This document shows, piece after piece, positions 1-64,000 of a stretch of DNA of 64,000 bases. Within the stretch, counting starts at the first letter, position 1; every line of letters begins with the position of its first letter. Origin of the DNA: Arundinibacter roseus (GTDB lineage Bacteria; Bacteroidota; Bacteroidia; Cytophagales; Spirosomataceae); the NCBI RefSeq assembly GCF_004348825.1, contig NZ_SMJU01000008.1, forward strand, positions 186,001 to 250,000, read 5' to 3'. Both the position numbers and the translations under genes were made by a program. The notes beneath the pieces were generated by a model. It had not been told where the DNA came from. It did no database searches and saw nothing but the letters and a program-made list of their open reading frames with translations.

Positions 1-1
1 C

Positions 2-385
2 TCCACACCAACGCGCTATCTGGAACTTGAAATAAATCCCAACAATGCGTTGTTTGCCGGCTGGATCGACAATCCGACCGGAGAAGGCGACGGAATGAAT
101 CTTGATCTGATTCCTTACGAGAAAACAGGAATTGTTCATCATATTATCCAAAAAACCAACGATTTGTGGACAGGCGAACTTCAAATTCCGTTTGCGCTCA
201 TAGGCAAGGGAGGCCGTGTGTATCGGCTAAATTTTTATCGGATTATTTTATTAAAACCCCAAACCGATCCTGCCTGGATCTGCTCCCCGGACAATTCCTC
301 GTTTCAATGCTGGCGCTCCACCCACAGCGGAGTTACACCCCGATTCCATCGTCCGGAAAGTTTTGGGAAGCTTATGTTTGATTAA
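2..385 (+). CDS. C-terminal part of a CBM9-like (family 9 carbohydrate-binding) protein, partial
   Basis: The reading frame is already open at the left edge, so the gene begins outside the window; 127 codons and a TAA stop are present. The visible part reads like the end of a family 9 carbohydrate-binding-like domain: YLELEINP, then WICSP and an Fx-CW element, then the closing FHRPESFGKL. Proteins with this domain in Bacteroidota are usually secreted and bind or process sugars, but no catalytic domain is visible here. An internal TTG at position 50 is an unlikely start because the domain continues in frame upstream of it. The family assignment rests on these short motifs only. About 210 bp without a recognisable gene follow. 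Confidence 0.6.
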   Translation, partial: STPTRYLELEINPNNALFAGWIDNPTGEGDGMNLDLIPYEKTGIVHHIIQKTNDLWTGELQIPFALIGKGGRVYRLNFYRIILLKPQTDPAWICSPDNSSFQCWRSTHSGVTPRFHRPESFGKLMFD

Positions 386-596
386 AATAAGTGTAATTTT
401 CAAAAGCCCGGTTATTCAACCAAAATCATCTATAAAGCGTAGGTATAACAATTGAAGAGCAGTAGGCGGATAGTAAAAATTGGGGCACCTTCACCAAACC
501 GTATAAAGAAGACGTACTTTTGATAAAAGCCCGCAGTAAAACATTTTTATTGTAATTCAGCGTTTTATAGTGATAAAGAAGCTTAAAAGGAGTTCA

Positions 597-2036
597 ATGG
601 TGTATTTTTTCAGGATTTGTGTATTGATTTTGGCAGGATTAGGCTCCTCTTTCTGTCTGCGTGCGCATCCAACACCAATAGATACAAGCGCTACGGCCGA
701 CATTCCCGCATTTATTACCATCGGCAGCGTGAGCGTGGAAGGAAACTACCGGACCCGAACGACCATTATTCTCCGGGAAATGGCCTTACGAGCCGGAGAT
801 TCAGTTCAGGCAAATCAGCTGGATGAGCGGCTGGAAATTGACCGTAGAAAAATTGTCAACACCAATCTTTTTGTTACCGTAGACATGCTTCATTTTCCAG
901 ATAATGAAGACAGTACGCTGGTGAATATTCGGGTGGTGGTGAAAGAACGCTGGTACTTTGTGATTGTTCCGGTGTTTCAATTGGCTGACCGAAATTTTAA
1001 TGAATGGTGGTATGACCGCGACCGCGACCTGAAACGAATTACTTACGGATTGTACATGAGTTACAACAACCTGACGGGTCGGGCAGATAAGCTCCGCTTA
1101 CTGGCTGAGTTTGGCTTTATTCCCAAATACGAAATCTCCTATTCGGTACCATATATTGATAAAGCACAAAAAACGGGAGTAACTGCCGGTATGTCTTATA
1201 CCACGAACAAAACGCTTCCGTACCGAACCTGGAATGATAAACTCGATTATTTCAACAGCGAAAGTCTCAACCGCGAGCGCTTTTATACCTTTGTAAATTT
1301 TACCCGGAGAAACAAATTTTACAGCTTTCACTCCCTGGATCTTCGCTGGAATTATCTTCAATTATCAGATACGCTTGCCCGGCTGAATCCCGAGTACCTT
1401 CTTCAATCGCGCAAAAGTCAAAATTATTTTCAGCTTACCTATACGTACAATTACGATCGTCGCGACAACGTACAGTACCCGCTGGAAGGTTTTAATTATG
1501 GGTTACAGGTCAGTAAACTTGGCTTGTTGCCAACTGACAATACCAATCAAACCTATCTCTACGGCTGGTACAAGCATTTTATTCCAATCAATAAACGATG
1601 GTTTTTCAACAGTGGCATTACCGGCAGGATGTCAGCGCCGGTGCGGCAACCATATCCGCAAACCCTTGGGCTCGGCTATCGCATGAAACTCGTCCGGGGC
1701 TATGAGTTGTATGTGATTGACGGTCAGCATTATTTTTTGTGGGAAAATGAATTGAAATACAAGCTTTTCAGCTTTCAAAAGACCTTTCCCTGGATTCCCG
1801 TACGGCAGTTCAGCACAATTCCCATTACTGCCTATCTCAACTCTTTTGCTGATTTGGGGTATGTTCAAAATTATTATCCTGAATTGAGCAATACCAAACT
1901 AGGCAACACACTGCTTTCCGGGGCAGGCGTTGGACTCGATGTGGCTACGTTTTATAACATGGTTTTCCGCTTCAACTATACAATCAATGGCCTGGGTCAG
2001 GACCGCTTCTTTTTTCAAATCGGGCGGGTATTGTGA
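597..2036 (+). CDS. BamA/TamA-family outer-membrane protein (POTRA plus barrel)
   Basis: A 479-residue protein with an N-terminal signal peptide (hydrophobic stretch VLILAGLGSS), one POTRA-like segment at about residues 45-125 (GSVSVEGNYRTRTTIILREM, then VKERWYFVIVP) and a C-terminal part rich in alternating aromatic and polar strands typical of a 16-strand Omp85 barrel. Members insert or translocate proteins or lipids at the outer membrane; a single POTRA and short length make it a reduced relative of BamA/TamA rather than BamA itself. The frame also opens at a GTG at 570, but ATG 597 is preferred because AAGGAG lies at 587-592, an unusually clear ribosome-binding site for this group. The gene appears to stand alone. 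Confidence 0.75.
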   Translation: MVYFFRICVLILAGLGSSFCLRAHPTPIDTSATADIPAFITIGSVSVEGNYRTRTTIILREMALRAGDSVQANQLDERLEIDRRKIVNTNLFVTVDMLHFPDNEDSTLVNIRVVVKERWYFVIVPVFQLADRNFNEWWYDRDRDLKRITYGLYMSYNNLTGRADKLRLLAEFGFIPKYEISYSVPYIDKAQKTGVTAGMSYTTNKTLPYRTWNDKLDYFNSESLNRERFYTFVNFTRRNKFYSFHSLDLRWNYLQLSDTLARLNPEYLLQSRKSQNYFQLTYTYNYDRRDNVQYPLEGFNYGLQVSKLGLLPTDNTNQTYLYGWYKHFIPINKRWFFNSGITGRMSAPVRQPYPQTLGLGYRMKLVRGYELYVIDGQHYFLWENELKYKLFSFQKTFPWIPVRQFSTIPITAYLNSFADLGYVQNYYPELSNTKLGNTLLSGAGVGLDVATFYNMVFRFNYTINGLGQDRFFFQIGRVL

Positions 2037-2069
2037 TCCAATGGGGCCGATATTCAACAGGATAATTAT

Positions 2070-2077
2070 TAATTTTG
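2070..2077 (+). promoter_or_regulatory. Candidate Bacteroidota -7 element (TAATTTTG)
   Basis: TAATTTTG matches the Bacteroidota -7 consensus TAnnTTTG. It lies 27 bp before ATG 2105, which fits a short leader and argues against the in-frame TTG at 2075 as a start. No convincing TTTG is seen at the -33 position. Confidence 0.35.
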
Positions 2078-2104
2078 CAAAACATCCAAAAACAGACACA
2101 TTTT

Positions 2105-2707
2105 ATGATTTACAAAACGGCTATACGTTTTTTTTCTACGCTCCTGTTTCTCACCGGCCTTTTTCTTAGTTGCCAAACCAAAACTACTCCCGAAGAAGCC
2201 ACTGTTCCTACCGACTCTCTACTTTTGCCTGATCCTGCGGCAAGCGAAATTAACAGCGATCAATCCGAATTGTTCCAAACATTGCTGGGCACCACGAGCG
2301 AAGGAATCCTTCGGGGAATAAACTTTGGTGATCCGCTAAGTAAAGTGAAGGCTTCGGAAAGCTTCGAAATGTTTGAGGATTCGGCCAATCACATAGGATT
2401 TACCTACGAGACCGCACAGCTTGAAACGATTGATGTACTGTACTACTTTAATCCTGAGGAACGACTTATTTCCAAAATTACCGTTGATGTATATCTCAAT
2501 AGCGAAGCCGCCACCCGTCAGTTTTGGCAAACGGCACGCCTGGAATTTACTGAGAAATATGGCCGACCGCTGACTGACAAATCAAAACAACTGAGTTGGA
2601 AAAAAAGCCCGGTACGGTTGGTGATGGAGGAAGTATCTGATGGAAAAGATTATGGTGTAAAGCTGATTTTTGAACCAACTGATAAAACAATTCTCGCCTC
2701 TCGCTGA
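2105..2707 (+). CDS. Lipoprotein of unknown function
   Basis: A 200-residue exported protein. The N-terminus MIYKTAIRFFSTLLFL is followed by a lipobox ending LFLSC, so it should be lipidated at that cysteine and anchored to a membrane. After a Thr/Pro/Asp-rich linker, the folded part (about residues 60-195) begins with RGINFGDPLSKVKASE, a phrase often found in small lipoproteins with repeated helix-sandwich folds, and contains aromatic-rich strands. I do not recognise a named family. It lies 2 bp upstream of a cyclophilin gene on the same strand, so the two are probably co-transcribed; the partner suggests a role in the envelope but does not define one. Confidence 0.7.
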   Translation: MIYKTAIRFFSTLLFLTGLFLSCQTKTTPEEATVPTDSLLLPDPAASEINSDQSELFQTLLGTTSEGILRGINFGDPLSKVKASESFEMFEDSANHIGFTYETAQLETIDVLYYFNPEERLISKITVDVYLNSEAATRQFWQTARLEFTEKYGRPLTDKSKQLSWKKSPVRLVMEEVSDGKDYGVKLIFEPTDKTILASR

Positions 2708-2709
2708 TA

Positions 2710-3432
2710 ATGAAAAAACGTTTTCTGATACTACCGCTGATACTTTGCTGTTTTCTGATTGCCAGTCCGGGATGGTCGCAACGGGCCCAAAAGAAGGATT
2801 ATCTCATTACTCTTTCCACACCTTATGGCGCTATGAAACTTATACTATTTGACCAAACACCCCTTCATAAAGCGAATTTTATAAAATTGACCAAAGAAAA
2901 ATTTTATGACGGTCTGCTTTTTCACCGCATCATAGAAGGGTTTATGGTACAAGGTGGCGATCCTAACTCCCGAAATGCTGAGAAAGGCAAAGCTCTGGGA
3001 AATGGTGATGTTGGCTATAAAATCCCGGCTGAATTTCATCCCGATCTATTTCATCAAAAAGGCGCATTGGCCGCCGCTCGTGACAATAATCCAGAGAAAG
3101 CATCAAGCGGTTGTCAGTTTTATATTGTTCAGGGAAAAACGCTGAATAGCGCAGATCTCCAAAGGCAGCTCGAACGAAAGCTGGACCGTATTCCCCGAAA
3201 ACCTACGGAAACACAAAAAGAAGTGTATCAAAAATTAGGCGGAACACCCCACCTTGACGGAGGATATACCGTTTTTGGTCAAGTGATTGATGGACTTGCG
3301 GTAGTTGATTCGATTGCTGCACAAGCCAAAGACCCGCGCGACCGGCCGATGAAAGATATTCCCATGTCGGTATCAGCAGAATGGATGAAGAAAAAGAACA
3401 TCACCAAACGCTACGGCTACACTTTCCAGTAA
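2710..3432 (+). CDS. Secreted cyclophilin-type peptidyl-prolyl cis-trans isomerase
   Basis: A 240-residue protein with a signal peptide (cleavage likely after SPGWSQ). The cyclophilin fold is clear: FHRIIEGFMVQGGDP carries the catalytic arginine, and SSGCQFYIV and HLDGGYTVFGQVIDGLAVVD supply the rest of the active-site core. It should speed prolyl isomerisation of proteins folding in the periplasm. An insertion of about 35 residues, rich in charged residues (LQRQLERKLDRIPRK), lies between the core strands, as in other Bacteroidota cyclophilins. The gene starts 2 bp after the stop of the upstream lipoprotein gene, indicating an operon. Confidence 0.9.
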   Translation: MKKRFLILPLILCCFLIASPGWSQRAQKKDYLITLSTPYGAMKLILFDQTPLHKANFIKLTKEKFYDGLLFHRIIEGFMVQGGDPNSRNAEKGKALGNGDVGYKIPAEFHPDLFHQKGALAAARDNNPEKASSGCQFYIVQGKTLNSADLQRQLERKLDRIPRKPTETQKEVYQKLGGTPHLDGGYTVFGQVIDGLAVVDSIAAQAKDPRDRPMKDIPMSVSAEWMKKKNITKRYGYTFQ

Positions 3433-3465
3433 GTTGTTTTATAAACTCTTTTAACCCGAATCATT

Positions 3466-4377
3466 TTGAGTGCTAAACGTGTATTAATCACCGGTTCCAA
3501 TGGACTTTTGGGACAAAAATTAGTAGAACTCCTTAGTCAGCAGCCTGCAATAGTTACCCTCGCAACGGCGCGCGGCGCCAATCGGCTACCGCAGACTGGA
3601 GGCTACGAATTCCACAGCCTTGACATTACACAAGCTGATCAGATAGAAGAAGTTATTGCCCGCACCTTGCCCGACGTAGTGATTCATACAGCAGCTATGA
3701 CTAATGTAGATCAATGCGAATTTGAAAAAGAAAATTGCTGGGCACAAAATGTGAAATCAGTAGAATATCTGATCGAATCCTGCCGCAAGCATGAGGTTTT
3801 TCTGTTGCATCTTTCAACCGATTTTATTTTTGATGGAGCACACGGGCCTTACGACGAACTTGCGGAAGCCAATCCGCTGAGTTTTTACGGGTGGAGTAAA
3901 TATGCCGCCGAAAAAGCAGTAATGAACAGCGGTATTCGTTGGGCCATTGCGCGTACGGTGCTCGTGTATGGCATTGCGCACGACATGAGCCGCAGCAATA
4001 TTATTTTATGGGTAAAGAAATCATTGGAAGATGGCAAGCCCATTAAGGTAGTAACAGACCAATGGCGCACGCCTACCCTTGCCGAAGATTTGGCCACAGG
4101 TTGTTTTTTAATTGCCATGCAGGAAGCAGAAGGGGTTTTCAATATTTCGGGAAAAGACCTGCTTACTCCCCACGAAATGGCGATGATGACCGCCGATTTT
4201 TTTGGTTTGGATAAGTCTCTCATCTCCGAAGCTGATTCGTCCACTTTTACCCAACCCGCCCGCCGGCCAGCGCGGACAGGTTTTAATCTTGACAAATCGC
4301 AGCAAGTTCTGGGCTATGCGCCGCATAGTTTCAAAGAAGGAATTGCACGTTTGGCTCAACAGATTCAGGCCAATTGA
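3466..4377 (+). CDS. RmlD-like NAD(P)-dependent sugar-nucleotide reductase (SDR family)
   Basis: A 303-residue extended short-chain dehydrogenase. GSNGLLGQ is the N-terminal nucleotide-binding loop, and YGWSKYAAE holds the catalytic Tyr-x-x-x-Lys pair. The sequence follows the RmlD (dTDP-4-dehydrorhamnose reductase) pattern: DVVIHTAAMTNVDQCE, LSTDFIFDG and VTDQWRTPTLAEDLA. Isolated RmlD-like genes without rmlA, B and C are common and often have other substrates, so the substrate is left open. The start is a TTG, chosen because the nucleotide-binding loop begins only ten codons later. It is convergent with guaB, and a terminator hairpin lies between them. Confidence 0.8.
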   Translation: MSAKRVLITGSNGLLGQKLVELLSQQPAIVTLATARGANRLPQTGGYEFHSLDITQADQIEEVIARTLPDVVIHTAAMTNVDQCEFEKENCWAQNVKSVEYLIESCRKHEVFLLHLSTDFIFDGAHGPYDELAEANPLSFYGWSKYAAEKAVMNSGIRWAIARTVLVYGIAHDMSRSNIILWVKKSLEDGKPIKVVTDQWRTPTLAEDLATGCFLIAMQEAEGVFNISGKDLLTPHEMAMMTADFFGLDKSLISEADSSTFTQPARRPARTGFNLDKSQQVLGYAPHSFKEGIARLAQQIQAN

Positions 4378-4398
4378 TTTTCAAATTATTATACTAGA

Positions 4399-4430
4399 AA
4401 ACCCCGACAGGATTCCTCTTGCCGGGGTTT
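4399..4430. terminator. Bidirectional terminator between rmlD-like gene and guaB
   Basis: AAACCCCG at 4399-4406 pairs with CGGGGTTT at 4423-4430 around a 16-nt loop. It sits between two convergent genes, 21 bp after one stop and 22 bp before the other, and so probably ends both transcripts. Confidence 0.75.
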
Positions 4431-4452
4431 ATATTTTGGATTCAACCTGGTA

Positions 4453-5925
4453 CTATCTAGACGAATAGTTGGGTGCTTCTTTCTGAATCATAATGTCGTG
4501 CGGATGGCTTTCACGAACACCGGCACTGGTTATTTTCACAAACTGAGCTTTGTGCAACGCCGCAATATCGCCCGCTCCGCAGTAGCCCATCCCTGCTTTC
4601 AGGCCGCCCACCATTTGGTAAAGAATTTCGGACACCTTCCCTTTGAACGGAACCCGACCTACAATTCCCTCGGGAACGAGCTTTTTGACGTCGTCTTCTG
4701 CATCCTGAAAATACCGATCCTTTGATCCTTCTTCCATTGCCTCCACGGAGCCCATGCCCCGGTAAGCTTTGAATTTCCGTCCTTCATAGATTACAATTTC
4801 ACCCGGAGCTTCGTCAGTTCCGGCCAGCATAGAGCCAATCATGACCGTACTTGCGCCACCGGCAATGGCTTTGGTTACATCGCCTGAATACCGGATTCCA
4901 CCATCCGCAATAACCGGCACACCCGTTCCTTTAAGGGCCTCGGCGGCTTCCATTACAGCCGAAAGCTGTGGAACACCGATTCCCGCAATGATGCGCGTGG
5001 TACAGATACTGCCCGGCCCTACGCCTACTTTTACGGCGTCGACTCCGGCGTTGGCCAATGCTTTAGCAGCTTCGCCAGTTGCGATATTGCCAGCAATGAC
5101 ATCCAATTTGGGAAATTTCTCTTTAATTGCTTTGGCCGCTTCTATAACTCCACGCGAGTGGCCGTGCGCCGTATCAAGGCTCACTACGTCTACACCTGCT
5201 TTGAGCAACGCTTCTACACGCTGTATCAGGTCCGCAGTTACACCAACCGCCGCCCCTACACGCAACCGTCCATACTCATCTTTACAGGCATTGGGATGCG
5301 ATTTGCGTTTCAGAATATCCTTATAGGTAATTAAGCCCGTAAGCCGATATTCTTTATCTACGATGGGAAGTTTTTCAATTTTATATTCCTGTAAAATTGA
5401 CTCGGCATCGTGTAAAGAAAGTCCTTCGGAGGCGGTAATCAGGTTTTCGCGCGTCATAATTTCGACAACCGGCCGGCTCATGTCACGCTGAAAACGCAGA
5501 TCACGGTTAGTCAATATTCCGATAAGTTTGCGATTGCTGTCTACCACTGGAATCCCACCGATTTTAAACTCCCGCATGATCTGCTGCGCATCGCCCAGGT
5601 TTGCACCTTCGGAGAGTGTTATAGGGTCAAGGATCATTCCGCTTTCTGAGCGTTTTACTTTTCGTACTTGCTCAGCCTGTGCTTCCAGGCTCATGTTTTT
5701 GTGGATCATCCCGATGCCTCCTTCCTGAGCCATAGCAATAGCCAGGTCGTATTCAGTAACGGTATCCATAGCCGCCGAAATGAGCGGAATATTTAGTTGG
5801 ATGTTGCGGGTAAGCCAGGTAGTGGTATTTGCGTCGCGCGGAAGAACCTCCGAATAGGCAGGCAATAGCAGAACGTCGTCGTAAGTAAGTGCCTCGTAAA
5901 GGACTTTGGATGGGTTTGTGCTCAT
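4453..5925 (-). CDS. guaB: Inosine-5'-monophosphate dehydrogenase
   Basis: Catalyses NAD-dependent oxidation of IMP to XMP, the committed step of guanine nucleotide synthesis in the cytoplasm. The 490-residue protein has the standard order: barrel N-terminus ([17 protein letters not shown]), two CBS domains at about 95-205, then the rest of the TIM barrel with the catalytic loop GPGSICTTR (Cys308), [12 protein letters not shown] for phosphate binding and the flap EGSKDRYFQ. Length is normal for the family. The frame opens two codons earlier at a TTG, but ATG 5925 is the better start. A promoter with both conserved elements lies just upstream. The gene is monocistronic between a shared terminator and the gldE-like gene. 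Confidence 0.97.
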
Positions 5926-5954
5926 GTGCAAATAAACAGTAGTTATTTGCAGGG

Positions 5955-5985
5955 CAAAATTAGATAGAACTGAGCAGATGACAAA
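5955..5985 (-). promoter_or_regulatory. guaB promoter (TTTG-N19-TAATTTTG)
   Basis: On the minus strand TTTG (5985-5982), a 19-bp spacer and TAATTTTG (5962-5955) match the Bacteroidota primary-sigma consensus in both elements and spacing. The guaB ATG follows 29 bp downstream. Confidence 0.65.
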
Positions 5986-6030
5986 GGCTTTTGTTGTTCT
6001 TGCAACTAATATTTTTTGGTGAAGCCAATT

Positions 6031-7353
6031 TTATTGAACAGCCTGACCCAGCAATACGCGTACTTTCTTGATCCGTTTTTTATCTGCCGATTGTACTTTA
6101 AACGTTACCTCCCGATGCGTAATTTGCTCTCCTGTGCGGGGCAGACGGGAGTAAAGTTCCAGCAAAAGGCCTCCCAGCGATTCGCTGTTACCCCGGACTT
6201 CATCAAAATAATCGGGTTCAAGAGACAGGATTTTACAAAAGTCATTGATGAGAACTTTGCCTTCAAAAATAAACGTTTTGTCATCTACCCGTGTAAAGTT
6301 CACTTCCTCATCGTCGTCGTATTCGTCGTTAATATCCCCAAAAATTTCTTCAATAATATCTTCCAGAGTAATGAGGCCGTTTGTCCCTCCATATTCATCA
6401 ACAACCACGGCCATGTGTACGCGGCGGTTTTGAAATTCGTGCAACAGATCATCCAGCCGCTTACTTTCGGGAATAAAATACGCCTTTCTAAGAAGTTTTT
6501 GCCAGCCAAAATGCTCGTCACGATGCAGATGTGGCAGCAAATCTTTGACATACAGCAACCCTTCCACCGAGTCTAGTGTATCCTGATATACAGGAATCCG
6601 GGAATATCCTGATTTATTTATTTTATCCATTAATTCATGGAAATCAAGATCAATATCAACTGCCGTAATGTTTAGTCGCGGCTGCATAGCCTGTCGTGCG
6701 GTTGTTTGCCCAAAAGTGGCCAACCCACGCAGCAAATCTCTTTCCTCTTCGTTGTTATCCTCATTGTCAGAAGACTCCGCACGGGATTCGATTTCTTCGG
6801 GTAATAATACCCCCCATTTGGTGCGTAAAAAGGTGAAGCCTCTTGTCAGTGGGGCAAGTGCTTTCAGCGCTACTTTTACGATTGGAGTTAACCAGGGTGT
6901 GAGTACGGTCGCATGCCGCCCGGCCAAATAACGCACCAGTGCATCCAGAAATATCCAGCCAAGCAAACCACCAAAGAAGATTTTTCCAGGCACATCGGAG
7001 GAAGATTCAAGTTGCAACAGCCACAACAGCCGGGATGCCCATAAAAATGCAACCAGCGTGGCAGCACGCTGAAGCAGGGATAGTGTAAGTTTTTGTGGAA
7101 AGGTAAGGCCGTCTGTCCGATGCTTTTTTTCCCAGGGAGAATCTGAGGAAGGAACGGTCGCATAGGCGGCCCGAATTGCAGAAAATACCAGGGAGAGTAG
7201 TAATAATCCGAACAAAATACTTACAGAAAGCAAGTCTATTTGGCTTGTAAGTTGATCCGTACCCAGGGCGAGGGGCGCTAGTTGACGAAGTTCTGTACGA
7301 CTTCGCCCAATCGTTCGGGGCCCAGGGTCATCGCTGTCTTTTGGTTCTTTCAC
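6031..7353 (-). CDS. gldE: GldE-like CNNM/CorC-type membrane protein with CBS domains
   Basis: A 440-residue protein of the HlyC/CorC (CNNM) type. Order: an N-terminal DUF21-like membrane region with about three to four helices (residues 40-180), an acidic linker, a CBS pair at about 205-330 (MQPRLNITAVDID, then VHMAVVVDEYGGTNGLITLEDIIEEIFGDI) and a C-terminal transporter-associated CorC_HlyC domain. In Flavobacteria this protein is the gliding-associated GldE and lies beside ssb, as here. The usual companion gldD does not follow; guaB does. The start is GTG at 7353, as no ATG precedes the membrane region. Related CNNM proteins influence divalent cation export, so the gliding role is known for the family but unproven here. 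Confidence 0.8.
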   Translation of the reverse strand: MKEPKDSDDPGPRTIGRSRTELRQLAPLALGTDQLTSQIDLLSVSILFGLLLLSLVFSAIRAAYATVPSSDSPWEKKHRTDGLTFPQKLTLSLLQRAATLVAFLWASRLLWLLQLESSSDVPGKIFFGGLLGWIFLDALVRYLAGRHATVLTPWLTPIVKVALKALAPLTRGFTFLRTKWGVLLPEEIESRAESSDNEDNNEEERDLLRGLATFGQTTARQAMQPRLNITAVDIDLDFHELMDKINKSGYSRIPVYQDTLDSVEGLLYVKDLLPHLHRDEHFGWQKLLRKAYFIPESKRLDDLLHEFQNRRVHMAVVVDEYGGTNGLITLEDIIEEIFGDINDEYDDDEEVNFTRVDDKTFIFEGKVLINDFCKILSLEPDYFDEVRGNSESLGGLLLELYSRLPRTGEQITHREVTFKVQSADKKRIKKVRVLLGQAVQ

Positions 7354-7493
7354 TGCTTTTAGGGTAAATTATTTTTTCGGATGGAAGTAAAACAATTATT
7401 TCTATAAAATTGTACCAACCACCAATTTTTGGTCAAAAATGCGCTTTTTTCAGGGTAGTATGACAAAATTGTATTGAACAATTCCCCAATTTC

Positions 7494-7525
7494 AAAAAAA
7501 GCCCCATGTCATTACATGAGGCTTT
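7494..7525 (-). terminator. Intrinsic terminator of ssb
   Basis: Read on the minus strand, AAAGCC/GGCTTT and CATGT/ACATG form a 12-position stem with one mismatch and a four-base loop, followed by seven Ts. It begins 10 bp after the ssb stop, so gldE is probably transcribed separately. Confidence 0.85.
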
Positions 7526-7534
7526 GCTGTAAAA

Positions 7535-8002
7535 TCAAAATGGCAAATCATCGTCATCGCCACCAGCTGCCATCGTCGGCGGCACCGGATCGTTGGCGCG
7601 AGGGGTCGTCGTGACCGGCTGCCTCGCAGCGGGTTGCTGCGGGCTATTTTCAGTAGTCCCGCCTGTCCCGCCTCCACCAAGTAGAGTCATGTTATTGGCC
7701 CGGATTGTTATTCCGCTGCGTTGCTGCCCTTCTTTATCCGTCCAGTTTTCACTTCTAATTTTCCCTTCAATATACACGGCGTTACCTTTACGAAGATATT
7801 TTTCCGCTATTTGAGCCAGCCGGTCCCAGAGTTCAATACGGTGCCATTCGGTTTGTTCAACACGTTCGCCATTTTTATTCGTATACGATTCGGAAGTTGC
7901 TATATTGAATCGTGCCACCGAAGAGCCACCTTCCAGATACCGCACTTCCGGGTCACTTCCAAGATTTCCAATCAGGATTACTTTATTTACACTACCAGCC
8001 AT
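7535..8002 (-). CDS. ssb: Single-stranded DNA-binding protein
   Basis: Binds single-stranded DNA during replication, repair and recombination. The 155-residue protein has an OB-fold at about residues 4-110 (VNKVILIGNLGSDPEVRY, then WHRIELWDRLAQIAEKYLRKG), a glycine/proline/glutamine-rich flexible tail, and the acidic C-terminal tip DDDDLPF that recruits partner proteins. All family hallmarks are present at normal length. It lies between mutY and gldE on the same strand, a gene order shared by many Bacteroidota. A strong terminator immediately follows. Confidence 0.97.
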   Translation of the reverse strand: MAGSVNKVILIGNLGSDPEVRYLEGGSSVARFNIATSESYTNKNGERVEQTEWHRIELWDRLAQIAEKYLRKGNAVYIEGKIRSENWTDKEGQQRSGITIRANNMTLLGGGGTGGTTENSPQQPAARQPVTTTPRANDPVPPTMAAGGDDDDLPF

Positions 8003-8074
8003 AGGAATCGAATTTTTAAATTATAACTAATTATAAACCAGAGTATTTATAGATTATTTTAGGCACTTTTATTT

Positions 8075-9157
8075 TTAATTTGGTGAAATAAAATTACTAA
8101 AATAATGCTCTTTCAGGAAACTATCTATCAAAATTGGTTTAGGAAGCTGCTCCACCTGATCGAATGAGAAAAACGACAAATTGTCAGGCAAAGCCATGTT
8201 TGCCGAATCCGCAAACCTTAGACGCCAAAACTGCACATGAAGTTTCTGATGAGATAACAAATGAACGTAGGTTTTCTGAGGCACTTGAATCTCACTTTCC
8301 AAAAACCACGAGTGAACCGTCGGCTGCTCCATAAATTCATCCGGACTTTCGGGTAATTGAAGTGTTTCTATCAGAAAAAAATCATACAATCCCTGCCAAA
8401 CATCCTTGCCGCCTCGCAGGTTCATGGCCAACTTCCCGTTCCATTCAAGTACCAGATAGTTTAGAAATCGATTCCGCACTTTTGCTTTTTTCGCCTTTAC
8501 AGGTAAAACGGACTGTTGACCATTTTGAAACGCATAACACGAATCCTGAAAAGGGCACAAAAGACAATCAGGCGCTACGGGCTGACACTGAATTGCCCCA
8601 AATTCTATCATTGCCTGATTAAAAAACGCCGCATTGTCGGCAGGAATCAGGGTTTTGGCTAACTCAAAAAACTCTTTTTTGGCAGCATGCGAGGCAATAT
8701 CGGTTTTTATTCCAAAGAGTCGGGCCAATACCCGGTACACATTTCCATCAACTGCCGGTACGGCTTCGCCAAACGCAAAAGAGGCAATCGCAGCAGCGGT
8801 GTAGTTGCCAACCCCTTTCAATCGCAACAGCTGTTCATACGAATTGGGAAAAACTCCATTAAACTCCTGTACGATCTGCCGGGCAGTCTGATGCATATTT
8901 CGGGCCCGGGAATAGTAGCCGAGCCCCTGCCAGGTCCGCAAAATATCCTGTTCGTCGGCTTCTGCCATTGCTTGTACGGTAGGATATTTCTCAACAAATC
9001 GCAGGTAATAAGGCAAGCCCTGAGCCACTCGGGTTTGTTGCAGAATCACTTCCGAAAGCCAGATTTGGTAGGGATCTGAGGTGTGCCGCCAGGGCAAATC
9101 GCGGTGATGATGATGGTACCAATGAATTAATTTACTGCTAAAATCTGTCACTTTCAT
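8075..9157 (-). CDS. mutY: A/G-specific adenine DNA glycosylase
   Basis: Removes adenine mispaired with 8-oxoguanine. The 360-residue protein shows the HhH-GPD core: LSEVILQQTRV with the catalytic glutamate, the helix-hairpin-helix LKGVGNYTAAAIASFAFG, and the aspartate in VPAVDGNVYRV. The iron-sulfur cluster ligands follow as C-x6-C-x2-C-x5-C (QCQPVAPDCLLCPFQDSC). The C-terminal NUDIX-like domain (about 230-350), which recognises 8-oxoguanine, contains the MutY-type HLLSHQKLHVQFW segment. ssb follows 72 bp downstream on the same strand; together these form a conserved mutY-ssb-gldE group. Confidence 0.96.
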   Translation of the reverse strand: MKVTDFSSKLIHWYHHHHRDLPWRHTSDPYQIWLSEVILQQTRVAQGLPYYLRFVEKYPTVQAMAEADEQDILRTWQGLGYYSRARNMHQTARQIVQEFNGVFPNSYEQLLRLKGVGNYTAAAIASFAFGEAVPAVDGNVYRVLARLFGIKTDIASHAAKKEFFELAKTLIPADNAAFFNQAMIEFGAIQCQPVAPDCLLCPFQDSCYAFQNGQQSVLPVKAKKAKVRNRFLNYLVLEWNGKLAMNLRGGKDVWQGLYDFFLIETLQLPESPDEFMEQPTVHSWFLESEIQVPQKTYVHLLSHQKLHVQFWRLRFADSANMALPDNLSFFSFDQVEQLPKPILIDSFLKEHYFSNFISPN

Positions 9158-9231
9158 ACTAGATTACTCCCTAAATCAACGGGTTAGTTCCTGTTTTTTA
9201 ATGGTTTAGAAAAAAAAGGGAAAAGAATGCC

Positions 9232-9263
9232 TTTTAAATTTTAGTAAAATTACGCTACCTTTG
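9232..9263 (+). promoter_or_regulatory. Candidate promoter of the HU gene
   Basis: TACCTTTG at 9256-9263 matches the -7 consensus TAnnTTTG, and TTTT at 9232-9235 stands 20 bp upstream in the -33 position (consensus TTTG). This leaves a leader of about 60 nt before the GTG start, reasonable for an abundant nucleoid protein. Confidence 0.5.
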
Positions 9264-9330
9264 TACTCCCAAAAATCAGATGGGTAGTATTGTAAACGAA
9301 ACAATATACACTTAAAAGTTAATATATACA

Positions 9331-9636
9331 GTGACTAAGGCAGACGTAATCGCACAGATTTCTGAGAAAACAGGTGTTGAAAAAGCTGATGTACAGCAAA
9401 CTCTCGAAACTTTCTTCACCGTGGTTAAAGATTCACTCGCTGATGGCGAAAATCTTTATGTGAGAGGATTTGGCAGCTTCATTAACAAGAAGCGTGCCCG
9501 GAAAGTGGCCCGGAATATTTCACAGGGTACCTCAATGATCATTGATGAGCACTTTGTTCCCAGCTTCAAGCCTGCAAAGGTTTTTGTAGAGCAGGTAAAA
9601 AGCAGCGATTCTCTAAAATCTGTTGTTGAGAAATAA
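9331..9636 (+). CDS. HU-family DNA-binding protein
   Basis: A 101-residue nucleoid-associated protein of the HU/IHF family. The helical dimerisation part (TKADVIAQISEKTGVEKADVQQTLETF) is followed by the beta-arm region YVRGFGSFINKKRARKVARNI, where the DNA-intercalating proline is normally near the arm tip. It is about ten residues longer than classic HU, with an extra C-terminal VKSSDSLKSVVEK. The start is GTG at 9331. HU bends DNA and compacts the chromosome. A TPR gene follows after 36 bp on the same strand. Confidence 0.93.
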   Translation: MTKADVIAQISEKTGVEKADVQQTLETFFTVVKDSLADGENLYVRGFGSFINKKRARKVARNISQGTSMIIDEHFVPSFKPAKVFVEQVKSSDSLKSVVEK

Positions 9637-9672
9637 TCTTTCAGATTAGTACAAACAATTAATCGGCGTAGC

Positions 9673-10524
9673 ATGAAGAAGACTATAATTCTGGTATGTG
9701 TTTTGGCCATTGCATTGGTGGGTACACTGTACAGTTTACCCAAAATCGTGGTCAATTCAAAATCCCAGGATGTAGAAGGCGGACAGCAAACCGAACAGGC
9801 GTCAGGTGGTGAATCGACGGGTGCGTCCGGTTCAAATTCTGAATCAGAACACTTCAATCAGTCCCTGACGCCTGAACAAAAACAGGTTATTGATCCTCTG
9901 CGTGCTTCTTTTGTACAGGCTACTGCCGATGCCAAAATGCAGGCGGCCATTAAACTTTCGGAGACCTTTGGGCAATTCCAGAAATTTGATAGTGCAGCCT
10001 ATTACGCCGAGCAGGCCGCAATTCTTGATCCATCCCTTGAAAATCAGATTCGTACAGCAGATCGCTATTACGAAGCGTACGGTTTTGCGGTAGATGAAGA
10101 AAAAGCCAAAACATTGGGTGAAAAAACCCGCACGTATTACAAGAAAGCACTCGATCAGAATCCTGAGCTACTCTCTGCCAAAGCGAACATGGCGATGACC
10201 TATGTCAACACCGCTTCACCGATGCAGGGAATTATGCTTTTGCGAGAAGTGCTTGACGCAGACCCAACGAATGAGTTGGCTTTGTTCAATTTAGGAATTC
10301 TTTCGATGCGCTCCAATCAGTACACCAAAGCGGTGGAGCGTTTCCGTCAAATTCTTCTCAATCATCCTTCCAATACAAAAGCTCAGTTTTACCTAGGCGT
10401 ATGTCTCGTAGAGTTGGGCCGTGACGAAGAGGCCTCTGAGGTACTCGCTGATGTAAAAAAGAAGGAAAAAGATCCGGTGATTCAGCAAGCAATTGGCGAG
10501 CTGGAACAGCGGCTAAAAAAATAA
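9673..10524 (+). CDS. Membrane-anchored TPR-repeat protein
   Basis: A 283-residue protein. An N-terminal hydrophobic helix (TIILVCVLAIALVGTLY) acts as an uncleaved anchor or signal, followed by a low-complexity Gly/Gln/Ser/Glu linker to about residue 70. The rest consists of TPR-type helical repeats; the clearest are DPTNELALFNLGILSMRSNQ and HPSNTKAQFYLGVCLVELGR. TPR units mediate protein contacts, so it is probably a scaffold at the periplasmic face of the inner membrane. No partner can be named. It lies 36 bp after the HU gene and 36 bp before the small basic ribosomal protein, a neighbourhood I associate with Cytophagales. Confidence 0.75.
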   Translation: MKKTIILVCVLAIALVGTLYSLPKIVVNSKSQDVEGGQQTEQASGGESTGASGSNSESEHFNQSLTPEQKQVIDPLRASFVQATADAKMQAAIKLSETFGQFQKFDSAAYYAEQAAILDPSLENQIRTADRYYEAYGFAVDEEKAKTLGEKTRTYYKKALDQNPELLSAKANMAMTYVNTASPMQGIMLLREVLDADPTNELALFNLGILSMRSNQYTKAVERFRQILLNHPSNTKAQFYLGVCLVELGRDEEASEVLADVKKKEKDPVIQQAIGELEQRLKK

Positions 10525-10560
10525 AATAGTTATTTTTCACCTTATTAACCGTCAAAAGCT

Positions 10561-10650
10561 ATGCCTTGCGGAAAGAAAAGAAAACGTCACAAGATTGCGA
10601 CCCACAAAAGAAAGAAGCGTTTAAGAAAAAACAGACATAAGAAAAAGTAA
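10561..10650 (+). CDS. 29-residue basic ribosomal protein (AURKAIP1/COX24, mS38/bS22-like)
   Basis: ATG at 10561 opens a 29-codon frame ending at TAA 10650: MPCGKKRKRHK, then IATHKRKKRLRKNRHKKK. Eighteen of 29 residues are Lys or Arg. The composition and the KKRKRHKxxTHKRKKRLRKNRHK core match the very short AURKAIP1/COX24-domain proteins that Bacteroidota carry upstream of the RNase G gene; the family is related to mitochondrial mS38 and actinobacterial bS22, small-subunit ribosomal proteins. It is flanked by the TPR gene and rng on the same strand and followed immediately by a terminator. Gene finders with a length cut-off usually miss it. Confidence 0.85.
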   Translation: MPCGKKRKRHKIATHKRKKRLRKNRHKKK

Positions 10651-10657
10651 AAGTATT

Positions 10658-10695
10658 GATTAAACCGGGGAAGAAACTTCTTTTCCGGTTTAATC
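10658..10695 (+). terminator. Terminator after the small ribosomal protein gene
   Basis: GATTAAACCGG (10658-10668) pairs perfectly with CCGGTTTAATC (10685-10695); inside, GAAG/CTTC adds pairs. It begins 8 bp after the stop. The following T-run is short, so RNA-level processing or partial read-through to rng remains possible. Confidence 0.75.
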
Positions 10696-10816
10696 TGCTT
10701 TATTACCTTTTCATCTTCTTCTCAATTATTTCTGACGTACACCTGTACCAAATTCTAAACAGGAAACCTGCGTCTACATTATTTCAATTAGTCAAGACCA
10801 ATTAATTGGTTATACA

Positions 10817-12376
10817 TTGAGTAACGAATTAGTAATAAATTCTACTCAAAAGGGGGAACGTATAGCCCTTTTGCAGGATAAGCGCCTTCTTGAATATCAC
10901 GTAGAGGAGCCCGATCACAGTTTTACGGTTGGAGATATTTATCTCGGAACCGTCCGCAAACTGGTGACAGGGCTCAATGCGGCATTTGTTGACGTGGGCT
11001 ACGAAAAAGATGCCTTTCTGCACTATCTGGACCTGGGACCAAACATTAATTCGCTCAATAAATTTACGAAGGATGTAATTTCAAAACGAGCGAATTCTGG
11101 CAAGCTAAGTGCCTTTAAGATGGAACCCGAGATCGAAAAACTCGGGAAAATTGATAAAGTACTGGTAAAGAATCAGCCAATTCTGGTTCAGATTGTGAAA
11201 GAACCAATTTCGACCAAAGGCCCCCGTCTTTCGTGTGATATTTCGATAGCAGGCCGGTACATTGTGTTAGTTCCATTTTCAAATTCTGTTAATTTATCCA
11301 AAAAAATTACAGACAAACAGGAACGAACACGCTTGCAAAGACTGATGTCTTCTATAAAGCCGGCCAACTTTGGGGTGATTGTGCGAACAGTCGCTCAAAG
11401 CAGAGATGTTGAGGAACTCGACAAGGATCTGCAAAACTGCCTGGAAAAGTGGGAGAAAGGGATAAAACTCCTGCGAGATGCCAAACCTCGTGACCGAGTC
11501 ATTGGCGAAATGAACCGTGCGTCTTCCATCATCCGTGACATGCTCAACGAGTCGTTTGACAGCATTACGGTTGACTCCAAAGACGTATTTGAAGATATTA
11601 AATCCTACATCCGGACAATTGCCCCGGATAAGGAAAACATTCTCAAACTGCACAATGGCAAGAATAAAGTCTTTGAACAGTTTGGGCTTGAAAAACAAAT
11701 TAAATCGCTGTTTGGCCGTTCGGTGAGTCTTCCCGGCGGCGGCTACCTCATCATTGAGCATACAGAAGCCCTTCACGTCATTGACGTAAATAGTGGGAAC
11801 AAATCCAATAGTGAAGAAGATCAGGAAGCTACTGCCCTGAGTGTGAACAGCGAAGCGGCTAAGGAAATTGCCCGTCAGCTGCGCCTGCGCGACATGGGTG
11901 GAATCATTGTGATTGATTTTATTGATCTTAAAAAGGCTGATAATAAACGGAAGATTCACGATGTGATGCGGGAAGAAATGAAGTCGGACCGCTCGAAGTA
12001 TACCGTGCTTCCGCTTTCAAAATTTGGCCTGATGCAGATTACCCGGCAGCGGGTAAGGCCCGAAATGAATATCGTGACGCGCGAAACCTGCCCAACCTGC
12101 GGGGGAACCGGCACGATTCAGGCAAGTATCCTGATTACGGACATTATTCTGAACAATCTGGATTATATTCTGACGAAACAAAACGAAAGCCGAATCAGTA
12201 TTTCCCTGCATCCTTTTCTGCACGCCTATTTCACAAAGGGCCTAATCTCGCAGCAGATGAAATGGTTTTTTACGTATAAGACCTGGGTTTCGCTTATCAA
12301 AGACTCGTCGCTTGGCGTTGTTGATTTTACCTTTCACAACAAGTTCGGGGAGGTCATTGAGCTGAATGCACAGTAA
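10817..12376 (+). CDS. rng: Ribonuclease E/G family endoribonuclease
   Basis: Cleaves single-stranded RNA during rRNA 5'-end maturation and mRNA decay. The 519-residue protein contains an N-terminal S1 domain (about residues 37-130, GDIYLGTVRKLVTGLNAAFVDVG), the 5'-sensor and RNase H-like regions, and the DNase I-like catalytic part with the metal-binding aspartates in ALHVIDVNSG and GIIVIDFIDL. The zinc-link motif CPTCGG and the small C-terminal domain are present. Length fits RNase G, without the long disordered tail of RNase E. The start is TTG at 10817; no nearer ATG precedes the conserved N-terminus. A hairpin terminator follows the stop. Confidence 0.95.
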   Translation: MSNELVINSTQKGERIALLQDKRLLEYHVEEPDHSFTVGDIYLGTVRKLVTGLNAAFVDVGYEKDAFLHYLDLGPNINSLNKFTKDVISKRANSGKLSAFKMEPEIEKLGKIDKVLVKNQPILVQIVKEPISTKGPRLSCDISIAGRYIVLVPFSNSVNLSKKITDKQERTRLQRLMSSIKPANFGVIVRTVAQSRDVEELDKDLQNCLEKWEKGIKLLRDAKPRDRVIGEMNRASSIIRDMLNESFDSITVDSKDVFEDIKSYIRTIAPDKENILKLHNGKNKVFEQFGLEKQIKSLFGRSVSLPGGGYLIIEHTEALHVIDVNSGNKSNSEEDQEATALSVNSEAAKEIARQLRLRDMGGIIVIDFIDLKKADNKRKIHDVMREEMKSDRSKYTVLPLSKFGLMQITRQRVRPEMNIVTRETCPTCGGTGTIQASILITDIILNNLDYILTKQNESRISISLHPFLHAYFTKGLISQQMKWFFTYKTWVSLIKDSSLGVVDFTFHNKFGEVIELNAQ

Positions 12377-12387
12377 AGATTTTTCAG

Positions 12388-12416
12388 TCGGGTGAGGTAG
12401 TTTTTACTTCACCCGA
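12388..12416 (+). terminator. rng terminator overlapping the end of hmgL
   Basis: TCGGGTGA (12388-12395) pairs with TCACCCGA (12409-12416), with further pairing inside, followed by a T-rich run. The right arm contains the last codons and stop of the convergent HMG-CoA lyase gene, so the hairpin serves as coding sequence on the other strand. Confidence 0.8.
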
Positions 12417-13254
12417 TTATTTTTTTGAACAGAATTGTAGCTTCGTTCAATTTTTCCAGATTTAACGTCTGCTGCTGCTGTTTCTCCTGACCAAATTCAA
12501 TTAAGCGCTCCGTAGGCATATTTCCTACGAGCGAATCCTGCGCCATCGGGCAGCCCCCAAAACCCAGCAAAGCGCCATCAAAGCGCCGACAGCCCGCTTC
12601 ATAGGCAGCCTCTACTTTAAAACGCCATTCCTGGGGTAGTGTATGAAAATGCCCCCCAAATTCGAGCGTAGGACGGGTAGAAATCAATTCCTGAAAAATA
12701 GCGTAAACATCTTCCGGCTTTGCCACTCCGACCGTATCGGACAGCGAGAAAATCCTTACGCCCATACCTGCCAGCTCATCTACCCATTGCCGGGCAAGTG
12801 CCGGACTCCACGGGTCACTGTAAGGATTACCAAAACCCATTGAAAGATACGCCACCAACTCTTTCCCGTATGCTTGACAAAGTGACTGAATCTCACGCAC
12901 CCGCTCCACTGACTGGGCAATTGTCGAATTGGTATTGCGTAGCTGAAAGGTCTCAGATATCGAAAAGGGAAAGCCTATGTACTGAATTTGTTCAAAAGCG
13001 CAGGCCTGCTGTGCTCCACGGACATTGGCCACAATGGACAAAAGCCGGGTTGACGTATCATGAAGATTTAGTCCTTCCAGAACTTCTGCCGTATCGCTTA
13101 CCTGAGGCATAGCCGCCGGTGACACAAAACTGCCGAAATCCAGGGTATCAAATCCTACTTCCAGCAACAGATTCAAATACTCAATTTTTTGATCTGTCGA
13201 AATAAATGGATGATGCCCCTGCCAGGCATCCCGCGGACATTCAATGAGTTTCAT
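12409..13254 (-). CDS. Hydroxymethylglutaryl-CoA lyase
   Basis: Cleaves 3-hydroxy-3-methylglutaryl-CoA to acetyl-CoA and acetoacetate, the last step of leucine breakdown. The 281-residue protein starts MKLIECPRDAWQG, carrying the catalytic arginine/aspartate pair of the HMGL-like TIM barrel, includes FGGHFHT with metal-binding histidines, and ends with the lyase signature LGFGGCPMAQDSLVGN with its cysteine. The frame can be extended to a TTG at 13308, but that runs through the terminator of the upstream gene, so ATG 13254 is the start. It lies downstream of the epimerase gene on the same strand, separated by that terminator; no clear promoter was found. Confidence 0.9.
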   Translation of the reverse strand: MKLIECPRDAWQGHHPFISTDQKIEYLNLLLEVGFDTLDFGSFVSPAAMPQVSDTAEVLEGLNLHDTSTRLLSIVANVRGAQQACAFEQIQYIGFPFSISETFQLRNTNSTIAQSVERVREIQSLCQAYGKELVAYLSMGFGNPYSDPWSPALARQWVDELAGMGVRIFSLSDTVGVAKPEDVYAIFQELISTRPTLEFGGHFHTLPQEWRFKVEAAYEAGCRRFDGALLGFGGCPMAQDSLVGNMPTERLIEFGQEKQQQQTLNLEKLNEATILFKKIIG

Positions 13255-13280
13255 AGGTGAATGTGCGTTAAGTAAAAACG

Positions 13281-13302
13281 AAAGGCGCCGGGAAGCGCCT
13301 TT
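13281..13302 (-). terminator. Terminator of the epimerase gene
   Basis: AAAGGCGC (13281-13288) and GCGCCTTT (13295-13302) form a perfect 8-bp stem with a six-base loop, 12 bp after the epimerase stop. Its presence shows that the upstream TTG start of hmgL is not used. Confidence 0.75.
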
Positions 13303-13314
13303 CTTCAATCAATT

Positions 13315-14376
13315 TTACATCAAAATTGGCTTCAAATCCTCTTCATTTTCGGCCAGCCACGCGGCAATTTCCTCTACTATTTGTCGGATCCCGATTTCGG
13401 GTTTCCAGCCGGTCAAGGCTGTCACTTTGGTGTTATCAGTTACGTAAAGCCGGATATCGGCTGTACGTGTTTCGGCAACGGCCTTAATGGGAATCGTTTT
13501 TCCGGTTACTTCCTGACAAATCTTTGTTAGCTCTTGCAACGAAGCGCTGCTTTCAAGGCCTCCACCGGCGTTCAGAATCTGACCGTTTACCTGATCCAGA
13601 TTGTGTAATTGCCAATCAATCAGTCGATACAAATCTGCTACGTGCAACATATCTCTAATCTGCTTACCAGTACCACCGTAGCCAAAATAACCCAACTGCT
13701 GGTCAAAATAATGCTTGGCAATCCATAGTACCATTACACCCTGATCGACCTTACCCATTTGCCAGGGACCGGTGATTACGCCACACCGATTAATAACCGT
13801 TTTGAGACCATAAAACTCATTATACTCCTGAATCAGAAGTTCAGAAGCCAGCTTGGTGGTGCCATAGAGCGAACGTGGGCCATCCAGCGGAAAATCTTCG
13901 GCAATGCCTTTGGAGGAGGCTCCCGGTACCGGCTGTTCATCAGCAAGTGCGAAACGGGTTTCTTCTTCCACGAAATTCAGTCCTTCCAGCGTTTTGATCG
14001 GGTAAACCCGGCTTGTGGAAAGAAAAAGGAAAGCTGCTTTGTGTTTCAGCGCATAGTTCAGGCAGTTGACAGTCCCAAACAAATTGGTATTAATCAAATA
14101 ATCAGGCGTACCATCCAGGCCAGCCAATACCGACGGCTCGGCGGAGGCCTCAATGACCGCATCTACGCCCGGAAGCGCGTCAAAATCTTCCTTGCTACGA
14201 ATATCTCCGTGAATAAATTCTACGCCCTGCTTTTTTAATCGGGATAGATTTAGCTCAGACCCTCGTCGTTTCAGATTGTCCATCGCAAAGATCTCATAAT
14301 CGGGATAATTCATTTTCAGAGCAATAGCTAACGAAGACCCAACAAAACCCGCACCGCCTGTAATTAGTAGTTTCAT
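13315..14376 (-). CDS. NAD-dependent epimerase/dehydratase (extended SDR, paratose-epimerase-like)
   Basis: A 353-residue extended short-chain dehydrogenase acting on a sugar nucleotide. GGAGFVGSSLAIALK is the NAD-binding loop; YGTTKLASE contains the Tyr-x-x-x-Lys catalytic pair; INRCGVITGPWQMGKVDQGVM and QIRDMLHVADLYRLI resemble CDP-paratose 2-epimerase and UDP-glucose epimerase relatives. The exact substrate cannot be read from sequence. ATG 14376 is the start; the frame also opens at 14418, which would include the promoter-like TACCTTTG. A hairpin terminator follows the stop. No other sugar-nucleotide gene is adjacent. Confidence 0.82.
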   Translation of the reverse strand: MKLLITGGAGFVGSSLAIALKMNYPDYEIFAMDNLKRRGSELNLSRLKKQGVEFIHGDIRSKEDFDALPGVDAVIEASAEPSVLAGLDGTPDYLINTNLFGTVNCLNYALKHKAAFLFLSTSRVYPIKTLEGLNFVEEETRFALADEQPVPGASSKGIAEDFPLDGPRSLYGTTKLASELLIQEYNEFYGLKTVINRCGVITGPWQMGKVDQGVMVLWIAKHYFDQQLGYFGYGGTGKQIRDMLHVADLYRLIDWQLHNLDQVNGQILNAGGGLESSASLQELTKICQEVTGKTIPIKAVAETRTADIRLYVTDNTKVTALTGWKPEIGIRQIVEEIAAWLAENEEDLKPILM

Positions 14377-14403
14377 GAATGTGTACCTGTTTTTTTCAAA
14401 AGT

Positions 14404-14434
14404 CAAAGGTAAGGTCATTCAACTAATCCACAGA
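14404..14434 (-). promoter_or_regulatory. Candidate promoter of the epimerase gene
   Basis: On the minus strand TACCTTTG (14411-14404) is a perfect TAnnTTTG element, with TCTG (one mismatch to TTTG) 19 bp upstream. The ATG lies 27 bp downstream of the -7 element. Confidence 0.45.
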
Positions 14435-14569
14435 AATTCTATGCTGATTTTTATCAGGATGTCATTTTTGTTAAACTATTTTGATCGGTATTGACTTCTA
14501 TTTAGATAAGAAATTGGCATAAGCTGCCTTTTGTGAACAATTATTTTTAAGTTACTTCAACAAACATTT

Positions 14570-15523
14570 ATGAAAACACTACCACTTGCCCCAGGCGCCA
14601 ATCTGCCTATTTTGGGGCTTGGCACCTGGAAATCGGCCGAAGGCGAAGTTTACAAAGCCGTCACTGAGGCCATCTCTATCGGATACAGGCACATTGATTG
14701 CGCAGCTATATATGGCAATGAAAGAGAAATCGGGCAGGCCCTTCATGACGTACTATCGTCGGGAGTAGTAACTCGTGAAGAATTGTGGATTACTTCCAAG
14801 CTCTGGAATAATTCGCACCGACCTGAGCAGGTGCAGCCCGCATTGGCAAAAACCCTGAGCGATTTGCAGCTCGACTACCTGGATCTTTACCTGATTCACT
14901 GGCCGGTGGCACTCAAAGAAGGCGTTGGTTTTCCGGCAGATGGCTCTGACTTCCTGAATTTGAGCGAAGTACCACTTTCTCAAACCTGGCAAGGCATGGA
15001 AGATTGTGTAGATGCAGGATTGACACGAACTATTGGGGTTTCAAATTTTAGCATAAAAAAAATTGAGCAACTCCTGGAAACAGCGCGGATTAATCCGGCC
15101 ATGCTTCAGGTAGAATTACACCCTTTTTTACAACAAAATACGCTGGTAAAGTTTTGTCAGGATCGAAATATCCAATTGACAGCCTATTCACCCCTTGGTT
15201 CCGGCGACCGGCCCGAACGACTCAAAAAAGCCGATGACCCTGCTCTGCGTGACCATTCAACGATTCTGGAAATTGCCGAAAAATATAGCTGTACATGGGC
15301 GCAGGTTTTGCTGGCGTGGGCCATTAACCGCAACGTGGCGGTCATTCCAAAATCAGTAAATCCGGATCGTTTGCAACAAAATCTGGAAGCAGCAGAAATC
15401 GATTTGGATGCCGACGATATGGCGCGAATCAGCGAAATGGACCTGCACTTTCGCTACATCAATGGCAGTACATGGGCCCATCCGGACACCGACTATACGC
15501 TCGCAAATTTGTGGGATGAATAG
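14570..15523 (+). CDS. Aldo/keto reductase
   Basis: A 317-residue NAD(P)H-dependent oxidoreductase with an alpha/beta barrel that reduces aldehydes or ketones. The catalytic tetrad is visible: Asp and Tyr in RHIDCAAIYGNEREIG, Lys in ITSKLWNN and His in YLIHWPVAL. GVSNFSIKKIEQLL, LHPFLQQ and the NADP-binding VIPKSVNPDRLQQN close the barrel. Both ends fit the AKR family (about 315 residues). The physiological substrate is unknown. The stop lies 12 bp from that of the convergent kup gene, with no obvious hairpin between. Confidence 0.92.
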   Translation: MKTLPLAPGANLPILGLGTWKSAEGEVYKAVTEAISIGYRHIDCAAIYGNEREIGQALHDVLSSGVVTREELWITSKLWNNSHRPEQVQPALAKTLSDLQLDYLDLYLIHWPVALKEGVGFPADGSDFLNLSEVPLSQTWQGMEDCVDAGLTRTIGVSNFSIKKIEQLLETARINPAMLQVELHPFLQQNTLVKFCQDRNIQLTAYSPLGSGDRPERLKKADDPALRDHSTILEIAEKYSCTWAQVLLAWAINRNVAVIPKSVNPDRLQQNLEAAEIDLDADDMARISEMDLHFRYINGSTWAHPDTDYTLANLWDE

Positions 15524-15535
15524 TCTGTTGCGCTG

Positions 15536-17476
15536 TTAACTATATACCCTTTTTAGTTTGACGTTTTCGGCAGGACGAATCACCAGCGGTACTTTTTCGA
15601 TTTTAACCGAGCTGCTGTCAAGGCCAAACCACTTGTCTTCGGGAGTCGTAAAATCTTTAACGAAAAAATACGCTTTCATTACAATACGCTCAAAATAAGG
15701 GAGGTCGTTTTCAAACGAAAGGAAACGTTCGAGTACTACGAATCGAAAATCACCCGTCATATTTTGCCGGCTGAGTGATTCGTAGCGGCTCGTAATATCG
15801 ACCTCCTTATTTTTCACCATGTCTTCAATAACCCGCCGAAAAAACAGGTTGATACGCTGCTCCACCCTGAATCCCAGGCGAAACGTAACTTTGATGACAT
15901 CATCCGGCTCAATTACGTCCACCTTGTATTCCATCGTATAAGGATCATCGAGCGTATCTACATGGACAAACCAATATATATCAGCTCGTTTGGGGCGTTT
16001 TTGAAAGATAGAATAAATAACCTTGGTTTCTATTTCGCTCACGCGTGAGGCATTGCTCATAAAAATCAGGTGGGTAGCGTATTTTGGAATACTAATGTCG
16101 CGGCTCAGCTCGCGCAAGGCTGGCAGGTAGGTTTCCAGGCGTACATATTCTGTAAGTCGGAGTTTGATGTAAAATGCTTTAAGCCATACAAACATCAGGC
16201 TGCCCATAATACTTGCAATCAGCACCGTAACCCAGCCACCGTGCATAAATTTCAACATATTGGCGACCAAAAAACTACTTTCGATAATGAGGTAAAACCC
16301 GACGAAAGCGGCCACCCACCACATGTTCACCTTTTTTACATAAAGATAATAGCCAAACAAAATGGTATTCATCATCATGGTCATGGTAATGGCGAGGCCA
16401 TAGGCGGCTTCCATGTTTGTAGACTCCTTGAAATACAAAACAACAGCTACGCATCCTGCAAACAAAAGAAAATTGATGCTTGGTACATACAGCTGTCCTT
16501 TTTGATTGGATGGATATACCAACCGTACCTTAGGCCAGAAATTTAGGCGAATGGCTTCGCTGATGAGCGTAAAAGCCCCGCTTAGCATAGCCTGACTCGC
16601 TATCACCGTTGCGATGGTAGCAATGGCAATTCCGAAAGGCAAAAACCAGAGCGGCATAATTTCGTAGAACGGATTACGCTCTCCGAGCATCTGACCATTA
16701 AATTGTAGTACATACACGCCCTGCCCGAAGTAATTGAGCAGCAGGCAGATCTTAACAAAAATCCAGCTAAACCGAATATTCGCCCGGCCACAATGCCCCA
16801 GGTCTGAGTAGAGTGCTTCTGCGCCCGTTGTACATAGAAAAACTGCCCCCAATAGCCAAAAACCACCCGGATGTACCACCAAAAACTGGTACGCATAGTA
16901 AGGATTCATGGCCCGCAAAACCGTTGGATCCTTCATTAGCGACAGCAACCCTACTGAACCCAGCATACAGAACCACACCAACATGACCGGCCCAAAAGCG
17001 GCTCCTACCCGGTTGGTTCCGAATACCTGCACCATGAACAAAATGGCCAGAATGACCAGTACAATCGGGATGGTTTCGATGGAAGGATAGATGGTTCGGA
17101 TACCTTCCACAGCGGAAGAAACCGAGATTGGCGGAGTGATGATGCTATCGGAGAGCAGGGTACTACCTCCGATAATTGCGGGCACGGTCAGCCATTTGGC
17201 ATGACGCCGCACAAGAGCAAACAGGGCGAAAATTCCTCCTTCCCCTTTGTTGTCAGCCCGTAAAATCAGGATTACATATTTTACCGTTGTTTGGAGTGTC
17301 AGCGTCCAGAATACGCAGGACAAAGCCCCCAAAATGAGTTCATTAGAGATAGTTTCAGAGCTGGCAATGGCACGAAGTACATAGAGCGGAGATGTACCAA
17401 TATCACCAAAAATAATCCCCAAAGCGACCAATAGCCCGGCAGCGGAGACTTTATCTACATGTTTATGATTATCCAT
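15536..17476 (-). CDS. kup: Kup-family potassium uptake protein
   Basis: A 646-residue low-affinity K+/H+ symporter of the KUP/HAK/KT family. About twelve transmembrane helices cover residues 10-450, beginning with the family signature LGIIFGDIGTSPLYVLRA. GGIFALFALVRR and GAEALYSDLGHCGR are further conserved KUP segments. The C-terminal hydrophilic domain (about 450-646) lies in the cytoplasm. The protein is full length. The gene is monocistronic and faces the DtxR-type regulator divergently across a 253-bp intergenic region, which holds promoter-like elements for both directions and no recognisable gene. Confidence 0.95.
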   Translation of the reverse strand: MDNHKHVDKVSAAGLLVALGIIFGDIGTSPLYVLRAIASSETISNELILGALSCVFWTLTLQTTVKYVILILRADNKGEGGIFALFALVRRHAKWLTVPAIIGGSTLLSDSIITPPISVSSAVEGIRTIYPSIETIPIVLVILAILFMVQVFGTNRVGAAFGPVMLVWFCMLGSVGLLSLMKDPTVLRAMNPYYAYQFLVVHPGGFWLLGAVFLCTTGAEALYSDLGHCGRANIRFSWIFVKICLLLNYFGQGVYVLQFNGQMLGERNPFYEIMPLWFLPFGIAIATIATVIASQAMLSGAFTLISEAIRLNFWPKVRLVYPSNQKGQLYVPSINFLLFAGCVAVVLYFKESTNMEAAYGLAITMTMMMNTILFGYYLYVKKVNMWWVAAFVGFYLIIESSFLVANMLKFMHGGWVTVLIASIMGSLMFVWLKAFYIKLRLTEYVRLETYLPALRELSRDISIPKYATHLIFMSNASRVSEIETKVIYSIFQKRPKRADIYWFVHVDTLDDPYTMEYKVDVIEPDDVIKVTFRLGFRVEQRINLFFRRVIEDMVKNKEVDITSRYESLSRQNMTGDFRFVVLERFLSFENDLPYFERIVMKAYFFVKDFTTPEDKWFGLDSSSVKIEKVPLVIRPAENVKLKRVYS

Positions 17477-17543
17477 TGATTTTAACTGGCAACATGTAAG
17501 GTTGTTAGATTAGTATAGGGTAAGTTAATTAGCAAAAAGTCGC

Positions 17544-17551
17544 CAAAATTA
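17544..17551 (-). promoter_or_regulatory. Candidate kup -7 element (TAATTTTG)
   Basis: TAATTTTG on the minus strand fits the Bacteroidota -7 consensus and lies 67 bp before the kup ATG. No good TTTG is present at -33. Confidence 0.3.
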
Positions 17552-17674
17552 GAAAATATACCCTTATGTCGAAGCCAATCTACTGATTATATTTCGATTA
17601 ATAAAAGATAGCGGTTGAAACCGGAACGATGTCGGACCGAATGCAGAGCTGATGGGTTGGGATGACGCTAAACT

Positions 17675-17706
17675 TTTTAAAATACAATAAGTAAAGCGTA
17701 TTTTTG
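17675..17706 (+). promoter_or_regulatory. Candidate promoter of the DtxR-family gene
   Basis: TATTTTTG (17699-17706) matches TAnnTTTG, and TTTT (17675-17678) lies 20 bp upstream. Transcription would start near 17713, leaving either ATG 17730 or ATG 17754 usable. Confidence 0.45.
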
Positions 17707-17729
17707 CGTTATAAAGTCCCACGTACGTA

Positions 17730-18416
17730 ATGAACAGCCCTGTTGCAAGTGCCATGCAAAATTCATTCACCGAAGAAAACTATCTTAAAATCATTCATAG
17801 CCTATCCGGTCCTGAGGGTGCCGAGGTAAGTACCAATGCCCTCGCAGAGGGTACGGCTACACGTGCGGCCTCCGTGACGGACATGCTCAAAAAACTTGCC
17901 GAAAAAGACCTTATTCATTATAAAAAATATCAGGGAGTACGCCTTACGCCCAAAGGAGAAAAAGTAGCTCTGAAAGTTATCAGGCGGCATCGTTTGTGGG
18001 AGGTTTTTTTGGTAGAAAAACTTGGATTTGGCTGGGATGAAGTGCACGACATTGCCGAAGAGCTGGAACATATTCCGTCAGATCGGCTCGTAGAACGTTT
18101 GGATACATTCCTGGGAACTCCGCGCTTTGACCCCCACGGCGACCCGATTCCAGATGCCAAAGGAAATATGCCACTGTCGGACTACCTCAAACTTTCGGAT
18201 GTTGCAGCGGGCGACACCGTCCTGATGATGGGCGTAACTGAGCATGCACCGGCTTTTTTGCAGCACCTCGACCGCTCCGGCATTATGTTGGGTTGTGAAA
18301 TTGCGGTACAGGAAATCAATGAATATGACAAGTCTGCACTCGTACTGATTGACAAAACTAAAACGCTTTTTATCAGTCAGGAAGTCTCCAAAAACCTACT
18401 CGTTCAACGCTGCTAA
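17730..18416 (+). CDS. DtxR/MntR-family metal-dependent transcriptional regulator
   Basis: A 228-residue repressor that senses Fe2+ or Mn2+. Order: winged-helix DNA-binding domain (residues 12-75, SFTEENYLKIIHSL, then RAASVTDMLKKLAEKDLIHY), metal-binding and dimerisation domain (75-150, RRHRLWEVFLVEKLGFGWDEVHDIAEELEH with His/Glu ligands), and a C-terminal FeoA/SH3-like domain (about 155-225). ATG 17754 is an alternative start that would remove eight residues and may be the true one. Its position next to kup and lptG does not reveal its regulon; no feo or mntH gene is in the window. Confidence 0.92.
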   Translation: MNSPVASAMQNSFTEENYLKIIHSLSGPEGAEVSTNALAEGTATRAASVTDMLKKLAEKDLIHYKKYQGVRLTPKGEKVALKVIRRHRLWEVFLVEKLGFGWDEVHDIAEELEHIPSDRLVERLDTFLGTPRFDPHGDPIPDAKGNMPLSDYLKLSDVAAGDTVLMMGVTEHAPAFLQHLDRSGIMLGCEIAVQEINEYDKSALVLIDKTKTLFISQEVSKNLLVQRC

Positions 18417-18431
18417 GGCTCCCCTCCCCCC

Positions 18432-19514
18432 ATGAAATTAAAGATCCTTGATCGCTATTTGCTCAAAAACTTCCTGATTACCTACCTTTTTGTAGCCTTC
18501 GTGATTGTGCTGATTATCTGCATGATTGACTACACGGAAAAAATCGATGACTTTATTGAGAAGAAAGCACCCGGGCGAGCGATTCTGTTGGAATACTACC
18601 TCAACTTTATCCCCTACTGGATCAATTACATTAGTCCGCTGATGGTCTTCATTGCCACTGTTTTTTTCACATCGCGCATCGCAGCCCGTACAGAAATTGT
18701 GGCAATGCTTAGCAGCGGCATTAGTTTTGGGCGCATGCTTGTGCCGTATATGATGGGCGCATCAATTTTAGGTGCCATTATGTTTTTGCTCGTAGGCTGG
18801 ATTCTGCCTAAGGCTAACAAAATCCGTAATTCGTTTGAACAGACTTATATCAAAGATGAATTTTATTATGATGGTAGAAATGTTCACATAAAAATAGCCC
18901 CGGAGGTGTACGCCTACCTAGAAAGCTATAATGTCACAACCAAAACGGGAAATAAATTTACCCTCGAAACCGTGCAGGAAAACAACCTGAAACACAAACT
19001 GACCGCAGAACGTATTGTGTGGCACGAGGAAAAAAATAAATGGACCGTCCACAATTACCGCATCCGCTCGCTGGAAGGACTGAAAGAAAGCCTTTCGTTT
19101 GGACAGGAACTTGACACAACCATTAATCTGCGTCCCAAGGATTTTGAAAGCGATTACAATATTTTTGAAACCTTTACTTTACCCGAACTGAACGATTACA
19201 TTGAACTTTTGCGCAGCCGGGGAGCAGACGGGCTGGAAGTTTACCTAATCGAAAAATATACCCGCTTTACCCAACCCTTCGCCATTTTAATCCTGACGGC
19301 TATTGGCGTCATTGTCTCTGCCCGCAAAAGTCGCCGCGGCGTAGGCTGGCAAATCGCCCTTGGTTTTATGCTCGCGTTCATTTACATCCTTTTCTTTCTA
19401 CTCTCAAAAGGCGTGGCCGAATCAGGGAATATAAATACGTTGCTGGCCGTTTGGTTGCCCAACATCGTATTTACATTTGTCGGAATCGGACTGTACAAAA
19501 CCCTCCCCCGATGA
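18432..19514 (+). CDS. LptF/LptG-family permease (YjgP/YjgQ)
   Basis: A 360-residue inner-membrane protein of the LPS export ABC system, which with LptB and LptC extracts lipopolysaccharide from the inner membrane. The N-terminus LKILDRYLLKNFLITYLFVAF is diagnostic; about three helices lie before residue 130 and three after 275, around a periplasmic jellyroll domain (about 130-265). It starts 15 bp after the stop of the DtxR gene. Its TGA overlaps the ATG of the EamA gene (ATGA), implying translational coupling. Whether it is LptF or LptG cannot be decided here. Confidence 0.9.
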   Translation: MKLKILDRYLLKNFLITYLFVAFVIVLIICMIDYTEKIDDFIEKKAPGRAILLEYYLNFIPYWINYISPLMVFIATVFFTSRIAARTEIVAMLSSGISFGRMLVPYMMGASILGAIMFLLVGWILPKANKIRNSFEQTYIKDEFYYDGRNVHIKIAPEVYAYLESYNVTTKTGNKFTLETVQENNLKHKLTAERIVWHEEKNKWTVHNYRIRSLEGLKESLSFGQELDTTINLRPKDFESDYNIFETFTLPELNDYIELLRSRGADGLEVYLIEKYTRFTQPFAILILTAIGVIVSARKSRRGVGWQIALGFMLAFIYILFFLLSKGVAESGNINTLLAVWLPNIVFTFVGIGLYKTLPR

Positions 19515-20407
19515 AAAAAAATCCGCCACTGAGCGCCTATTTACAACTTCATTTTCTGGTACTGATCTGGGGCTTTACGGCCATTTTGGGCCTATTGGTT
19601 TCCATTGCCCCCACTTCCCTCGTCTTTTTTCGTACGAGTTTGGCCGTGGCAGGCCTGGCGCTTTTTATCTGGATTCGGGGAAAAAGCTTTCGGGTCGAAC
19701 CTGCGCAGATTGTCAGGATGATGCTCGTCGGTTTGCTCCTTTCGGCTCATTGGATTTTATTTTTTGCCTCCGCCCGCATTTCCACGGCGTCGGTTTGCCT
19801 GGCGGGCATGTCAACTACTTCTCTCTGGACAAGCCTGGTTGAGCCTTTGGTAAACCGGCAACGCGTTCGTCCGCTGGAAGTTTTTCTGGGCCTCGTAGCC
19901 GTAGCCGGGCTTTACCTGGTGTTTCGGTTTGAATTTGACCATGCACTCGGGCTTGTGCTGGCGCTGGGTTCGGCTTTTCTAGCGGCACTTTTTACGGTAG
20001 CAAATAGCCATTTTGTAAAAAAAACCGATGCCTTTGTCATTACATTTTATGAAATGATCGGCGCAAGTATCGGTTCCTTTTTGTGCATGCTTTTATTTGA
20101 ATCTTTGGCCTTAAATAATGGCCTGCCGCTTTGGCCCAAAACCAGCGACTGGCCCTGGATTCTGATTCTTGCCTGGGTTTGTACCGTCTATGCCTACTCG
20201 ATGGGCACGCATTTAATGAAAGAATTTTCGGCCTATATGGTCAATCTGACTGTCAACCTCGAACCCGTGTATGGCATTGCACTCGCCTTTTTTATTTTTG
20301 GTGAAAAAGAACGCATGAAACCCGGATTCTACCTCGGTACGCTCGTTATATTGCTGGCCGTAGTACTTTATCCTATCTTGCAACGAAAGAAACAGACAAC
20401 CGGTTGA
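19511..20407 (+). CDS. EamA/DMT-family transporter
   Basis: A 298-residue drug/metabolite-transporter-type membrane protein with ten predicted helices in two five-helix EamA repeats. The first repeat begins LHFLVLIWGFTAILG and includes the short FFRTSLAVAG segment; the second ends with VNLEPVYGIALAFFIFGE, typical of the family. Substrates of such proteins range from metabolites to amino acids, and none can be assigned. The ATG at 19511 overlaps the stop of the LptF/G gene by four bases (ATGA), which decides the start over an in-frame GTG further upstream. It is the last gene of the apparent DtxR-Lpt-EamA run. Confidence 0.88.
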   Translation: MKKNPPLSAYLQLHFLVLIWGFTAILGLLVSIAPTSLVFFRTSLAVAGLALFIWIRGKSFRVEPAQIVRMMLVGLLLSAHWILFFASARISTASVCLAGMSTTSLWTSLVEPLVNRQRVRPLEVFLGLVAVAGLYLVFRFEFDHALGLVLALGSAFLAALFTVANSHFVKKTDAFVITFYEMIGASIGSFLCMLLFESLALNNGLPLWPKTSDWPWILILAWVCTVYAYSMGTHLMKEFSAYMVNLTVNLEPVYGIALAFFIFGEKERMKPGFYLGTLVILLAVVLYPILQRKKQTTG

Positions 20408-20485
20408 ACTTGCTTTCGCCTGGCCAAACAGATGGCCTTTCACTTATCCATCGGGCATATTTTACTACTTATTGGCAATTCCTGT

Positions 20486-20493
20486 TATTTTTG
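20486..20493 (+). promoter_or_regulatory. Candidate -7 element upstream of the glycan cluster
   Basis: TATTTTTG fits TAnnTTTG and lies 23 bp before ATG 20517. The best -33 candidate is TTTA at 20460. This could be the promoter for the five-gene glycan cluster. Confidence 0.35.
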
Positions 20494-20516
20494 CCCCACC
20501 AAACTATGACCATACT

Positions 20517-21467
20517 ATGAATCCAGCGCGCTTGCTGCTTGTCATTCCCTGTTATAATGAAGAGGCGATTTTACATCAAACTCACGCGCAACTAGTGCAG
20601 TATCTTGCTGATTTGAAAAATCGTAAACTAATTGACTATCAAAGCAAAATCTGTTATGTGAATGATGGAAGCCGGGACAAAACCTGGGAAATCATAGACA
20701 CACTTTGTCAACAGGATTCTTCGGTAGTCGGCATCAAACTTTCCCGCAATTTTGGCCATCAAAGCGCAATTCTGGCCGGTCTTGAAACGCACGTGGCTGG
20801 TTACGACTGCTTCATAACGATTGACGCTGACTTACAGGATGACATTCAGGCCATGACGGCCATGATCGAAAAACACCGCGACGGCGCCATGATTGTATAT
20901 GGCGTACGCAACGACCGCAGTTCTGACAGCTGGTTCAAGCGGTTTACAGCAGAAGGTTTCTATAAAATGATGCAGAAAATGGGTGTCCCCGTGGTGTTTA
21001 ATCACGCCGATTTCAGATTGATGGACAAACGGGTGCTGATTGAATTAGGCGATTTTCGGGAAATCAACCTCTTCCTGCGGGGCATTGTGCCGCTGATTGG
21101 TTTTCAAAGCGATAAAGTTTTTTACAAAAGACTCGAACGCACCGCAGGCGAAACCAAATATCCGCTCAAAAAAATGGTGCTCTTTGCCTGGAATGGCATC
21201 ACCTCTTTTTCAACCTTTCCCATGCGGTTGGTCCTTTATTTCGGTCTTTTCAATTTTATTGTTGCCATGGCCATTTTCGGATATATTCTGGTATCCTATG
21301 CATTTGGGTTTACCGTGCCGGGCTGGACCTCCACCATGCTTCCAATTACATTTTTTAGTGGCTCCAATATGATGGCGCTGGGTTTAATTGGTGAATACAT
21401 TGGCAAAATTTACGAGGAAGTGAAAGCACGTCCCCGCTATATTATAGAAAAAATAGTGAATGAATAA
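20517..21467 (+). CDS. Family 2 glycosyltransferase, polyprenyl-phosphate type (GtrB-like)
   Basis: A 316-residue membrane-associated GT2 enzyme. The GT-A domain begins LLLVIPCYNEEAIL; metal and nucleotide-sugar residues lie in YVNDGSRDKTW and ITIDADLQDDIQAM. Two C-terminal helices (about 230-300) place it in the GtrB/DPM1 group, which transfers a sugar from a nucleotide donor to a polyprenyl phosphate on the cytoplasmic side. ATG 20517 is preferred over an upstream in-frame start that would overlap the promoter element. Its stop overlaps the next gene by 8 bp. It resembles the second GT2 enzyme of the cluster in architecture, so two different lipid-linked sugars may be made. Confidence 0.88.
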   Translation: MNPARLLLVIPCYNEEAILHQTHAQLVQYLADLKNRKLIDYQSKICYVNDGSRDKTWEIIDTLCQQDSSVVGIKLSRNFGHQSAILAGLETHVAGYDCFITIDADLQDDIQAMTAMIEKHRDGAMIVYGVRNDRSSDSWFKRFTAEGFYKMMQKMGVPVVFNHADFRLMDKRVLIELGDFREINLFLRGIVPLIGFQSDKVFYKRLERTAGETKYPLKKMVLFAWNGITSFSTFPMRLVLYFGLFNFIVAMAIFGYILVSYAFGFTVPGWTSTMLPITFFSGSNMMALGLIGEYIGKIYEEVKARPRYIIEKIVNE

Positions 21468-22905
21468 ACGTCAAAATACGTACCGTATCGTCGGCAACGG
21501 ACTCAACATGGCGCTTTTGGCACTCGTTCTGATTCCACTTATTGCCCTTTCTTTTTATAATCACCCGTCTGCCGCCGACGACTATTGCTTCATTGATACG
21601 GTGTTCAAATATGGCTGGATGGAAGGGATGCATCATTACTACATTGGTTGGACGGGCCGGTATTTTGGTATTTTGCTCAACCACTCCAATCCTCTTATAA
21701 TCCGATCAGTAGCAGGATTCAAGATTTTACCAATTGTTTTAATTCTGAGTTTTTCAGGAGCACTTTACGTGCTTTTCCGACAACTGACGCCCACGCTGTC
21801 GCGTAAGGCACATGCAGGATTTACGGGCGTTTTGCTTTTCCTATATATTACCAAACTTCCCAACATTGCCGAGGCTTTTTACTGGATGGCGGCATTCGTT
21901 ACCTACACTGTACCCAACACCCTTACTATTCTCTGGCTTGTGGTGATGATTCGCTGGTACCGGCTCGAAACTATGCAGATGAAGGTTTTAACTGGAATTT
22001 TTGCCGGTTTTCTGACCTTCGCCATTATGGGTAGCAGCGAGATAAACCTGCTGGTTCAGTCGCTTTTGTTGGCAGGTTGGTGGGGGTATCGTCTTATTTT
22101 TCAACGAAAAACCGATGGACTCATGGCCTGGCTGGCCGCGGTGGCTGGTCTTTCACTCTATCTGTTTTTTTCGGCGCCCGGCAACGAAGCCCGCATGGGC
22201 GGCAATCCCGTCAGCGGAAACATCCCCGAATCAGTTCTGTATGCTTTTCGTAAATTGGCTATACTTTCGTTTGACTGGATTTTTCGCACCCCGCTTTTAC
22301 TCCTTACAGCTGCCTGGATTTACGTTCTTTCCACCATTACGCCTCAGGCCCTAAAGCATTTTAAAGTACCTTTTTTTTACATGGCTTTACTTTACACAGG
22401 AATACTTGCGGCTCAGATTTTCCCTTCGTATTATGCCATTTCCATAGAAGTAGAACCTGCGCCCCGCGTGCTCAATTCGGTCTATTTATATTTCCTTTTG
22501 GGTTGGTTTTATATGGTGGGGGCAGGCTATTATTGGATAAGTCAGAAACGGACAATGAGCACTCTGAATACTATGTATCAACCTGTGCTGGTGGCACTTC
22601 TGGTTCCCGGCCTTTTGTTTTTTATGTATAAAAATCAATCGCTGCGTACTATCTATTCCGATTGGCTGCGTGGAAAAGCCTCGGCCTATAATAAAGAGAT
22701 GTACGCCCGCTACGATCTCATTCATGCTTCGAGCGAATCGGTGGTGGCGGTTCCGGCGCTTAAAAATCTTCCGCAAACGCTTTTTGTCGAAGACATTCAA
22801 ACCAATCCCGTTCATTTATGGAACAAATGCACGGCTGGTTATTTTGGAAAAAGTGCTATTTATTTAATTCAGGAAAAAGACACCTCCCATGAGCTCACTC
22901 CGTAA
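21460..22905 (+). CDS. Multi-spanning membrane protein, GT-C/DUF6056-like
   Basis: A 481-residue protein with roughly eleven transmembrane helices. The first periplasmic loop has HPSAADDYCF, an acidic pair after helix 1 as found in GT-C transferases and in DUF6056-type proteins, followed by YYIGWTGRYF. GT-C enzymes use polyprenyl-phosphate sugars, the likely product of the flanking GT2 enzymes, so a role as the periplasmic transferase is inferred. The start overlaps the GT2 stop by 8 bp and the end overlaps the next gene by 17 bp, so all three should be translated together. I did not recognise a named enzyme family with certainty. Confidence 0.75.
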   Translation: MNKRQNTYRIVGNGLNMALLALVLIPLIALSFYNHPSAADDYCFIDTVFKYGWMEGMHHYYIGWTGRYFGILLNHSNPLIIRSVAGFKILPIVLILSFSGALYVLFRQLTPTLSRKAHAGFTGVLLFLYITKLPNIAEAFYWMAAFVTYTVPNTLTILWLVVMIRWYRLETMQMKVLTGIFAGFLTFAIMGSSEINLLVQSLLLAGWWGYRLIFQRKTDGLMAWLAAVAGLSLYLFFSAPGNEARMGGNPVSGNIPESVLYAFRKLAILSFDWIFRTPLLLLTAAWIYVLSTITPQALKHFKVPFFYMALLYTGILAAQIFPSYYAISIEVEPAPRVLNSVYLYFLLGWFYMVGAGYYWISQKRTMSTLNTMYQPVLVALLVPGLLFFMYKNQSLRTIYSDWLRGKASAYNKEMYARYDLIHASSESVVAVPALKNLPQTLFVEDIQTNPVHLWNKCTAGYFGKSAIYLIQEKDTSHELTP

Positions 22906-24592
22906 TCGTTTTGTTTGGGTGCTGGGGCTTTTTCCCGTCCTTTTTTTTATCGGGATCACCTACCACTATTCCGTTAATGTCCCCTGGTTTGATGACTTTG
23001 ACCCGTTTCCTGATTTTTTGAGAAAATGGATTACAAGCACTCGTTTCAGTGAAAAAGTTTCCCTGCTTTTTCAGCCCAACAACGAACACCGAATGGTTTT
23101 CGGAAAAGGCATTACGGCGTTGTACTACGCCATAACCGGAACGCTCAATTTTACTTTTCTGCACCTGGCCGGTATTTCCTTTACGTTGGGTACCTTATGG
23201 CTTTCCTGGCGGGCATTTCGCTCAACCAGGCTTCCGGCCTACTATTTTTTACCCGTTCCTTTTCTGCTTTTTCAGTTGCAATACCATCTCATTTCGCTAT
23301 GGGCGATTTGCGGTTTGCAGCATCAGCCAGTCGTATTTTTTGTTTGTCTGACTATGTTTCTATTGGCCAAACAAAAGCCTGGCTGGGCTATTCTGGCGGC
23401 TTTTTGTGCCAACTTTGCCATGAGCAATGGCTTGTTTGTATGGGTCGGCGGTGCTGCCATTCTGCTATTTCAGACTAGGTACAAATGGCTCGCAATCTGG
23501 TGCGTGAGCAGTGGAGCGGCTATTCTGCTTTATTTTTCGGGTATGACCACGATGGGCAACGAATCCAGCATTGAATTTCTTCTGGCCAATCCACATCTAT
23601 CATTTCTGGGCTTTTTTGCATTTTTAGGTGGTCTCTTCGATTTTGCGCCCGACCGAACCATTGAGGTACGAACGGCGCTGCCAATTCTCATGGCTTTTTT
23701 GCTCATGATTTGGGTACTTCTCTGGCTATTCAGTATCGTTGCGGGCTGGTTGGGCGACGTTTTCAAGCGACCTGCTTTTACTTCAAACCGTTGGTTAAAC
23801 TTTGGTATAAAACCCCAATTTGAGCAGTTAGGCTATTTTTCACTGGGCATAATGCTCTTTGTTCTGGCCAATGCTGCCGTGATCGCCCTGCTGCGTCCAC
23901 GCTTTGGGTTTTACGTCATGGTTGTTAGCAATTATAAGCTCTATCCGGCTTTATTTCTGACCGTTACGTACCTTTCCTTTTTATCCGCCAGCGCAAAGGG
24001 TACTCGTCCAACTGGTTTTAAGGCAGGCCTCGTTTTGAGCGTAGGTATTTGGGTACTAACGCTGATTCATTACGGTCCTGCCATTTCGGAGCGCCGCAAG
24101 TACCTGCTTGTCAATGCCTATAATCAGCAGCAGCATGCCTTTGGGCTAGGCTATCAACCGGGTTCAAAAGCAGCCGTTTACATTGATTCATTAGCAAATT
24201 TCACTACTTCCCGAAACATCTATCAGTTTCCAAACGAACTGAATCCATACATTCAACGCATGCAAACGGTAAAGCAAGCGTTGCCTGATTCGCTTCAATT
24301 TTCGCTCAGCCCGGTTGCCGATGGGTTAGCAGTTACGGAGCCTGCGGCGGTGATACCTTCGGGCTACGCTACGGGTGGGTATGTCTTTTTTCGTAGGGCT
24401 GAAAAGATTTACGTTTTTAAGCTAAATCAACAAAAATATACTGGTAGAAACCTCCTCATTCGCTATGACGAAGGTCTGGAAGTAACCGTCCCAACAGCTG
24501 CCATACCTGCGGGTACGTACGAATGGGGCGTGCTGATTCATGATGCAGAAAAAGAAACGGCTGGTGTCGTTGGCACAATAACCTTACCTTAG
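22889..24592 (+). CDS. Large multi-spanning membrane protein with periplasmic tail, GT-C-like
   Basis: A 567-residue protein: about ten transmembrane helices to residue 415, then a C-terminal soluble domain of about 150 residues (from HAFGLGYQPGSKAAVY on) that should lie outside the cytoplasmic membrane. The loop after helix 1 contains VPWFDDFDPF, an Asp-Asp pair in the place where GT-C glycosyltransferases carry catalytic acids. The previous protein has an Asp-Asp at the equivalent place, so the two may be distant relatives. The gene overlaps the preceding one by 17 bp. Function is inferred as periplasmic transfer of a lipid-linked sugar; no family name is claimed. Confidence 0.72.
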   Translation: MSSLRNRFVWVLGLFPVLFFIGITYHYSVNVPWFDDFDPFPDFLRKWITSTRFSEKVSLLFQPNNEHRMVFGKGITALYYAITGTLNFTFLHLAGISFTLGTLWLSWRAFRSTRLPAYYFLPVPFLLFQLQYHLISLWAICGLQHQPVVFFVCLTMFLLAKQKPGWAILAAFCANFAMSNGLFVWVGGAAILLFQTRYKWLAIWCVSSGAAILLYFSGMTTMGNESSIEFLLANPHLSFLGFFAFLGGLFDFAPDRTIEVRTALPILMAFLLMIWVLLWLFSIVAGWLGDVFKRPAFTSNRWLNFGIKPQFEQLGYFSLGIMLFVLANAAVIALLRPRFGFYVMVVSNYKLYPALFLTVTYLSFLSASAKGTRPTGFKAGLVLSVGIWVLTLIHYGPAISERRKYLLVNAYNQQQHAFGLGYQPGSKAAVYIDSLANFTTSRNIYQFPNELNPYIQRMQTVKQALPDSLQFSLSPVADGLAVTEPAAVIPSGYATGGYVFFRRAEKIYVFKLNQQKYTGRNLLIRYDEGLEVTVPTAAIPAGTYEWGVLIHDAEKETAGVVGTITLP

Positions 24593-24617
24593 AAAACATC
24601 TTACGAATCGTAACACG

Positions 24618-24625
24618 TATTTTTG
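24618..24625 (+). promoter_or_regulatory. Candidate internal -7 element before the second GT2 gene
   Basis: TATTTTTG fits TAnnTTTG. It overlaps the in-frame TTG at 24623; if it is a promoter, translation must begin downstream, which favours the TTG at 24656. No TTTG is seen at -33. Confidence 0.25.
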
Positions 24626-24655
24626 TCCACGGAACCTGATTTCTATTTTATTCCT

Positions 24656-25618
24656 TTGAAAACATTGCCACAAATCTCCATTATTGCGCCGCTCTATAAT
24701 GAGTCCGATTCTTTTCCGCACCTTGTGGAACGGCTCAATACGCTCATGGACAACCTTTCCCTTCGAATCGAAGTGGTGCTGGTAGACGATGGCAGCCGCG
24801 ACAACACCCCGGTGCTCATGCGTCAGCTGGCACTTTTGGATGACCGCTACCACTGCGTATTTCTTTCCCGCAACCATGGACATCAGCTGGCGCTCACGGC
24901 GGGCATTGCCTCGGCGCGGGCAAGTGAGGCTTTGTTTATCATTGATGGAGATTTGCAGGATCCTCCCGAGTTACTGCCGGATTTCTATAAAGAACTTTGT
25001 GATGGCAACGACGTGGTGTACGCAGTACGCCGAAAACGGAAGGAAAATATCGTCAAAAAAACAGCCTATTACCTTTTTTACCGCCTGCTCAAATCAATTT
25101 CTTACGTAGAAATTCCGCTCGATAGCGGCGATTTTGCCCTGATCAGTCGCCGCGTAGCCGATGTGCTCATTCAGATGCCCGAAGAGAGTCGCTACCTGCG
25201 CGGTATGCGTTCGTGGGTAGGTTTCAAGCAAAAAGGATTTGAATACGAACGCGACGAGCGAATTGCGGGCGAGTCAAAATATTCCTTCAAACTGCTGTTT
25301 GGGCTCGCCTATAACGGAATCTTTAATTTCAGCGAATTTCCCATAAAATTCATGACCCGCACAGGTGCGCTGTCCATTCTTATTTCCCTGATTTATTTTA
25401 TTACCGTTGTGATAAAAAAATTATTCTTTACCGAAGTAATCGAAGGATTCACAGCTTTGCTTTTCGTGGTCATTTTGTTTAGTGGCGTACAGCTGCTGGC
25501 GCTGGGAATCATCGGCGAATACGTCCTTCGCATTTTCTTTCAGTCCAAAAATCGTCCCCTGTTTATCATTAAAGAAGAAATCGTCAACCGAGCGTACGTA
25601 GGAAGAGATGCTGTTTAA
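24656..25618 (+). CDS. Family 2 glycosyltransferase, polyprenyl-phosphate type
   Basis: A 320-residue GT2 enzyme of the DPM1/GtrB group. QISIIAPLYNESDSFPHLVE opens the GT-A fold, VLVDDGSRDNTP and FIIDGDLQDPPE carry the donor and metal residues, and two C-terminal helices (about 235-300) anchor it. It should load a sugar onto a polyprenyl phosphate. Both possible starts are TTG: 24623 gives eleven more residues but lies in a promoter-like motif, and 24656 gives the usual short N-terminus. The gene overlaps the MBOAT gene by 11 bp, so the two are translated together. Confidence 0.87.
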   Translation: MKTLPQISIIAPLYNESDSFPHLVERLNTLMDNLSLRIEVVLVDDGSRDNTPVLMRQLALLDDRYHCVFLSRNHGHQLALTAGIASARASEALFIIDGDLQDPPELLPDFYKELCDGNDVVYAVRRKRKENIVKKTAYYLFYRLLKSISYVEIPLDSGDFALISRRVADVLIQMPEESRYLRGMRSWVGFKQKGFEYERDERIAGESKYSFKLLFGLAYNGIFNFSEFPIKFMTRTGALSILISLIYFITVVIKKLFFTEVIEGFTALLFVVILFSGVQLLALGIIGEYVLRIFFQSKNRPLFIIKEEIVNRAYVGRDAV

Positions 25619-27077
25619 CTCCCTCCAATTTCTGATTTTTTTTCTCGTCGTCACGGTTGCTTATTTCAGCCTGTCGTGGCGCGGACGATGGATGTTGCTG
25701 CTGGCGGCGAGCTGCTATTTTTACATGGTGTTCAAACCCGTGTACATTCTGATCCTGTTTGGCACCATCATTATTGACTACTACGCAGGCCTTTGGATTG
25801 AAAAAACGGAGGATCAGCCGAGGCGAAAAGCCTTGCTCGTAATCAGTCTTATTTCCAATATTGGCATTCTGGCATTCTTCAAATACTACGATTTTCTGGC
25901 CGATTCGGTCAATGGTTTTCTTAGCCTGACCAACCTTCCCCCGTTTGTTCCTCCTTTGGGTGGGCTTGTGCCTCAGGCTTTGGCCGAATGGATGACCAAC
26001 GGCGCTGGCAAAGTGCTGCTTCCCATCGGTCTATCGTTTCACACGTTTCAGGCCATGAGCTACACTATTGAGGTGTACCGTAAAAATCAGCCTGCTGAGC
26101 ATCATTTCGGCATTTATGCTCTGTATGTCATGTTTTATCCGCAACTCGTGGCGGGCCCAATCGAGCGGCCCCAAAACATGCTCTTTCAGTTTCACTCCTA
26201 TTTCAAATATGATTTTGAACAGGTAAAAGCCGGTCTGATGCAAATGGCTTTTGGTATGTTCAAAAAAGTAGTGGTCGGTGACCGCCTGGCACTTGTCGTA
26301 GACTATGCCTACACCAATCCCTACGAGCAAAATGGGCTTACGCTGCTGGTTGCCACCTTGTTTTTTACCTTCCGGATTTACTGCGATTTTTCCGGCTATT
26401 CCGACATTGCCATTGGGGCAGCGCGGGTAATGGGTTTTACATTGATGGAAAACTTCCGCACACCCTACGAAGCTGCCTCTATCTCAGAATTCTGGTCACG
26501 CTGGCACATTTCGCTTTCCACCTGGTTTCGCGACTATTTATACATTCCTCTCGGCGGCAACCGCAAGGGAGAATTCAGGCGGTATTTTAACCAATTTACC
26601 GTATTTCTGGTCAGCGGATTGTGGCACGGAGCAAGCTGGAACTACATCATTTGGGGCGGGCTCCACGGGTTTTATCTCGTAGCGGCGGTGGTACGTGACA
26701 AGTGGTTAAAAAAATTGGGTATTGAAATTCCACAACATCCAGTTTTGCGGTTTTTTAATGTCCTGATTACCTTTTTCCTGGTTGCTCTCACGTGGGTCTT
26801 TTTCCGAAACGACAAAGCGCCCGTTAAGCAGGCTTTTGATATTTTAGGCAAAATAGCAACGCTCTCCTGGAATGAAACCCTGCGCTCGCCACTCAACTCC
26901 GTCGAAATGTGGTTCTGCGTTTTTCTGATTGCTTTCTTACTGCTCAAAGAGCATTTTTACCTCAAAATCCCGACCCAAAACACCGGTTCATTCTACCTGA
27001 TTCTTGGGGTTTTGTGCGTAATCATTTACTTCTTTGGCGTGTTTACTTCCAACCAATTCATCTATTTCCAGTTTTGA
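25608..27077 (+). CDS. MBOAT-family O-acyltransferase (AlgI-like)
   Basis: A 489-residue membrane-bound O-acyltransferase with about ten to twelve helices. The N-terminus LFNSLQFLIFFLVVTVAYF and the central ISEFWSRWHISLSTWFRDYLY are typical of AlgI/DltB-type proteins; SGLWHGASWN carries the catalytic histidine (His340). Such enzymes transfer acyl (often acetyl) groups to extracellular polysaccharides across the membrane. They normally work with an SGNH/AlgX-type partner, but none follows here. Its place at the end of a glycan cluster, overlapping the GT2 gene, suggests that it acylates the sugar which that cluster adds. Confidence 0.92.
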   Translation: MLFNSLQFLIFFLVVTVAYFSLSWRGRWMLLLAASCYFYMVFKPVYILILFGTIIIDYYAGLWIEKTEDQPRRKALLVISLISNIGILAFFKYYDFLADSVNGFLSLTNLPPFVPPLGGLVPQALAEWMTNGAGKVLLPIGLSFHTFQAMSYTIEVYRKNQPAEHHFGIYALYVMFYPQLVAGPIERPQNMLFQFHSYFKYDFEQVKAGLMQMAFGMFKKVVVGDRLALVVDYAYTNPYEQNGLTLLVATLFFTFRIYCDFSGYSDIAIGAARVMGFTLMENFRTPYEAASISEFWSRWHISLSTWFRDYLYIPLGGNRKGEFRRYFNQFTVFLVSGLWHGASWNYIIWGGLHGFYLVAAVVRDKWLKKLGIEIPQHPVLRFFNVLITFFLVALTWVFFRNDKAPVKQAFDILGKIATLSWNETLRSPLNSVEMWFCVFLIAFLLLKEHFYLKIPTQNTGSFYLILGVLCVIIYFFGVFTSNQFIYFQF

Positions 27078-27195
27078 TTCTGACATTTTGACATTTTAGT
27101 CGGGGTCGTACAATTTTTTCTGAATTGTGAAAAGGCACTTGTTGGCCCGTTTGGCGGGTTTAAAAATTCTCACTTTATAAAAATCACCTTTTGCA

Positions 27196-27576
27196 ATGAT
27201 TGAAATAACCTCTGATAACCGCTTACGCAGTCTGATTGTCGTGGGCGACCGCGTCCTTATTAAACCCAAAAGCCCAACCGACCGAACCAACAGCGGTCTT
27301 TATCTGCCTCCCACAGTTACGGAAAAAGAGCAGGTTCAGACGGGTTACGTCATAAAAGTCGGCCCCGGCTATCCTATTCCCTCTTCGTCAGAAGACGAGC
27401 CCTGGAAAGAAACCGAAGAAAAAGTGAAGTATATGCCGCTGCAAGCCAAGGAGGGCGACCTTGCCATTTATTTGCAGCGCAACGCCATTGATCTGGAATA
27501 TGATGGCGAAAAGTACGTTATTCTACCACAGGCATCTATCCTGATGCTGGATCGAACTGAAAATCTATTCGATTAA
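27196..27576 (+). CDS. GroES-like co-chaperone family protein
   Basis: A 126-residue protein with a Cpn10/GroES fold: VVGDRVLIKPKSPTDRTNSG and the closing DLEYDGEKYVILPQASILML match the first and last strands of GroES. It is about 30 residues longer than standard GroES because of an insertion after VGPGYPIPSSS, and the mobile loop is altered. No groEL is adjacent, so this is probably the second, divergent GroES-like protein found in many Bacteroidota rather than the main co-chaperonin. Whether it binds GroEL is unknown. The DUF4174 gene follows after 23 bp, probably in the same transcript. Confidence 0.83.
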   Translation: MIEITSDNRLRSLIVVGDRVLIKPKSPTDRTNSGLYLPPTVTEKEQVQTGYVIKVGPGYPIPSSSEDEPWKETEEKVKYMPLQAKEGDLAIYLQRNAIDLEYDGEKYVILPQASILMLDRTENLFD

Positions 27577-27599
27577 ATCTCATTAAAACGGCCCTGCGT

Positions 27600-28025
27600 A
27601 TGTTCTCATTCTTTGGTCTCACGCTTATTGCCTCGCTTTGGATGTCTGGAACGGATGCCCCTCTCTGGGAAAAAATGGAACGACTTGCCTGGAAAAATCG
27701 GGTGATAGTAATTTATGCCCCTGAGTCCGGAAACCTGGAATTGAACCAGCAACGGCAGCTTTTGGCCAATACCCTTGCGCAGCAAAAAGAACGTGATCTT
27801 GTGATTATCGAGTGCCTCAGTTCAAAACTGACCAGGGAAGACAAAGTGTATATAAACCGCCATTTCAACCACGATCTTACCCGCTTTGGCGTGTGGCTTG
27901 TAGGAAAAGATGGCGGTACCAAGCTGAGCAGTTCCAGCACTGTACCTGCCGAAAAATTCTGGGCGCTGATCGACAGCATGCCGATGCGGCAGAGCGAAAA
28001 GGCTCGCCGCAATGATCCCAAATAA
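27600..28025 (+). CDS. Exported DUF4174-family protein
   Basis: A 141-residue protein with a short N-terminal signal or anchor (FSFFGLTLIASLWM). The core has the thioredoxin-like pattern of DUF4174: RVIVIYAPESGN, RDLVIIECLSSK, then FGVWLVGKDGGTKL and a C-terminal FWALIDSMPMRQSE. The family has no redox cysteine motif and no assigned reaction. It follows the GroES-like gene by 23 bp. Its stop codon directly abuts that of the convergent lipoprotein gene, without room for a separate terminator. Confidence 0.8.
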   Translation: MFSFFGLTLIASLWMSGTDAPLWEKMERLAWKNRVIVIYAPESGNLELNQQRQLLANTLAQQKERDLVIIECLSSKLTREDKVYINRHFNHDLTRFGVWLVGKDGGTKLSSSSTVPAEKFWALIDSMPMRQSEKARRNDPK

Positions 28026-28439
28026 TTACTGCCGCTCGTAGGTATAGGCACAACCTTCAATGCACTGAGGCCGAATCGTCAGCAGGGTATCCGAAAGCTC
28101 ATAAAGCCAGCTAACTTCTTCTTTAAAAGTGGTTTTATTGTCAAAATTAAAATTGATTCGGCCCGGTGTTTTAATGCTAAAATCCCCCGAACTTACGATG
28201 GGTGTTGAAAATTGGCCGGGCTGCGGAATGCGTTGAATGAAAGAGCCATTTTTCTTGAATTCCAGACTTTGGGTTCTCACTGCGGTCGCTTGTTGTGGAT
28301 CGCAGCTTCCATTTCCCGGACTCACACAAAACTCCAACAGCTGCCACTTGCCATAAATTAACCTTTCTTCGGGAGTGGCTTCTTCCCGACTGCATCCGAG
28401 CAGGCTCATCAGAGCAAATACTAACGCTATCTTTTTCAT
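28026..28439 (-). CDS. Small lipoprotein, lipocalin-like
   Basis: A 137-residue lipoprotein: ALVFALMSLLGC is a lipoprotein signal ending in the lipidated cysteine. The mature part starts LIYGKWQLLEF, a common opening of lipocalin-like domains in Bacteroidota lipoproteins, and continues with alternating strands (SLEFKKNGSFIQR, INFNFDNKTTF). Four further cysteines (CVSPGNGSC, CIEGC) may form disulfides. No ligand can be named. It is transcribed alone; its last base adjoins the stop of the DUF4174 gene on the other strand. Confidence 0.75.
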   Translation of the reverse strand: MKKIALVFALMSLLGCSREEATPEERLIYGKWQLLEFCVSPGNGSCDPQQATAVRTQSLEFKKNGSFIQRIPQPGQFSTPIVSSGDFSIKTPGRINFNFDNKTTFKEEVSWLYELSDTLLTIRPQCIEGCAYTYERQ

Positions 28440-28547
28440 AATCTTTTGCTTTCCTGTATGAGAGTCGGATTTGTGAACAAAAGTTGGAACAGGACTTGGA
28501 AAAAGTCAGTTAGATGCAAAGGCCCGGAAGTTGACTTCAATCCGTGT

Positions 28548-28555
28548 ATCTTTGC
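28548..28555 (+). promoter_or_regulatory. Candidate -7 element upstream of the YheT-like gene
   Basis: TATCTTTG fits TAnnTTTG and lies 22 bp before ATG 28578. The -33 element is not recognisable. Confidence 0.35.
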
Positions 28556-28577
28556 CAAAAAGTAGCACATTTTTTGT

Positions 28578-29555
28578 ATGCCCGTAATTTTCACACACAC
28601 TCACCGCGCGCCTTCCTGGCTTCCCAATGGTCATTTTCAAAGCATTTACCCATCTCTGTTTCGAAAAATTACAGATGTGGCCTACTCTCGTGAAAAAATA
28701 CGTACGCCTGACGACGATTTTCTAAACCTGGATTGGGCTCGTACGTCGCAGGCCGCCAAAGGTCTCGTAATTTTGTCGCACGGGCTGGAAGGTGACAGCC
28801 AACGGCAGTACATTCTGGGCATGGTGCGCGGCCTCACCCGCCACGGCTACGACTGCCTGGCGTGGAATTACCGAAGTTGCGGCGGAGAAATGAACCAACA
28901 GCTGCGGTTTTATCACAGCGGAGCCACCGACGATCTCGATTTTGTGATACAGTATGCCCGGCAAAAAGGCTACAAAACACTGCACCTGATGGGGTTTAGT
29001 CTGGGCGGAAATCTTACGCTGAAATATCTCGGGGAACAAGGAAATGCCCTCACACCGGAAATAAAAAAAGCCGTTGTATTTAGTGTACCGATGGATTTGC
29101 TGGCGTGCAGCCGGGCCATTGAAAAGCCTGAAAACATACTTTATCTCCGTCGGTTTCTTTCCTCCCTTAAACCCAAAGTGAGTGCCAAAGCAAAACTTTT
29201 TCCCGATAAGATCAGCCTGGAAACCTACGCACAGGTAAAGACTTTTTATGATTTTGACCACCTGTACACCGCCGCCCTGCACGGATTCGCCGGAGCCGAC
29301 GACTACTATACCCGAAACAGCGCACGCTTTTTTGTGCAGGATATTTCAATTCCTACGCTCATTGTCAATGCCTTAAACGACCCGCTGGTACCTCCCGACA
29401 GCTTGCCCCAAAAAGAAATTAACCAACTCAAACATGTATGGCTGGAACTTACCGAAGCCGGCGGGCATTGTGGTTTCAGGCCACAGCGGGTTGTTGATGG
29501 CCTGTACTGGTCTGAGCAAAGAGCGTTAAATTTTCTGGATTCAAGTGAAATTTGA
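28578..29555 (+). CDS. YheT-family alpha/beta hydrolase
   Basis: A 325-residue cytoplasmic alpha/beta hydrolase. The opening PSWLPNGHFQSIYPSLFRK is typical of the YheT/Eht1 group. The triad is visible: nucleophile Ser141 in GFSLGGN, Asp268 in NALNDPLVPP and His297 in EAGGHCGF; SHGLEGDSQRQY forms the oxyanion region. Relatives hydrolyse short-chain esters or transfer acyl groups; the natural substrate is unknown. The gene appears monocistronic, with its own -7 element upstream and a 183-bp gap to serA downstream. Confidence 0.9.
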   Translation: MPVIFTHTHRAPSWLPNGHFQSIYPSLFRKITDVAYSREKIRTPDDDFLNLDWARTSQAAKGLVILSHGLEGDSQRQYILGMVRGLTRHGYDCLAWNYRSCGGEMNQQLRFYHSGATDDLDFVIQYARQKGYKTLHLMGFSLGGNLTLKYLGEQGNALTPEIKKAVVFSVPMDLLACSRAIEKPENILYLRRFLSSLKPKVSAKAKLFPDKISLETYAQVKTFYDFDHLYTAALHGFAGADDYYTRNSARFFVQDISIPTLIVNALNDPLVPPDSLPQKEINQLKHVWLELTEAGGHCGFRPQRVVDGLYWSEQRALNFLDSSEI

Positions 29556-29670
29556 AAAAATTAAATTTCTATTGCCGTCTGTTTTTATACTAATAGACTA
29601 TTTAATTGAATATAACTCAGCGGATTAGTACTAAACCCACTAAATTATAGTCAGTTCTACATAGGTTTTG

Positions 29671-29678
29671 TAATTTTG
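29671..29678 (+). promoter_or_regulatory. Candidate -7 element of the serine biosynthesis genes
   Basis: TAATTTTG fits TAnnTTTG, leaving a leader of about 54 nt before ATG 29739. No good TTTG is found at -33. The leader shows no strong hairpin. Confidence 0.35.
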
Positions 29679-29738
29679 CATGAATAGTAGTAGTCATTCC
29701 AAATTAACGAGGTAGCTTACCCATTTTTACCATCCTGC

Positions 29739-31643
29739 ATGCTAACGCAAACACTCAATCCCACGTACATTGTCATTGATTTTGACAGCACATTTACCAA
29801 AGTGGAAGGCCTCGACGAGCTGGCCCACATTGCTTTGGCGGGTCATCCTGACCGCGAAAATCTGGTTCAGCAAATCCGCGACTTAACCGACAAAGGCATG
29901 AACGGCGAAATGTCTTTTGCCGATGGTCTGCGCCGTCGCATTAGCCTGCTTTCGGGAAACCGCTCGCACATTGACCTTCTGATTGAGTACTTACGAACCA
30001 AAATTTCGGATTCTTTTCAACGAAACAAAGCGTTTATAGCCGACAATACCGACCATATTTATGTGGTTTCCAGCGGTTTTAAAGAGTTTATCGTGCCAAT
30101 CGTTACGGAATTGGGCGTGCGGGAAGATCACGTCTTTGCCAACGAATTTATATTTGATGCCGATGGTACGATAATCGGCATCGACGAAGCGAACGTACTG
30201 GCAAGTGATGGCGGCAAAATCAAGCTGCTTCGTAGCCTCAACCTGACGGGCGATGTGTACGTAATTGGCGACGGCTATACCGACTACGAACTTCGTGAAT
30301 CGGGCCTTGCCAACCGTTTTTATGCCTTTACTGAAAATGTAAATCGCCCGCGCGTTGTTGAAGTGGCCGACCACGTGTCGGGTTCTCTCGACGAGTTTCT
30401 GTACGACAACCGACTGAGCCGCAGCCAATCGTATCCCAAAAGCCGTATCAAAGTCTTATTGTTGGAAAATGTGCATCCGGCAGCCGTAAAGGCGTTTGAA
30501 GATGAAGGCTTTAAGGTGGAATTTGTAAAAGGGGCCCTGGACGAAGATGAACTTTGCGAACGCATCAAAGATGTATCGATCATCGGGATTCGTTCCAAAA
30601 CCATCATCACCAAGCGCGTGCTCGAAAGCGCCAACCGATTGATGGCGATTGGAGCGTTTTGCATTGGCACCAACCAAATTGACCTCGAAACGGCAACTGA
30701 ACGCGGCGTGGCCGTTTTTAACGCACCATATAGCAACACCCGCTCCGTAGTAGAGCTCGCAATTGGTGAAATGATCCTGCTGATCCGAAATATCGTGACC
30801 AAGAGCAATCAGATGCATCAGGGAATCTGGGACAAATCGGCCAACGGAAGCTTTGAAGTACGTGGAAAAAAACTTGGCCTTGTAGGCTACGGCAACATCG
30901 GTACGCAGCTTTCGGTGGTGGCTGAGGCGCTCGGCATGGAAGTTTATTTCTATGACGTTGTGGAAAAACTAGCGATCGGAAATGCCCGGAAAGTACGCAG
31001 CCTGGAAGAGTTACTGAATCTGGCAGATGTCGTGAGTATGCACGTAGATGGCCGCAAGGAAAACACCAACATCATTGGCAAAAAGGAATTTGAGCAAATG
31101 AAAGACGGCGTGATTTTCATGAACCTTGCCCGTGGGCATGTGGTGGATATTCCTGCCCTGGCCGAAGCGATTCGGAGTGGAAAAGTGGCAGGTGCTGCCG
31201 TGGATGTTTTCCCTAAAGAGCCCAAAACCAACGATGAAGCTTTTGAAAGCGAATTGGTGGGTCTTTCCAACGTAATTCTTTCTCCACATATTGGCGGAAG
31301 TACCGAGGAAGCGCAGGCGAATATTGGCTACTTTGTGCCGGGGAAATTGCTCGAATACATCAACAACGGCAGTTCGTATGGCAGCGTTAATTTCCCCGAA
31401 GTGCAACTGCCCAAGTTGGGAGACTCGCATCGGCTGCTGCATATTCATGCGAACGTTCCGGGAGTTCTGGCCAAATTGAACAGTATTTTTGCCAAACATC
31501 ATATCAATATTACGGGCCAATATCTCAAAACCAATGAGCAGATTGGCTATGTAATCGTTGATATTTCAAAAACATATACCGAAGAATTTATTCAGGAAAT
31601 AAAAGCCGTAGAAGGTACGATCCGGTTTAGAATGCTTTATTAG
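29739..31643 (+). CDS. serA: Fused phosphoserine phosphatase-like HAD domain and D-3-phosphoglycerate dehydrogenase
   Basis: A 634-residue two-enzyme protein. Residues 1-220 are a SerB-like HAD phosphatase: DFDSTF (Asp14, Asp16) is motif I, YVVSSGFKEF motif II, GGKIKLL holds the lysine, and IGDGYTDYEL is the C-terminal acidic motif. Residues about 235-545 are phosphoglycerate dehydrogenase: VGYGNIGTQLSVVAEALGM binds NAD, IGIRSKT and NLARGHVVD hold arginines, and SPHIGGSTEEAQ holds the catalytic histidine. An ACT domain (about 562-634) could mediate serine feedback. Steps 1 and 3 of the phosphorylated serine pathway would thus be in one chain, and the aminotransferase for step 2 is the next gene. 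Activity of the HAD part is inferred from motifs. Confidence 0.9.
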   Translation: MLTQTLNPTYIVIDFDSTFTKVEGLDELAHIALAGHPDRENLVQQIRDLTDKGMNGEMSFADGLRRRISLLSGNRSHIDLLIEYLRTKISDSFQRNKAFIADNTDHIYVVSSGFKEFIVPIVTELGVREDHVFANEFIFDADGTIIGIDEANVLASDGGKIKLLRSLNLTGDVYVIGDGYTDYELRESGLANRFYAFTENVNRPRVVEVADHVSGSLDEFLYDNRLSRSQSYPKSRIKVLLLENVHPAAVKAFEDEGFKVEFVKGALDEDELCERIKDVSIIGIRSKTIITKRVLESANRLMAIGAFCIGTNQIDLETATERGVAVFNAPYSNTRSVVELAIGEMILLIRNIVTKSNQMHQGIWDKSANGSFEVRGKKLGLVGYGNIGTQLSVVAEALGMEVYFYDVVEKLAIGNARKVRSLEELLNLADVVSMHVDGRKENTNIIGKKEFEQMKDGVIFMNLARGHVVDIPALAEAIRSGKVAGAAVDVFPKEPKTNDEAFESELVGLSNVILSPHIGGSTEEAQANIGYFVPGKLLEYINNGSSYGSVNFPEVQLPKLGDSHRLLHIHANVPGVLAKLNSIFAKHHINITGQYLKTNEQIGYVIVDISKTYTEEFIQEIKAVEGTIRFRMLY

Positions 31644-31662
31644 AAAATACAAAATAACCGCA

Positions 31663-31726
31663 GGAAAGGAATGAGAGACCAAAGCAGGGAACAGGCGTTT
31701 CCGATTTGCCCGCTTCATTCCTTTCC
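31663..31726 (+). repeat. Long inverted repeat between serA and the aminotransferase gene
   Basis: GGAAAGGAATGA (31663-31674) is the perfect reverse complement of TCATTCCTTTCC (31715-31726). The 40-nt loop holds a smaller pairing (GGGAA with TTCC). It fills most of the gap between the two serine genes and has no trailing T-run, so it looks more like an mRNA processing or attenuation structure than a plain terminator. Confidence 0.6.
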
Positions 31727-31741
31727 GCATTTATAGACATT

Positions 31742-32821
31742 ATGCAAAACATCTACTTTACTCCCGGCCCGGCGGCTCTTTACCCCACGTTTGAAAAACA
31801 CATAAAATCATTTATTGACCGGCAGTTGGGTTCTATTTCCCATCGTAGTCAGCAATACCGCGACCTGCATCGCTTTACCGTGGAGCAACTACGTACGCTC
31901 CTGTCGATTCCAACTACGCATCAGGTATTGTTTTTGGGATCAGCTTCCGAAGCCTGGGAACGCATTTTGCTGAATTGTGTAGAGCACGAAAGTTTTCATT
32001 TGGTCAACGGTTCGTTTTCGCGGAAGTTCTACGATTACGCTCAGGCGCTGCACAAGTTTGCGCACATCTACGAGAAACCCATGGGTGAGGGCTTTGATGC
32101 CGCTGAAATCGAAGTCCCGGCCTACGCTGAGCTAATCTGTACCACGCACAACGAAACAAGCGCCGGAGTGCAGATGAAGCCTGCCGATATCCATAAACTG
32201 AAAAATCGCCATCCGGATAAGCTGATAGCGGTAGATATGGTATCATCGGCGCCCTATCCGGCTTTGGATTTTGGTTTGGTCGATACTGCGTTTTTCTCCG
32301 TTCAGAAAGCGTTTGGACTTCCGGCCGGTTTGGGTGTTTGGATTGTGAATGAAGCCTGTTTGGCCAAAGCCGAGCGCCTGCGACAGTATGATAGCCTCAC
32401 GATTGGGGCACATCATGACCTGCCTACGCTGTGGAAAAACGCAGAGAAGAACGAAACGCCCGCCACGCCTAACGTGATGAGTATCTATTTATTAGGAAAA
32501 ATAGCGGAGGATTTGAACCGAATCGGTATTGAAACGATACGGAAAGAAACCGAACAAAAAGCCGCAATTTTATACAATACCCTAAAAAATAGCAGCGTTT
32601 TTGATCCCTTCGTGACCGAAACCCGGCATCAGTCCCAAACGGTTGTAGTGGCCAACACGCGCAAAGACTCGTCGGTAGTAATCAGCAATTTGAAAGGGAA
32701 AGGAATGATGGTAGGTAGTGGCTATGGCCCATACAAAGGAAAGCAAATCCGGATTGCCAATTTCCCGGCAACCTCTTTCGAGCAAATTGATACACTTGCC
32801 CGCGCATTGAACGAGGTGTAA
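31742..32821 (+). CDS. Class V aminotransferase, probable phosphoserine aminotransferase
   Basis: A 359-residue PLP enzyme. NIYFTPGPAALYP is the class V N-terminal signature, LICTTHNETSAGVQM and AVDMVSSAPYP form the cofactor pocket, and the Schiff-base lysine is Lys189 in FFSVQKAFGLPAGLG. Overall it resembles the SerC-like branch more than serine-glyoxylate aminotransferases. Its place directly after the SerB-SerA fusion supports conversion of 3-phosphohydroxypyruvate to phosphoserine. ATG 31742 is the start; an in-frame opening at 31706 would run through the inverted repeat. No recognisable terminator follows. Confidence 0.85.
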   Translation: MQNIYFTPGPAALYPTFEKHIKSFIDRQLGSISHRSQQYRDLHRFTVEQLRTLLSIPTTHQVLFLGSASEAWERILLNCVEHESFHLVNGSFSRKFYDYAQALHKFAHIYEKPMGEGFDAAEIEVPAYAELICTTHNETSAGVQMKPADIHKLKNRHPDKLIAVDMVSSAPYPALDFGLVDTAFFSVQKAFGLPAGLGVWIVNEACLAKAERLRQYDSLTIGAHHDLPTLWKNAEKNETPATPNVMSIYLLGKIAEDLNRIGIETIRKETEQKAAILYNTLKNSSVFDPFVTETRHQSQTVVVANTRKDSSVVISNLKGKGMMVGSGYGPYKGKQIRIANFPATSFEQIDTLARALNEV

Positions 32822-33160
32822 GGGCCGCAGGGTAGATGTTGTGGTTTTTTAAATGGAATGTATCTTATTTAATTAATAGGGGCAGTTGGAAAAAACATTT
32901 TCTGTGGAATAAAGGAACAGGTATACTTTTTAAGGGTTTATCAATTTACATGAAAATAGCCTCAGCGAGGCGATACGTTTGTAGAGTGTAGCCCTGTAAA
33001 TCCCATTCAACTCCGTTAGGAGTGGCCCATTTGCAACAACTTTGAGCTACTCTTGACGGAGTTTAGTTTATTAAACCAATGAACTATAAATAGTTGACTC
33101 GGCATGGAAATAAATTAATCGTGCAAAAAACCTGTTGTTACTAACCTGATACAACTACCT
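32822..33160. other. Intergenic stretch without a gene, carrying hairpin repeats
   Basis: No reading frame of note is present in these 339 bp. From 32959 on it carries a series of short hairpins described separately, and AACTAT-AA-ATAGTT at 33082-33095 is a perfect 14-bp palindrome 65 bp before the DUF4112 start. The first 130 bp are AT-rich and show no recognisable element. Confidence 0.6.
32959..33063. repeat. Hairpin-forming repeat cluster, likely dispersed element
   Basis: GCCTCAGCGAGGC (32959-32971) is a 5-bp hairpin followed by GATACGTTTGTAGAG. Next, AACTCCGTTAGGAGTGGC (33009-33026) is itself a hairpin, and its near copy in reverse orientation, GCTACTCTTGACGGAGTT, lies at 33046-33063 (15 of 18 positions match the inverse). 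Short GC-rich hairpins followed by TTTGTAGA are reminiscent of dispersed intergenic repeats seen in Bacteroidota genomes. Whether further copies exist elsewhere cannot be seen from this window. Confidence 0.55.
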
Positions 33161-33622
33161 ATGAAGGCACTATCAGAACAAAAGTCATCCATAGCGAACA
33201 TGGAATCATTGGCTCGTCTAATGGATTCCAGATTTAGAATCCCCGGCACCAACATTCGGTTCGGTTTGGATCCCCTTTTGGGGCTTGTCCCCGGCGCCGG
33301 CGACTTTGCCACTTTGTGCGTATCGGGCTATATGGTTACGATTTTGGCCCGGAACGGAGCAAGCAATTTTATCATTGCCCGAATGGCTCTCAACATTTTG
33401 ATTGATGCACTTTTGGGATCGATTCCTTTGGTGGGTGATATTTTTGATGTAGCCTTCAAAGCAAATTTACGCAACGTTAAGCTCATGCGGGAACACTACG
33501 TGGAAGGCCGGCATCAGGGAGGAGCCTGGAAAATTGTAGTTCCTGTTTTGGGAGTGTTAATTTTAGCGTTGGGAGCGTTGGCATGGCTAAGCTATACACT
33601 TATCATGTGGGTTGTCAATTAG
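33161..33622 (+). CDS. DUF4112-family membrane protein
   Basis: A 153-residue protein. The core RFGLDPLLGLVPGAGDFATL followed by ALNILIDALLGSIPLVGDIFDVAFKANLRN is the DUF4112 pattern: two similar hydrophobic G-x-P-x-x-G-D elements, probably re-entrant or paired membrane helices. A further clear transmembrane helix (VVPVLGVLILALGALAWL) ends the protein. The family has no assigned function. The gene is alone, between the repeat-bearing intergenic stretch and the convergent toxin-antitoxin pair. Confidence 0.85.
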   Translation: MKALSEQKSSIANMESLARLMDSRFRIPGTNIRFGLDPLLGLVPGAGDFATLCVSGYMVTILARNGASNFIIARMALNILIDALLGSIPLVGDIFDVAFKANLRNVKLMREHYVEGRHQGGAWKIVVPVLGVLILALGALAWLSYTLIMWVVN

Positions 33623-33652
33623 TTTTTTGAGTTGCTGACTTTTGCGGTTGTC

Positions 33653-34084
33653 TCACTTCTTTCCACTCAAATACATAGAAATATATTCATCCGGAGTTAC
33701 AATACTCAATTCGCTCTTTTTGAAATCTTTGACATTCCGCGTAATTATTTTCCTGATGAGAGGCTCTTGCAGGGCTGTAAAATTCTGAATACCATCTTCA
33801 AAATCTTCAAATCGTTCGGCCAAAGCCTGTCGAATGATTATTTTGCCTACGGGTAAAATCTCTGTCAGGCTTTCTAGTTTTTGTAACAGTTCCATTGCTT
33901 TTTTTAATCCCGCCAATTTTCGCAAAATGTAGAAGATATTTGAGTAGCAAAGCGAAGACACATAAATTACTATTTCTTCCTTTTCTGCCAATACAAATAC
34001 CTCAGCAGATTTCTGAGAAAAAGGCACGCGATCTATCAAAAAGTCTACGATGACATCAGTATCTACAAAAACTGCCTCTTTCAT
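33653..34084 (-). CDS. PIN-domain toxin (VapC-like)
   Basis: A 143-residue PIN-domain ribonuclease, probably the toxin of a type II pair. VFVDTDVIVDFL carries the first acidic residues (Asp8, Asp10); the later acidic residues lie in FEDFEDGIQNF and ITRNVKDFKKS. The group with FEDGIQ and RNxxDF is common in Bacteroidota and often labelled PIN domain protein. It begins one base after the stop of the small upstream antitoxin gene, so translation is coupled. Its RNA target is unknown. Confidence 0.88.
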   Translation of the reverse strand: MKEAVFVDTDVIVDFLIDRVPFSQKSAEVFVLAEKEEIVIYVSSLCYSNIFYILRKLAGLKKAMELLQKLESLTEILPVGKIIIRQALAERFEDFEDGIQNFTALQEPLIRKIITRNVKDFKKSELSIVTPDEYISMYLSGKK

Positions 34085-34085
34085 C

Positions 34086-34343
34086 TTAACCCAAATATTT
34101 TTTAATCAATTCATCTTCAAGTATTTGCTTTTCATCAAACGATCCGGACTCCGGAATTTTCACGGACCCTTTTAAAGATTTCACAAGTGGCGTTAATTCA
34201 ATATCTTTCGCTTCTTTACCTTCCGTAATACTGCGAAGATATTCTTCAATCAGGTTCGATAAGCTGCGCTTTTGTTCGTGAGCATATTCTTTTGCTTTCT
34301 CAATCACCTCTTTTTCAAGCGTTAGCGTTAGTTTAGTCGACAT
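34086..34343 (-). CDS. Antitoxin of the PIN pair (DUF6364-like, ribbon-helix-helix)
   Basis: An 85-residue protein beginning STKLTLTLEKEVIEKAKEYAHEQ, a ribbon-helix-helix DNA-binding N-terminus, with the following SLSNLIEEYLRSI completing the fold. The acidic C-terminal part (IPESGSFDEKQILEDELI) would wrap around and neutralise the toxin. ATG 34343 is preferred over an in-frame GTG at 34352. The perfect palindrome ACACGTGT at 34349-34356 sits directly upstream and could be part of an autoregulatory operator. The toxin gene follows after one base. Confidence 0.85.
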   Translation of the reverse strand: MSTKLTLTLEKEVIEKAKEYAHEQKRSLSNLIEEYLRSITEGKEAKDIELTPLVKSLKGSVKIPESGSFDEKQILEDELIKKYLG

Positions 34344-34498
34344 AAGTAACACGTGTAAGTTATGTTGAAAGATACGTATAATTTTCGATGTATCAAGAGT
34401 GAAAAATTAGAAAGATCTGGAATACTGGGATAGAACCCCCATCCCGAACTTTTCCACCCTACAATTGATTTAATTTAATAGTACTAATCATCACCTAT

Positions 34499-36331
34499 TT
34501 GCGTCCCAATTTACCCCCTAAAAAAGACTCTACTACGCAGTCATTGCGAAAGCGTTTTTCGGCCCTGCAAAATTTACCGCCCTTTTTCCGATTAGTCTGG
34601 AATACCAACAAATCGCTGACATTGGGAAACATCCTGTTTCGACTGCTGAAATCGGGAATTCCGTTGGCCATGCTGTACATCGGCAAGGAAATTATTGACG
34701 AAATTATTCGCCTGCTGGATGCAGGCGGCTCACAGCGGTATCTGTGGATGATGGTAGCTGCCGAACTCGGCCTGACGGTTTTCTCAGATATACTAAACCG
34801 CCTGATTGGCCTTTGCGACAGCTTGTTGGGCGATCTTGTCGCCAATAAAACATCCGTAGACCTGGTGCATCACGCCGCCCGGCTCGACCTGTATCAGTTT
34901 GAAAATCCCGTATTTTACGATAAACTCGAACGTGCCCGCCGTCAAACCACGAGCCGCACGGTGTTGCTCTCGCAGGTGTTGTCGCAGATGCAGGATATCC
35001 TTTCCCTGCTACTGCTTGGCGCCGGATTAATTGCATTCAGTCCGTGGTTAATCCTCATACTGGTGGTAGCTGTCATTCCTTCTTTTTTGGGCGAAACCCA
35101 TTTCAACGAACGCAGCTACTCCCTTACCCGCAGCTGGACACCCGAGCGACGCGAGCTGGACTACCTGCGCTACATCGGTGCTAGCGCCGAAACTGCCAAA
35201 GAAATCAAGGTGTTTGGTTTGGAAAAATACCTGACCGAACGATTCAAAATGCTTTCGGATAAATACTATCTCGAAAATCGAAAAATAGCCATTAGCCGGG
35301 CTTTTTGGGGCTATTTGCTCGCTGCACTCGGAACGTTTGCGTACTACGGTGCCTACGTATTTGTGCTTTTTCAAACCATCAGCGGGCTCCTGACGGTCGG
35401 AACTATGACGTTTTTATCGGGTTCTTTTCAACGCATGCACGGCATGTTGCAGGGTATCATGAGCCGGTTTTCGAGTATTGCCGAAAGTGCGCTTTACTTA
35501 CAGGATTTATTTGATTTCTTCGCCATAGAGCCAACGATTACGGCCAATGCGGCTGGTCTGAAAATACCGGATCCGATTGAAAAAGGATTTCGGTTTGAGA
35601 ATGTCAGTTTCAAATATCCGGATAGCGAGCGCTGGGCAATACGAAACCTGAGTTTTACGCTAAATCCAAATGAAAAACTGGCACTTGTGGGCGAAAACGG
35701 GGCTGGAAAAACAACACTCGTCAAGTTACTGGCCCGGCTCTACCTTCCTACCGAAGGCCAAATTCTGCTCGATGGCCTTCCCCTGGATGCTTATAGTCTG
35801 GCTGATCTTAGGGCTAACATTGGAATTATTTTCCAGGATTTTATTCGCTACGAAATGACCGTGGCCGAAAACATCGCCGTCGGCGATATTGATCATCGGC
35901 TCGACGAAGAACTCATTGCCGATTCAGCCCAAAAGAGCCTTGCAAGCGATGTTGTCGCTCAGCTACCCGCTGGTTTTCAGCAGGTTTTGGGCAAACGATT
36001 CAAAGATGGACAGGAGCTATCGGGCGGGCAATGGCAAAAAGTGGCGCTCGCCCGTGCCTACATGCGCAACGCACAACTTGTGGTACTCGACGAACCCACC
36101 TCAGCTCTTGACGCCCGTGCCGAACATGAGGTTTTTCAGCGGTTTAGTACCTTAATAAAAGGCAAAATGGCGGTACTTATTTCCCACCGTTTTTCGACCG
36201 TCCGCATGGCTGACCGGATTTTATTTCTGGAAAATGGCACATTGCTCGAATTCGGTTCTCACGAAGAACTACTACTACTAAATGGGAAATACGCCGAACT
36301 ATTTCATTTGCAGGCGCAGGGGTATTTGTAG
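34499..36331 (+). CDS. ABC exporter, fused permease and ATPase
   Basis: A 610-residue half-transporter that should act as a homodimer. A six-helix permease domain (about residues 45-340) precedes the ATPase domain (about 365-605), with Walker A GENGAGKTT, Q-loop IIFQDF, signature LSGGQWQK, Walker B LVVLDEPTSALD and the switch histidine in ISHRFS. It resembles MsbA/BmrA-type exporters of lipids, peptides or drugs, and the substrate is open. The only plausible start is TTG 34499. A good hairpin terminator follows the stop by 36 bp, so it is a single-gene unit. Confidence 0.9.
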   Translation: MRPNLPPKKDSTTQSLRKRFSALQNLPPFFRLVWNTNKSLTLGNILFRLLKSGIPLAMLYIGKEIIDEIIRLLDAGGSQRYLWMMVAAELGLTVFSDILNRLIGLCDSLLGDLVANKTSVDLVHHAARLDLYQFENPVFYDKLERARRQTTSRTVLLSQVLSQMQDILSLLLLGAGLIAFSPWLILILVVAVIPSFLGETHFNERSYSLTRSWTPERRELDYLRYIGASAETAKEIKVFGLEKYLTERFKMLSDKYYLENRKIAISRAFWGYLLAALGTFAYYGAYVFVLFQTISGLLTVGTMTFLSGSFQRMHGMLQGIMSRFSSIAESALYLQDLFDFFAIEPTITANAAGLKIPDPIEKGFRFENVSFKYPDSERWAIRNLSFTLNPNEKLALVGENGAGKTTLVKLLARLYLPTEGQILLDGLPLDAYSLADLRANIGIIFQDFIRYEMTVAENIAVGDIDHRLDEELIADSAQKSLASDVVAQLPAGFQQVLGKRFKDGQELSGGQWQKVALARAYMRNAQLVVLDEPTSALDARAEHEVFQRFSTLIKGKMAVLISHRFSTVRMADRILFLENGTLLEFGSHEELLLLNGKYAELFHLQAQGYL

Positions 36332-36366
36332 AATCCTCGATGTTTTGAGAAAATAACACATGCACG

Positions 36367-36404
36367 AAAGTCTGCTGATTCCGTCTGGATTGGCAGACTT
36401 TTTT
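36367..36404 (+). terminator. Terminator of the ABC exporter gene
   Basis: AAAGTCTGC (36367-36375) pairs with GCAGACTTT (36393-36401), continued inside by wobble and Watson-Crick pairs to a GTCT loop, followed by Ts. Confidence 0.8.
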
Positions 36405-36482
36405 AGTAATACAATTTCCATTCTCCGTATAATATTTGGGGAAATACTCGATTTGCCGATACAAATGATGGACTTTTTGCTA

Positions 36483-36550
36483 ATTTTTGAAACCTTTTTT
36501 AACTTAAACAATACATTTCACTATATTTGAAACCATTTTTTTATTTAAAA
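36483..36550 (+). promoter_or_regulatory. susC promoter with phased direct repeat
   Basis: TATATTTG at 36522-36529 is a perfect TAnnTTTG -7 element, with TTTT 21 bp upstream. The sequence TTTGAAACC plus a T-run recurs: TTTTTGAAACCTTTTTT at 36484-36500 and TATTTGAAACCATTTTTT at 36524-36541, a shift of 40 bp, about four helical turns. One copy overlaps the -7 region, so the repeat may be a regulator site. ATG 36573 follows. Confidence 0.5.
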
Positions 36551-36572
36551 TTCATCCAAACTAAACAAGCAC

Positions 36573-39500
36573 ATGAAGAAAATTGTACAGTTTTGCATGA
36601 GTTGCCTGCTTCTGCTGTTGGGGCCAATTGCCCTGGCGCAGCAAGGGCAGATCAACGTAACGGGCAAGGTCACCACCGAAAAAGACGGCTCTACGCTGCC
36701 CGGTGTTAGTGTAGGAATCAAAGGCACATCGCAGGGAACACTGACCGATGAAAATGGAAATTTCCGGCTAATGGTACCTAATTCCAACGCTATTTTGGTT
36801 TTCAGTTCCATTGGATTTATATCCAAAGAAGAGCCCGTCGGGACCCGCACGTCGTTCACGATTTCGCTGGCCGAAGATGCCAAAATCCTGAATGAAGTGG
36901 TAGTTACGGCATTGGGTATCAGCCGGGAAAAGAAAGCGCTCGGCTACGCATCGCAACAGGTAGACAGCGAGGAACTTGTCCAAAACCGGCAGCCCAACCT
37001 TGTAAATGCCCTGCAAGGGAAAGTCGCCGGCGTAACGATCACAAGTACGGGCGGCGCACCGGGACAAGGTGCCCGGATTTTGATTCGGGGGATTAACTCA
37101 ATCGACGTCAACCGCGACAATCAGCCGCTGTTTGTAATTGATGGAATCCTGCTCGACAACAGCACCTCGACCTTTGGCCAAAGTGCCGAACTTCGGGGCA
37201 TGTCCAACCGTGCCGCAGATATAAATCCTGACGATATTGAAACCATAAATATACTTAAAGGTGGTGCCGCAACGGCACTTTACGGTCTGCGGGGAGCCAA
37301 TGGTGTAGTAGTTATTACGACAAAATCGGGAAAATCCGGTTCGCTTCGGGCCAATTTCAGCAGCACTTTTGGCACAGAAAACGTTAATAAATTTCCGGAA
37401 GTACAAGATAAGTACACAATCGGTTATAGCGGGGTATATAATCCACAGGATTTTTTCCCTTCCTGGGGACCAACTATCGCCGAAGCCCGGCAGATTGATC
37501 CCACGCATCCTGAAAAACTATACAACCATTTTAAGGATGCCTACCAAACCGGAAAGCAGTTTCAGAATAATCTTTCGTTCTCCGGCGGAACCGATAAAGT
37601 AACGTTCCTTTCGTCGCTTTCACATCTCCACCACGAAGGGGTTATTCCGTTTACGAGCTTCGACAAATACTCCATACGGCTAAATACGCAGGTAAAGTTC
37701 ACCGAAAAATTCTCCACAAGTGCCAATCTTAATTTTGTAAATTCGGGTGGTGAGCGCTACAATGCCGATCGGTTCAGTGAAAGCCTCAGCTATTGGTCGC
37801 CTCGCTACGATGTGCGCGATTATATCAAACCCGACGGTACGATGAACACCTATGGCAACAATAATCCGCTCTATGGCGCACTGACTAACAAGCTGGAAGA
37901 CAACGTAAACCGACTCATTGGCGGGCTCAATTTTAATTACTCTCCCCTCAATTGGCTATCATTCAACTACCGGGTCGGTATCGACACTTACTCAGAAAAC
38001 CGGACTCGTACTGCACCCGGTCCAAGAGGATTTGCGGATGAATATGTGTACGAAGACAACGGTATGGGTTTTGTGTATCAGTACAATACCTCCTTCCGGT
38101 CGCTGACGTCAACTTTTACCGCAAGCGGCACCACACAGCTGGGCGAAAACCTAAAAGGAACGCTGCGTTTAGGACATGATTTGTACGAACGCCGCATTCG
38201 CAGCTTTGGAGCAGAAGGCAACGAACTAACGGTTTACAATTATTTTGATCTCCGAAACGCCAAGACTATCACACCCGCACAAGGGGCAGAAGATTACCGG
38301 TTGATGGGGGTTTTTGGTGAATTAACTTTTGATTACAAAGATTTCTTATACCTCACTTTTACAGGACGAAATGACATTACCTCATCGCTTCGGCAGCCCA
38401 ATAATTCTTTCTTTTATCCTTCCGCGAGCGTTGGGTATGTCTTCTCACAGCACTTTGATTTACCTACTTACCTAAGTCTTGGGAAAGTGCGGGCTTCGTA
38501 TGCCAAAATCGGAAAAGATGCGCTCCCCTACTCTACAACCACGGGCTTTGCGTCATATACCAACCTCCCCACCGGCCTGACGGGCTTTACCCGCGGCGCC
38601 CTGCTAGGCGATCCTAACCTACGGCCGGAATTTACTGAAACTCTCGAAACCGGACTTGAACTGGGCTTTTTCGGAAATCGACTGGGCGTTGATTTGACGT
38701 ACTATCATTCGTTGAGTAAAGATCAGATAATCAATGTAAATGTTTCTTCATCAACAGGTTATGTTCGCGCAGCAATTAACTCAGGCACCATGCGAAATCA
38801 GGGAGTGGAACTTGTCCTGCGCGGTCGACCGATCCAGAAAACGAACTTTTCGTGGGATGTAAACTTAAATTTCTCCGCCAATCGTAACAAAATTCTGAGC
38901 ATTCGCGAGGGGCTTACTGAAATAACTTATGCGTCGCAATTTGGCTATTCGGGTGCTACCACGACCATGAAACTCCTGGCTGGGCAAGCCTACGGAAATC
39001 TATACGGGACGAGCATGCAGCGCTACTACGAAAACAGCGCCGAAGAAGATCCGCTGCTTTTGGACCGAAGCCGGCCAATCGTCATTGGTGCCAATGGATT
39101 TCCGGTGCGTAATACTACCCAAAAACTTCTTGGCAACTCGCTGCCCGACTGGATTGGCGGCCTCAACAACAATTTCCGCTACCGCGACTTCACGCTTTCA
39201 GCCTTGTTTGACGCCCGCGTAGGACAGGAGCGTTACAATCAGTTGGGCAATTTCTTCTCGGCCTTTGGTATTGCAAAGTATACCGAAAATCGCGACGAAA
39301 CTATCGTATTTGATGGGGTTTTGGCCGATGGCACACCCAATACAAAACCTGTCTTTTTGGGACAGGGCGTTGGGCCCGATGGCGTTAATTATGGCAACGG
39401 CTACTACCGAAACGTACACCGAACGCTGTCCGAAAACTTCATTGAAGATGCATCGTGGGTACGGCTGCGGTCGCTGCGGCTTGCGTACAATTTGCCCGGA

Positions 39501-39695
39501 AGTTTATTGGAAAAGAGTCTGTTTCGTAGTATTCAGCTGAGCGTAACCGGAAACAATCTTTGGCTTGGCACTAAGTACACAGGCTACGACCCCGAAACAA
39601 GTTCCAATTCCAGTGGCAGCAACGTAGACGGTTTCAGCGGTTTTACCTATCCCGCAGTGCGTAGCTTTTTGTTTACGCTAAATGTAGGATTCTAA
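36573..39695 (+). CDS. SusC/RagA-family TonB-dependent outer-membrane transporter
   Basis: A 1040-residue importer. Signal peptide, then a carboxypeptidase-regulatory-like domain (about 27-100, VTGKVTTEKDGSTLPGVSV), a plug domain (about 110-230, containing NALQGKVAGVTIT, RGINSI and the SusC signature VIDGILLD) and a 22-strand barrel to the C-terminus. With its SusD lipoprotein (next gene) it should form a pedal-bin complex that takes up an oligomeric nutrient using TonB energy. No sigma/anti-sigma pair or hybrid two-component regulator is adjacent, but a phased repeat precedes the gene. Its substrate cannot be read from the sequence. Confidence 0.95.
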   Translation: MKKIVQFCMSCLLLLLGPIALAQQGQINVTGKVTTEKDGSTLPGVSVGIKGTSQGTLTDENGNFRLMVPNSNAILVFSSIGFISKEEPVGTRTSFTISLAEDAKILNEVVVTALGISREKKALGYASQQVDSEELVQNRQPNLVNALQGKVAGVTITSTGGAPGQGARILIRGINSIDVNRDNQPLFVIDGILLDNSTSTFGQSAELRGMSNRAADINPDDIETINILKGGAATALYGLRGANGVVVITTKSGKSGSLRANFSSTFGTENVNKFPEVQDKYTIGYSGVYNPQDFFPSWGPTIAEARQIDPTHPEKLYNHFKDAYQTGKQFQNNLSFSGGTDKVTFLSSLSHLHHEGVIPFTSFDKYSIRLNTQVKFTEKFSTSANLNFVNSGGERYNADRFSESLSYWSPRYDVRDYIKPDGTMNTYGNNNPLYGALTNKLEDNVNRLIGGLNFNYSPLNWLSFNYRVGIDTYSENRTRTAPGPRGFADEYVYEDNGMGFVYQYNTSFRSLTSTFTASGTTQLGENLKGTLRLGHDLYERRIRSFGAEGNELTVYNYFDLRNAKTITPAQGAEDYRLMGVFGELTFDYKDFLYLTFTGRNDITSSLRQPNNSFFYPSASVGYVFSQHFDLPTYLSLGKVRASYAKIGKDALPYSTTTGFASYTNLPTGLTGFTRGALLGDPNLRPEFTETLETGLELGFFGNRLGVDLTYYHSLSKDQIINVNVSSSTGYVRAAINSGTMRNQGVELVLRGRPIQKTNFSWDVNLNFSANRNKILSIREGLTEITYASQFGYSGATTTMKLLAGQAYGNLYGTSMQRYYENSAEEDPLLLDRSRPIVIGANGFPVRNTTQKLLGNSLPDWIGGLNNNFRYRDFTLSALFDARVGQERYNQLGNFFSAFGIAKYTENRDETIVFDGVLADGTPNTKPVFLGQGVGPDGVNYGNGYYRNVHRTLSENFIEDASWVRLRSLRLAYNLPGSLLEKSLFRSIQLSVTGNNLWLGTKYTGYDPETSSNSSGSNVDGFSGFTYPAVRSFLFTLNVGF

Positions 39696-39723
39696 AAATT
39701 CATTTTTGAAAAAAATTGATCTT

Positions 39724-41142
39724 ATGAAAAAATATAGTCAATATATACTGCTTACGCTCGCGTTGCTCCTCACAGCTGGGCTCAGCGGCTGCGAGAATTA
39801 CTTTGATTTAAACGAAAATCCAAACCTGATTTCTAACCCGCCGCTCAATTCGCTGCTGTCTACAACTACTCAAAAGACGGCACTAAACTCGCAAAGTATG
39901 GCTAATATCACCTCTTACTTTGTGCAATATCTGGCAAGTCCGGGCTCGGGTGGATCTACCGATACGTATCAGGAAACCGACTATACAGGCACCTGGGACG
40001 CTATTTACTACGCAATGGCCGACCTGACCGATATGAAACGGCTAGCCGACGAGCAAAATGCCGCTGAGTACGCAGGCGTAGCCAATGTGTTGCTGGCTTA
40101 TCATCTCAATCTCATCGCTGATAGTTTTGGCAGCGGGCCGTTCAGTGCTGCTTTCACGGGAGACCCGCTGATTCCGCCCTACGATTCGGAAGAAGAAATG
40201 TACACCACGGCTATGGGATTGCTTGATAACGCAATAACCGAGCTGTCGCGCACGGATTCAAATATTCGGCTAAGTGCTGCCGACGACCTTATTCATCAGG
40301 GAAACATTGCCAAATGGATCAAAACGGCCTACGCCCTCAAAGCCCGGATGCTTAACAAAATCTCCGGCCAAAGTGCCTACAACCCGCAGGCGGTTCTGGC
40401 TGCCGTGGAAAAATCCTATACATCCAAGGCCGACGACGCGCAGATGAGCACTTTCTTATTACGCAATCCATGGGCACAGGTTGCCCGAAACAATGCTGCT
40501 TTGGTGCTGAATGGATGGCTTTCGGAGCAACTCGTCGATCATCTGAACGGGACTACCTACGGGGTGTTTGATCCAAGAATTGAAAAAATTACGGACAAAA
40601 CAATCAATGATGTCTATAAAGGAACCGTGAATGGACAAGGCAATGTAGGAGGAAATAATACGGTGAAAGATGAAAGCTATATTTCTTTGAACTCACCATT
40701 AACCGGCGACGACTCCCCGCTGTTGATCGTGACCTACGCCGAAATGAAGATGGTCGAAGCAGAAGCGGCCTTCCGGGCCGGAGATCGCGCCCGTGCCTAT
40801 GCCGCCTATCAGGAAGGAATTCGCGCGCACATGGAAAAGTTGCAGGTAGCAGCTGCGGCTATTGACGGGTACCTCGCCAATCCGACCGTTACGCCTGGCG
40901 CCGGAGCGCTATCTTTGGCGCTGATTTTTAAGGAAAAATACGTAGTAACTTACCTTAATCCCGAAGCCTGGAACGACGCCCGCCGGTTTGACTATCAGTA
41001 CAAAGATTTCACGTTGCCAGTAAATGCAGCATTGCCAACGTTTATCCGCAGGGTAGCATATCCAAGTGCCGAATTGGCCGAAAACGGGCAAAATGTACCC
41101 GACGTGGGAGCACTTTCGGATGAGCTTTGGTGGGATAAGTAA
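39724..41142 (+). CDS. SusD/RagB-family surface lipoprotein
   Basis: A 472-residue nutrient-binding lipoprotein and lid of the SusC channel. The signal peptide ends LSGC, the lipidation site, followed by ENYFDLNENPNLI. The SusD helical TPR-like core is recognisable, for example WIKTAYALKARMLNKISG and TYAEMKMVEAEAAFRAGD; the type with this ending belongs to the SusD-like group. ATG 39724 is preferred over the in-frame TTG at 39706. The gene is 28 bp after susC and is closed by a strong terminator, so susCD form a two-gene operon. Confidence 0.93.
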   Translation: MKKYSQYILLTLALLLTAGLSGCENYFDLNENPNLISNPPLNSLLSTTTQKTALNSQSMANITSYFVQYLASPGSGGSTDTYQETDYTGTWDAIYYAMADLTDMKRLADEQNAAEYAGVANVLLAYHLNLIADSFGSGPFSAAFTGDPLIPPYDSEEEMYTTAMGLLDNAITELSRTDSNIRLSAADDLIHQGNIAKWIKTAYALKARMLNKISGQSAYNPQAVLAAVEKSYTSKADDAQMSTFLLRNPWAQVARNNAALVLNGWLSEQLVDHLNGTTYGVFDPRIEKITDKTINDVYKGTVNGQGNVGGNNTVKDESYISLNSPLTGDDSPLLIVTYAEMKMVEAEAAFRAGDRARAYAAYQEGIRAHMEKLQVAAAAIDGYLANPTVTPGAGALSLALIFKEKYVVTYLNPEAWNDARRFDYQYKDFTLPVNAALPTFIRRVAYPSAELAENGQNVPDVGALSDELWWDK

Positions 41143-41168
41143 CAGCCTGCTTTCAGGTAAATTGAATC

Positions 41169-41224
41169 TCTATGCTTTTGGAAAAAGGAGTTGTTTTCCT
41201 TTCCCAAAAGCATAGATTTTTTTT
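41169..41224 (+). terminator. Terminator of the susCD operon
   Basis: TCTATGCTTTTGG (41169-41181) pairs with CCAAAAGCATAGA (41204-41216), 13 perfect bp with further internal pairs, followed by eight Ts. It separates susD from the haem-binding gene and excludes a start for that gene upstream of 41216. Confidence 0.9.
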
Positions 41225-41280
41225 GGTGGCGGCTTTTACCTACATTTCTACCTAACTCTCACTTAACCTTCTTCTTTGTT

Positions 41281-41784
41281 ATGATTAAGAAAATAGCTCT
41301 TGGCCTGCTCGCCATTTTGGTGATGATCCAGTTTATTCGGCCTGAAAAGAACGTTTCGGATGACCGCACCTATGATATTTCGACGGCCTACGCTATTCCG
41401 GACGATGTGGCAAACACCCTCGAAGTGGCCTGTAACGACTGCCACAGCAACAAAACCCGCTACCCGTGGTACGCTGAGATTCAGCCCGTGGCGTGGTTTC
41501 TGGACGATCATGTGCAGGACGGAAAGCGGCATCTTAACTTTTCGACCTTTACCAAACTTCCGATTGCCGTTCAGAACCATAAGCTGGAAGAAACCCTCGA
41601 AATGGTAGAAGCGGGAGAAATGCCGCTGAAATCGTACACCAATTTTGGGTTACATCCAGAGGCAAAAATCACCTACGAGCAGCGGCAGGCCATTATTCAG
41701 TGGGCACGCGCGCAAATGGACACTTTGAAGGCTAACTATCCCGCCGATAGTCTTAAAATGAAGCCCCGCAAGCCTACTTCTTGA
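41281..41784 (+). CDS. Haem-binding-domain protein (Haem_bd type)
   Basis: A 167-residue exported protein. A hydrophobic N-terminal helix (IALGLLAILVMIQFI) is followed by RPEKN and a CNDCHSNKTRYPWYAEIQP segment; the C-x-x-C-H motif binds one c-type haem. NVSDD, the Trp-Tyr pair and SYTNFGLHPEA-type ending fit the Haem_bd family, whose members are probably periplasmic electron carriers. ATG 41281 is the start, since the longer frame from 41191 begins inside the susD terminator. It precedes the dienelactone-hydrolase-like gene by 98 bp on the same strand. Confidence 0.87.
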   Translation: MIKKIALGLLAILVMIQFIRPEKNVSDDRTYDISTAYAIPDDVANTLEVACNDCHSNKTRYPWYAEIQPVAWFLDDHVQDGKRHLNFSTFTKLPIAVQNHKLEETLEMVEAGEMPLKSYTNFGLHPEAKITYEQRQAIIQWARAQMDTLKANYPADSLKMKPRKPTS

Positions 41785-41882
41785 GTTTTTTCCGGGAAGG
41801 CAAATGTGGTGTTTTAAACAAAAAGTTTCTAAATAAGTAGTTTGGAAAGCACTGGTAAATCATTTAAATCACAACCGACCTT

Positions 41883-42758
41883 ATGACAAAAATTCTTGCG
41901 CTCATTCCGCTGTTTCTGATCAGCACTTTTGGGATCATTTTCATGCCCGGGCAGCCCGATGCCGATTCGGCACCAATTCCGATTTGTCATACCATTCTAC
42001 CTGAAACCGATGGCATGAAGCAATTTGCGCTCGATCCGGCTTTTCAGGCGCTTCACCTCACCCCACTACCGCTTGACTATGAGGGCATTGGCAAAAAGAT
42101 AACCTTTACTGCTCCCGACGGAAAAGACGCTTCCGGCTATTTTATCAAGGCCAAAAAGAAAAGCGACAAATGGCTTTTTGTGTATCAGGAATGGTGGGGA
42201 CTCAATGACTACATTCGGCGACAATCGGATACATTTTACAAAGATCTGGGCGAAGATGTAAACGTACTTGCATTGGATATGTACGATGGCCAATCGACAG
42301 ATAATCCGCAGGAAGCCGGCAAATTAATGTCTGGTACGAGCGAAACCCGCCTGACGAGTATCGTACAGGGTGGCTATGCCTATGCCGGCACCAAAGCGCA
42401 GGTAGCAAGCGTTGGCTGGTGTTTTGGTGGCGGGTGGTCGCTGCGCTCAGCTTTGCTTGGCGGCAAAAATAACGTGGGTTCGGTGATGTACTACGGCATG
42501 CCTACGCAGGATACCGAATGGCTACAAACGCTCAACAGCGATGTATTGGGGCTTTTTGCTACCGAGCAGCGGATTTCAAAAGAGGTAATCGCGCAGTTTG
42601 ATGCCAACATGAAGAAAGCCGGTAAAACCCTGACCTACAAGATTTTTCCCGGTGTACATGGTTTTGCCAATCCGAGTAACCCAAAATTCGACGAAGCCGG
42701 TGCCAAAGAAGCCTACGGCATGGCGCTGAGCTATTTGAAGAAACGCCTGAAGGTGTAG
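41883..42758 (+). CDS. Secreted dienelactone-hydrolase-family protein
   Basis: A 291-residue exported alpha/beta hydrolase. The N-terminal signal peptide is followed by the dienelactone hydrolase fold (about 70-290): VYQEWWGLNDYIR, VLALDMYDGQ, the nucleophile elbow GWCFGGGWS with Cys180, and His259 in FPGVHGFANP. Where the family normally has the catalytic aspartate, this protein reads LFATEQRIS, so Glu228 or Gln229 replaces it. Activity on an ester or lactone is therefore likely but not certain. It ends in a strong terminator. The neighbouring oxidase-like proteins make a sugar lactone a possible substrate. Confidence 0.85.
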   Translation: MTKILALIPLFLISTFGIIFMPGQPDADSAPIPICHTILPETDGMKQFALDPAFQALHLTPLPLDYEGIGKKITFTAPDGKDASGYFIKAKKKSDKWLFVYQEWWGLNDYIRRQSDTFYKDLGEDVNVLALDMYDGQSTDNPQEAGKLMSGTSETRLTSIVQGGYAYAGTKAQVASVGWCFGGGWSLRSALLGGKNNVGSVMYYGMPTQDTEWLQTLNSDVLGLFATEQRISKEVIAQFDANMKKAGKTLTYKIFPGVHGFANPSNPKFDEAGAKEAYGMALSYLKKRLKV

Positions 42759-42778
42759 ATGCTATTTTTTATGAAGTG

Positions 42779-42816
42779 GGCCCATAAAGTTTTTGAAACT
42801 TTGTGGGCCTTTTTTG
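42779..42816 (+). terminator. Terminator of the dienelactone-hydrolase-like gene
   Basis: GGCCCATAAAGTTT pairs with AAACTTTGTGGGCC across a TTG loop (one G-T wobble), followed by TTTTTTG. Confidence 0.9.
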
Positions 42817-42842
42817 TGGCGAAAAATACCACTGCTAATTCA

Positions 42843-42885
42843 CAAAAAAAGCCCAATAAGATTTCTTTTGAAACCTTATTGGGCT
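42843..42885 (-). terminator. Terminator of the propeller/cytochrome gene
   Basis: On the minus strand AGCCCAATAAG (42885-42875) pairs with CTTATTGGGCT (42860-42850), 11 perfect bp, followed by a run of seven Ts. It lies 22 bp after the stop of the minus-strand gene. Confidence 0.9.
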
Positions 42886-42906
42886 AAACTAAGAATATCT
42901 GGAATG

Positions 42907-44844
42907 TTATTTATTTAACGAATTAATCCAGGCAGCAATCTTCATGGCATCAGCCTTTGGCACCTGAGGCATTGCAGCCATGGGGGTGGCATAATCCGGC
43001 CAGTTTTCGGGCTTGGGATTATAAATCAAATCTACAATTTTCTCATTTGAATATTTCCGCTTGGCTACATCAACGTAAGCCGGGCCAACCACACGCTTAT
43101 CAACCGCATGACAGGCCAAACAGGTATTCTTTTCCAAAAGTGGCTTCACTTCTGCATACGTTGGCACTTTGCCGCCGGTAGCTGCTGTGGCTTTATTTTT
43201 TGCATCGGGCGACACGTGCTCAGCGGCTTTGGCGGCAGCGGCGGCTTTGGTTGTTCCGGCACTGAATGTTTTCAGTTCGGACACTTTTAATTTTTCTCCC
43301 GTCGGAATATTGTTCAACGTATAGTAGGCAGAAGGATGCACCAGTGAGTAGTACGTACCTGCCGCCCGGATTCCGTCCAGATTGAGGTGATGCACATAGT
43401 ACTGACGCAGGCCGTCGGTTACGATACGAATGGTTTTTCCATCTTCCGAAATTTTAATTCCCTTGATCGCCACTTCTTTCTGATTGATCGGTGGGCTGCC
43501 ATACACCGCATGATGCTTGTAAATGTAGCTCGTCAGCGAATAAGACGCCGGGTTTTCGGCAGACTTGCGGTCAACGGGCAGAGTAAAATTCACTTCAAAG
43601 CCATCGGGCATTGCTTTCACGGTGTACATTTCAAAGGGCATTTTGCCATTCCACACCAGGCGCTGCAATCCCTGATTGGCGTCTCCCGCCGAGCCCCAGC
43701 CACGGTTGGTTTCGCCGATAAACATGGAGCCATCTTTGGCGTACGACATCCGCAGCACACCCGACTGAAACCCACTTCTGAAATCAAAAGACGCACCCTG
43801 ATATTCGCCGTTTACTTTTTCAAGAAACACCCGCATGATTTTGCTTTGTCCCTGATCGCCCACAAAAAATTGTCCGGCAAAGGGCCCAAAACCGCCCTGC
43901 GTGTCATCTTTGATAATTTCTGCCGTCGACACGCCGTGTACACCATAGGGCAACCACACCGCTGGAAGTTGCACGGAAGGGTATTTTTCCTTCAACTGAT
44001 ACAGCATCCGGGGATTTGCCTCATCGGCAATATTTTCGGGTTTGATGTACCGCCCGTTGGCATCTTTCACTTTACGGTTGTCAATTTCACTAAAAAACTG
44101 CTCCTCAGTCAGCGTTACTGGTGAGCCATTTTCTTTGGCCCATTTCAAACCTGCCGGGTGGCCCATGAAGCTCCCTTTTTTTACATGAAAAATACCACCT
44201 GTACCCATCCAATCGCCCTGATTGTCGGTATAAAAAAGCTCGCCATCCAGCATACTGATTCCTGCCGGAGAGCGCACGCCCGTTGCATAGGGTTCGTATT
44301 TTCCATCGGGTGTAATCCTGAATATCCAGCCACGGCTTGGTACGCGGCTTTCGCCCCGCCACCATTCTTCATCACCAAAGGCTACGTTTCCACTGACAAA
44401 AAAGCTGCCGTCGGGCGCAATTTTTGGCCCAAACGAATACTCATGGTAATGTCCCGAAACCGGCCATGCATACACCGTTTCGTAGACGTCGGCCTTGCCG
44501 TCGCCATCTTTATCAATCAGCTTGGTCAGCTCGCCGCGTTGCGCACAATAGAGGGCGCCGTCTTTCCAGGCAAGGCCCAGAATTTCGTGCAAACCGCTCG
44601 CAAATTTCCGGAAATAAGGCGTGCGGCTCGTTGGATTTTCCATGATCCACACTTCACCCCGGCGCGTGGACATACCGAGCGAACCGTTAGGTAAGGTGGT
44701 AAGGCCGCCCACTTCCAGGATAATTCCTTCGGGAATTGGCGGAGTAAGAATTTTGTAAAAATCCTCTTCCTTAGGCGATTCCTGCGCTTTCAAAACCGTA
44801 AAAGCCGCCAGAATCAAACAGGTGATTTGAATAATTTTCTTCAT
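42907..44844 (-). CDS. Secreted beta-propeller (sorbosone-dehydrogenase-like) protein with C-terminal cytochrome c domain
   Basis: A 645-residue exported protein. After the signal peptide, residues about 30-420 form a propeller of the glucose/sorbosone dehydrogenase type (ILEVGGLTTLPNGSLGM, GLHEILGLAWKDGALY, LIDKDGDGKAD). A linker domain leads to an Ala/Lys-rich stretch (about 525-565), then a cytochrome c with the haem motif CLACH and a likely Met ligand in TPMAAMPQVP. It probably oxidises a sugar or alcohol and passes electrons to its own haem. PQQ binding is not proven. The DUF1080-PA14 gene lies upstream on the same strand, 92 bp away, so the two may be co-expressed. Confidence 0.85.
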   Translation of the reverse strand: MKKIIQITCLILAAFTVLKAQESPKEEDFYKILTPPIPEGIILEVGGLTTLPNGSLGMSTRRGEVWIMENPTSRTPYFRKFASGLHEILGLAWKDGALYCAQRGELTKLIDKDGDGKADVYETVYAWPVSGHYHEYSFGPKIAPDGSFFVSGNVAFGDEEWWRGESRVPSRGWIFRITPDGKYEPYATGVRSPAGISMLDGELFYTDNQGDWMGTGGIFHVKKGSFMGHPAGLKWAKENGSPVTLTEEQFFSEIDNRKVKDANGRYIKPENIADEANPRMLYQLKEKYPSVQLPAVWLPYGVHGVSTAEIIKDDTQGGFGPFAGQFFVGDQGQSKIMRVFLEKVNGEYQGASFDFRSGFQSGVLRMSYAKDGSMFIGETNRGWGSAGDANQGLQRLVWNGKMPFEMYTVKAMPDGFEVNFTLPVDRKSAENPASYSLTSYIYKHHAVYGSPPINQKEVAIKGIKISEDGKTIRIVTDGLRQYYVHHLNLDGIRAAGTYYSLVHPSAYYTLNNIPTGEKLKVSELKTFSAGTTKAAAAAKAAEHVSPDAKNKATAATGGKVPTYAEVKPLLEKNTCLACHAVDKRVVGPAYVDVAKRKYSNEKIVDLIYNPKPENWPDYATPMAAMPQVPKADAMKIAAWINSLNK

Positions 44845-44936
44845 TTCTTTTAGTTAAAAATTTTTGTCCCGAACCAACGACGGGCTTGAATGGATGATTT
44901 ACTGAATGTTCAGTGAAAAGGTTCTTATTATGCGGT

Positions 44937-46778
44937 TTAGAAAAGAATAGCGTAGTTTAGCTGCTCTTTTTCAAAAGGTACCAGCAATTCTTTCTTTCCG
45001 TTTACTTCCCGAATCACCGGTGCAGCCGCAGTAGCGGGAACCTGTATGTAGTATGATTTATCATCAAACGCATACAGACCGTCCGAAACTTTTTCAATAG
45101 ACTTTCCTTCGCCCAGACGAGCCATCAATCCTTTCACAGGCTTAGACAGTTTTACAGTACGGTCAAAATGTGCGCCATCCACAATTTTTACCTGGTCCGA
45201 AACGGAAGTTCCAAAAGCTTCATAGTGAAACGTTGGCAGGTCATTTTCATCTAACGAATACCCTTTGGGACGGAAGCCGCTCCCCGTCGTATCGGTATTC
45301 CAGGCCGATTGGCCCGTAGCTTTTCCCAGTAGAAGCGCATCGTTCAGCAGCGTCACACTGCCACGTGGCCGCGAAGAACCATCGCCCCGGTCGTTCCACA
45401 TCGGCGAGGCGTCCAGAAACTCCCCGCGCCACACCTGAAACACCGAACCTTTGTCGAGGTCATAGGAGTAGTGCAGATTGGCAGGACTGCCCACGTTTAC
45501 GTTGTGCACAATCCGCTGACGTTTTCCGTCCGCAGGGCGAACATCCATAAAACTACGCAGCACGGTGTTGGTAGCGGCATGAACCAGAATCGGGTCAGCG
45601 GGGCTGCCACCCAGTGTAGAACCCAGGCTATGGTAGGCAACCTCCCGGAAGCCCGGCCCGGCTACCCACATACCCAAAACAGGTTTGAGCCAGCCGTCAC
45701 GCTTATTCAAATAAATAGAAACAGAATGATCGCCCGCCGTTAGCGATGTTTTCCCAATCCGAAAATCATTGGCCGTTTTCCATTCGTTGGGCAGAATTTC
45801 TTTACCGTCAATTTTGAGGTAGCTATTGCCCGATGCCTGAATTTTGAACGTGTAGTCACCTGCCGTTGGGGCATTGTACGTTCCGGTATAAACCAGCACA
45901 TAGTTATTATTTTCTTTGAGTACATCCCAGGTGAGGGCTTCGCTTTTTCCGGTTTCGGCTACGGTTAGCGTAGCCGGGTCAAGATCCTGCGAATAATTTC
46001 CGTAGTAGGTTTTGTAAGTCAGGTTGGTGAGTGTACCGGGTTTTTTATCAAAATTATTCACAACCATATTCCGGATTGCCAGCGAGCCGTGATCACCCTG
46101 AATACGAAGCGGGCCCATGGGCACATCTGCCGACAGCGCGCCACGCGTAGGTCCGCTTACCTCCACATTTTCGTGAATCGTAATGCCGTTTAGCTCTACA
46201 TTCAGAAAAACAGCATTAGAAATTTTCTTTCCGGCGGCATCGAAGCGCGGCGCCTGATACGAGATTTTTATGTGCTGCCACAAGCCCGGCGCTTTGGCTA
46301 CATTCAGGCGGGGCGCATAGCCTTCATAGCCTTTTTGGCCTTCGGGTTTGGAGTCATCCCAGCGCTCATAAATCCCTCCGCAGTCGTTGTATTTGGCTGA
46401 TTTTTTACCCCAGCTATCAAAAAGTTGTATCTCATAGTTTCCTTGTAGATAAATCCCGGAGTTGGATCCTTTGGCCAGCATAAAATCCATCTCAATGTCG
46501 AGGTCGCCATGTGTGAAGTTAGAGATCAGTTCGTACTGATTTCCGTAGGTCCCCTGCTTATGAATGCAAGCCAATACTCCTTTGCCGGGAGCGGTTGTCA
46601 GGGTATTCGCTTTTGAAATATCCACCGTGGCATCTCCAACAATGCGCCAGTTGTCGGACTTGACGGTAAATGCCGAAAGATCGTTTAAAGGCAGCTTTTG
46701 GGCATAAAGTGCCTGACTTGCCATCAGGCCCGCACCAAAAATCAACCCTTTTAACAAAAAAACTTTACGTTTAAGCAT
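44937..46778 (-). CDS. Secreted DUF1080 - PA14 - unnamed beta-domain protein
   Basis: A 613-residue exported protein of three parts: a DUF1080 (3-keto-disaccharide hydrolase type, LamG-like) domain at about 30-240 with GSNSGIYLQGNYEIQLFDSWG; a PA14 domain at about 255-365 with YTGTYNAPTAGDYTFKIQASG and SVYLNKRDG-like strands, usually sugar binding; and a C-terminal domain of about 230 residues (KGSVFQVWRGEFLDASPMW, YSLDENDLPTFHYEAFG) that I also associate with haem-propeller proteins of Planctomycetes and Bacteroidota but cannot name. It is upstream of the propeller/cytochrome gene and divergent from the second DUF1080 gene. Confidence 0.82.
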   Translation of the reverse strand: MLKRKVFLLKGLIFGAGLMASQALYAQKLPLNDLSAFTVKSDNWRIVGDATVDISKANTLTTAPGKGVLACIHKQGTYGNQYELISNFTHGDLDIEMDFMLAKGSNSGIYLQGNYEIQLFDSWGKKSAKYNDCGGIYERWDDSKPEGQKGYEGYAPRLNVAKAPGLWQHIKISYQAPRFDAAGKKISNAVFLNVELNGITIHENVEVSGPTRGALSADVPMGPLRIQGDHGSLAIRNMVVNNFDKKPGTLTNLTYKTYYGNYSQDLDPATLTVAETGKSEALTWDVLKENNNYVLVYTGTYNAPTAGDYTFKIQASGNSYLKIDGKEILPNEWKTANDFRIGKTSLTAGDHSVSIYLNKRDGWLKPVLGMWVAGPGFREVAYHSLGSTLGGSPADPILVHAATNTVLRSFMDVRPADGKRQRIVHNVNVGSPANLHYSYDLDKGSVFQVWRGEFLDASPMWNDRGDGSSRPRGSVTLLNDALLLGKATGQSAWNTDTTGSGFRPKGYSLDENDLPTFHYEAFGTSVSDQVKIVDGAHFDRTVKLSKPVKGLMARLGEGKSIEKVSDGLYAFDDKSYYIQVPATAAAPVIREVNGKKELLVPFEKEQLNYAILF

Positions 46779-46942
46779 ACACTATTTTAGCTTAGATATT
46801 TATGAAAAAAATTTAAAAACGAAAATTACAAGGAAGAATCCGGAATTCGATACCCAAGTTGGTTAGAATGTCAAAGTTGCTGACTTTTGCAGTCAAAATT
46901 AGTCCTCTACCCGCATTTTTTTATTCAAAATAATTAGTACCT

Positions 46943-47701
46943 ATGAAAAAAGTATTTCTTTTCGCTGCTGCTTTTGGCTCCCTTCTTACAGCACAAGCGC
47001 AGCTACAGCCTTCCAAAATGACTCCTGAATCCAGCGAAATATGGAGCCCCGTGCCCCGAATTGTTACTCCCGGTGGCATGTCAAATGCCGTCTCAGGTTT
47101 TACTGCACCCTCTGACGCAATTGTACTCTTTGACGGAAAAAATCTGGACAAATGGCAAGCGACCAATGGCGCCGCCCCGGCATGGACTGTTGCCGATGGC
47201 GCTATGACCGTAACACCACGTGCGGGCGACATTCAAACCAAACAGGAATTTGGCGATTTTCAGCTGCACATCGAATGGCGTGCCCCATCCGAAGTAAAAG
47301 GCAATGGGCAAGGCCGGGGCAATAGTGGCATTTTTATGCAAGGTGTCTATGAGCTACAAGTACTTGACAGCTACAACAACCGCACGTATTCCAACGGACA
47401 GGCCGGCTCAATATATAAGCAAACGATGCCGCTCGTGAATGCCACCAAAGGCCCCGGCGAATGGCAAACCTACGATGTAGTTTACACGGCCCCACGGTTT
47501 AATAAAGACGGGCAAATTCTGATTCCGGCCTATATAACGGTTATTCACAACGGTGTTTTGATTCAGAATCACACGCAGATTCAGGGCACAACGCCCTACG
47601 TGGGACGCCCGACGATTCAGCCCCACGGACGTGGTCCTATCAAATTACAAGACCACGGCAATCCCACAAGTTTCCGAAATATCTGGATTCGTGAATTGTA
47701 A
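46943..47701 (+). CDS. Secreted DUF1080-family protein (3-keto-disaccharide hydrolase type)
   Basis: A 252-residue exported protein: signal peptide ending around AQAQ, then a single DUF1080 domain (about 55-250) with IVLFDGKNLDKWQ, FGDFQLHIEWRAP, GRGNSGIFMQGVYELQVLDSY and PIKLQDHGNPTSFRNIWIREL, the classic start and end of the family. Some members cleave 3-keto-glycosides after periplasmic oxidation; others are uncharacterised. It faces the three-domain DUF1080 gene divergently over 164 bp and is closed by its own terminator. Co-location of two family members suggests a joint role on oxidised glycosides. Confidence 0.9.
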   Translation: MKKVFLFAAAFGSLLTAQAQLQPSKMTPESSEIWSPVPRIVTPGGMSNAVSGFTAPSDAIVLFDGKNLDKWQATNGAAPAWTVADGAMTVTPRAGDIQTKQEFGDFQLHIEWRAPSEVKGNGQGRGNSGIFMQGVYELQVLDSYNNRTYSNGQAGSIYKQTMPLVNATKGPGEWQTYDVVYTAPRFNKDGQILIPAYITVIHNGVLIQNHTQIQGTTPYVGRPTIQPHGRGPIKLQDHGNPTSFRNIWIREL

Positions 47702-47723
47702 CATTCTTAAAAAAACTACGAAG

Positions 47724-47759
47724 GAGTCATTCTCAAATATTGGGAATGACTCTTTTTTT
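47724..47759 (+). terminator. Terminator of the DUF1080 gene
   Basis: GAGTCATTC (47724-47732) pairs with GAATGACTC (47744-47752), followed by seven Ts. Confidence 0.9.
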
Positions 47760-47831
47760 GGCCACCCTAGGGGAATGTAGCCGGGGCTTTTTTCGTTATC
47801 GTCCAAAACAGCAACCGATAGTAAAATCTTC

Positions 47832-48398
47832 ATGCAGGATATTGAACCTTTCTATAACTGGGAAAAGCATTATGTGTCTAATCGCGACAATAAATCCCCT
47901 TTCTTTGGCCGTGAACCAAATCTGAATCAGTACGAAAATGATATTTATGGCTACTACATTCATCCGCTTTGGGACGAAATCGGTTCAGAAACACTCTATG
48001 TAAAAGTACTTTTTGCTGACTATAAGCAACACTTTGTGGTCATCGAGCTTTTTGGCGAATGGAACGACACGCTGCACAATGACATCATGTTTCTGAAACG
48101 AAACGTGGTTGATGAGTTTGTAGCAGCAGGAATCAGGCAGTTCATTTTGATTGGCGAAAATGTCCTGGATTTCCATGGTGCAGAAGACGATTACTATGCC
48201 GAATGGTTTGAGGATGTGGAAGATGGCTGGATTGCTGCTGTTAGTTTTCGGGAGCATGTGGAGCAGCAATGGAAACGCTTTCGGCTGGACTATTACCTTA
48301 ACTTTGGCGGTACGCTCCAACTTGAACATTGGCGCACGATGCAGCCCCACGCTTTTTATCAACTTGTCAATAGTCTCATGATTCGTCGGTTAACCTAG
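47832..48398 (+). CDS. Conserved protein of unknown function, 188 residues
   Basis: A soluble cytoplasmic protein rich in Trp, Tyr, Asp and Glu, without signal peptide or membrane segment. Notable stretches are SNRDNKSPFFGRE at the N-terminus, HPLWDEIGSETLYVKVLFADY, FVVIELFGEWNDTLHNDIMFLKR and LIGENVLDFHGAEDDYY. I do not recognise the family or any catalytic motif. Codon use resembles the neighbours. It starts at ATG 47832, with no clear promoter. A very small membrane-protein frame follows after 38 bp. Confidence 0.72.
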   Translation: MQDIEPFYNWEKHYVSNRDNKSPFFGREPNLNQYENDIYGYYIHPLWDEIGSETLYVKVLFADYKQHFVVIELFGEWNDTLHNDIMFLKRNVVDEFVAAGIRQFILIGENVLDFHGAEDDYYAEWFEDVEDGWIAAVSFREHVEQQWKRFRLDYYLNFGGTLQLEHWRTMQPHAFYQLVNSLMIRRLT

Positions 48399-48436
48399 CT
48401 AAGTTACAACCGGACAAACTACCAAATTATCAGATT

Positions 48437-48520
48437 ATGATTACGGCTATACTTTTTTTAGTAGGTTTTTTTGCAGGATTATGGTTCCTGAAAAAGTATT
48501 TTACAAAAAAGCAAAACTGA
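48437..48520 (+). CDS. 27-residue single-helix membrane protein
   Basis: ATG 48437 opens a 27-codon frame ending at TGA 48520: MITAILFLVGFFAGLWFL followed by KKYFTKKQN. It is one hydrophobic helix with a positively charged end, the usual layout of a tiny inner-membrane protein. It stands 38 bp after the 188-residue gene on the same strand and before the terminator of the convergent thioesterase gene, leaving room for nothing else. The evidence is layout and composition only; conservation has not been checked, so it could be a chance frame. Confidence 0.45.
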   Translation: MITAILFLVGFFAGLWFLKKYFTKKQN

Positions 48521-48564
48521 TTCATTTCCAGGAATTTTCATAAAGCAACCTTGCCACAAACAAA

Positions 48565-48601
48565 AACAGGAGCTAACTCCCTTCATAGAGATGCTCCTGT
48601 T
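48565..48601 (-). terminator. Terminator of the thioesterase gene
   Basis: AACAGGAGC (minus strand, 48601-48593) pairs with GCTCCTGTT (48573-48565), followed by a T-rich run on the minus strand. The stem also reads on the plus strand. Confidence 0.75.
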
Positions 48602-48625
48602 TACATGGATTGAATCTGATAATAC

Positions 48626-49144
48626 TCAGGGCAAATCAAACAAAGCTTTGAGCTCCGTTGCATCGCCGGGATTCATGCGGCCGGCCAATACAAGCCGCAA
48701 CTGCCTTCTACGCAAAGCACTCGCAAACAACTCGTTATCTTCATCCGTTTCCGGTATCAGTTCAGGTACTTCAATAGGCCGGCCGTTTTGATCAACGGCA
48801 ACAAAGGTGTAAAAGGCCCGGTTGGTGCTGAGCCGCTCTCCCGCCGGAATATCCTCAGCCCACACTTCCAGAAATACTTCCATAGAAGAGTTGAACGAGC
48901 GGGTAACCCGGGCTTTCATGGTTACGATATTGCCGAGTCTAATGGGTTCGCTGAAAGACACATTGTCCACCGAGGCAGTCACAACGATCCGGTTAGAATG
49001 GCGTTGGGCAGAAATAGCTGCGCAAATATCCATCCAATGCAACAGGCGGCCTCCCATTAGGTTGTTCAGCGTGTTGGTATCGTTGGGTAAAACCATCTCG
49101 GTCATAGTAACTTCGGACTCGTGGGCTTTTTTGGGCTTTGGCAT
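48626..49144 (-). CDS. Acyl-CoA thioesterase (hotdog fold, YciA/BACH-like)
   Basis: A 172-residue cytoplasmic enzyme that hydrolyses acyl-CoA to free CoA and fatty acid. The hotdog helix and catalytic region NTLNNLMGGRLLHWMDICAAISAQRHS, followed by VVTASVDNVSFSEPIRLGNIVTMKARV, match the YciA/ACOT group, in which the Asn/Asp around GGxLLxWxD act in catalysis. The C-terminal 40 residues are charged and follow the single domain. It lies between a terminator and the minus-strand barrel gene, which ends 46 bp upstream of its start. Chain-length preference is unknown. Confidence 0.93.
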   Translation of the reverse strand: MPKPKKAHESEVTMTEMVLPNDTNTLNNLMGGRLLHWMDICAAISAQRHSNRIVVTASVDNVSFSEPIRLGNIVTMKARVTRSFNSSMEVFLEVWAEDIPAGERLSTNRAFYTFVAVDQNGRPIEVPELIPETDEDNELFASALRRRQLRLVLAGRMNPGDATELKALFDLP

Positions 49145-49189
49145 GTAATGGAAAGAAAAATTGATGAGTGAATTTTGTAAAACAGAAAT

Positions 49190-50044
49190 TTACAGGCGCG
49201 GGCAGCGCGTCTTTTTGCGTTGTTGGGCTAAAAATCGGGTAGTGAGCAGATAGTTAGCTTTCAGGCTCATGAAGATATAAGTATCCTTCACACCGGGATT
49301 GCCCCGCTGCCAGCCGGGTTGCCGGGCAGGTTCACCGATTTCAGGGCTGCGGTCTGACAATTGCCGGGCAAGATCATTAGGCAGAGCATCGGGTTGAGGG
49401 TAAAAACTACTTACGTCGTCGAGATAATCCGAATTCAGAAAATTATTGCACAGCTCAACGCCCAATCCCCACCGGTCGGTCAGTTTAAACGCCACGCCAA
49501 TGCCCGCCATGACCAGCAGGGGTGTACGGGAATACTTGACCGCTTCCGTTGTAAGCGGCGCCAGGCTAATCCATTCGCCGTTCAGATTGGCTTTGGGAGA
49601 AAGGTACGTAAAGCCAACGCCTGCCATGAAGTAAGGATTAACGGGTGCCTGCCTGGAAAATGAAAAAAGATCGGCCTGCCCACCTATATAAAAGTCAGGA
49701 TTTCGGGTTCGGAAAGAAAGGTTATTGACAAAATTGCGGGAAAACTTCTGGTCGGCCTGCACCTGATACCAACGAACTTCGGAGCGCAGGCTGAGGTGTT
49801 CGGACATGCGATACAGGGCTCCTAATGAAATGGATGGCCCCAAACCTAAATTATCAAAATCGACGCCGTCGATGAGGTCGCCCATATAGTAGGCGACTCC
49901 GGCGCCGCCTGTAAGGCTAATAACTCCCCGCGCCGGAATATGGCTCCCAAGGCCTTCAATGCGGGCCTGCGCGAGTGCAGGGATCGTTTTTGGGCCAAAA
50001 AAGCCGAACGTACTGAGCAGAATGACAGGTAAAAAATGTTTCAT
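49190..50044 (-). CDS. Outer-membrane beta-barrel protein, DUF6089-like
   Basis: A 284-residue exported protein. Signal peptide HFLPVILLSTFGFFG with cleavage near ALAQA, then a small barrel of alternating strands: ISLTGGAGVAYYMGDLIDG, LSLRSEVRWYQVQA, YFMAGVGFTYLSPKA and MAGIGVAFKLTDRWGLGVEL. The GxxYYxGDL opening is the mark of DUF6089-type proteins. The frame extends to 50233, but that extension would cross the 21-bp terminator stem, so ATG 50044 is the start. Function is unknown. The C-terminus is unusually basic (QQRKKTRCPRL) for a barrel and lacks a terminal aromatic residue. Confidence 0.8.
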   Translation of the reverse strand: MKHFLPVILLSTFGFFGPKTIPALAQARIEGLGSHIPARGVISLTGGAGVAYYMGDLIDGVDFDNLGLGPSISLGALYRMSEHLSLRSEVRWYQVQADQKFSRNFVNNLSFRTRNPDFYIGGQADLFSFSRQAPVNPYFMAGVGFTYLSPKANLNGEWISLAPLTTEAVKYSRTPLLVMAGIGVAFKLTDRWGLGVELCNNFLNSDYLDDVSSFYPQPDALPNDLARQLSDRSPEIGEPARQPGWQRGNPGVKDTYIFMSLKANYLLTTRFLAQQRKKTRCPRL

Positions 50045-50107
50045 GTCTGTGCGGGATTTTCTTTCAGTTGAAACGAAGTGTCCTGTAAATATGAGGTGTA
50101 TTTTGCC

Positions 50108-50152
50108 AAAAAACGACAAAAGCCGGAATATTTCCGGCTTTTGTCGTTTTTT
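50108..50152. terminator. Very long perfect hairpin, bidirectional terminator
   Basis: A 21-bp stem without mismatch: left arm 50108-50128 and right arm 50132-50152 around a three-base TAT loop. The stem runs from A6/T6 at its base to GCCGGAA/TTCCGGC at its top. It lies 13 bp after the nucleotidyltransferase stop and 63 bp before the barrel start, ending the former on the minus strand. Confidence 0.88.
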
Positions 50153-50165
50153 CAGGTGAGAAATA

Positions 50166-50468
50166 TCAGGGAATTTCGATCCCGTATTTTCGTACTTCTC
50201 CCAGAAAAACAGCGTCATCAAATTCTCTTTCAATCAGAATAGGTTCGATACGATCGTCAATCTGTTTTCTTAATTTCCACAACAAAGGACTCACTGAAAA
50301 ATAGTCGCCTTCGATGCATTTTACAACCACCGCAACGTCAATATCACTATCGGCAGCCTGTGTATTGGAGGCATACGGGCCAAACAGATAGACCTGTTCG
50401 AGGTGGAAATGGCTTTCAAGTAATTGCTTATAAGCTTTTACTTTGGCAATAGCTTCGTTTCTATCCAT
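50166..50468 (-). CDS. Minimal nucleotidyltransferase (MNT-like)
   Basis: A 100-residue NTP-transferase-fold protein. VYLFGPYASNTQAADSDIDVAVVV carries the G-x-x-x-x and D-x-D elements that bind NTP and metal; the usual G-S-x-A-R-G is changed to G-P-Y-A-S-N, so the Ser is lost. MntA-type antitoxins normally sit beside a HEPN toxin gene, and none is present on either side: the barrel gene and the DUF2807 gene flank it. It may be an orphan, or act with a HEPN protein elsewhere. It is separated from the downstream gene by a strong terminator. Confidence 0.82.
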   Translation of the reverse strand: MDRNEAIAKVKAYKQLLESHFHLEQVYLFGPYASNTQAADSDIDVAVVVKCIEGDYFSVSPLLWKLRKQIDDRIEPILIEREFDDAVFLGEVRKYGIEIP

Positions 50469-50509
50469 AGTAATACAGGCGGGTTACACGGATGGAACAC
50501 CTGATTTTA

Positions 50510-51202
50510 TTAATTAGCGCGTCGGATAGAACTAGCCCCTGACGAACTGGAACGAACATCGCGCGCACTTCCAGCATAGCTAATCTTGCTGGCACCACTT
50601 GCGTCGGCAGTCAGGGTAGAATTGGCCACCACCGAAGCACTGCTCGCACCGGAAGCTTCCAGATTAGCTTCTTTTACCGGAAAGTCCTTGCCGTTAAACT
50701 GCGACGCACCAGACAGATCGCCATTCAGAATGTCCGCTTTGCCAATCAACATGAGCTTTGAAGCACCGGACAAGTCTACGGTAACTTTGGATGCTGAAAA
50801 GTTCATTTCTACCTTGGAAGCACCGGAAACCTCTATGGCCATGGCCCTGCCGCCTTCAAAGCCATTGACACGCACGATGGAAGCTCCCGAAAAATCGACA
50901 CCATCCAAAGCGGGCATTGTGATTGTTACATCCACGCGTTCGCGATTTTTCTTCCAGCCGTTATTCTTATAGCCCAATTGAAAAACTCCCCGACTTACGC
51001 TGTGTTCCAGGTCGTTCAGGTCTTCGCTTCTGCCCGCTACCGTTACTTTGTACGAACTTCCTTTTTTTACATCCACCCGAAAAGCACTTCCCATGGAAAG
51101 TTTGGAAAAATCAGATACTTTGAGCGTGCGGGTAGTGGTTTGGGCCCAGGCAAAGGCAGTGGCCGACAGCCAGATCAGGGTAAGAGCAAGTAGTTTTTTC
51201 AT
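50510..51202 (-). CDS. Secreted DUF2807 (GIN-domain) protein
   Basis: A 230-residue exported protein with a signal peptide ending near AFAWAQ. The rest is the DUF2807/putative auto-transporter adhesin head GIN domain: SDFSKLSMGSAFRVDVKKG, VDVTITMPALDGVDFSGAS, then repeated LSGASKL, LSGASQF, ASGASSAS and ASGASKI turns of a right-handed beta-helix. It is followed by a basic end, SSIRRAN. The PspC-DUF2807 fusion gene upstream on the same strand carries the same domain, so they probably act in one envelope-related process. No enzymatic motif is present. Confidence 0.9.
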   Translation of the reverse strand: MKKLLALTLIWLSATAFAWAQTTTRTLKVSDFSKLSMGSAFRVDVKKGSSYKVTVAGRSEDLNDLEHSVSRGVFQLGYKNNGWKKNRERVDVTITMPALDGVDFSGASIVRVNGFEGGRAMAIEVSGASKVEMNFSASKVTVDLSGASKLMLIGKADILNGDLSGASQFNGKDFPVKEANLEASGASSASVVANSTLTADASGASKISYAGSARDVRSSSSGASSIRRAN

Positions 51203-51294
51203 GGTCTTTTAGTTGTAATTTCAGGTTTATGACAAATCAATTGGTTTGGCAAAAGATGCAGCTTCCCTGTAAAAAGTTGCACGTACTCTTTTTT

Positions 51295-53826
51295 TTATTG
51301 TTCGGTATCGATCCGGCTTGCACCTGTCGTCATTTTCCGAATCGACCGCACTTTCCCCAAAACCGCCCGACTCGCGCCTGTTGCATCTACATCGGCTTCG
51401 TCAATTGTCATGGCTTTGGCATTCAATTCACAAGCACCGGTGAGGGCAAAATCGGCGGTACGCGCGCTGCCTCGCAGCCTCGCACTCGACGCGCCCGTAA
51501 GGCTGAGATCCAGTTGGTTCGTCTTTACATCAATCTCAGATATTGTAGCGCCCGATAGATCTACATCCAGACGATCCAAACTCTCAAAACCCGAAATGCG
51601 GGATTGAGTGGCACCCGATAGCTGAACTCCACGAAGTGTTGGCATCGTGATAACCAACCCGATTCTCTTGGAGCGATCTTTGAAGAAATTAAATTCTCCG
51701 GGTTTTTCTACGTGGAGCGTTCCATTTTTGACATAGACTTCCAGGCTTTCCACGTCTTCTCGTTTGCCATCCGCTGCTACCGAAAAGTCATTTCCCTTGC
51801 GGATTTCGATGGCATAGGCGCCGCCAACTTCTATTCGTTGAAAATTATTGGCCGAAAATTGCCTTACATGTTCTCCACGCTCTCCCAGATTCAGGCTTCC
51901 AATTTCATTGTTCTCGCTTTCTTCGTAACTATCATCTTCTTCACTTTCCGTGTTTTCTTCCAGTGATTTCAAATATTTGGCGGGCATATTGAGGCACACA
52001 AGCCCTGAGTCAGCTTTGATTGCCCAGCGGAGTTGCCGCCAGTCAGTTCCCTCCTGATCGTCAAACATTTCGCGGTATTTATCGCGGGTACGCCAATCGG
52101 TAAACTTTCCATAAAAGAACTCCGGAGAAATAATGAATGGTCGATCATACGGCATCAGCAATCGCATATTTACCCGCTGATTACGGAAACGTCCGTCAGA
52201 ATTCAACGTTGGTTCTTCATCAAACCGGATCACCGAATCTTTCTGAACAACCCGGTAGGTCATATCCATGGCGTTGCTGCGTGCATCCTGTGTAGAGCTA
52301 CCGCGAGAAGTAATTTCACGCTCAATCTTGATACTGTCGCCGGTATATCCTTCAATCACCATGCGGATATTCCAGTCAAAATCATTGCTTTCGTCGTTGT
52401 CGTATTCATCCAGAATTGGCGTTCCGATCCAGGGAAAAAGATCTACCTGCTGAATTTCGCCTCGTTTAGAGAATTTTTGCTGATACACACCACCAGAAAT
52501 AGCCGCCCCGATAATGCCTACCACCCAAAGGCCCGCCAACGTCAGCCAAAGAGTTCCGCTTGCCACACGGCGATTGGCGATGAGCGTGAGACCGAGTAAT
52601 AGAATTACGATAAAGGGAATTGTTACCAACAGGACAATAGACAAGATGAGCGTGGAAGGCGCTTCCTGCAAAAGCAAGAGGGGAGGAATTTCTCCAAAAG
52701 GAAGCATATTCCGCATACCTAGCCCTACTCCTCCACCAATCAAAATTCCGAGCAGAGAAGCCACCGCCGAGGCAATCAGCAGCGCACCGATTATAACCCG
52801 TAAAATAGGTCCTATCCCTTTAAGCAATTTCCCTAATCCACTGATTATAATGGCAATGGCACGAAAAGGAAATAGCAACAATCGGGTTAAAGGAGGTTCG
52901 CCGCTGGCGGTTTCTTCCAGATTAAGACCCCGTTTAATATTTGATTCAATGTTGGTGAGTGTAATAGGCTCGCCCTGCATTTCCATTTTTTCGGTCAGGG
53001 TATTTGCCGCTGGCGCAATAATCCACAAGATGATATAAATCAGAAAACCGGTTCCGAAAAAGAAGATAGAAAGTACCCACAGAAACCGCACCACGCCTAC
53101 ATCTACTCCAAAGTAAGAAGCCACACCGGCCGCCACACCACCCACAACTTTGCGGTCGGGATCGCGGAAAAATTTCTTGATGCTTTTGTCTTCTTCCAGC
53201 GTAACCGAACCCGGAAACGCCACCCACATGGCAATGTACAGGATAACCACTATGCCGCTGAGCGGTCCGAAAACATCCTCGGCATCAAAAATACCACTGC
53301 TGGCTGGCAGGCCAATGACAAAAAACAAGAATAACAACCGAACCCACAGAGGATCAATGGTGAAATAGTGCGCAAGCCCCGAAGCCACACCACCAATCAG
53401 CTTACGCTGCATGTCGCGGAAGAGCCGCCGTGGATTGGGAGTAGCTGTTTTCTTTTCCGAAGCAGGATCAAATGAAGATACTGGTGGCTGATACCCGGTA
53501 GAGCTGCTTCCCGGCGTAGCGGCCTGAAGCGGCTCGGTCAGTAAATCTTCGGCCTGCTCAATGGCTTCAAAGTCAGCCACCGTACCCATAGCTGCGATGA
53601 GCTCTTCAACATCTTCCAGGGAAATAGCCTGCTTGTTATCAGCTTTTTGACGCGCCAGAAAACGCTCGGCAATACGTCCTTCTATGTCAGACAGGATTTC
53701 TTTGCTATCGGCAAAGGACGAAAAATAGCGTTGAATAGAGCCTAAATAACTTTTAAGCTTTTCGTATCCATCTTCCTCAATATGAAAAATGATACCGCCT
53801 ATATTGATACTAATAGTTTTTTTCAT
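51295..53826 (-). CDS. PspC-domain membrane protein with C-terminal DUF2807 domain
   Basis: An 843-residue membrane protein. Order: N-terminal alpha-helical region (1-95, ISINIGGIIFHIEEDGYEKL), a first PspC domain (about 133-200, RDMQRKLIGGVASGLAHYFTIDPLWVRLLFL) and a second (about 225-290, RDPDRKVVGGVAAGVASYFGVDVGVVRFLWVL), four to five further transmembrane helices (about 315-470), a linker rich in Asp/Glu, and a DUF2807 beta-helix (about 640-830, VQLSGATQSRI, LDVDLSGATISEI). PspC proteins respond to envelope stress in other bacteria. The PadR gene lies 33 bp upstream on the same strand and probably controls both. The two PspC copies are about half identical. Confidence 0.9.
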   Translation of the reverse strand: MKKTISINIGGIIFHIEEDGYEKLKSYLGSIQRYFSSFADSKEILSDIEGRIAERFLARQKADNKQAISLEDVEELIAAMGTVADFEAIEQAEDLLTEPLQAATPGSSSTGYQPPVSSFDPASEKKTATPNPRRLFRDMQRKLIGGVASGLAHYFTIDPLWVRLLFLFFVIGLPASSGIFDAEDVFGPLSGIVVILYIAMWVAFPGSVTLEEDKSIKKFFRDPDRKVVGGVAAGVASYFGVDVGVVRFLWVLSIFFFGTGFLIYIILWIIAPAANTLTEKMEMQGEPITLTNIESNIKRGLNLEETASGEPPLTRLLLFPFRAIAIIISGLGKLLKGIGPILRVIIGALLIASAVASLLGILIGGGVGLGMRNMLPFGEIPPLLLLQEAPSTLILSIVLLVTIPFIVILLLGLTLIANRRVASGTLWLTLAGLWVVGIIGAAISGGVYQQKFSKRGEIQQVDLFPWIGTPILDEYDNDESNDFDWNIRMVIEGYTGDSIKIEREITSRGSSTQDARSNAMDMTYRVVQKDSVIRFDEEPTLNSDGRFRNQRVNMRLLMPYDRPFIISPEFFYGKFTDWRTRDKYREMFDDQEGTDWRQLRWAIKADSGLVCLNMPAKYLKSLEENTESEEDDSYEESENNEIGSLNLGERGEHVRQFSANNFQRIEVGGAYAIEIRKGNDFSVAADGKREDVESLEVYVKNGTLHVEKPGEFNFFKDRSKRIGLVITMPTLRGVQLSGATQSRISGFESLDRLDVDLSGATISEIDVKTNQLDLSLTGASSARLRGSARTADFALTGACELNAKAMTIDEADVDATGASRAVLGKVRSIRKMTTGASRIDTEQ

Positions 53827-53859
53827 GGTGATTTTTACTGAATGTCAGGGTGAACAGGA

Positions 53860-54219
53860 TCAGGACGTTTTTTGAGTCTGAATGGCGTCATTGGTCTTTC
53901 GAATAATCGTTTGCACGGAGTCGGCCAAATCCAGCCATGTTTCCTGCATTGCCGTTAAAAACTGCTTTCCATCATCGGTAAGCACGTAGTATTTACGCGG
54001 CGGTCCCGACGAGGATTCCACCCACTTGTAATCCAAAAGTCCGGCGTTTTTGAGCCGGGTCAGCAGCGGGTATAGGGTTCCTTCCACCACCATGATCCGG
54101 GCTGAGGTCAGCTCGTCCAACATGTCGGAAGCGTACACCTCTCCGCGCGAGATGACGTGCAGAATGCAGAATTCCAAAATCCCTTTCCGCATTTGCACTT
54201 GGGCGTTCTCGATGTTCAT
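53860..54219 (-). CDS. PadR-family transcriptional regulator
   Basis: A 119-residue winged-helix regulator. QVQMRKGILEFCILHVISRGEVYASDML is the first part of the PadR domain, and EGTLYPLLTRLKNAGLLDYKWVES is the recognition region, followed by the wing RKYYVLTDDGK and a C-terminal dimer helix. ATG 54219 is the start; the frame opens further at 54252. It is the first gene of a run with the PspC-DUF2807 gene (33 bp) and the DUF2807 gene, the common PadR-PspC arrangement of Bacteroidota. A palindrome upstream is a good candidate for its own operator. Confidence 0.93.
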   Translation of the reverse strand: MNIENAQVQMRKGILEFCILHVISRGEVYASDMLDELTSARIMVVEGTLYPLLTRLKNAGLLDYKWVESSSGPPRKYYVLTDDGKQFLTAMQETWLDLADSVQTIIRKTNDAIQTQKTS

Positions 54220-54355
54220 ATGTGTTTCATGAGTTTGAGGGTGCTTGCGCACGGGTTAATCCAAAATGATCATTTTAATTTTTTTCATGGCTAATTAGAT
54301 GTCGGTTTTAGAAGAGCTATACTGCAAAATAATTCCCTCCTTCTTTCCGACTTTA

Positions 54356-54391
54356 CAAAGGTATGCAAAGGTACTTTGCTATGCAAGGTAC
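54356..54391 (-). promoter_or_regulatory. Probable PadR operator and promoter
   Basis: GTACTTTGC-TAT-GCAAGGTAC (54371-54391) is a palindrome with one mismatch. Next to it two copies of CAAAGGTA (54356-54363 and 54366-54373) read TACCTTTG on the minus strand, a perfect -7 element. From the first copy, CTTG (54387-54384) lies 20 bp upstream as a -33. The palindrome thus covers the promoter, as expected for autorepression. Confidence 0.6.
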
Positions 54392-54481
54392 TTGGTTGAA
54401 TTTGAGATTCCGTTATGATGAATGGTTGAAAAAAAGGGTTAGATGGTTAAATTTGTTGAGTTGAATTATTTCTACCTGATT

Positions 54482-55000
54482 ATGGCCTTTTCCATTCCCC
54501 CTCCGGCGACCGTATCCATCATTGTAGCGATGAGCGAAAATCGCTGTATTGGACAAAACAACCACCTGCCGTGGCGGCTACCCGACGAATGGGCGTACTT
54601 TAAACAGGTGACCGACGGCGCCCCTTTTCTGATGGGTCGCCGGAGCTACGAATCACCCGATGGCCTGTATTCTTCCTACCGTAATGTGGTGCTAAGCAAG
54701 CGAAAATCATTAAAACTAACCGGCCCAACTGAACAGGCCCAAAGTCTGGATGAAGCGTTTGATCTGTTAGCAAACGAAAAAGAGATTTTTGTACTGGGCG
54801 GTGTAGCGGTTTTTGAAGAACTGCTCCCTCATGTACAAAAATTATATCTTTCCATTGTTCATACTGTCATTGAAGGAGATGTCTATTTTCCGGAAATAAA
54901 CTGGGAAGACTGGCAGCTGACGCAGCATATTTTTCATGAAGCAGATGCGGAACATTCCTATGCTTTTTCGATGAATCAGTATGTTCGCAGGAAAAAATAA
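54482..55000 (+). CDS. folA: Dihydrofolate reductase
   Basis: Reduces dihydrofolate to tetrahydrofolate using NADPH. The 172-residue protein shows SIIVAMSENRCIGQNNHLPWRLPDEWAYFK, the active-site loop and substrate pocket, in which a glutamate takes the place of the E. coli Asp27; FLMGRRSYES binds NADPH phosphate, and FVLGGVAVFEELLP holds the conserved Gly-Gly. ATG 54482 is preferred; ATG 54443 would add a poorly conserved extension. thyA is not adjacent. It is divergent from padR, and its leader shares the region of the PadR palindrome, so co-regulation is conceivable. Confidence 0.85.
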   Translation: MAFSIPPPATVSIIVAMSENRCIGQNNHLPWRLPDEWAYFKQVTDGAPFLMGRRSYESPDGLYSSYRNVVLSKRKSLKLTGPTEQAQSLDEAFDLLANEKEIFVLGGVAVFEELLPHVQKLYLSIVHTVIEGDVYFPEINWEDWQLTQHIFHEADAEHSYAFSMNQYVRRKK

Positions 55001-55062
55001 TCCGTACATTTAAAACAATTCATTCCATTATTTTACAGGAATTTAAATAAATTCTCACTCCC

Positions 55063-58000
55063 ATGCCCCTGGCCTTCCGTTTGTTTTTATGTTTTTTATT
55101 CGTTGGCTTTCAGGCTATTGCCCAGGCACCGTACGGAAACGAATGGATCAACCCGGAGCAAAACTACCTGCGGCTGGGCATCAGGCAGGAAGGCTGGTAT
55201 CGGCTGGGAGTGGCGGATTTGCGCAAACATGGGTTCCATCCTGATTCCATTCCGGCGCATTCGCTGCAACTTTTTCGCCGGGGAAAGGAAGTGGCTATTC
55301 ATGTGAAGGGCGAAGCCGACGGGCAATTGGATTCCGAAGATTTTATTGAGTTTTATGGCCAATCCAACGACGGGCAACCCGATTCTCTTCTATATGTAAA
55401 TTCAGCGGCCATGCCGCATCCGCATTACAGTCTTTACTCTGATACCGCCGCCTATTTCCTGACCTGGCGAACTGATGCACTGCCCGGCCGAAGAATCACC
55501 ACAACTGCGGTTTCTGCAACCGCTGAAAAAGCTTCCTTTCATACCGAAAAAGTACGGCAGATTTTTACGAGAGATTACCCCGCCGGTGCCATTTATCCCT
55601 ACGGGGCGTGGTATGACGATGGCTACATTCTAACTCCCTACGACGTAGGCGAAGGCTGGACCGGCCCGGCACGAGGAACCAATCAATGGGAAACGCTTCG
55701 GCTGCAAACGGTCAATCCGCTGCGTGAGGCATTTGCTCAGGCCCGGGTTAAAATCCTGTTTGTTGGGCGCTTTGCAGGCGAACACCTCGTGGAGGTTTGG
55801 GTAGGAAATGCCACGAAACAAAGCCGGAAATTGGGCGAAATTTCGTGGAAAGATTACAATACAACTCTTTTTCAGGCTTCGCTTCAACCGCAGGATTTAC
55901 TTGACGATGGTACGGTACAAATTTCTTTTGTCCCTCGAAAACCCGGCGAATCGGTGTCAGCTTCGTACGTTGCCTGGGAATATCCGCAGCAACTTTTGCT
56001 TCCTGAAAATACTTCTCAAAAACACTTTTATCCGACAGGAAGTGGAGATTTATCCTTTGAGAATATCTCTGAGGATGTGCGTTTTTTTGATGTGTCAAAT
56101 CCTGAAAATCCACGGCAACTTTTGTACAATTCTACCTCAACTGGTATTCGCTTTTCTCCCCAAAATGATCGGGATATTTTGCTGGTTTCGCAGCCGCTTG
56201 CTGTTACAAATCTGCGGAAAGTTGAGTTTAAAACGGTTCTTGCTGCAAATTATAATTACCTCATCCTGACGCATCCGCTGATGCGAAAGCCCGTGGCTGG
56301 TAGCGCCGATCCCGTGGCCGATTATGCAGCCTACCGGGCAAGTACTGCCGGGGGAAATTTTTCTCCTTTGATTCTGAATGCTGACGAAGTAGCGGATCGA
56401 TTTAACTACGGGGAGCCCGGACCGTTGGGAATCCGGCGCGCACTGCGTTGGCTGCATGAACAGGGAAAACTGGAATTTATGTTTATCATTGGCCGCTCAC
56501 GGTCGCCTCAAATTGTACGCCCGCAAACCAACGCCCGCGAGGAAGACATGGTGCCAAGCGCTGGTTGGCCCGATTCGGACATTGCGCTGGGTATGAATCT
56601 TGACGCCGCTAACCCGAATGTACCGTTGGTTCCTATTGGTCGGTTGAATGCCTACACCTCCCAAAATGTCTGGGATTATTTCCAAAAGGTAAAACAGCAT
56701 GAATCAGCGCCTTCGACGGCTCCCTGGCGCAAAAATATCCTGCACCTCAGCGGCGGGCGTTCGGTACCTGAGCTTAGTAATTTTAAAGGATTCGTGAATA
56801 CCTATCAATCCAAAATCATTGCTTCCGGCCTGGCCCCCGCCGTACAGACAATCTCCAAACAAACCACCGATCCGGTGGAGAAGTTTGACATTGCGCCACT
56901 GGTTAATCAAGGGTTAGCCTTAGTCACACTTTTTGGGCATTCGAGCCTTACCGTCACTGACATTGACGTAGGTTTTGCTTCAAACGATGCCCTCGGCTAT
57001 CGCAATCAGGGGCGCTATCCGGCGGTTATTGCCAATGGATGCGCCGTTGGGAATTTTTACTTTGGCCCTACTCCCCTAAGCACCGACTGGGTTTTGACGC
57101 CCAATCGGGGAGCTATTCTATTTCTGGCACACACCCACAATGGACTCGTGGGGCCGATGCACGCGTATAGTCAATGGATGTATGAAGTACTCGCTGATTC
57201 TGCTTTTACGAGCCTGCCTTTTGGAACCATCATGAAAGAAGCCGTGCGGCGCTACATGCGGTCACGAACTTTACTAACCGACCGCATCACGGTGCAGCAA
57301 ATGAACCTTCAGGGCGATCCTGCGATTCGGATTTTTCCAGCTACCCGACCCGATTATCAGTGGGACGAACCCTCGTTGCGGATTTCAAATTTTAGAGGCA
57401 CCGCACTCACGGCGCTGGACGATTCTCTGCGGGTGCAGGCAGTGGTGCAAAACAATGGCCGGTTTCGGCAACAGACCTATACTGTTCGCCTCCGTCGAAG
57501 TTTGGGCGATGCGCTTTTGGATGAAATTTTACTTCATCAACAACCTATTTACATTCGCGACACACTAAACTTTACCATACCAAACCTGAGCCGACAATCC
57601 GGAACCGAACTTTGGCAACTTTCGCTGGATCCTGAAAATGAGATTGATGAAGAGGACGAAAACAATAATGAAATTTCAATACCGGTAGAAATTGGTGAAG
57701 GCGGCGCCGTGCCGCTGCTGCCCGAAGACGGTGCGCGTATCGATCGCTCACCAATCCTTCTGGTAGCGCAAATTCCGGAAGAAAGACTGGGCGAAGAAGT
57801 GGTTTTTGAATGGGCAACGGAAGCTGATTTCCAAAAACTAATGGGTCAGGCGAGCTATACCACCAACGCCCGAATTGTCCGGCACACGCTCATCCTACCG
57901 GATTCTGCCCGGATTTTCTGGCGGGTTTTTATGAAAGGAGATTCTGCGCAACGCCTCCGCTCATTCCGCTTTGGCGACGATTTGGCCGCTACGCCGCAGC

Positions 58001-58974
58001 TTCCCGAAGGGATTGCGTATGCCACGCCAATCTCTCCCCTGGAACTAACCGAAGGAGCCCCGTTTGAAACACAGGTAACATTTGAAAATAGTAGTCAGGA
58101 AGCATTCAAAGATTCAATTCAAATACAAAGCCGGGAGTTTAGAGCGGGGCGCTGGCTAACAGACACCTTCGCAATTGCGCCTGTGGCCGGGCTGGGGAAA
58201 AGCTCATTCAAAATTAGCCGCGCTACCGCCGGATTTTCAGGGTTGCAGCAGATTTTTATCACCTTTAATACCACACAACTTCCCGAACAACTGTACTCAA
58301 ATAACAGCATTGGTCTGCGCTACACGGTGCTCCCCGACCGTAGCCTGCCGGTGTTGGATGTAACAGTAGATGGCCGACGGCTGACCAATCGGGAGGCTAT
58401 TTCGTCACAGGCTACGGTTCAGATTCGGTTAACAGATGCAAATCCTTTTGCACTTCCAACGGATGTTTCTGGTTTTAACGTACAAATTCTTCCGCTTTGT
58501 GCGGGCTGTGCGCTGGTAGAAATCGAACTTCAAAATGCACTTTTAACCCGACTTTCACCAACTACTATTCAGCTTGAAACCAATCTTCCTGCATTAGCCG
58601 CAGGTGACTATGAGTTGAATATAGAAGGAAAAGACGCCTTCGGCAACGCCGCTACCTATCAGATTCAATTCAGAATTGCGGACAAAAATCAGGTTATTGC
58701 CGTTATCGCATCGCCTAATCCTGTTACAAAATGGGTTACTTTCTCATTGAATCTGGAAGGCAAAAGTTCACCTTCCCGCTGGCATGTTCAGGTATATGAT
58801 TCAAATGGAAAAAGCATTGCCAACCTTTCAAAACCTGCGCATTTGGGGTTAAATGAACTCCTTTGGGAACCTGCCGGCCTGGCCGCCGGTCTGTATTTTT
58901 ACTCCCTGTTTCTGGAAGGCGCGGAGTGGCCAACGGCGGCCGTAGAACAAGGTAAAATTCTGGTATCTCATTGA
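55063..58974 (+). CDS. C25-family cysteine peptidase, PorU2-like, with type IX secretion tail
   Basis: A 1303-residue secreted protein: signal peptide, N-terminal beta-rich propeptide-like region, and a C25 (gingipain) domain at about 380-770. The catalytic dyad is readable: His626 in TLFGHSSLT and Cys660 in VIANGCAVGNFYFG. Then follow Ig/CARDB-type domains (about 800-1200, with DPENEIDEEDENNNEISI) and a C-terminal sorting domain beginning SPNPVTKW and ending GKILVSH. The architecture matches the PorU2-type C25 proteins of Cytophagales, which may process or anchor type IX substrates. No other por/gld T9SS gene is adjacent. Whether it is a sortase or a plain peptidase is undecided. Confidence 0.83.
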   Translation: MPLAFRLFLCFLFVGFQAIAQAPYGNEWINPEQNYLRLGIRQEGWYRLGVADLRKHGFHPDSIPAHSLQLFRRGKEVAIHVKGEADGQLDSEDFIEFYGQSNDGQPDSLLYVNSAAMPHPHYSLYSDTAAYFLTWRTDALPGRRITTTAVSATAEKASFHTEKVRQIFTRDYPAGAIYPYGAWYDDGYILTPYDVGEGWTGPARGTNQWETLRLQTVNPLREAFAQARVKILFVGRFAGEHLVEVWVGNATKQSRKLGEISWKDYNTTLFQASLQPQDLLDDGTVQISFVPRKPGESVSASYVAWEYPQQLLLPENTSQKHFYPTGSGDLSFENISEDVRFFDVSNPENPRQLLYNSTSTGIRFSPQNDRDILLVSQPLAVTNLRKVEFKTVLAANYNYLILTHPLMRKPVAGSADPVADYAAYRASTAGGNFSPLILNADEVADRFNYGEPGPLGIRRALRWLHEQGKLEFMFIIGRSRSPQIVRPQTNAREEDMVPSAGWPDSDIALGMNLDAANPNVPLVPIGRLNAYTSQNVWDYFQKVKQHESAPSTAPWRKNILHLSGGRSVPELSNFKGFVNTYQSKIIASGLAPAVQTISKQTTDPVEKFDIAPLVNQGLALVTLFGHSSLTVTDIDVGFASNDALGYRNQGRYPAVIANGCAVGNFYFGPTPLSTDWVLTPNRGAILFLAHTHNGLVGPMHAYSQWMYEVLADSAFTSLPFGTIMKEAVRRYMRSRTLLTDRITVQQMNLQGDPAIRIFPATRPDYQWDEPSLRISNFRGTALTALDDSLRVQAVVQNNGRFRQQTYTVRLRRSLGDALLDEILLHQQPIYIRDTLNFTIPNLSRQSGTELWQLSLDPENEIDEEDENNNEISIPVEIGEGGAVPLLPEDGARIDRSPILLVAQIPEERLGEEVVFEWATEADFQKLMGQASYTTNARIVRHTLILPDSARIFWRVFMKGDSAQRLRSFRFGDDLAATPQLPEGIAYATPISPLELTEGAPFETQVTFENSSQEAFKDSIQIQSREFRAGRWLTDTFAIAPVAGLGKSSFKISRATAGFSGLQQIFITFNTTQLPEQLYSNNSIGLRYTVLPDRSLPVLDVTVDGRRLTNREAISSQATVQIRLTDANPFALPTDVSGFNVQILPLCAGCALVEIELQNALLTRLSPTTIQLETNLPALAAGDYELNIEGKDAFGNAATYQIQFRIADKNQVIAVIASPNPVTKWVTFSLNLEGKSSPSRWHVQVYDSNGKSIANLSKPAHLGLNELLWEPAGLAAGLYFYSLFLEGAEWPTAAVEQGKILVSH

Positions 58975-58976
58975 TT

Positions 58977-60152
58977 ATGAAACTCCTGAATCAACAAAAT
59001 CCGCTTCCATTAGTGGTTCTATGGCTGGTTCAGGTCAGTTTTGTGCTTTTTCTAACGGCTATTAATCCCAATCATTTCACCACAATTGACTCCGGATTTT
59101 ACCTGCAATCGGCCTCCATGCTTTTGCAGGGAAAAGGATATACGTATCTAGATCAGGGACAACTGATTTGGAATGGAATCTTTCCGATGGGTTATTCGGC
59201 TGCTATTGCTGCGGTTTCGTGGCTGAGCGGGCTGCCAGTTCTGTGGGCGTCAAAGGCGGTCAATCTGCTGGCTTCGGGCACCTTTTTAGGACTTCTTTAC
59301 CGTTGGTTTGGAACACGCCGGGCTGTTTTCTCCGGCCTGATTTTACTTTTGGGACCTTTTCTCAAACTGTGGGCGCATACCTGGTCGGAGCCTTTGTTTC
59401 TGGTTCTTTTGTTTGGCTGGGCCTATCTGTTTTTTAACCATCCGTCCCACTACTTACCCCTTTTTTTTCTGGGTTTGTCCTTGATTTTAGTGCGCTATGC
59501 GGGACTATTCATTATTTCGTTGAGTGGGCTGATGGCTATTCAGGATTTTCGTCAAATGCGCGTAAACGTTGGTAAAATTCGCCTGGGTTTGACGCTCATA
59601 TGGTTGGTTTTTTTTGGGAGTTATTTAGTATTAAATTTTCAGAAAAGTGGTTTGTGGTTTGGTGGTGAGCGATTTAGTGGCGATGTCCCGCTAAGCGATA
59701 CATTCCTGCTTTTTGGAAAAGGCCTGCTCAACGAACTTTTGCTGGCACGTGATAGCGATTTCACTTCGCCTGATCTGCTTTTCTGGCTGGCACTACTTGC
59801 CCAAATCTTACTATTTTCTATTCTGATAAACCAATGGCGTGCAACGCATTTTTGGCCAAAACCACCGCAATTTGTAAGTATTCCGGCTTTTTTCTACCTC
59901 ATTTTTTTGTTGATTCTGCGGTTAATCAGTCCTTTTGACGCACCCGGCTTCCGCTTACTTTCGCCACTTTCTTTTTTAGTTTATTGGGGAATTATGTTTA
60001 AACTGGAAAGTTTTAATTTTACAAAAACCAGCAGCTGGGCAGCAATTGGTTTACTCCTTTTATCCTGGCTACATATTCTCCCCCAAACTAACCTGAATAC
60101 CAAACTCGCCGCCGGAGCTGCGCTATTAAGGCAAATCCTGGCATTCCATTAG
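58977..60152 (+). CDS. Multi-spanning membrane protein, GT-C-like
   Basis: A 391-residue membrane protein with about ten helices. The first loop holds NPNHFTTIDSGFYLQSASMLLQGKGYTY, where the Asp follows helix 1, as in GT39/GT-C mannosyltransferases and their relatives. The gene starts two bases after the PorU2-like stop, so the two are co-translated; modification of exported proteins is one possible reason, but this is inference. Its last 27 bp overlap the end of the convergent thiamine pyrophosphokinase gene. ATG 58977 is favoured over the TTG at 58971, which overlaps the preceding stop. Confidence 0.75.
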   Translation: MKLLNQQNPLPLVVLWLVQVSFVLFLTAINPNHFTTIDSGFYLQSASMLLQGKGYTYLDQGQLIWNGIFPMGYSAAIAAVSWLSGLPVLWASKAVNLLASGTFLGLLYRWFGTRRAVFSGLILLLGPFLKLWAHTWSEPLFLVLLFGWAYLFFNHPSHYLPLFFLGLSLILVRYAGLFIISLSGLMAIQDFRQMRVNVGKIRLGLTLIWLVFFGSYLVLNFQKSGLWFGGERFSGDVPLSDTFLLFGKGLLNELLLARDSDFTSPDLLFWLALLAQILLFSILINQWRATHFWPKPPQFVSIPAFFYLIFLLILRLISPFDAPGFRLLSPLSFLVYWGIMFKLESFNFTKTSSWAAIGLLLLSWLHILPQTNLNTKLAAGAALLRQILAFH

Positions 60153-60794
60153 CAGCAAATCGCCCTTTTGAACGCGAATATGCACAAACCCATCTTTATC
60201 GGCCTCGTTGCTGTTTCCCGACCGGTAGCCCAACGTCAGACTTTCGCTGGAAAGATTATATTTTAAACCTGTTGTAGTAATTCCCTGCACCTCTCCCACC
60301 GGAATAAGCGAAAGAGGCGTGCCGGCAGTATACCACTTTTCAAAAGTATCCGTAATCGGAAAAATTCGGGAATAATCGTCAAACATAACCAACCGAATGC
60401 GGTGCTTGTAACGAACCAAATTGGTCATATTCGTGATCGAATGGTCGGCGCGGCGACCGGTGGCCCACACAATGTTGGCAGCCGGAAAGCCCCGCTCAAT
60501 CAGGAAATCAATTCCTTTTTCCAGATCCGTTTTATCCTGATCGGGCGTATGAATAATTTCCAGCGGATGCTGCCGCTCACGTACGTATTCAAAATCCTGC
60601 GTTTGGTCAAAATCACCCAGCCAGGCGTCTACTTTTATTCCCAAATCCAGCACTCGGTGCATGGCATGGTCTAGCACTACCACGTACGGACTCCATTCCA
60701 GCAGTTGTCCCAGCAGCTCTTCCGAACAGGCTTCTCCGTTGGCAATGATCAGGGCCGGTTCCTGTTTTTCTCTGACAATATGATGCGACGACAT
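60126..60794 (-). CDS. Thiamine pyrophosphokinase
   Basis: Converts thiamine and ATP to thiamine diphosphate and AMP. The 222-residue protein shows the two-domain TPK layout: LIIANGEACSEELL, then LDHAMHRVLDLGIKVDAWLGDFDQ with the metal-binding aspartates, HTPDQDKTDLEKGIDFL and the TGRRADHSITNM element, followed by a C-terminal beta domain (about 130-222, with IPVGEVQGITTTGLKYNL) that binds thiamine. The first residue of the ATG immediately follows the stop of mazG (no gap), showing an operon. Its tail overlaps a convergent gene by 27 bp. No other thiamine gene is present. Confidence 0.92.
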   Translation of the reverse strand: MSSHHIVREKQEPALIIANGEACSEELLGQLLEWSPYVVVLDHAMHRVLDLGIKVDAWLGDFDQTQDFEYVRERQHPLEIIHTPDQDKTDLEKGIDFLIERGFPAANIVWATGRRADHSITNMTNLVRYKHRIRLVMFDDYSRIFPITDTFEKWYTAGTPLSLIPVGEVQGITTTGLKYNLSSESLTLGYRSGNSNEADKDGFVHIRVQKGDLLLMECQDLP

Positions 60795-61610
60795 TCAGGC
60801 TTCTGTTTTGGCGCGGTTCCAGTAATGATCCATTTCGGGCAGCGTCATATCCGACAGGTTTTTGCCATCTGCCAACGCGTGTTCTTCCATAAACTGAAAG
60901 CGTTTGATAAATTTTTTATTCGTTCTTTCCAGCGCCGTTTCGGGGTTCAGGTTTACGAAGCGGGCATAATTTACCAACGAAAACAGCAGGTCGCCAAACT
61001 CAGCTTCGGCTTCTTTGGCATCCAGCACTTCTCCATTTTCGAGATCGATGTGCGCTTTAAACTCCTGCATTTCTTCCTCTACTTTTTCCCAAACCTGCCG
61101 TTTTTCGTCCCAGTCAAATCCTGCCCCACGAGCTTTTTCCTGAATTCGCATGGCTTTTACCAGGGCCGGTAATGATTGCGGCACGCCTGAAAATACAGAG
61201 CGATTTCCTTCTTTAAGTTTAAGTTGCTCCCAATTCTGCTTGACCTGTTCTTCGGTTTCGGCCACTACATTTCCATAAATATGCGGATGACGGGAAATCA
61301 ATTTTTCACAAATTCCATGCAGTACATCAGCCATATCGAAATGGTTGGTTTCTGATCCGATTTTTGCATAAAAAACCATGTGCAGCATCAAATCGCCAAT
61401 CTCTTTCCGAATTTCGGGCAGATCATTTTCCAGAATCGCATCCGATAGTTCATAGGTTTCTTCAATGGTCAAATGCCGCAGACTTTCCAGCGTTTGTTTC
61501 CGATCCCACGGACATTTCTCGCGAAGATCGTCCATGATTGTCAGCAGGCGCTCAAAAGCCATCAGTTGTTCCTGACGGCGAGGGGTTAATTGATTAAATT
61601 GTTTTTCCAT
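60795..61610 (-). CDS. mazG: Nucleoside triphosphate pyrophosphohydrolase MazG
   Basis: Hydrolyses (d)NTPs to monophosphates and pyrophosphate. The 271-residue protein has two MazG domains: the first at about 15-115 with CPWDRKQTLESLRHLTIEETYEL and EIGDLMLHMVFYAKIG, the second at about 150-255 with EVEEEMQEFK and EFGDLLFSLVNYARF, each supplying an E-x-x-E/E-x-x-D metal site. ATG 61610 is the start; the frame opens further at 61643. TPK follows with no gap. A TACCTTTG element 78 bp upstream is a candidate promoter. Confidence 0.93.
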   Translation of the reverse strand: MEKQFNQLTPRRQEQLMAFERLLTIMDDLREKCPWDRKQTLESLRHLTIEETYELSDAILENDLPEIRKEIGDLMLHMVFYAKIGSETNHFDMADVLHGICEKLISRHPHIYGNVVAETEEQVKQNWEQLKLKEGNRSVFSGVPQSLPALVKAMRIQEKARGAGFDWDEKRQVWEKVEEEMQEFKAHIDLENGEVLDAKEAEAEFGDLLFSLVNYARFVNLNPETALERTNKKFIKRFQFMEEHALADGKNLSDMTLPEMDHYWNRAKTEA

Positions 61611-61687
61611 ACGATAAAATAAAGCAGAGTTCACGCCCTGCATGTGGTGCCAAAAAAACTACTGTTTGGGTAGAACATCCGGCATTT

Positions 61688-61695
61688 CAAAGGTA
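61688..61695 (-). promoter_or_regulatory. Candidate -7 element of mazG
   Basis: TACCTTTG on the minus strand fits TAnnTTTG and lies 78 bp before the mazG ATG. No good TTTG is seen at -33. Confidence 0.35.
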
Positions 61696-61729
61696 CTAAA
61701 ATCCAGCTGAGTACTGGAAAATCAGCCAA

Positions 61730-62833
61730 TCAGGCCGTTATTTTCGCCGGAAATACCTGACTTTTTTCATAAAGTACTTCGTATTCAAGCAATAAAACCC
61801 AGGCATGGGCCGGGCACGTCCAGTACATGTGGAAAAGACGATTGGATGCCAACCGATAGAGCAGCGGATGTTCATAAGCGGTAAGCAAACCGGCAATAAA
61901 GAAATAAAAGCCTTTGAAGGTCTCTTCCGTAAAAGTAGATACATCTATTTTTGGCGCCATTTCGCCCAGCCGCAGCAGCGAACTTGCCAGCAGTATTCTG
62001 CACATCACGTGCGGTTCGGTTTGTAGCAACGCACGGCAATCTGCGATCAATCTTGACTTGACAGGCTGCAATTCAGGGGGATCAAAAGCAGCCATAAGTC
62101 GGGCCACGTGGTAGATGATCAGCGCCGTGTGCGGGTACTGATGCGCACAGCGAAACGGTTCCCGCAAGTAACGCCTGGTTTCGACCACCGACCGAATGTA
62201 CGTCAGGCTGTCTTGGTCATGGTCATTGAGGGGAAGTTTACGCTCAAAAATCAGGTAGAGCATATTGCTCAGTACACAGGCATCGAACTCTATGTACATG
62301 TTTTTGCCAAACCAGGTGGAGTACGCGCGCAGGGGTTTATATTCCGGATAGGTATTGCGTATCCACTGCCTGTGGCCGTTGGCGTGTTGAGTCAATTTTT
62401 GTTTAAGCCAAAGCAGTTCATCCCCGGACGGTGCCGTCGTCAGGTACACAAAAGCGGTATCGTCCAGGTCGTCGGGAATACGAAAATGTTCAAAATGCCG
62501 GAACAGATAGCCATTCGGAAAGTGTCGTGAGGGCTTGGTTTTCCAAAAATTATAGGTTTTTAAACCGTCTTTGTTTTTAAAATCTTCGTAGTTGGGCGTC
62601 ACCTTGTCCACAACCTTTCGAATTCTTTCCTGATAAACTTCTGGTAAATCGTGGAAAATTTTCTGTAAGGTAAAGCAGATAATTGTAGAAAAAAACAGCG
62701 TGGTATCCGGACGAGAGTAACCGATCAAATCATTGGAACGATGGGCAGGAAAAAGCCCCGCCGGAAAAATGGCTGTTCCTGCCGACTGCTCATTTTCAAT
62801 CTTACGAATAAAAAAGTCTATCAAACTACTCAT
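61730..62833 (-). CDS. Protein of unknown function with a DxDD motif, alpha-toroid-like
   Basis: A 367-residue soluble, mainly helical protein. Its most striking feature is RIPDDLDDTAFVY at residues 119-130: D122-L-D124-D125-T-A matches the DxDDTA motif that provides the catalytic acid of class II terpene cyclases. Regular helices (LMAAFDPPELQPVKSRLIADCRALL) fit an alpha/alpha toroid of the prenyltransferase/cyclase type. QW repeats are absent and no isoprenoid gene is near, so an enzymatic role remains open. It lies 119 bp upstream of mazG on the same strand, divergent from the barrel gene at 62909. I did not recognise a named family. Confidence 0.72.
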   Translation of the reverse strand: MSSLIDFFIRKIENEQSAGTAIFPAGLFPAHRSNDLIGYSRPDTTLFFSTIICFTLQKIFHDLPEVYQERIRKVVDKVTPNYEDFKNKDGLKTYNFWKTKPSRHFPNGYLFRHFEHFRIPDDLDDTAFVYLTTAPSGDELLWLKQKLTQHANGHRQWIRNTYPEYKPLRAYSTWFGKNMYIEFDACVLSNMLYLIFERKLPLNDHDQDSLTYIRSVVETRRYLREPFRCAHQYPHTALIIYHVARLMAAFDPPELQPVKSRLIADCRALLQTEPHVMCRILLASSLLRLGEMAPKIDVSTFTEETFKGFYFFIAGLLTAYEHPLLYRLASNRLFHMYWTCPAHAWVLLLEYEVLYEKSQVFPAKITA

Positions 62834-62908
62834 ATTCAGTTATTTATAAAATTGGCACAGAAATTGTTTAAAACTAAATAACTCTGAACCCATTTATGTA
62901 TTTCTGCT

Positions 62909-63628
62909 ATGAAACGACTACTACTTCTGTTTGGAATTGCGGCAATCTTTACCGGAAAAGCCAGTGCGCAACAATCGTTTATTTTATCAAGAATTGACCA
63001 TAGAGGCTTTATAAATGTAACGGCAGGTAACAGTATGCCTACATTTTCGGTCTTTGGTAAAAACTCTCAAAACCTCATGGGCAATGGTCAGTCAGCGCAG
63101 GCTTCGATGGGTTATCGGTTTGGGCGACTACTCGGCATTGCCGGTTCGTATTCGTACAAGACCAATACCATTCGTAAGGATGTCATGATTCATTCGCTCG
63201 CCAACGATCTCGAATCTACCTGGAATGCACAAGCCACCAACTGTACCTTTCAAAGCCTGATGGTGGGACCTCTGCTCAGCGTACCTGCCGGACGATTCAT
63301 CTTTGATTTCCAACTTTCAGGTGGACTGGCGCAGGCCAAAAGTTCGCACATGGAAATGAATACCGAGTATCAGCAAATACCGCTAACTTTCACAACGCCT
63401 TCCAAAACCACCCGCGCTTTGGCGGCAGGAGCTGGTTTTACGGCCCGTTTCAAACTCAACCGTTGGCTGGCGCTTCAGGCCACGGCGCAGTACATCACGG
63501 CAGATCTGAAATATGACAATCTTGTTCAGGAAATTCAGGTTGGTTCGCAGCTTTCTACCGAAATCCTGCCGTCCAGCCAACCAACCGGATTGCTGACGCT
63601 AGGTGGTGGATTTAGCTTTTTGTTTTAG
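62909..63628 (+). CDS. Small outer-membrane beta-barrel protein
   Basis: A 239-residue exported protein: signal peptide ending near KASAQ, then a barrel of about eight to ten strands (GFINVTAGNSMPTF, GYRFGRLLGIAGSYSYK, LALQATAQYITADL) finishing in the terminal aromatic LLTLGGGFSFLF, the typical C-terminus for BAM recognition. No family was identified beyond outer-membrane beta-barrel. Its stop codon lies inside the terminator hairpin that also serves the convergent antiporter gene. The gene is alone on its strand. Confidence 0.85.
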   Translation: MKRLLLLFGIAAIFTGKASAQQSFILSRIDHRGFINVTAGNSMPTFSVFGKNSQNLMGNGQSAQASMGYRFGRLLGIAGSYSYKTNTIRKDVMIHSLANDLESTWNAQATNCTFQSLMVGPLLSVPAGRFIFDFQLSGGLAQAKSSHMEMNTEYQQIPLTFTTPSKTTRALAAGAGFTARFKLNRWLALQATAQYITADLKYDNLVQEIQVGSQLSTEILPSSQPTGLLTLGGGFSFLF

Positions 63629-63660
63629 GGTAAAAGTTTTACATTTTTCCCCTAAAACAA
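63620..63660. terminator. Terminator hairpin overlapping the barrel-gene stop
   Basis: TTGTTTTAGGG (63620-63630) pairs with CCCTAAAACAA (63650-63660), 11 perfect bp. The left arm contains the TAG stop of the barrel gene. The convergent antiporter gene ends 22 bp beyond. Confidence 0.75.
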
Positions 63661-63682
63661 ACATAAAACGCCTTTCTCTGGC

Positions 63683-64000
63683 TCACAACCCATATTTAAC
63701 TTTGATCTGCTTGACAATTGGCCCAAGGGTAAGCCCCTGAATAAGAATTGAAAATATCACAACGGAATACGTAATTGATAATATTATTCCACGGTCCATA
63801 GCCAACGGTAGCGACAGCGCCAACGCGATGGAAATTCCTCCGCGCAGCCCACCCCAGGTCATAATAAGCGGCGTGCGAGGCATAAAATTTACGGATCGGC
63901 GCAAGAACAAAATTGGCAAATAAACCGACACGAAGCGGGCTGCCAAACCAATGACAATGCCAACAAGGCCTGCAATCCAGTAATTTTCCAAAAAAGGAAT
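63683..64000 (-). CDS. C-terminal part of a CPA1-type Na+/H+ antiporter, partial
   Basis: The frame is open at the right edge and 105 codons plus stop are visible. The membrane-rich sequence AGLVGIVIGLAARFVSVYLP, then PLIMTWGGLRGGISIALALSLP and VVIFSILIQGLTLGPIVKQI, is the C-terminal part of a monovalent cation:proton antiporter of the CPA1/NhaP family; WGGLRGGISIALALSLP is the conserved arginine-containing region of that family. It exchanges Na+ or K+ for protons across the inner membrane. The upstream domains lie outside the window. Confidence 0.9.
   Translation of the reverse strand: MPFLENYWIAGLVGIVIGLAARFVSVYLPILFLRRSVNFMPRTPLIMTWGGLRGGISIALALSLPLAMDRGIILSITYSVVIFSILIQGLTLGPIVKQIKVKYGL

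What the first reader, a model, noticed from the sequence alone, without database searches (positions are those of the whole stretch)
29739..32821. Two genes may encode the whole phosphorylated serine pathway
One 634-residue ORF joins a SerB-like HAD phosphatase (motifs DFDST, SSGF, GDGYTD all intact) to a complete phosphoglycerate dehydrogenase with an ACT domain. The next ORF is a class V aminotransferase with its PLP lysine. Steps 1 and 3 would share a chain, and step 2 is adjacent. This would channel or balance the pathway, and the ACT domain could control both ends.
Basis: partly seen in the sequence, partly recalled or inferred. Interest (0 to 1): 0.65.

Follow-up and report, generated by a model that had tools for sequence, protein, structure and literature searches.

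The report
Fused first-and-last serine synthesis enzymes
In this bacterium one protein appears to carry both the first and the last enzyme of serine synthesis with one serine sensor, and in several relatives the first enzyme seems to have died while the last enzyme and the sensor were kept, which suggests that the sensor may also control the last step.

Summary
Window 29739-31643 encodes a 634-residue chain: an HAD phosphatase (about 1-226), then a complete type II phosphoglycerate dehydrogenase with ACT domain (228-634). A SerC-like aminotransferase follows. The genome (probably Cytophagales; nearest named record a Persicitalea MAG) showed no other SerB-like HAD enzyme, no other SerA over cut-off and no canonical SerC.

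The phosphatase is no SerB equivalog (66 bits, cut-off 144), but keeps the catalytic residues and those aligned with human phosphoserine phosphatase's substrate site. It seems to replace SerB: 43 of 395 phylum genomes carry this family, 111 a weaker SerB-like match, none both in that search. Some relatives have the two parts as adjacent genes.

The sensor was probably kept for the phosphatase, or for assembly.

Limits: a second SerC-like paralogue could do step 2; adjacency holds in 49 of 76 named loci; channelling has no support; no activity was measured. Eight searches of an open-access library listed no paper on the fusion, but GapMind data may cover it. New variant of a known kind.

The parts
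29739..30416 (+). HAD-IB (C1-cap) phosphatase domain, residues 1-226; predicted L-phosphoserine phosphatase (step 3)
   Evidence: PF12710 and TIGR01488 over cut-off; best solved relatives 3kd3 and human PSP; D14, D16, R67, S111, K160, D178, D182 invariant and E23 at least 90% in 28 domains
30420..31640 (+). Type II phosphoglycerate dehydrogenase, residues 228-634 (step 1): substrate-binding, NAD-binding and ACT domains; R465/E494/H517 correspond to E. coli R240/E269/H292
   Evidence: NF008759 675.6 bits against cut-off 404; E. coli PGDH over nearly its whole length; model mean pLDDT 90.2, best fold matches E. coli PGDH
31404..31640 (+). ACT domain (about residues 556-634) with H570, N572, N590 (E. 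coli serine contacts H344, N346, N364)
   Evidence: PF22629; residue table; role of the E. coli residues from PMC6300728 (passages)
31742..32821 (+). SerC-like class V aminotransferase (SERC1), predicted phosphoserine aminotransferase (step 2), ATG start
   Evidence: PF00266; closest solved chain 3ffr 'Phosphoserine aminotransferase SerC', E 2.4e-108; under all serC cut-offs
31644..31741 (+). Intergenic stretch that folds into a long hairpin (z -5.3); no second good copy in the genome

Best explanation
The 634-residue protein is a bifunctional serine-pathway enzyme: its C-terminal part oxidises 3-phosphoglycerate (step 1, SerA) and its N-terminal HAD part dephosphorylates L-phosphoserine (step 3, SerB). 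In this genome it is probably the main provider of both. The SerC-like neighbour, or its paralogue on contig 41, supplies the transamination between them. The single ACT domain binds serine at its dimer interface, as in E. coli PGDH, and is expected to inhibit the dehydrogenase; because it is retained in relatives without a working dehydrogenase, it probably also sets the phosphatase's activity or assembly. Shown here: architecture, residue conservation, absence of HAD alternatives in this genome, distribution. Inferred: both activities, death of the dehydrogenase in relatives, and the serine control.
For: (1) PGDH half: equivalog model over cut-off; catalytic R/E/H and serine-site H/N/N present. 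(2) HAD half: best solved relatives are 3kd3 (PSP-like) and human PSP; catalytic residues invariant in 28 domains; R67 kept in every row that covers it and E23 in all but L115; M54 and F60 mostly kept. (3) Own genome: the three other TIGR00338 hits are P-type ATPases, the two other free PF12710 proteins are beta-phosphoglucomutase-like and YjjG-like; no other SerA over cut-off. (4) Replacement: of 395 phylum genomes 43 have this HAD family, 111 a weak match, 0 both (12.1 expected); in family f55 9 against 21, with both kinds in genus g63. (5) HAD and PGDH as separate neighbouring genes in 4 genomes of genus g58 and in G616. (6) All 13 of 55 genomes without a near-canonical SerC carry the intact fusion and a SerC-like protein. 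(7) SERC1 downstream on the same strand in 49 of 76 named loci.
Against: The HAD part fails the serB equivalog cut-off and the neighbour fails every serC cut-off. No activity was measured. SerB-like HADs have been reassigned to histidinol phosphate in other bacteria (PMC5764234, passages). Non-HAD phosphatases remain (three PF00300 matches; a HisJ-family PHP phosphatase). One fusion genome of the same family, G242, has a further SerB-like HAD that outscores its fusion (101.7 against 76.8 bits with TIGR00338); read by eye it is a glycosyltransferase-HAD protein, and the HAD-domain query did not pick it up, so that query can miss diverged SerB-like proteins. Intact fusions also occur in genomes that keep a canonical SerC and short dehydrogenases.
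Confidence: 0.8

Rival explanations
1. The HAD domain acts on another phosphate (for instance histidinol phosphate, a sugar phosphate or a side product of the pathway), and phosphoserine is dephosphorylated by a non-HAD enzyme.
For: HAD score under the serB cut-off; a HisJ-family PHP phosphatase lies directly before the second SerC-like gene on contig 41 although a HisB N-terminal domain over cut-off is present in a 374-aa frame; PF00300 proteins exist.
Against: Residues aligned with the substrate site of human PSP are matched; the family and the SerB-like matches never occurred in one genome among 154 matching genomes; it is fused or adjacent to SerA and often followed by SerC.
Confidence: 0.13
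2. The ACT domain is kept in the dehydrogenase-dead relatives only as a dimerisation or folding module; serine does not control the phosphatase.
For: Nearly all conserved ACT residues are kept, not only those of the ligand site (17-18 of 18), and part of the substrate-binding scaffold stays as well.
Against: H344, N346 and N364, which contact serine in E. coli PGDH (PMC6300728, passages), are unchanged in 20 of 20 such sequences.
Confidence: 0.4
3. The real SerC of this genome is the contig 41 paralogue (SERC2), and the adjacent gene does another transamination.
For: SERC2 is the only SerC-like protein found in 5 of the 13 genomes without near-canonical SerC.
Against: SERC1 is the only one found in 4 of the 13; it is closer to solved chain 3ffr (2.4e-108 against 4.7e-53) and lies behind the fusion in 49 of 76 named loci.
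Confidence: 0.25

Closest known systems
E. coli type II D-3-phosphoglycerate dehydrogenase (SerA; 1psd, 1yba)
   Same: Nearly whole length aligned, domain order, catalytic and serine-site residues
   Different: No phosphatase domain
Human L-phosphoserine phosphatase (1nnl, 6hyy) and 3kd3 phosphoserine phosphohydrolase-like protein
   Same: HAD fold, catalytic motifs, aligned substrate-site residues
   Different: The matched chains are 201-225 aa, without ACT or dehydrogenase
ACT-SerB (Mycobacterium SerB2 type)
   Same: A phosphoserine phosphatase with ACT domains; the M. tuberculosis enzyme responds to serine (PMC10564941, passages)
   Different: Two N-terminal ACT domains; here one C-terminal ACT of PGDH type
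Oomycete and brown-algal PGDH-PSAT fusion
   Same: Two enzymes of the same pathway on one chain (PMC2705460, PMC5715807, passages)
   Different: Joins steps 1 and 2 in eukaryotes; here steps 3 and 1 in Bacteroidota
GapMind candidates of Echinicola vietnamensis and Pedobacter
   Same: Echvi_1811 is listed as a possible diverged, apparently essential SerC; no SerA or SerB gap was seen for these two organisms in the passages read (PMC7311316)
   Different: The passages do not describe a SerB-SerA fusion; supplements were not readable here

Membership tests
Type II phosphoglycerate dehydrogenase (PRK11790/NF008759) | Equivalog score over cut-off over the full model | tested here: met
   675.6 bits against 404, model 3-410 of 410
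Type II phosphoglycerate dehydrogenase (PRK11790/NF008759) | Catalytic R240, E269, H292 and serine-site H344, N346, N364 | tested here: met
   roles of the serine-site residues, catalytic residues and numbering recalled
Type II phosphoglycerate dehydrogenase (PRK11790/NF008759) | Dehydrogenase activity and serine inhibition | not testable with these tools
   needs enzyme
SerB phosphoserine phosphatase (TIGR00338) | Equivalog score over 144.15 | tested here: not met
   66.4 bits, 69 bits in the genome search
HAD-IB family phosphatase (TIGR01488) | Subfamily score over cut-off and HAD motifs | tested here: met
   58.8 against 45; D14/D16, S111, K160, D178/D182
Phosphoserine phosphatase by function | Acidic and basic residues that align with human PSP E29 and R65 (role and numbering recalled) | tested here: met
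   E23 and R67
Phosphoserine phosphatase by function | Activity on L-phosphoserine | not testable with these tools
   needs enzyme
SerC (TIGR01364, TIGR01366, NF003764) | Score over any curated cut-off | tested here: not met
   103.8, 110 and 110.4 bits against 443.6, 401.65 and 253
SerC (TIGR01364, TIGR01366, NF003764) | SHR and QK (PLP lysine; motif role recalled) aligned with solved phosphoserine aminotransferases | tested here: met
   alignments to 3ffr and 1w23

The most novel reading that the evidence does not exclude
The ACT domain that came in with the dehydrogenase has become the serine sensor of the phosphatase. Fusion put the first and last steps under one sensor; in two or three lineages the dehydrogenase then died or lost its NAD domain, leaving a serine-gated phosphatase - a second, independent origin of an ACT-controlled phosphoserine phosphatase, with the fused enzyme of this window as the living intermediate in which one serine site governs both ends of the pathway.
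Probability: 0.4. Interest if true: 0.68.

Novelty: new variant of a known kind. Interest (0 to 1): 0.52.

Why it matters
It would fill the phosphoserine phosphatase step for many Bacteroidota without canonical SerB, and it gives a natural series (separate neighbouring genes, fusion, fusion with a dead dehydrogenase, phosphatase plus sensor) in which to test how an allosteric domain passes from one enzyme to another. It also warns that annotation by best hit could call the protein SerA and leave SerB as a gap.

Tried and rejected
A second serB in the genome: sought with TIGR00338 and PF12710; the other hits were P-type ATPases (one of them is also the fourth PF12710 hit), a beta-phosphoglucomutase-like protein and a YjjG-like one. 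Substrate channelling: rejected as unsupported, since the joined steps are not consecutive and SerC adjacency varies. The HisJ-family phosphatase beside SERC2 as phosphoserine phosphatase: kept only as a rival; HisB is present, so its job is open. The three PF00300 proteins were counted, not studied. Mutual exclusion in the 295-genome set alone: 60 against 9 with no overlap, not significant. The intergenic hairpin as a repeated element: other matches in the genome are 14-22 bases at E 0.8 or worse. Promoter and terminator scans gave no excess over shuffles. Searches of papers by locus tags found nothing or GapMind alone; by fusion names nothing. The fold search with the fusion model lists only dehydrogenases in its 50 rows, so it says nothing about the HAD part; the one with the Mucilaginibacter model does. 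Dropped or thin rows: G086 (weak partial match) and the 9 SerB genomes are not in the 60; L116 (broken frame, G057) was left out of the tree; G120 and G181 were not in the residue table; the separate dehydrogenases of the 4 split genomes were not in it either; four named loci too short downstream are left out of the 76. Position R240 in L096 reads as a gap and G.
Full report
OBSERVATION. The reading frame 29739-31643 (+) codes for 634 residues. Pfam finds an HAD domain at 11-185, the two halves of a D-2-hydroxyacid dehydrogenase within 239-551 and an ACT-type domain at 566-629. NCBIfam scores the C-terminal part as phosphoglycerate dehydrogenase, 675.6 bits against a cut-off of 404, and the N-terminal part as HAD-IB family phosphatase, 58.8 against 45; the serB equivalog model gives 66.4 bits, well under its cut-off of 144.15. 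The next gene is a class V aminotransferase; an ATG at 31742 fits homologues better than the listed TTG at 31706. It is under the cut-off of every serC model, but its closest solved chain is 3ffr, named phosphoserine aminotransferase SerC, at E 2.4e-108. A model of the fusion has mean pLDDT 90.2 and matches E. coli PGDH best.

IDENTITY OF THE HAD DOMAIN. Its best solved relatives are 3kd3 (phosphoserine phosphohydrolase-like), human phosphoserine phosphatase and 1f5s, also a phosphoserine phosphatase. D14, D16, R67, S111, K160, D178 and D182 are invariant in 28 aligned domains, and E23 is kept in at least 90%. E23 and R67 align with the residues that bind the amino and carboxyl groups of phosphoserine in human PSP (role and human numbering E29/R65 recalled). 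R67 is kept in every row that covers it, E23 in all but L115, which has D. M54 and F60 are kept in most rows, with I, V, L, Y or E in some.

IS THERE ANOTHER SerB, SerA OR SerC IN THE GENOME? The genome (5.83 Mb, 44 contigs, completeness 100) gives four TIGR00338 matches: this HAD domain and three P-type ATPases. PF12710 gives this domain, one of those ATPases, a beta-phosphoglucomutase-like protein and a YjjG-like nucleotidase. No other protein passes the SerA cut-off; four shorter dehydrogenases score 63-171 bits. There is no canonical SerC; two diverged SerC-like proteins are the window's (SERC1) and one on contig 41 (SERC2), 33% identical. SERC2 directly follows a HisJ-family PHP phosphatase, while a HisB N-terminal domain over cut-off is present elsewhere. 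Three PF00300 matches are also present. So non-HAD rivals for step 3 are not excluded.

DISTRIBUTION. In 295 class genomes 60 carry the HAD family strongly (70 matches less 10 weak ones). SerB passes its cut-off in 9 of 295, none of the 60; this alone is not significant (1.8 expected, P 0.13). One of the 60, G242 of the window's own family, has a further HAD that scores 101.7 bits with TIGR00338, more than its fusion (76.8); by eye it is a glycosyltransferase joined to a SerB-like HAD, as are two near-cut-off proteins in G029 and G229. The HAD-domain query did not report it, so that query can miss such proteins. In 395 phylum genomes 43 have the family, 111 have a weaker match, and none has both; 12.1 would be expected by chance, P about 3e-7 without correction for relatedness. 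Most of the weak rows shown have frames of about 406-479 aa, the length of ACT-SerB; the list was cut, the number of scored candidates per genome was capped at seven, and only nine were tested as SerB by model. In family f55, 9 genomes carry the fusion, 21 the weak match and some neither; genus g63 has members of both kinds. That is the pattern of one enzyme replacing the other.

SPLIT AND FREE FORMS. In 4 genomes of genus g58 the HAD (frames 233-236 aa) and the dehydrogenase (376-414 aa) are separate neighbouring genes; on the tree this is one change nested among fused forms, so probably a fission. In G616, outside the class, the two are also neighbours. Five other genomes outside the class have the HAD domain without PGDH in the 3-6 kb held on each side, with all ten tested HAD residues kept.

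THE DEHYDROGENASE DIES, THE SENSOR STAYS. Of the 60 class genomes, 36 (the window included) have an intact R240/E269/H292 triad; G120 and G181 were not in the residue table; L103 is cut by a contig end; L084 has R240G and a less conserved substrate-binding part; 4 are split; 16 have a dehydrogenase that looks dead or is missing (9 of f42, 3 of f13, G042, and G057, G013, G094 of f16). 'Dead' is inferred from sequence. In f42, and in the two Mucilaginibacter loci, the NAD-binding domain is missing and a substrate-binding remnant runs into the ACT domain. In f13 the triad reads Y/E/N, Y/D/R and Y/K/R; in G042 E269 stays but H292 is Q. Against the residues invariant in the 36 intact proteins, the 16 dead proteins (14 of these genomes and the 2 Mucilaginibacter loci) keep 34-36 of 36 in the HAD domain (26 in the broken L116), 17-18 of 18 in ACT, but 6-13 of 32 in the first substrate-binding part and 0-24 of 54 in the NAD domain. 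The serine contacts H344, N346 and N364 of E. coli PGDH (PMC6300728, passages) are kept in all 16 and in four further such sequences (L246, L248, L258, L264): 20 of 20. On the HAD tree dead forms need three changes: one clade of f42 and f13 (support 99/97), G042, and G013. The last sits on a long branch in an open fork, so two separate losses are firm and the third is likely. None of the 16 class genomes has a SerA over cut-off; in 12 of the 16 a short dehydrogenase lies beside a canonical or near-canonical SerC. But more than ten genomes with an intact fusion have such a pair or a canonical SerC too, so redundancy does not force the loss. A model of the 430-residue Mucilaginibacter protein (pLDDT 90.6) matches 3kd3 and human PSP best.

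STEP 2. Of 55 genomes examined, 13 have no SerC-model match above 113 bits: the 11 of the window's order in the set and 2 of f4; all 13 carry the intact fusion. Eight of the 13 have SERC1, nine have SERC2, four have both, none has neither (with the match list). So either seems able to serve. Among named loci SERC1 lies downstream on the same strand in 49 of 76, in 47 within about 620 nt, touching or overlapping the fusion's end in about 6; it was not found in the 4 kb or more held downstream in 27 (gaps are extrapolated from alignments).

MECHANISM. Most likely the chain catalyses steps 1 and 3, with SerC acting between. PGDH equilibrium is unfavourable (recalled), so an irreversible phosphatase made in fixed ratio would pull the pathway, and one serine site could shut both. 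Direct channelling is not suggested: the joined steps are not consecutive. In M. tuberculosis SerB2 serine is thought to act through N-terminal ACT domains (PMC10564941, passages), so an ACT-controlled phosphatase is known in kind; here the ACT would be at the other end and of PGDH type.

WHAT IS IN PRINT. Eight library searches ran; no listed title or abstract start names a SerB-SerA fusion. Known pathway fusions are PGDH-PSAT in oomycetes and brown algae (PMC2705460, PMC5715807, passages). The PGDH review PMC6300728 contains neither 'fusion' nor 'fused'. GapMind (PMC7311316, passages and part 1 of section 7) lists Echvi_1811 as a possible diverged, apparently essential SerC in Echinicola vietnamensis (Cyclobacteriaceae); no SerA or SerB gap appears for it or for Pedobacter (Sphingobacteriaceae, like Mucilaginibacter) in the passages that I saw. 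Its supplements could not be read, so these genes may already be assigned there. The gut-microbiome survey PMC9026213 (passages) describes other SerB and SerC replacements, not this one in those passages.

VERDICT. The more interesting fact is the repeated apparent loss of the dehydrogenase with retention of phosphatase and serine site.

Noticed in passing
G000 contig 41, L060:9629-11548 (-): A second SerC-like aminotransferase directly follows a HisJ-family PHP phosphatase, although the genome has a HisB N-terminal domain over cut-off; the pair's function is open.
   Followed up: partly
window 31644-31741: The gap between fusion and aminotransferase folds into a hairpin with 13 consecutive pairs, -31.1 kcal/mol, z -5.3, with no second good copy in the genome.
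   Followed up: partly
window 29670-29682: A TAATTTTGC box about 60 nt before the fusion's start resembles the Bacteroidota -7 promoter element (consensus recalled, not tested against chance; sequence).
   Followed up: no
window 27196-27576: A Cpn10/GroES-like protein of 126 residues that passes the Pfam cut-off but no listed GroES cut-off.
   Followed up: no
L171 (record titled Flavobacterium sp. SUN052): Its HAD domain is 67% identical to the window's and the fusion is followed by SERC1, as in Spirosoma and its kin; the record may be mislabelled.
   Followed up: no
L116 (G057): The HAD-ACT gene is broken into two frames, and the same genome's SerC is also in two pieces, which suggests sequencing errors or decay.
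   Followed up: no
L117:2443-3912 (-), L118:2595-3974 (-), L119:2569-3942 (-): Glycosyltransferase-like N-terminus joined to a SerB-like HAD C-terminus (102-120 bits with TIGR00338), in G242, G029 and G229; read by eye only.
   Followed up: partly
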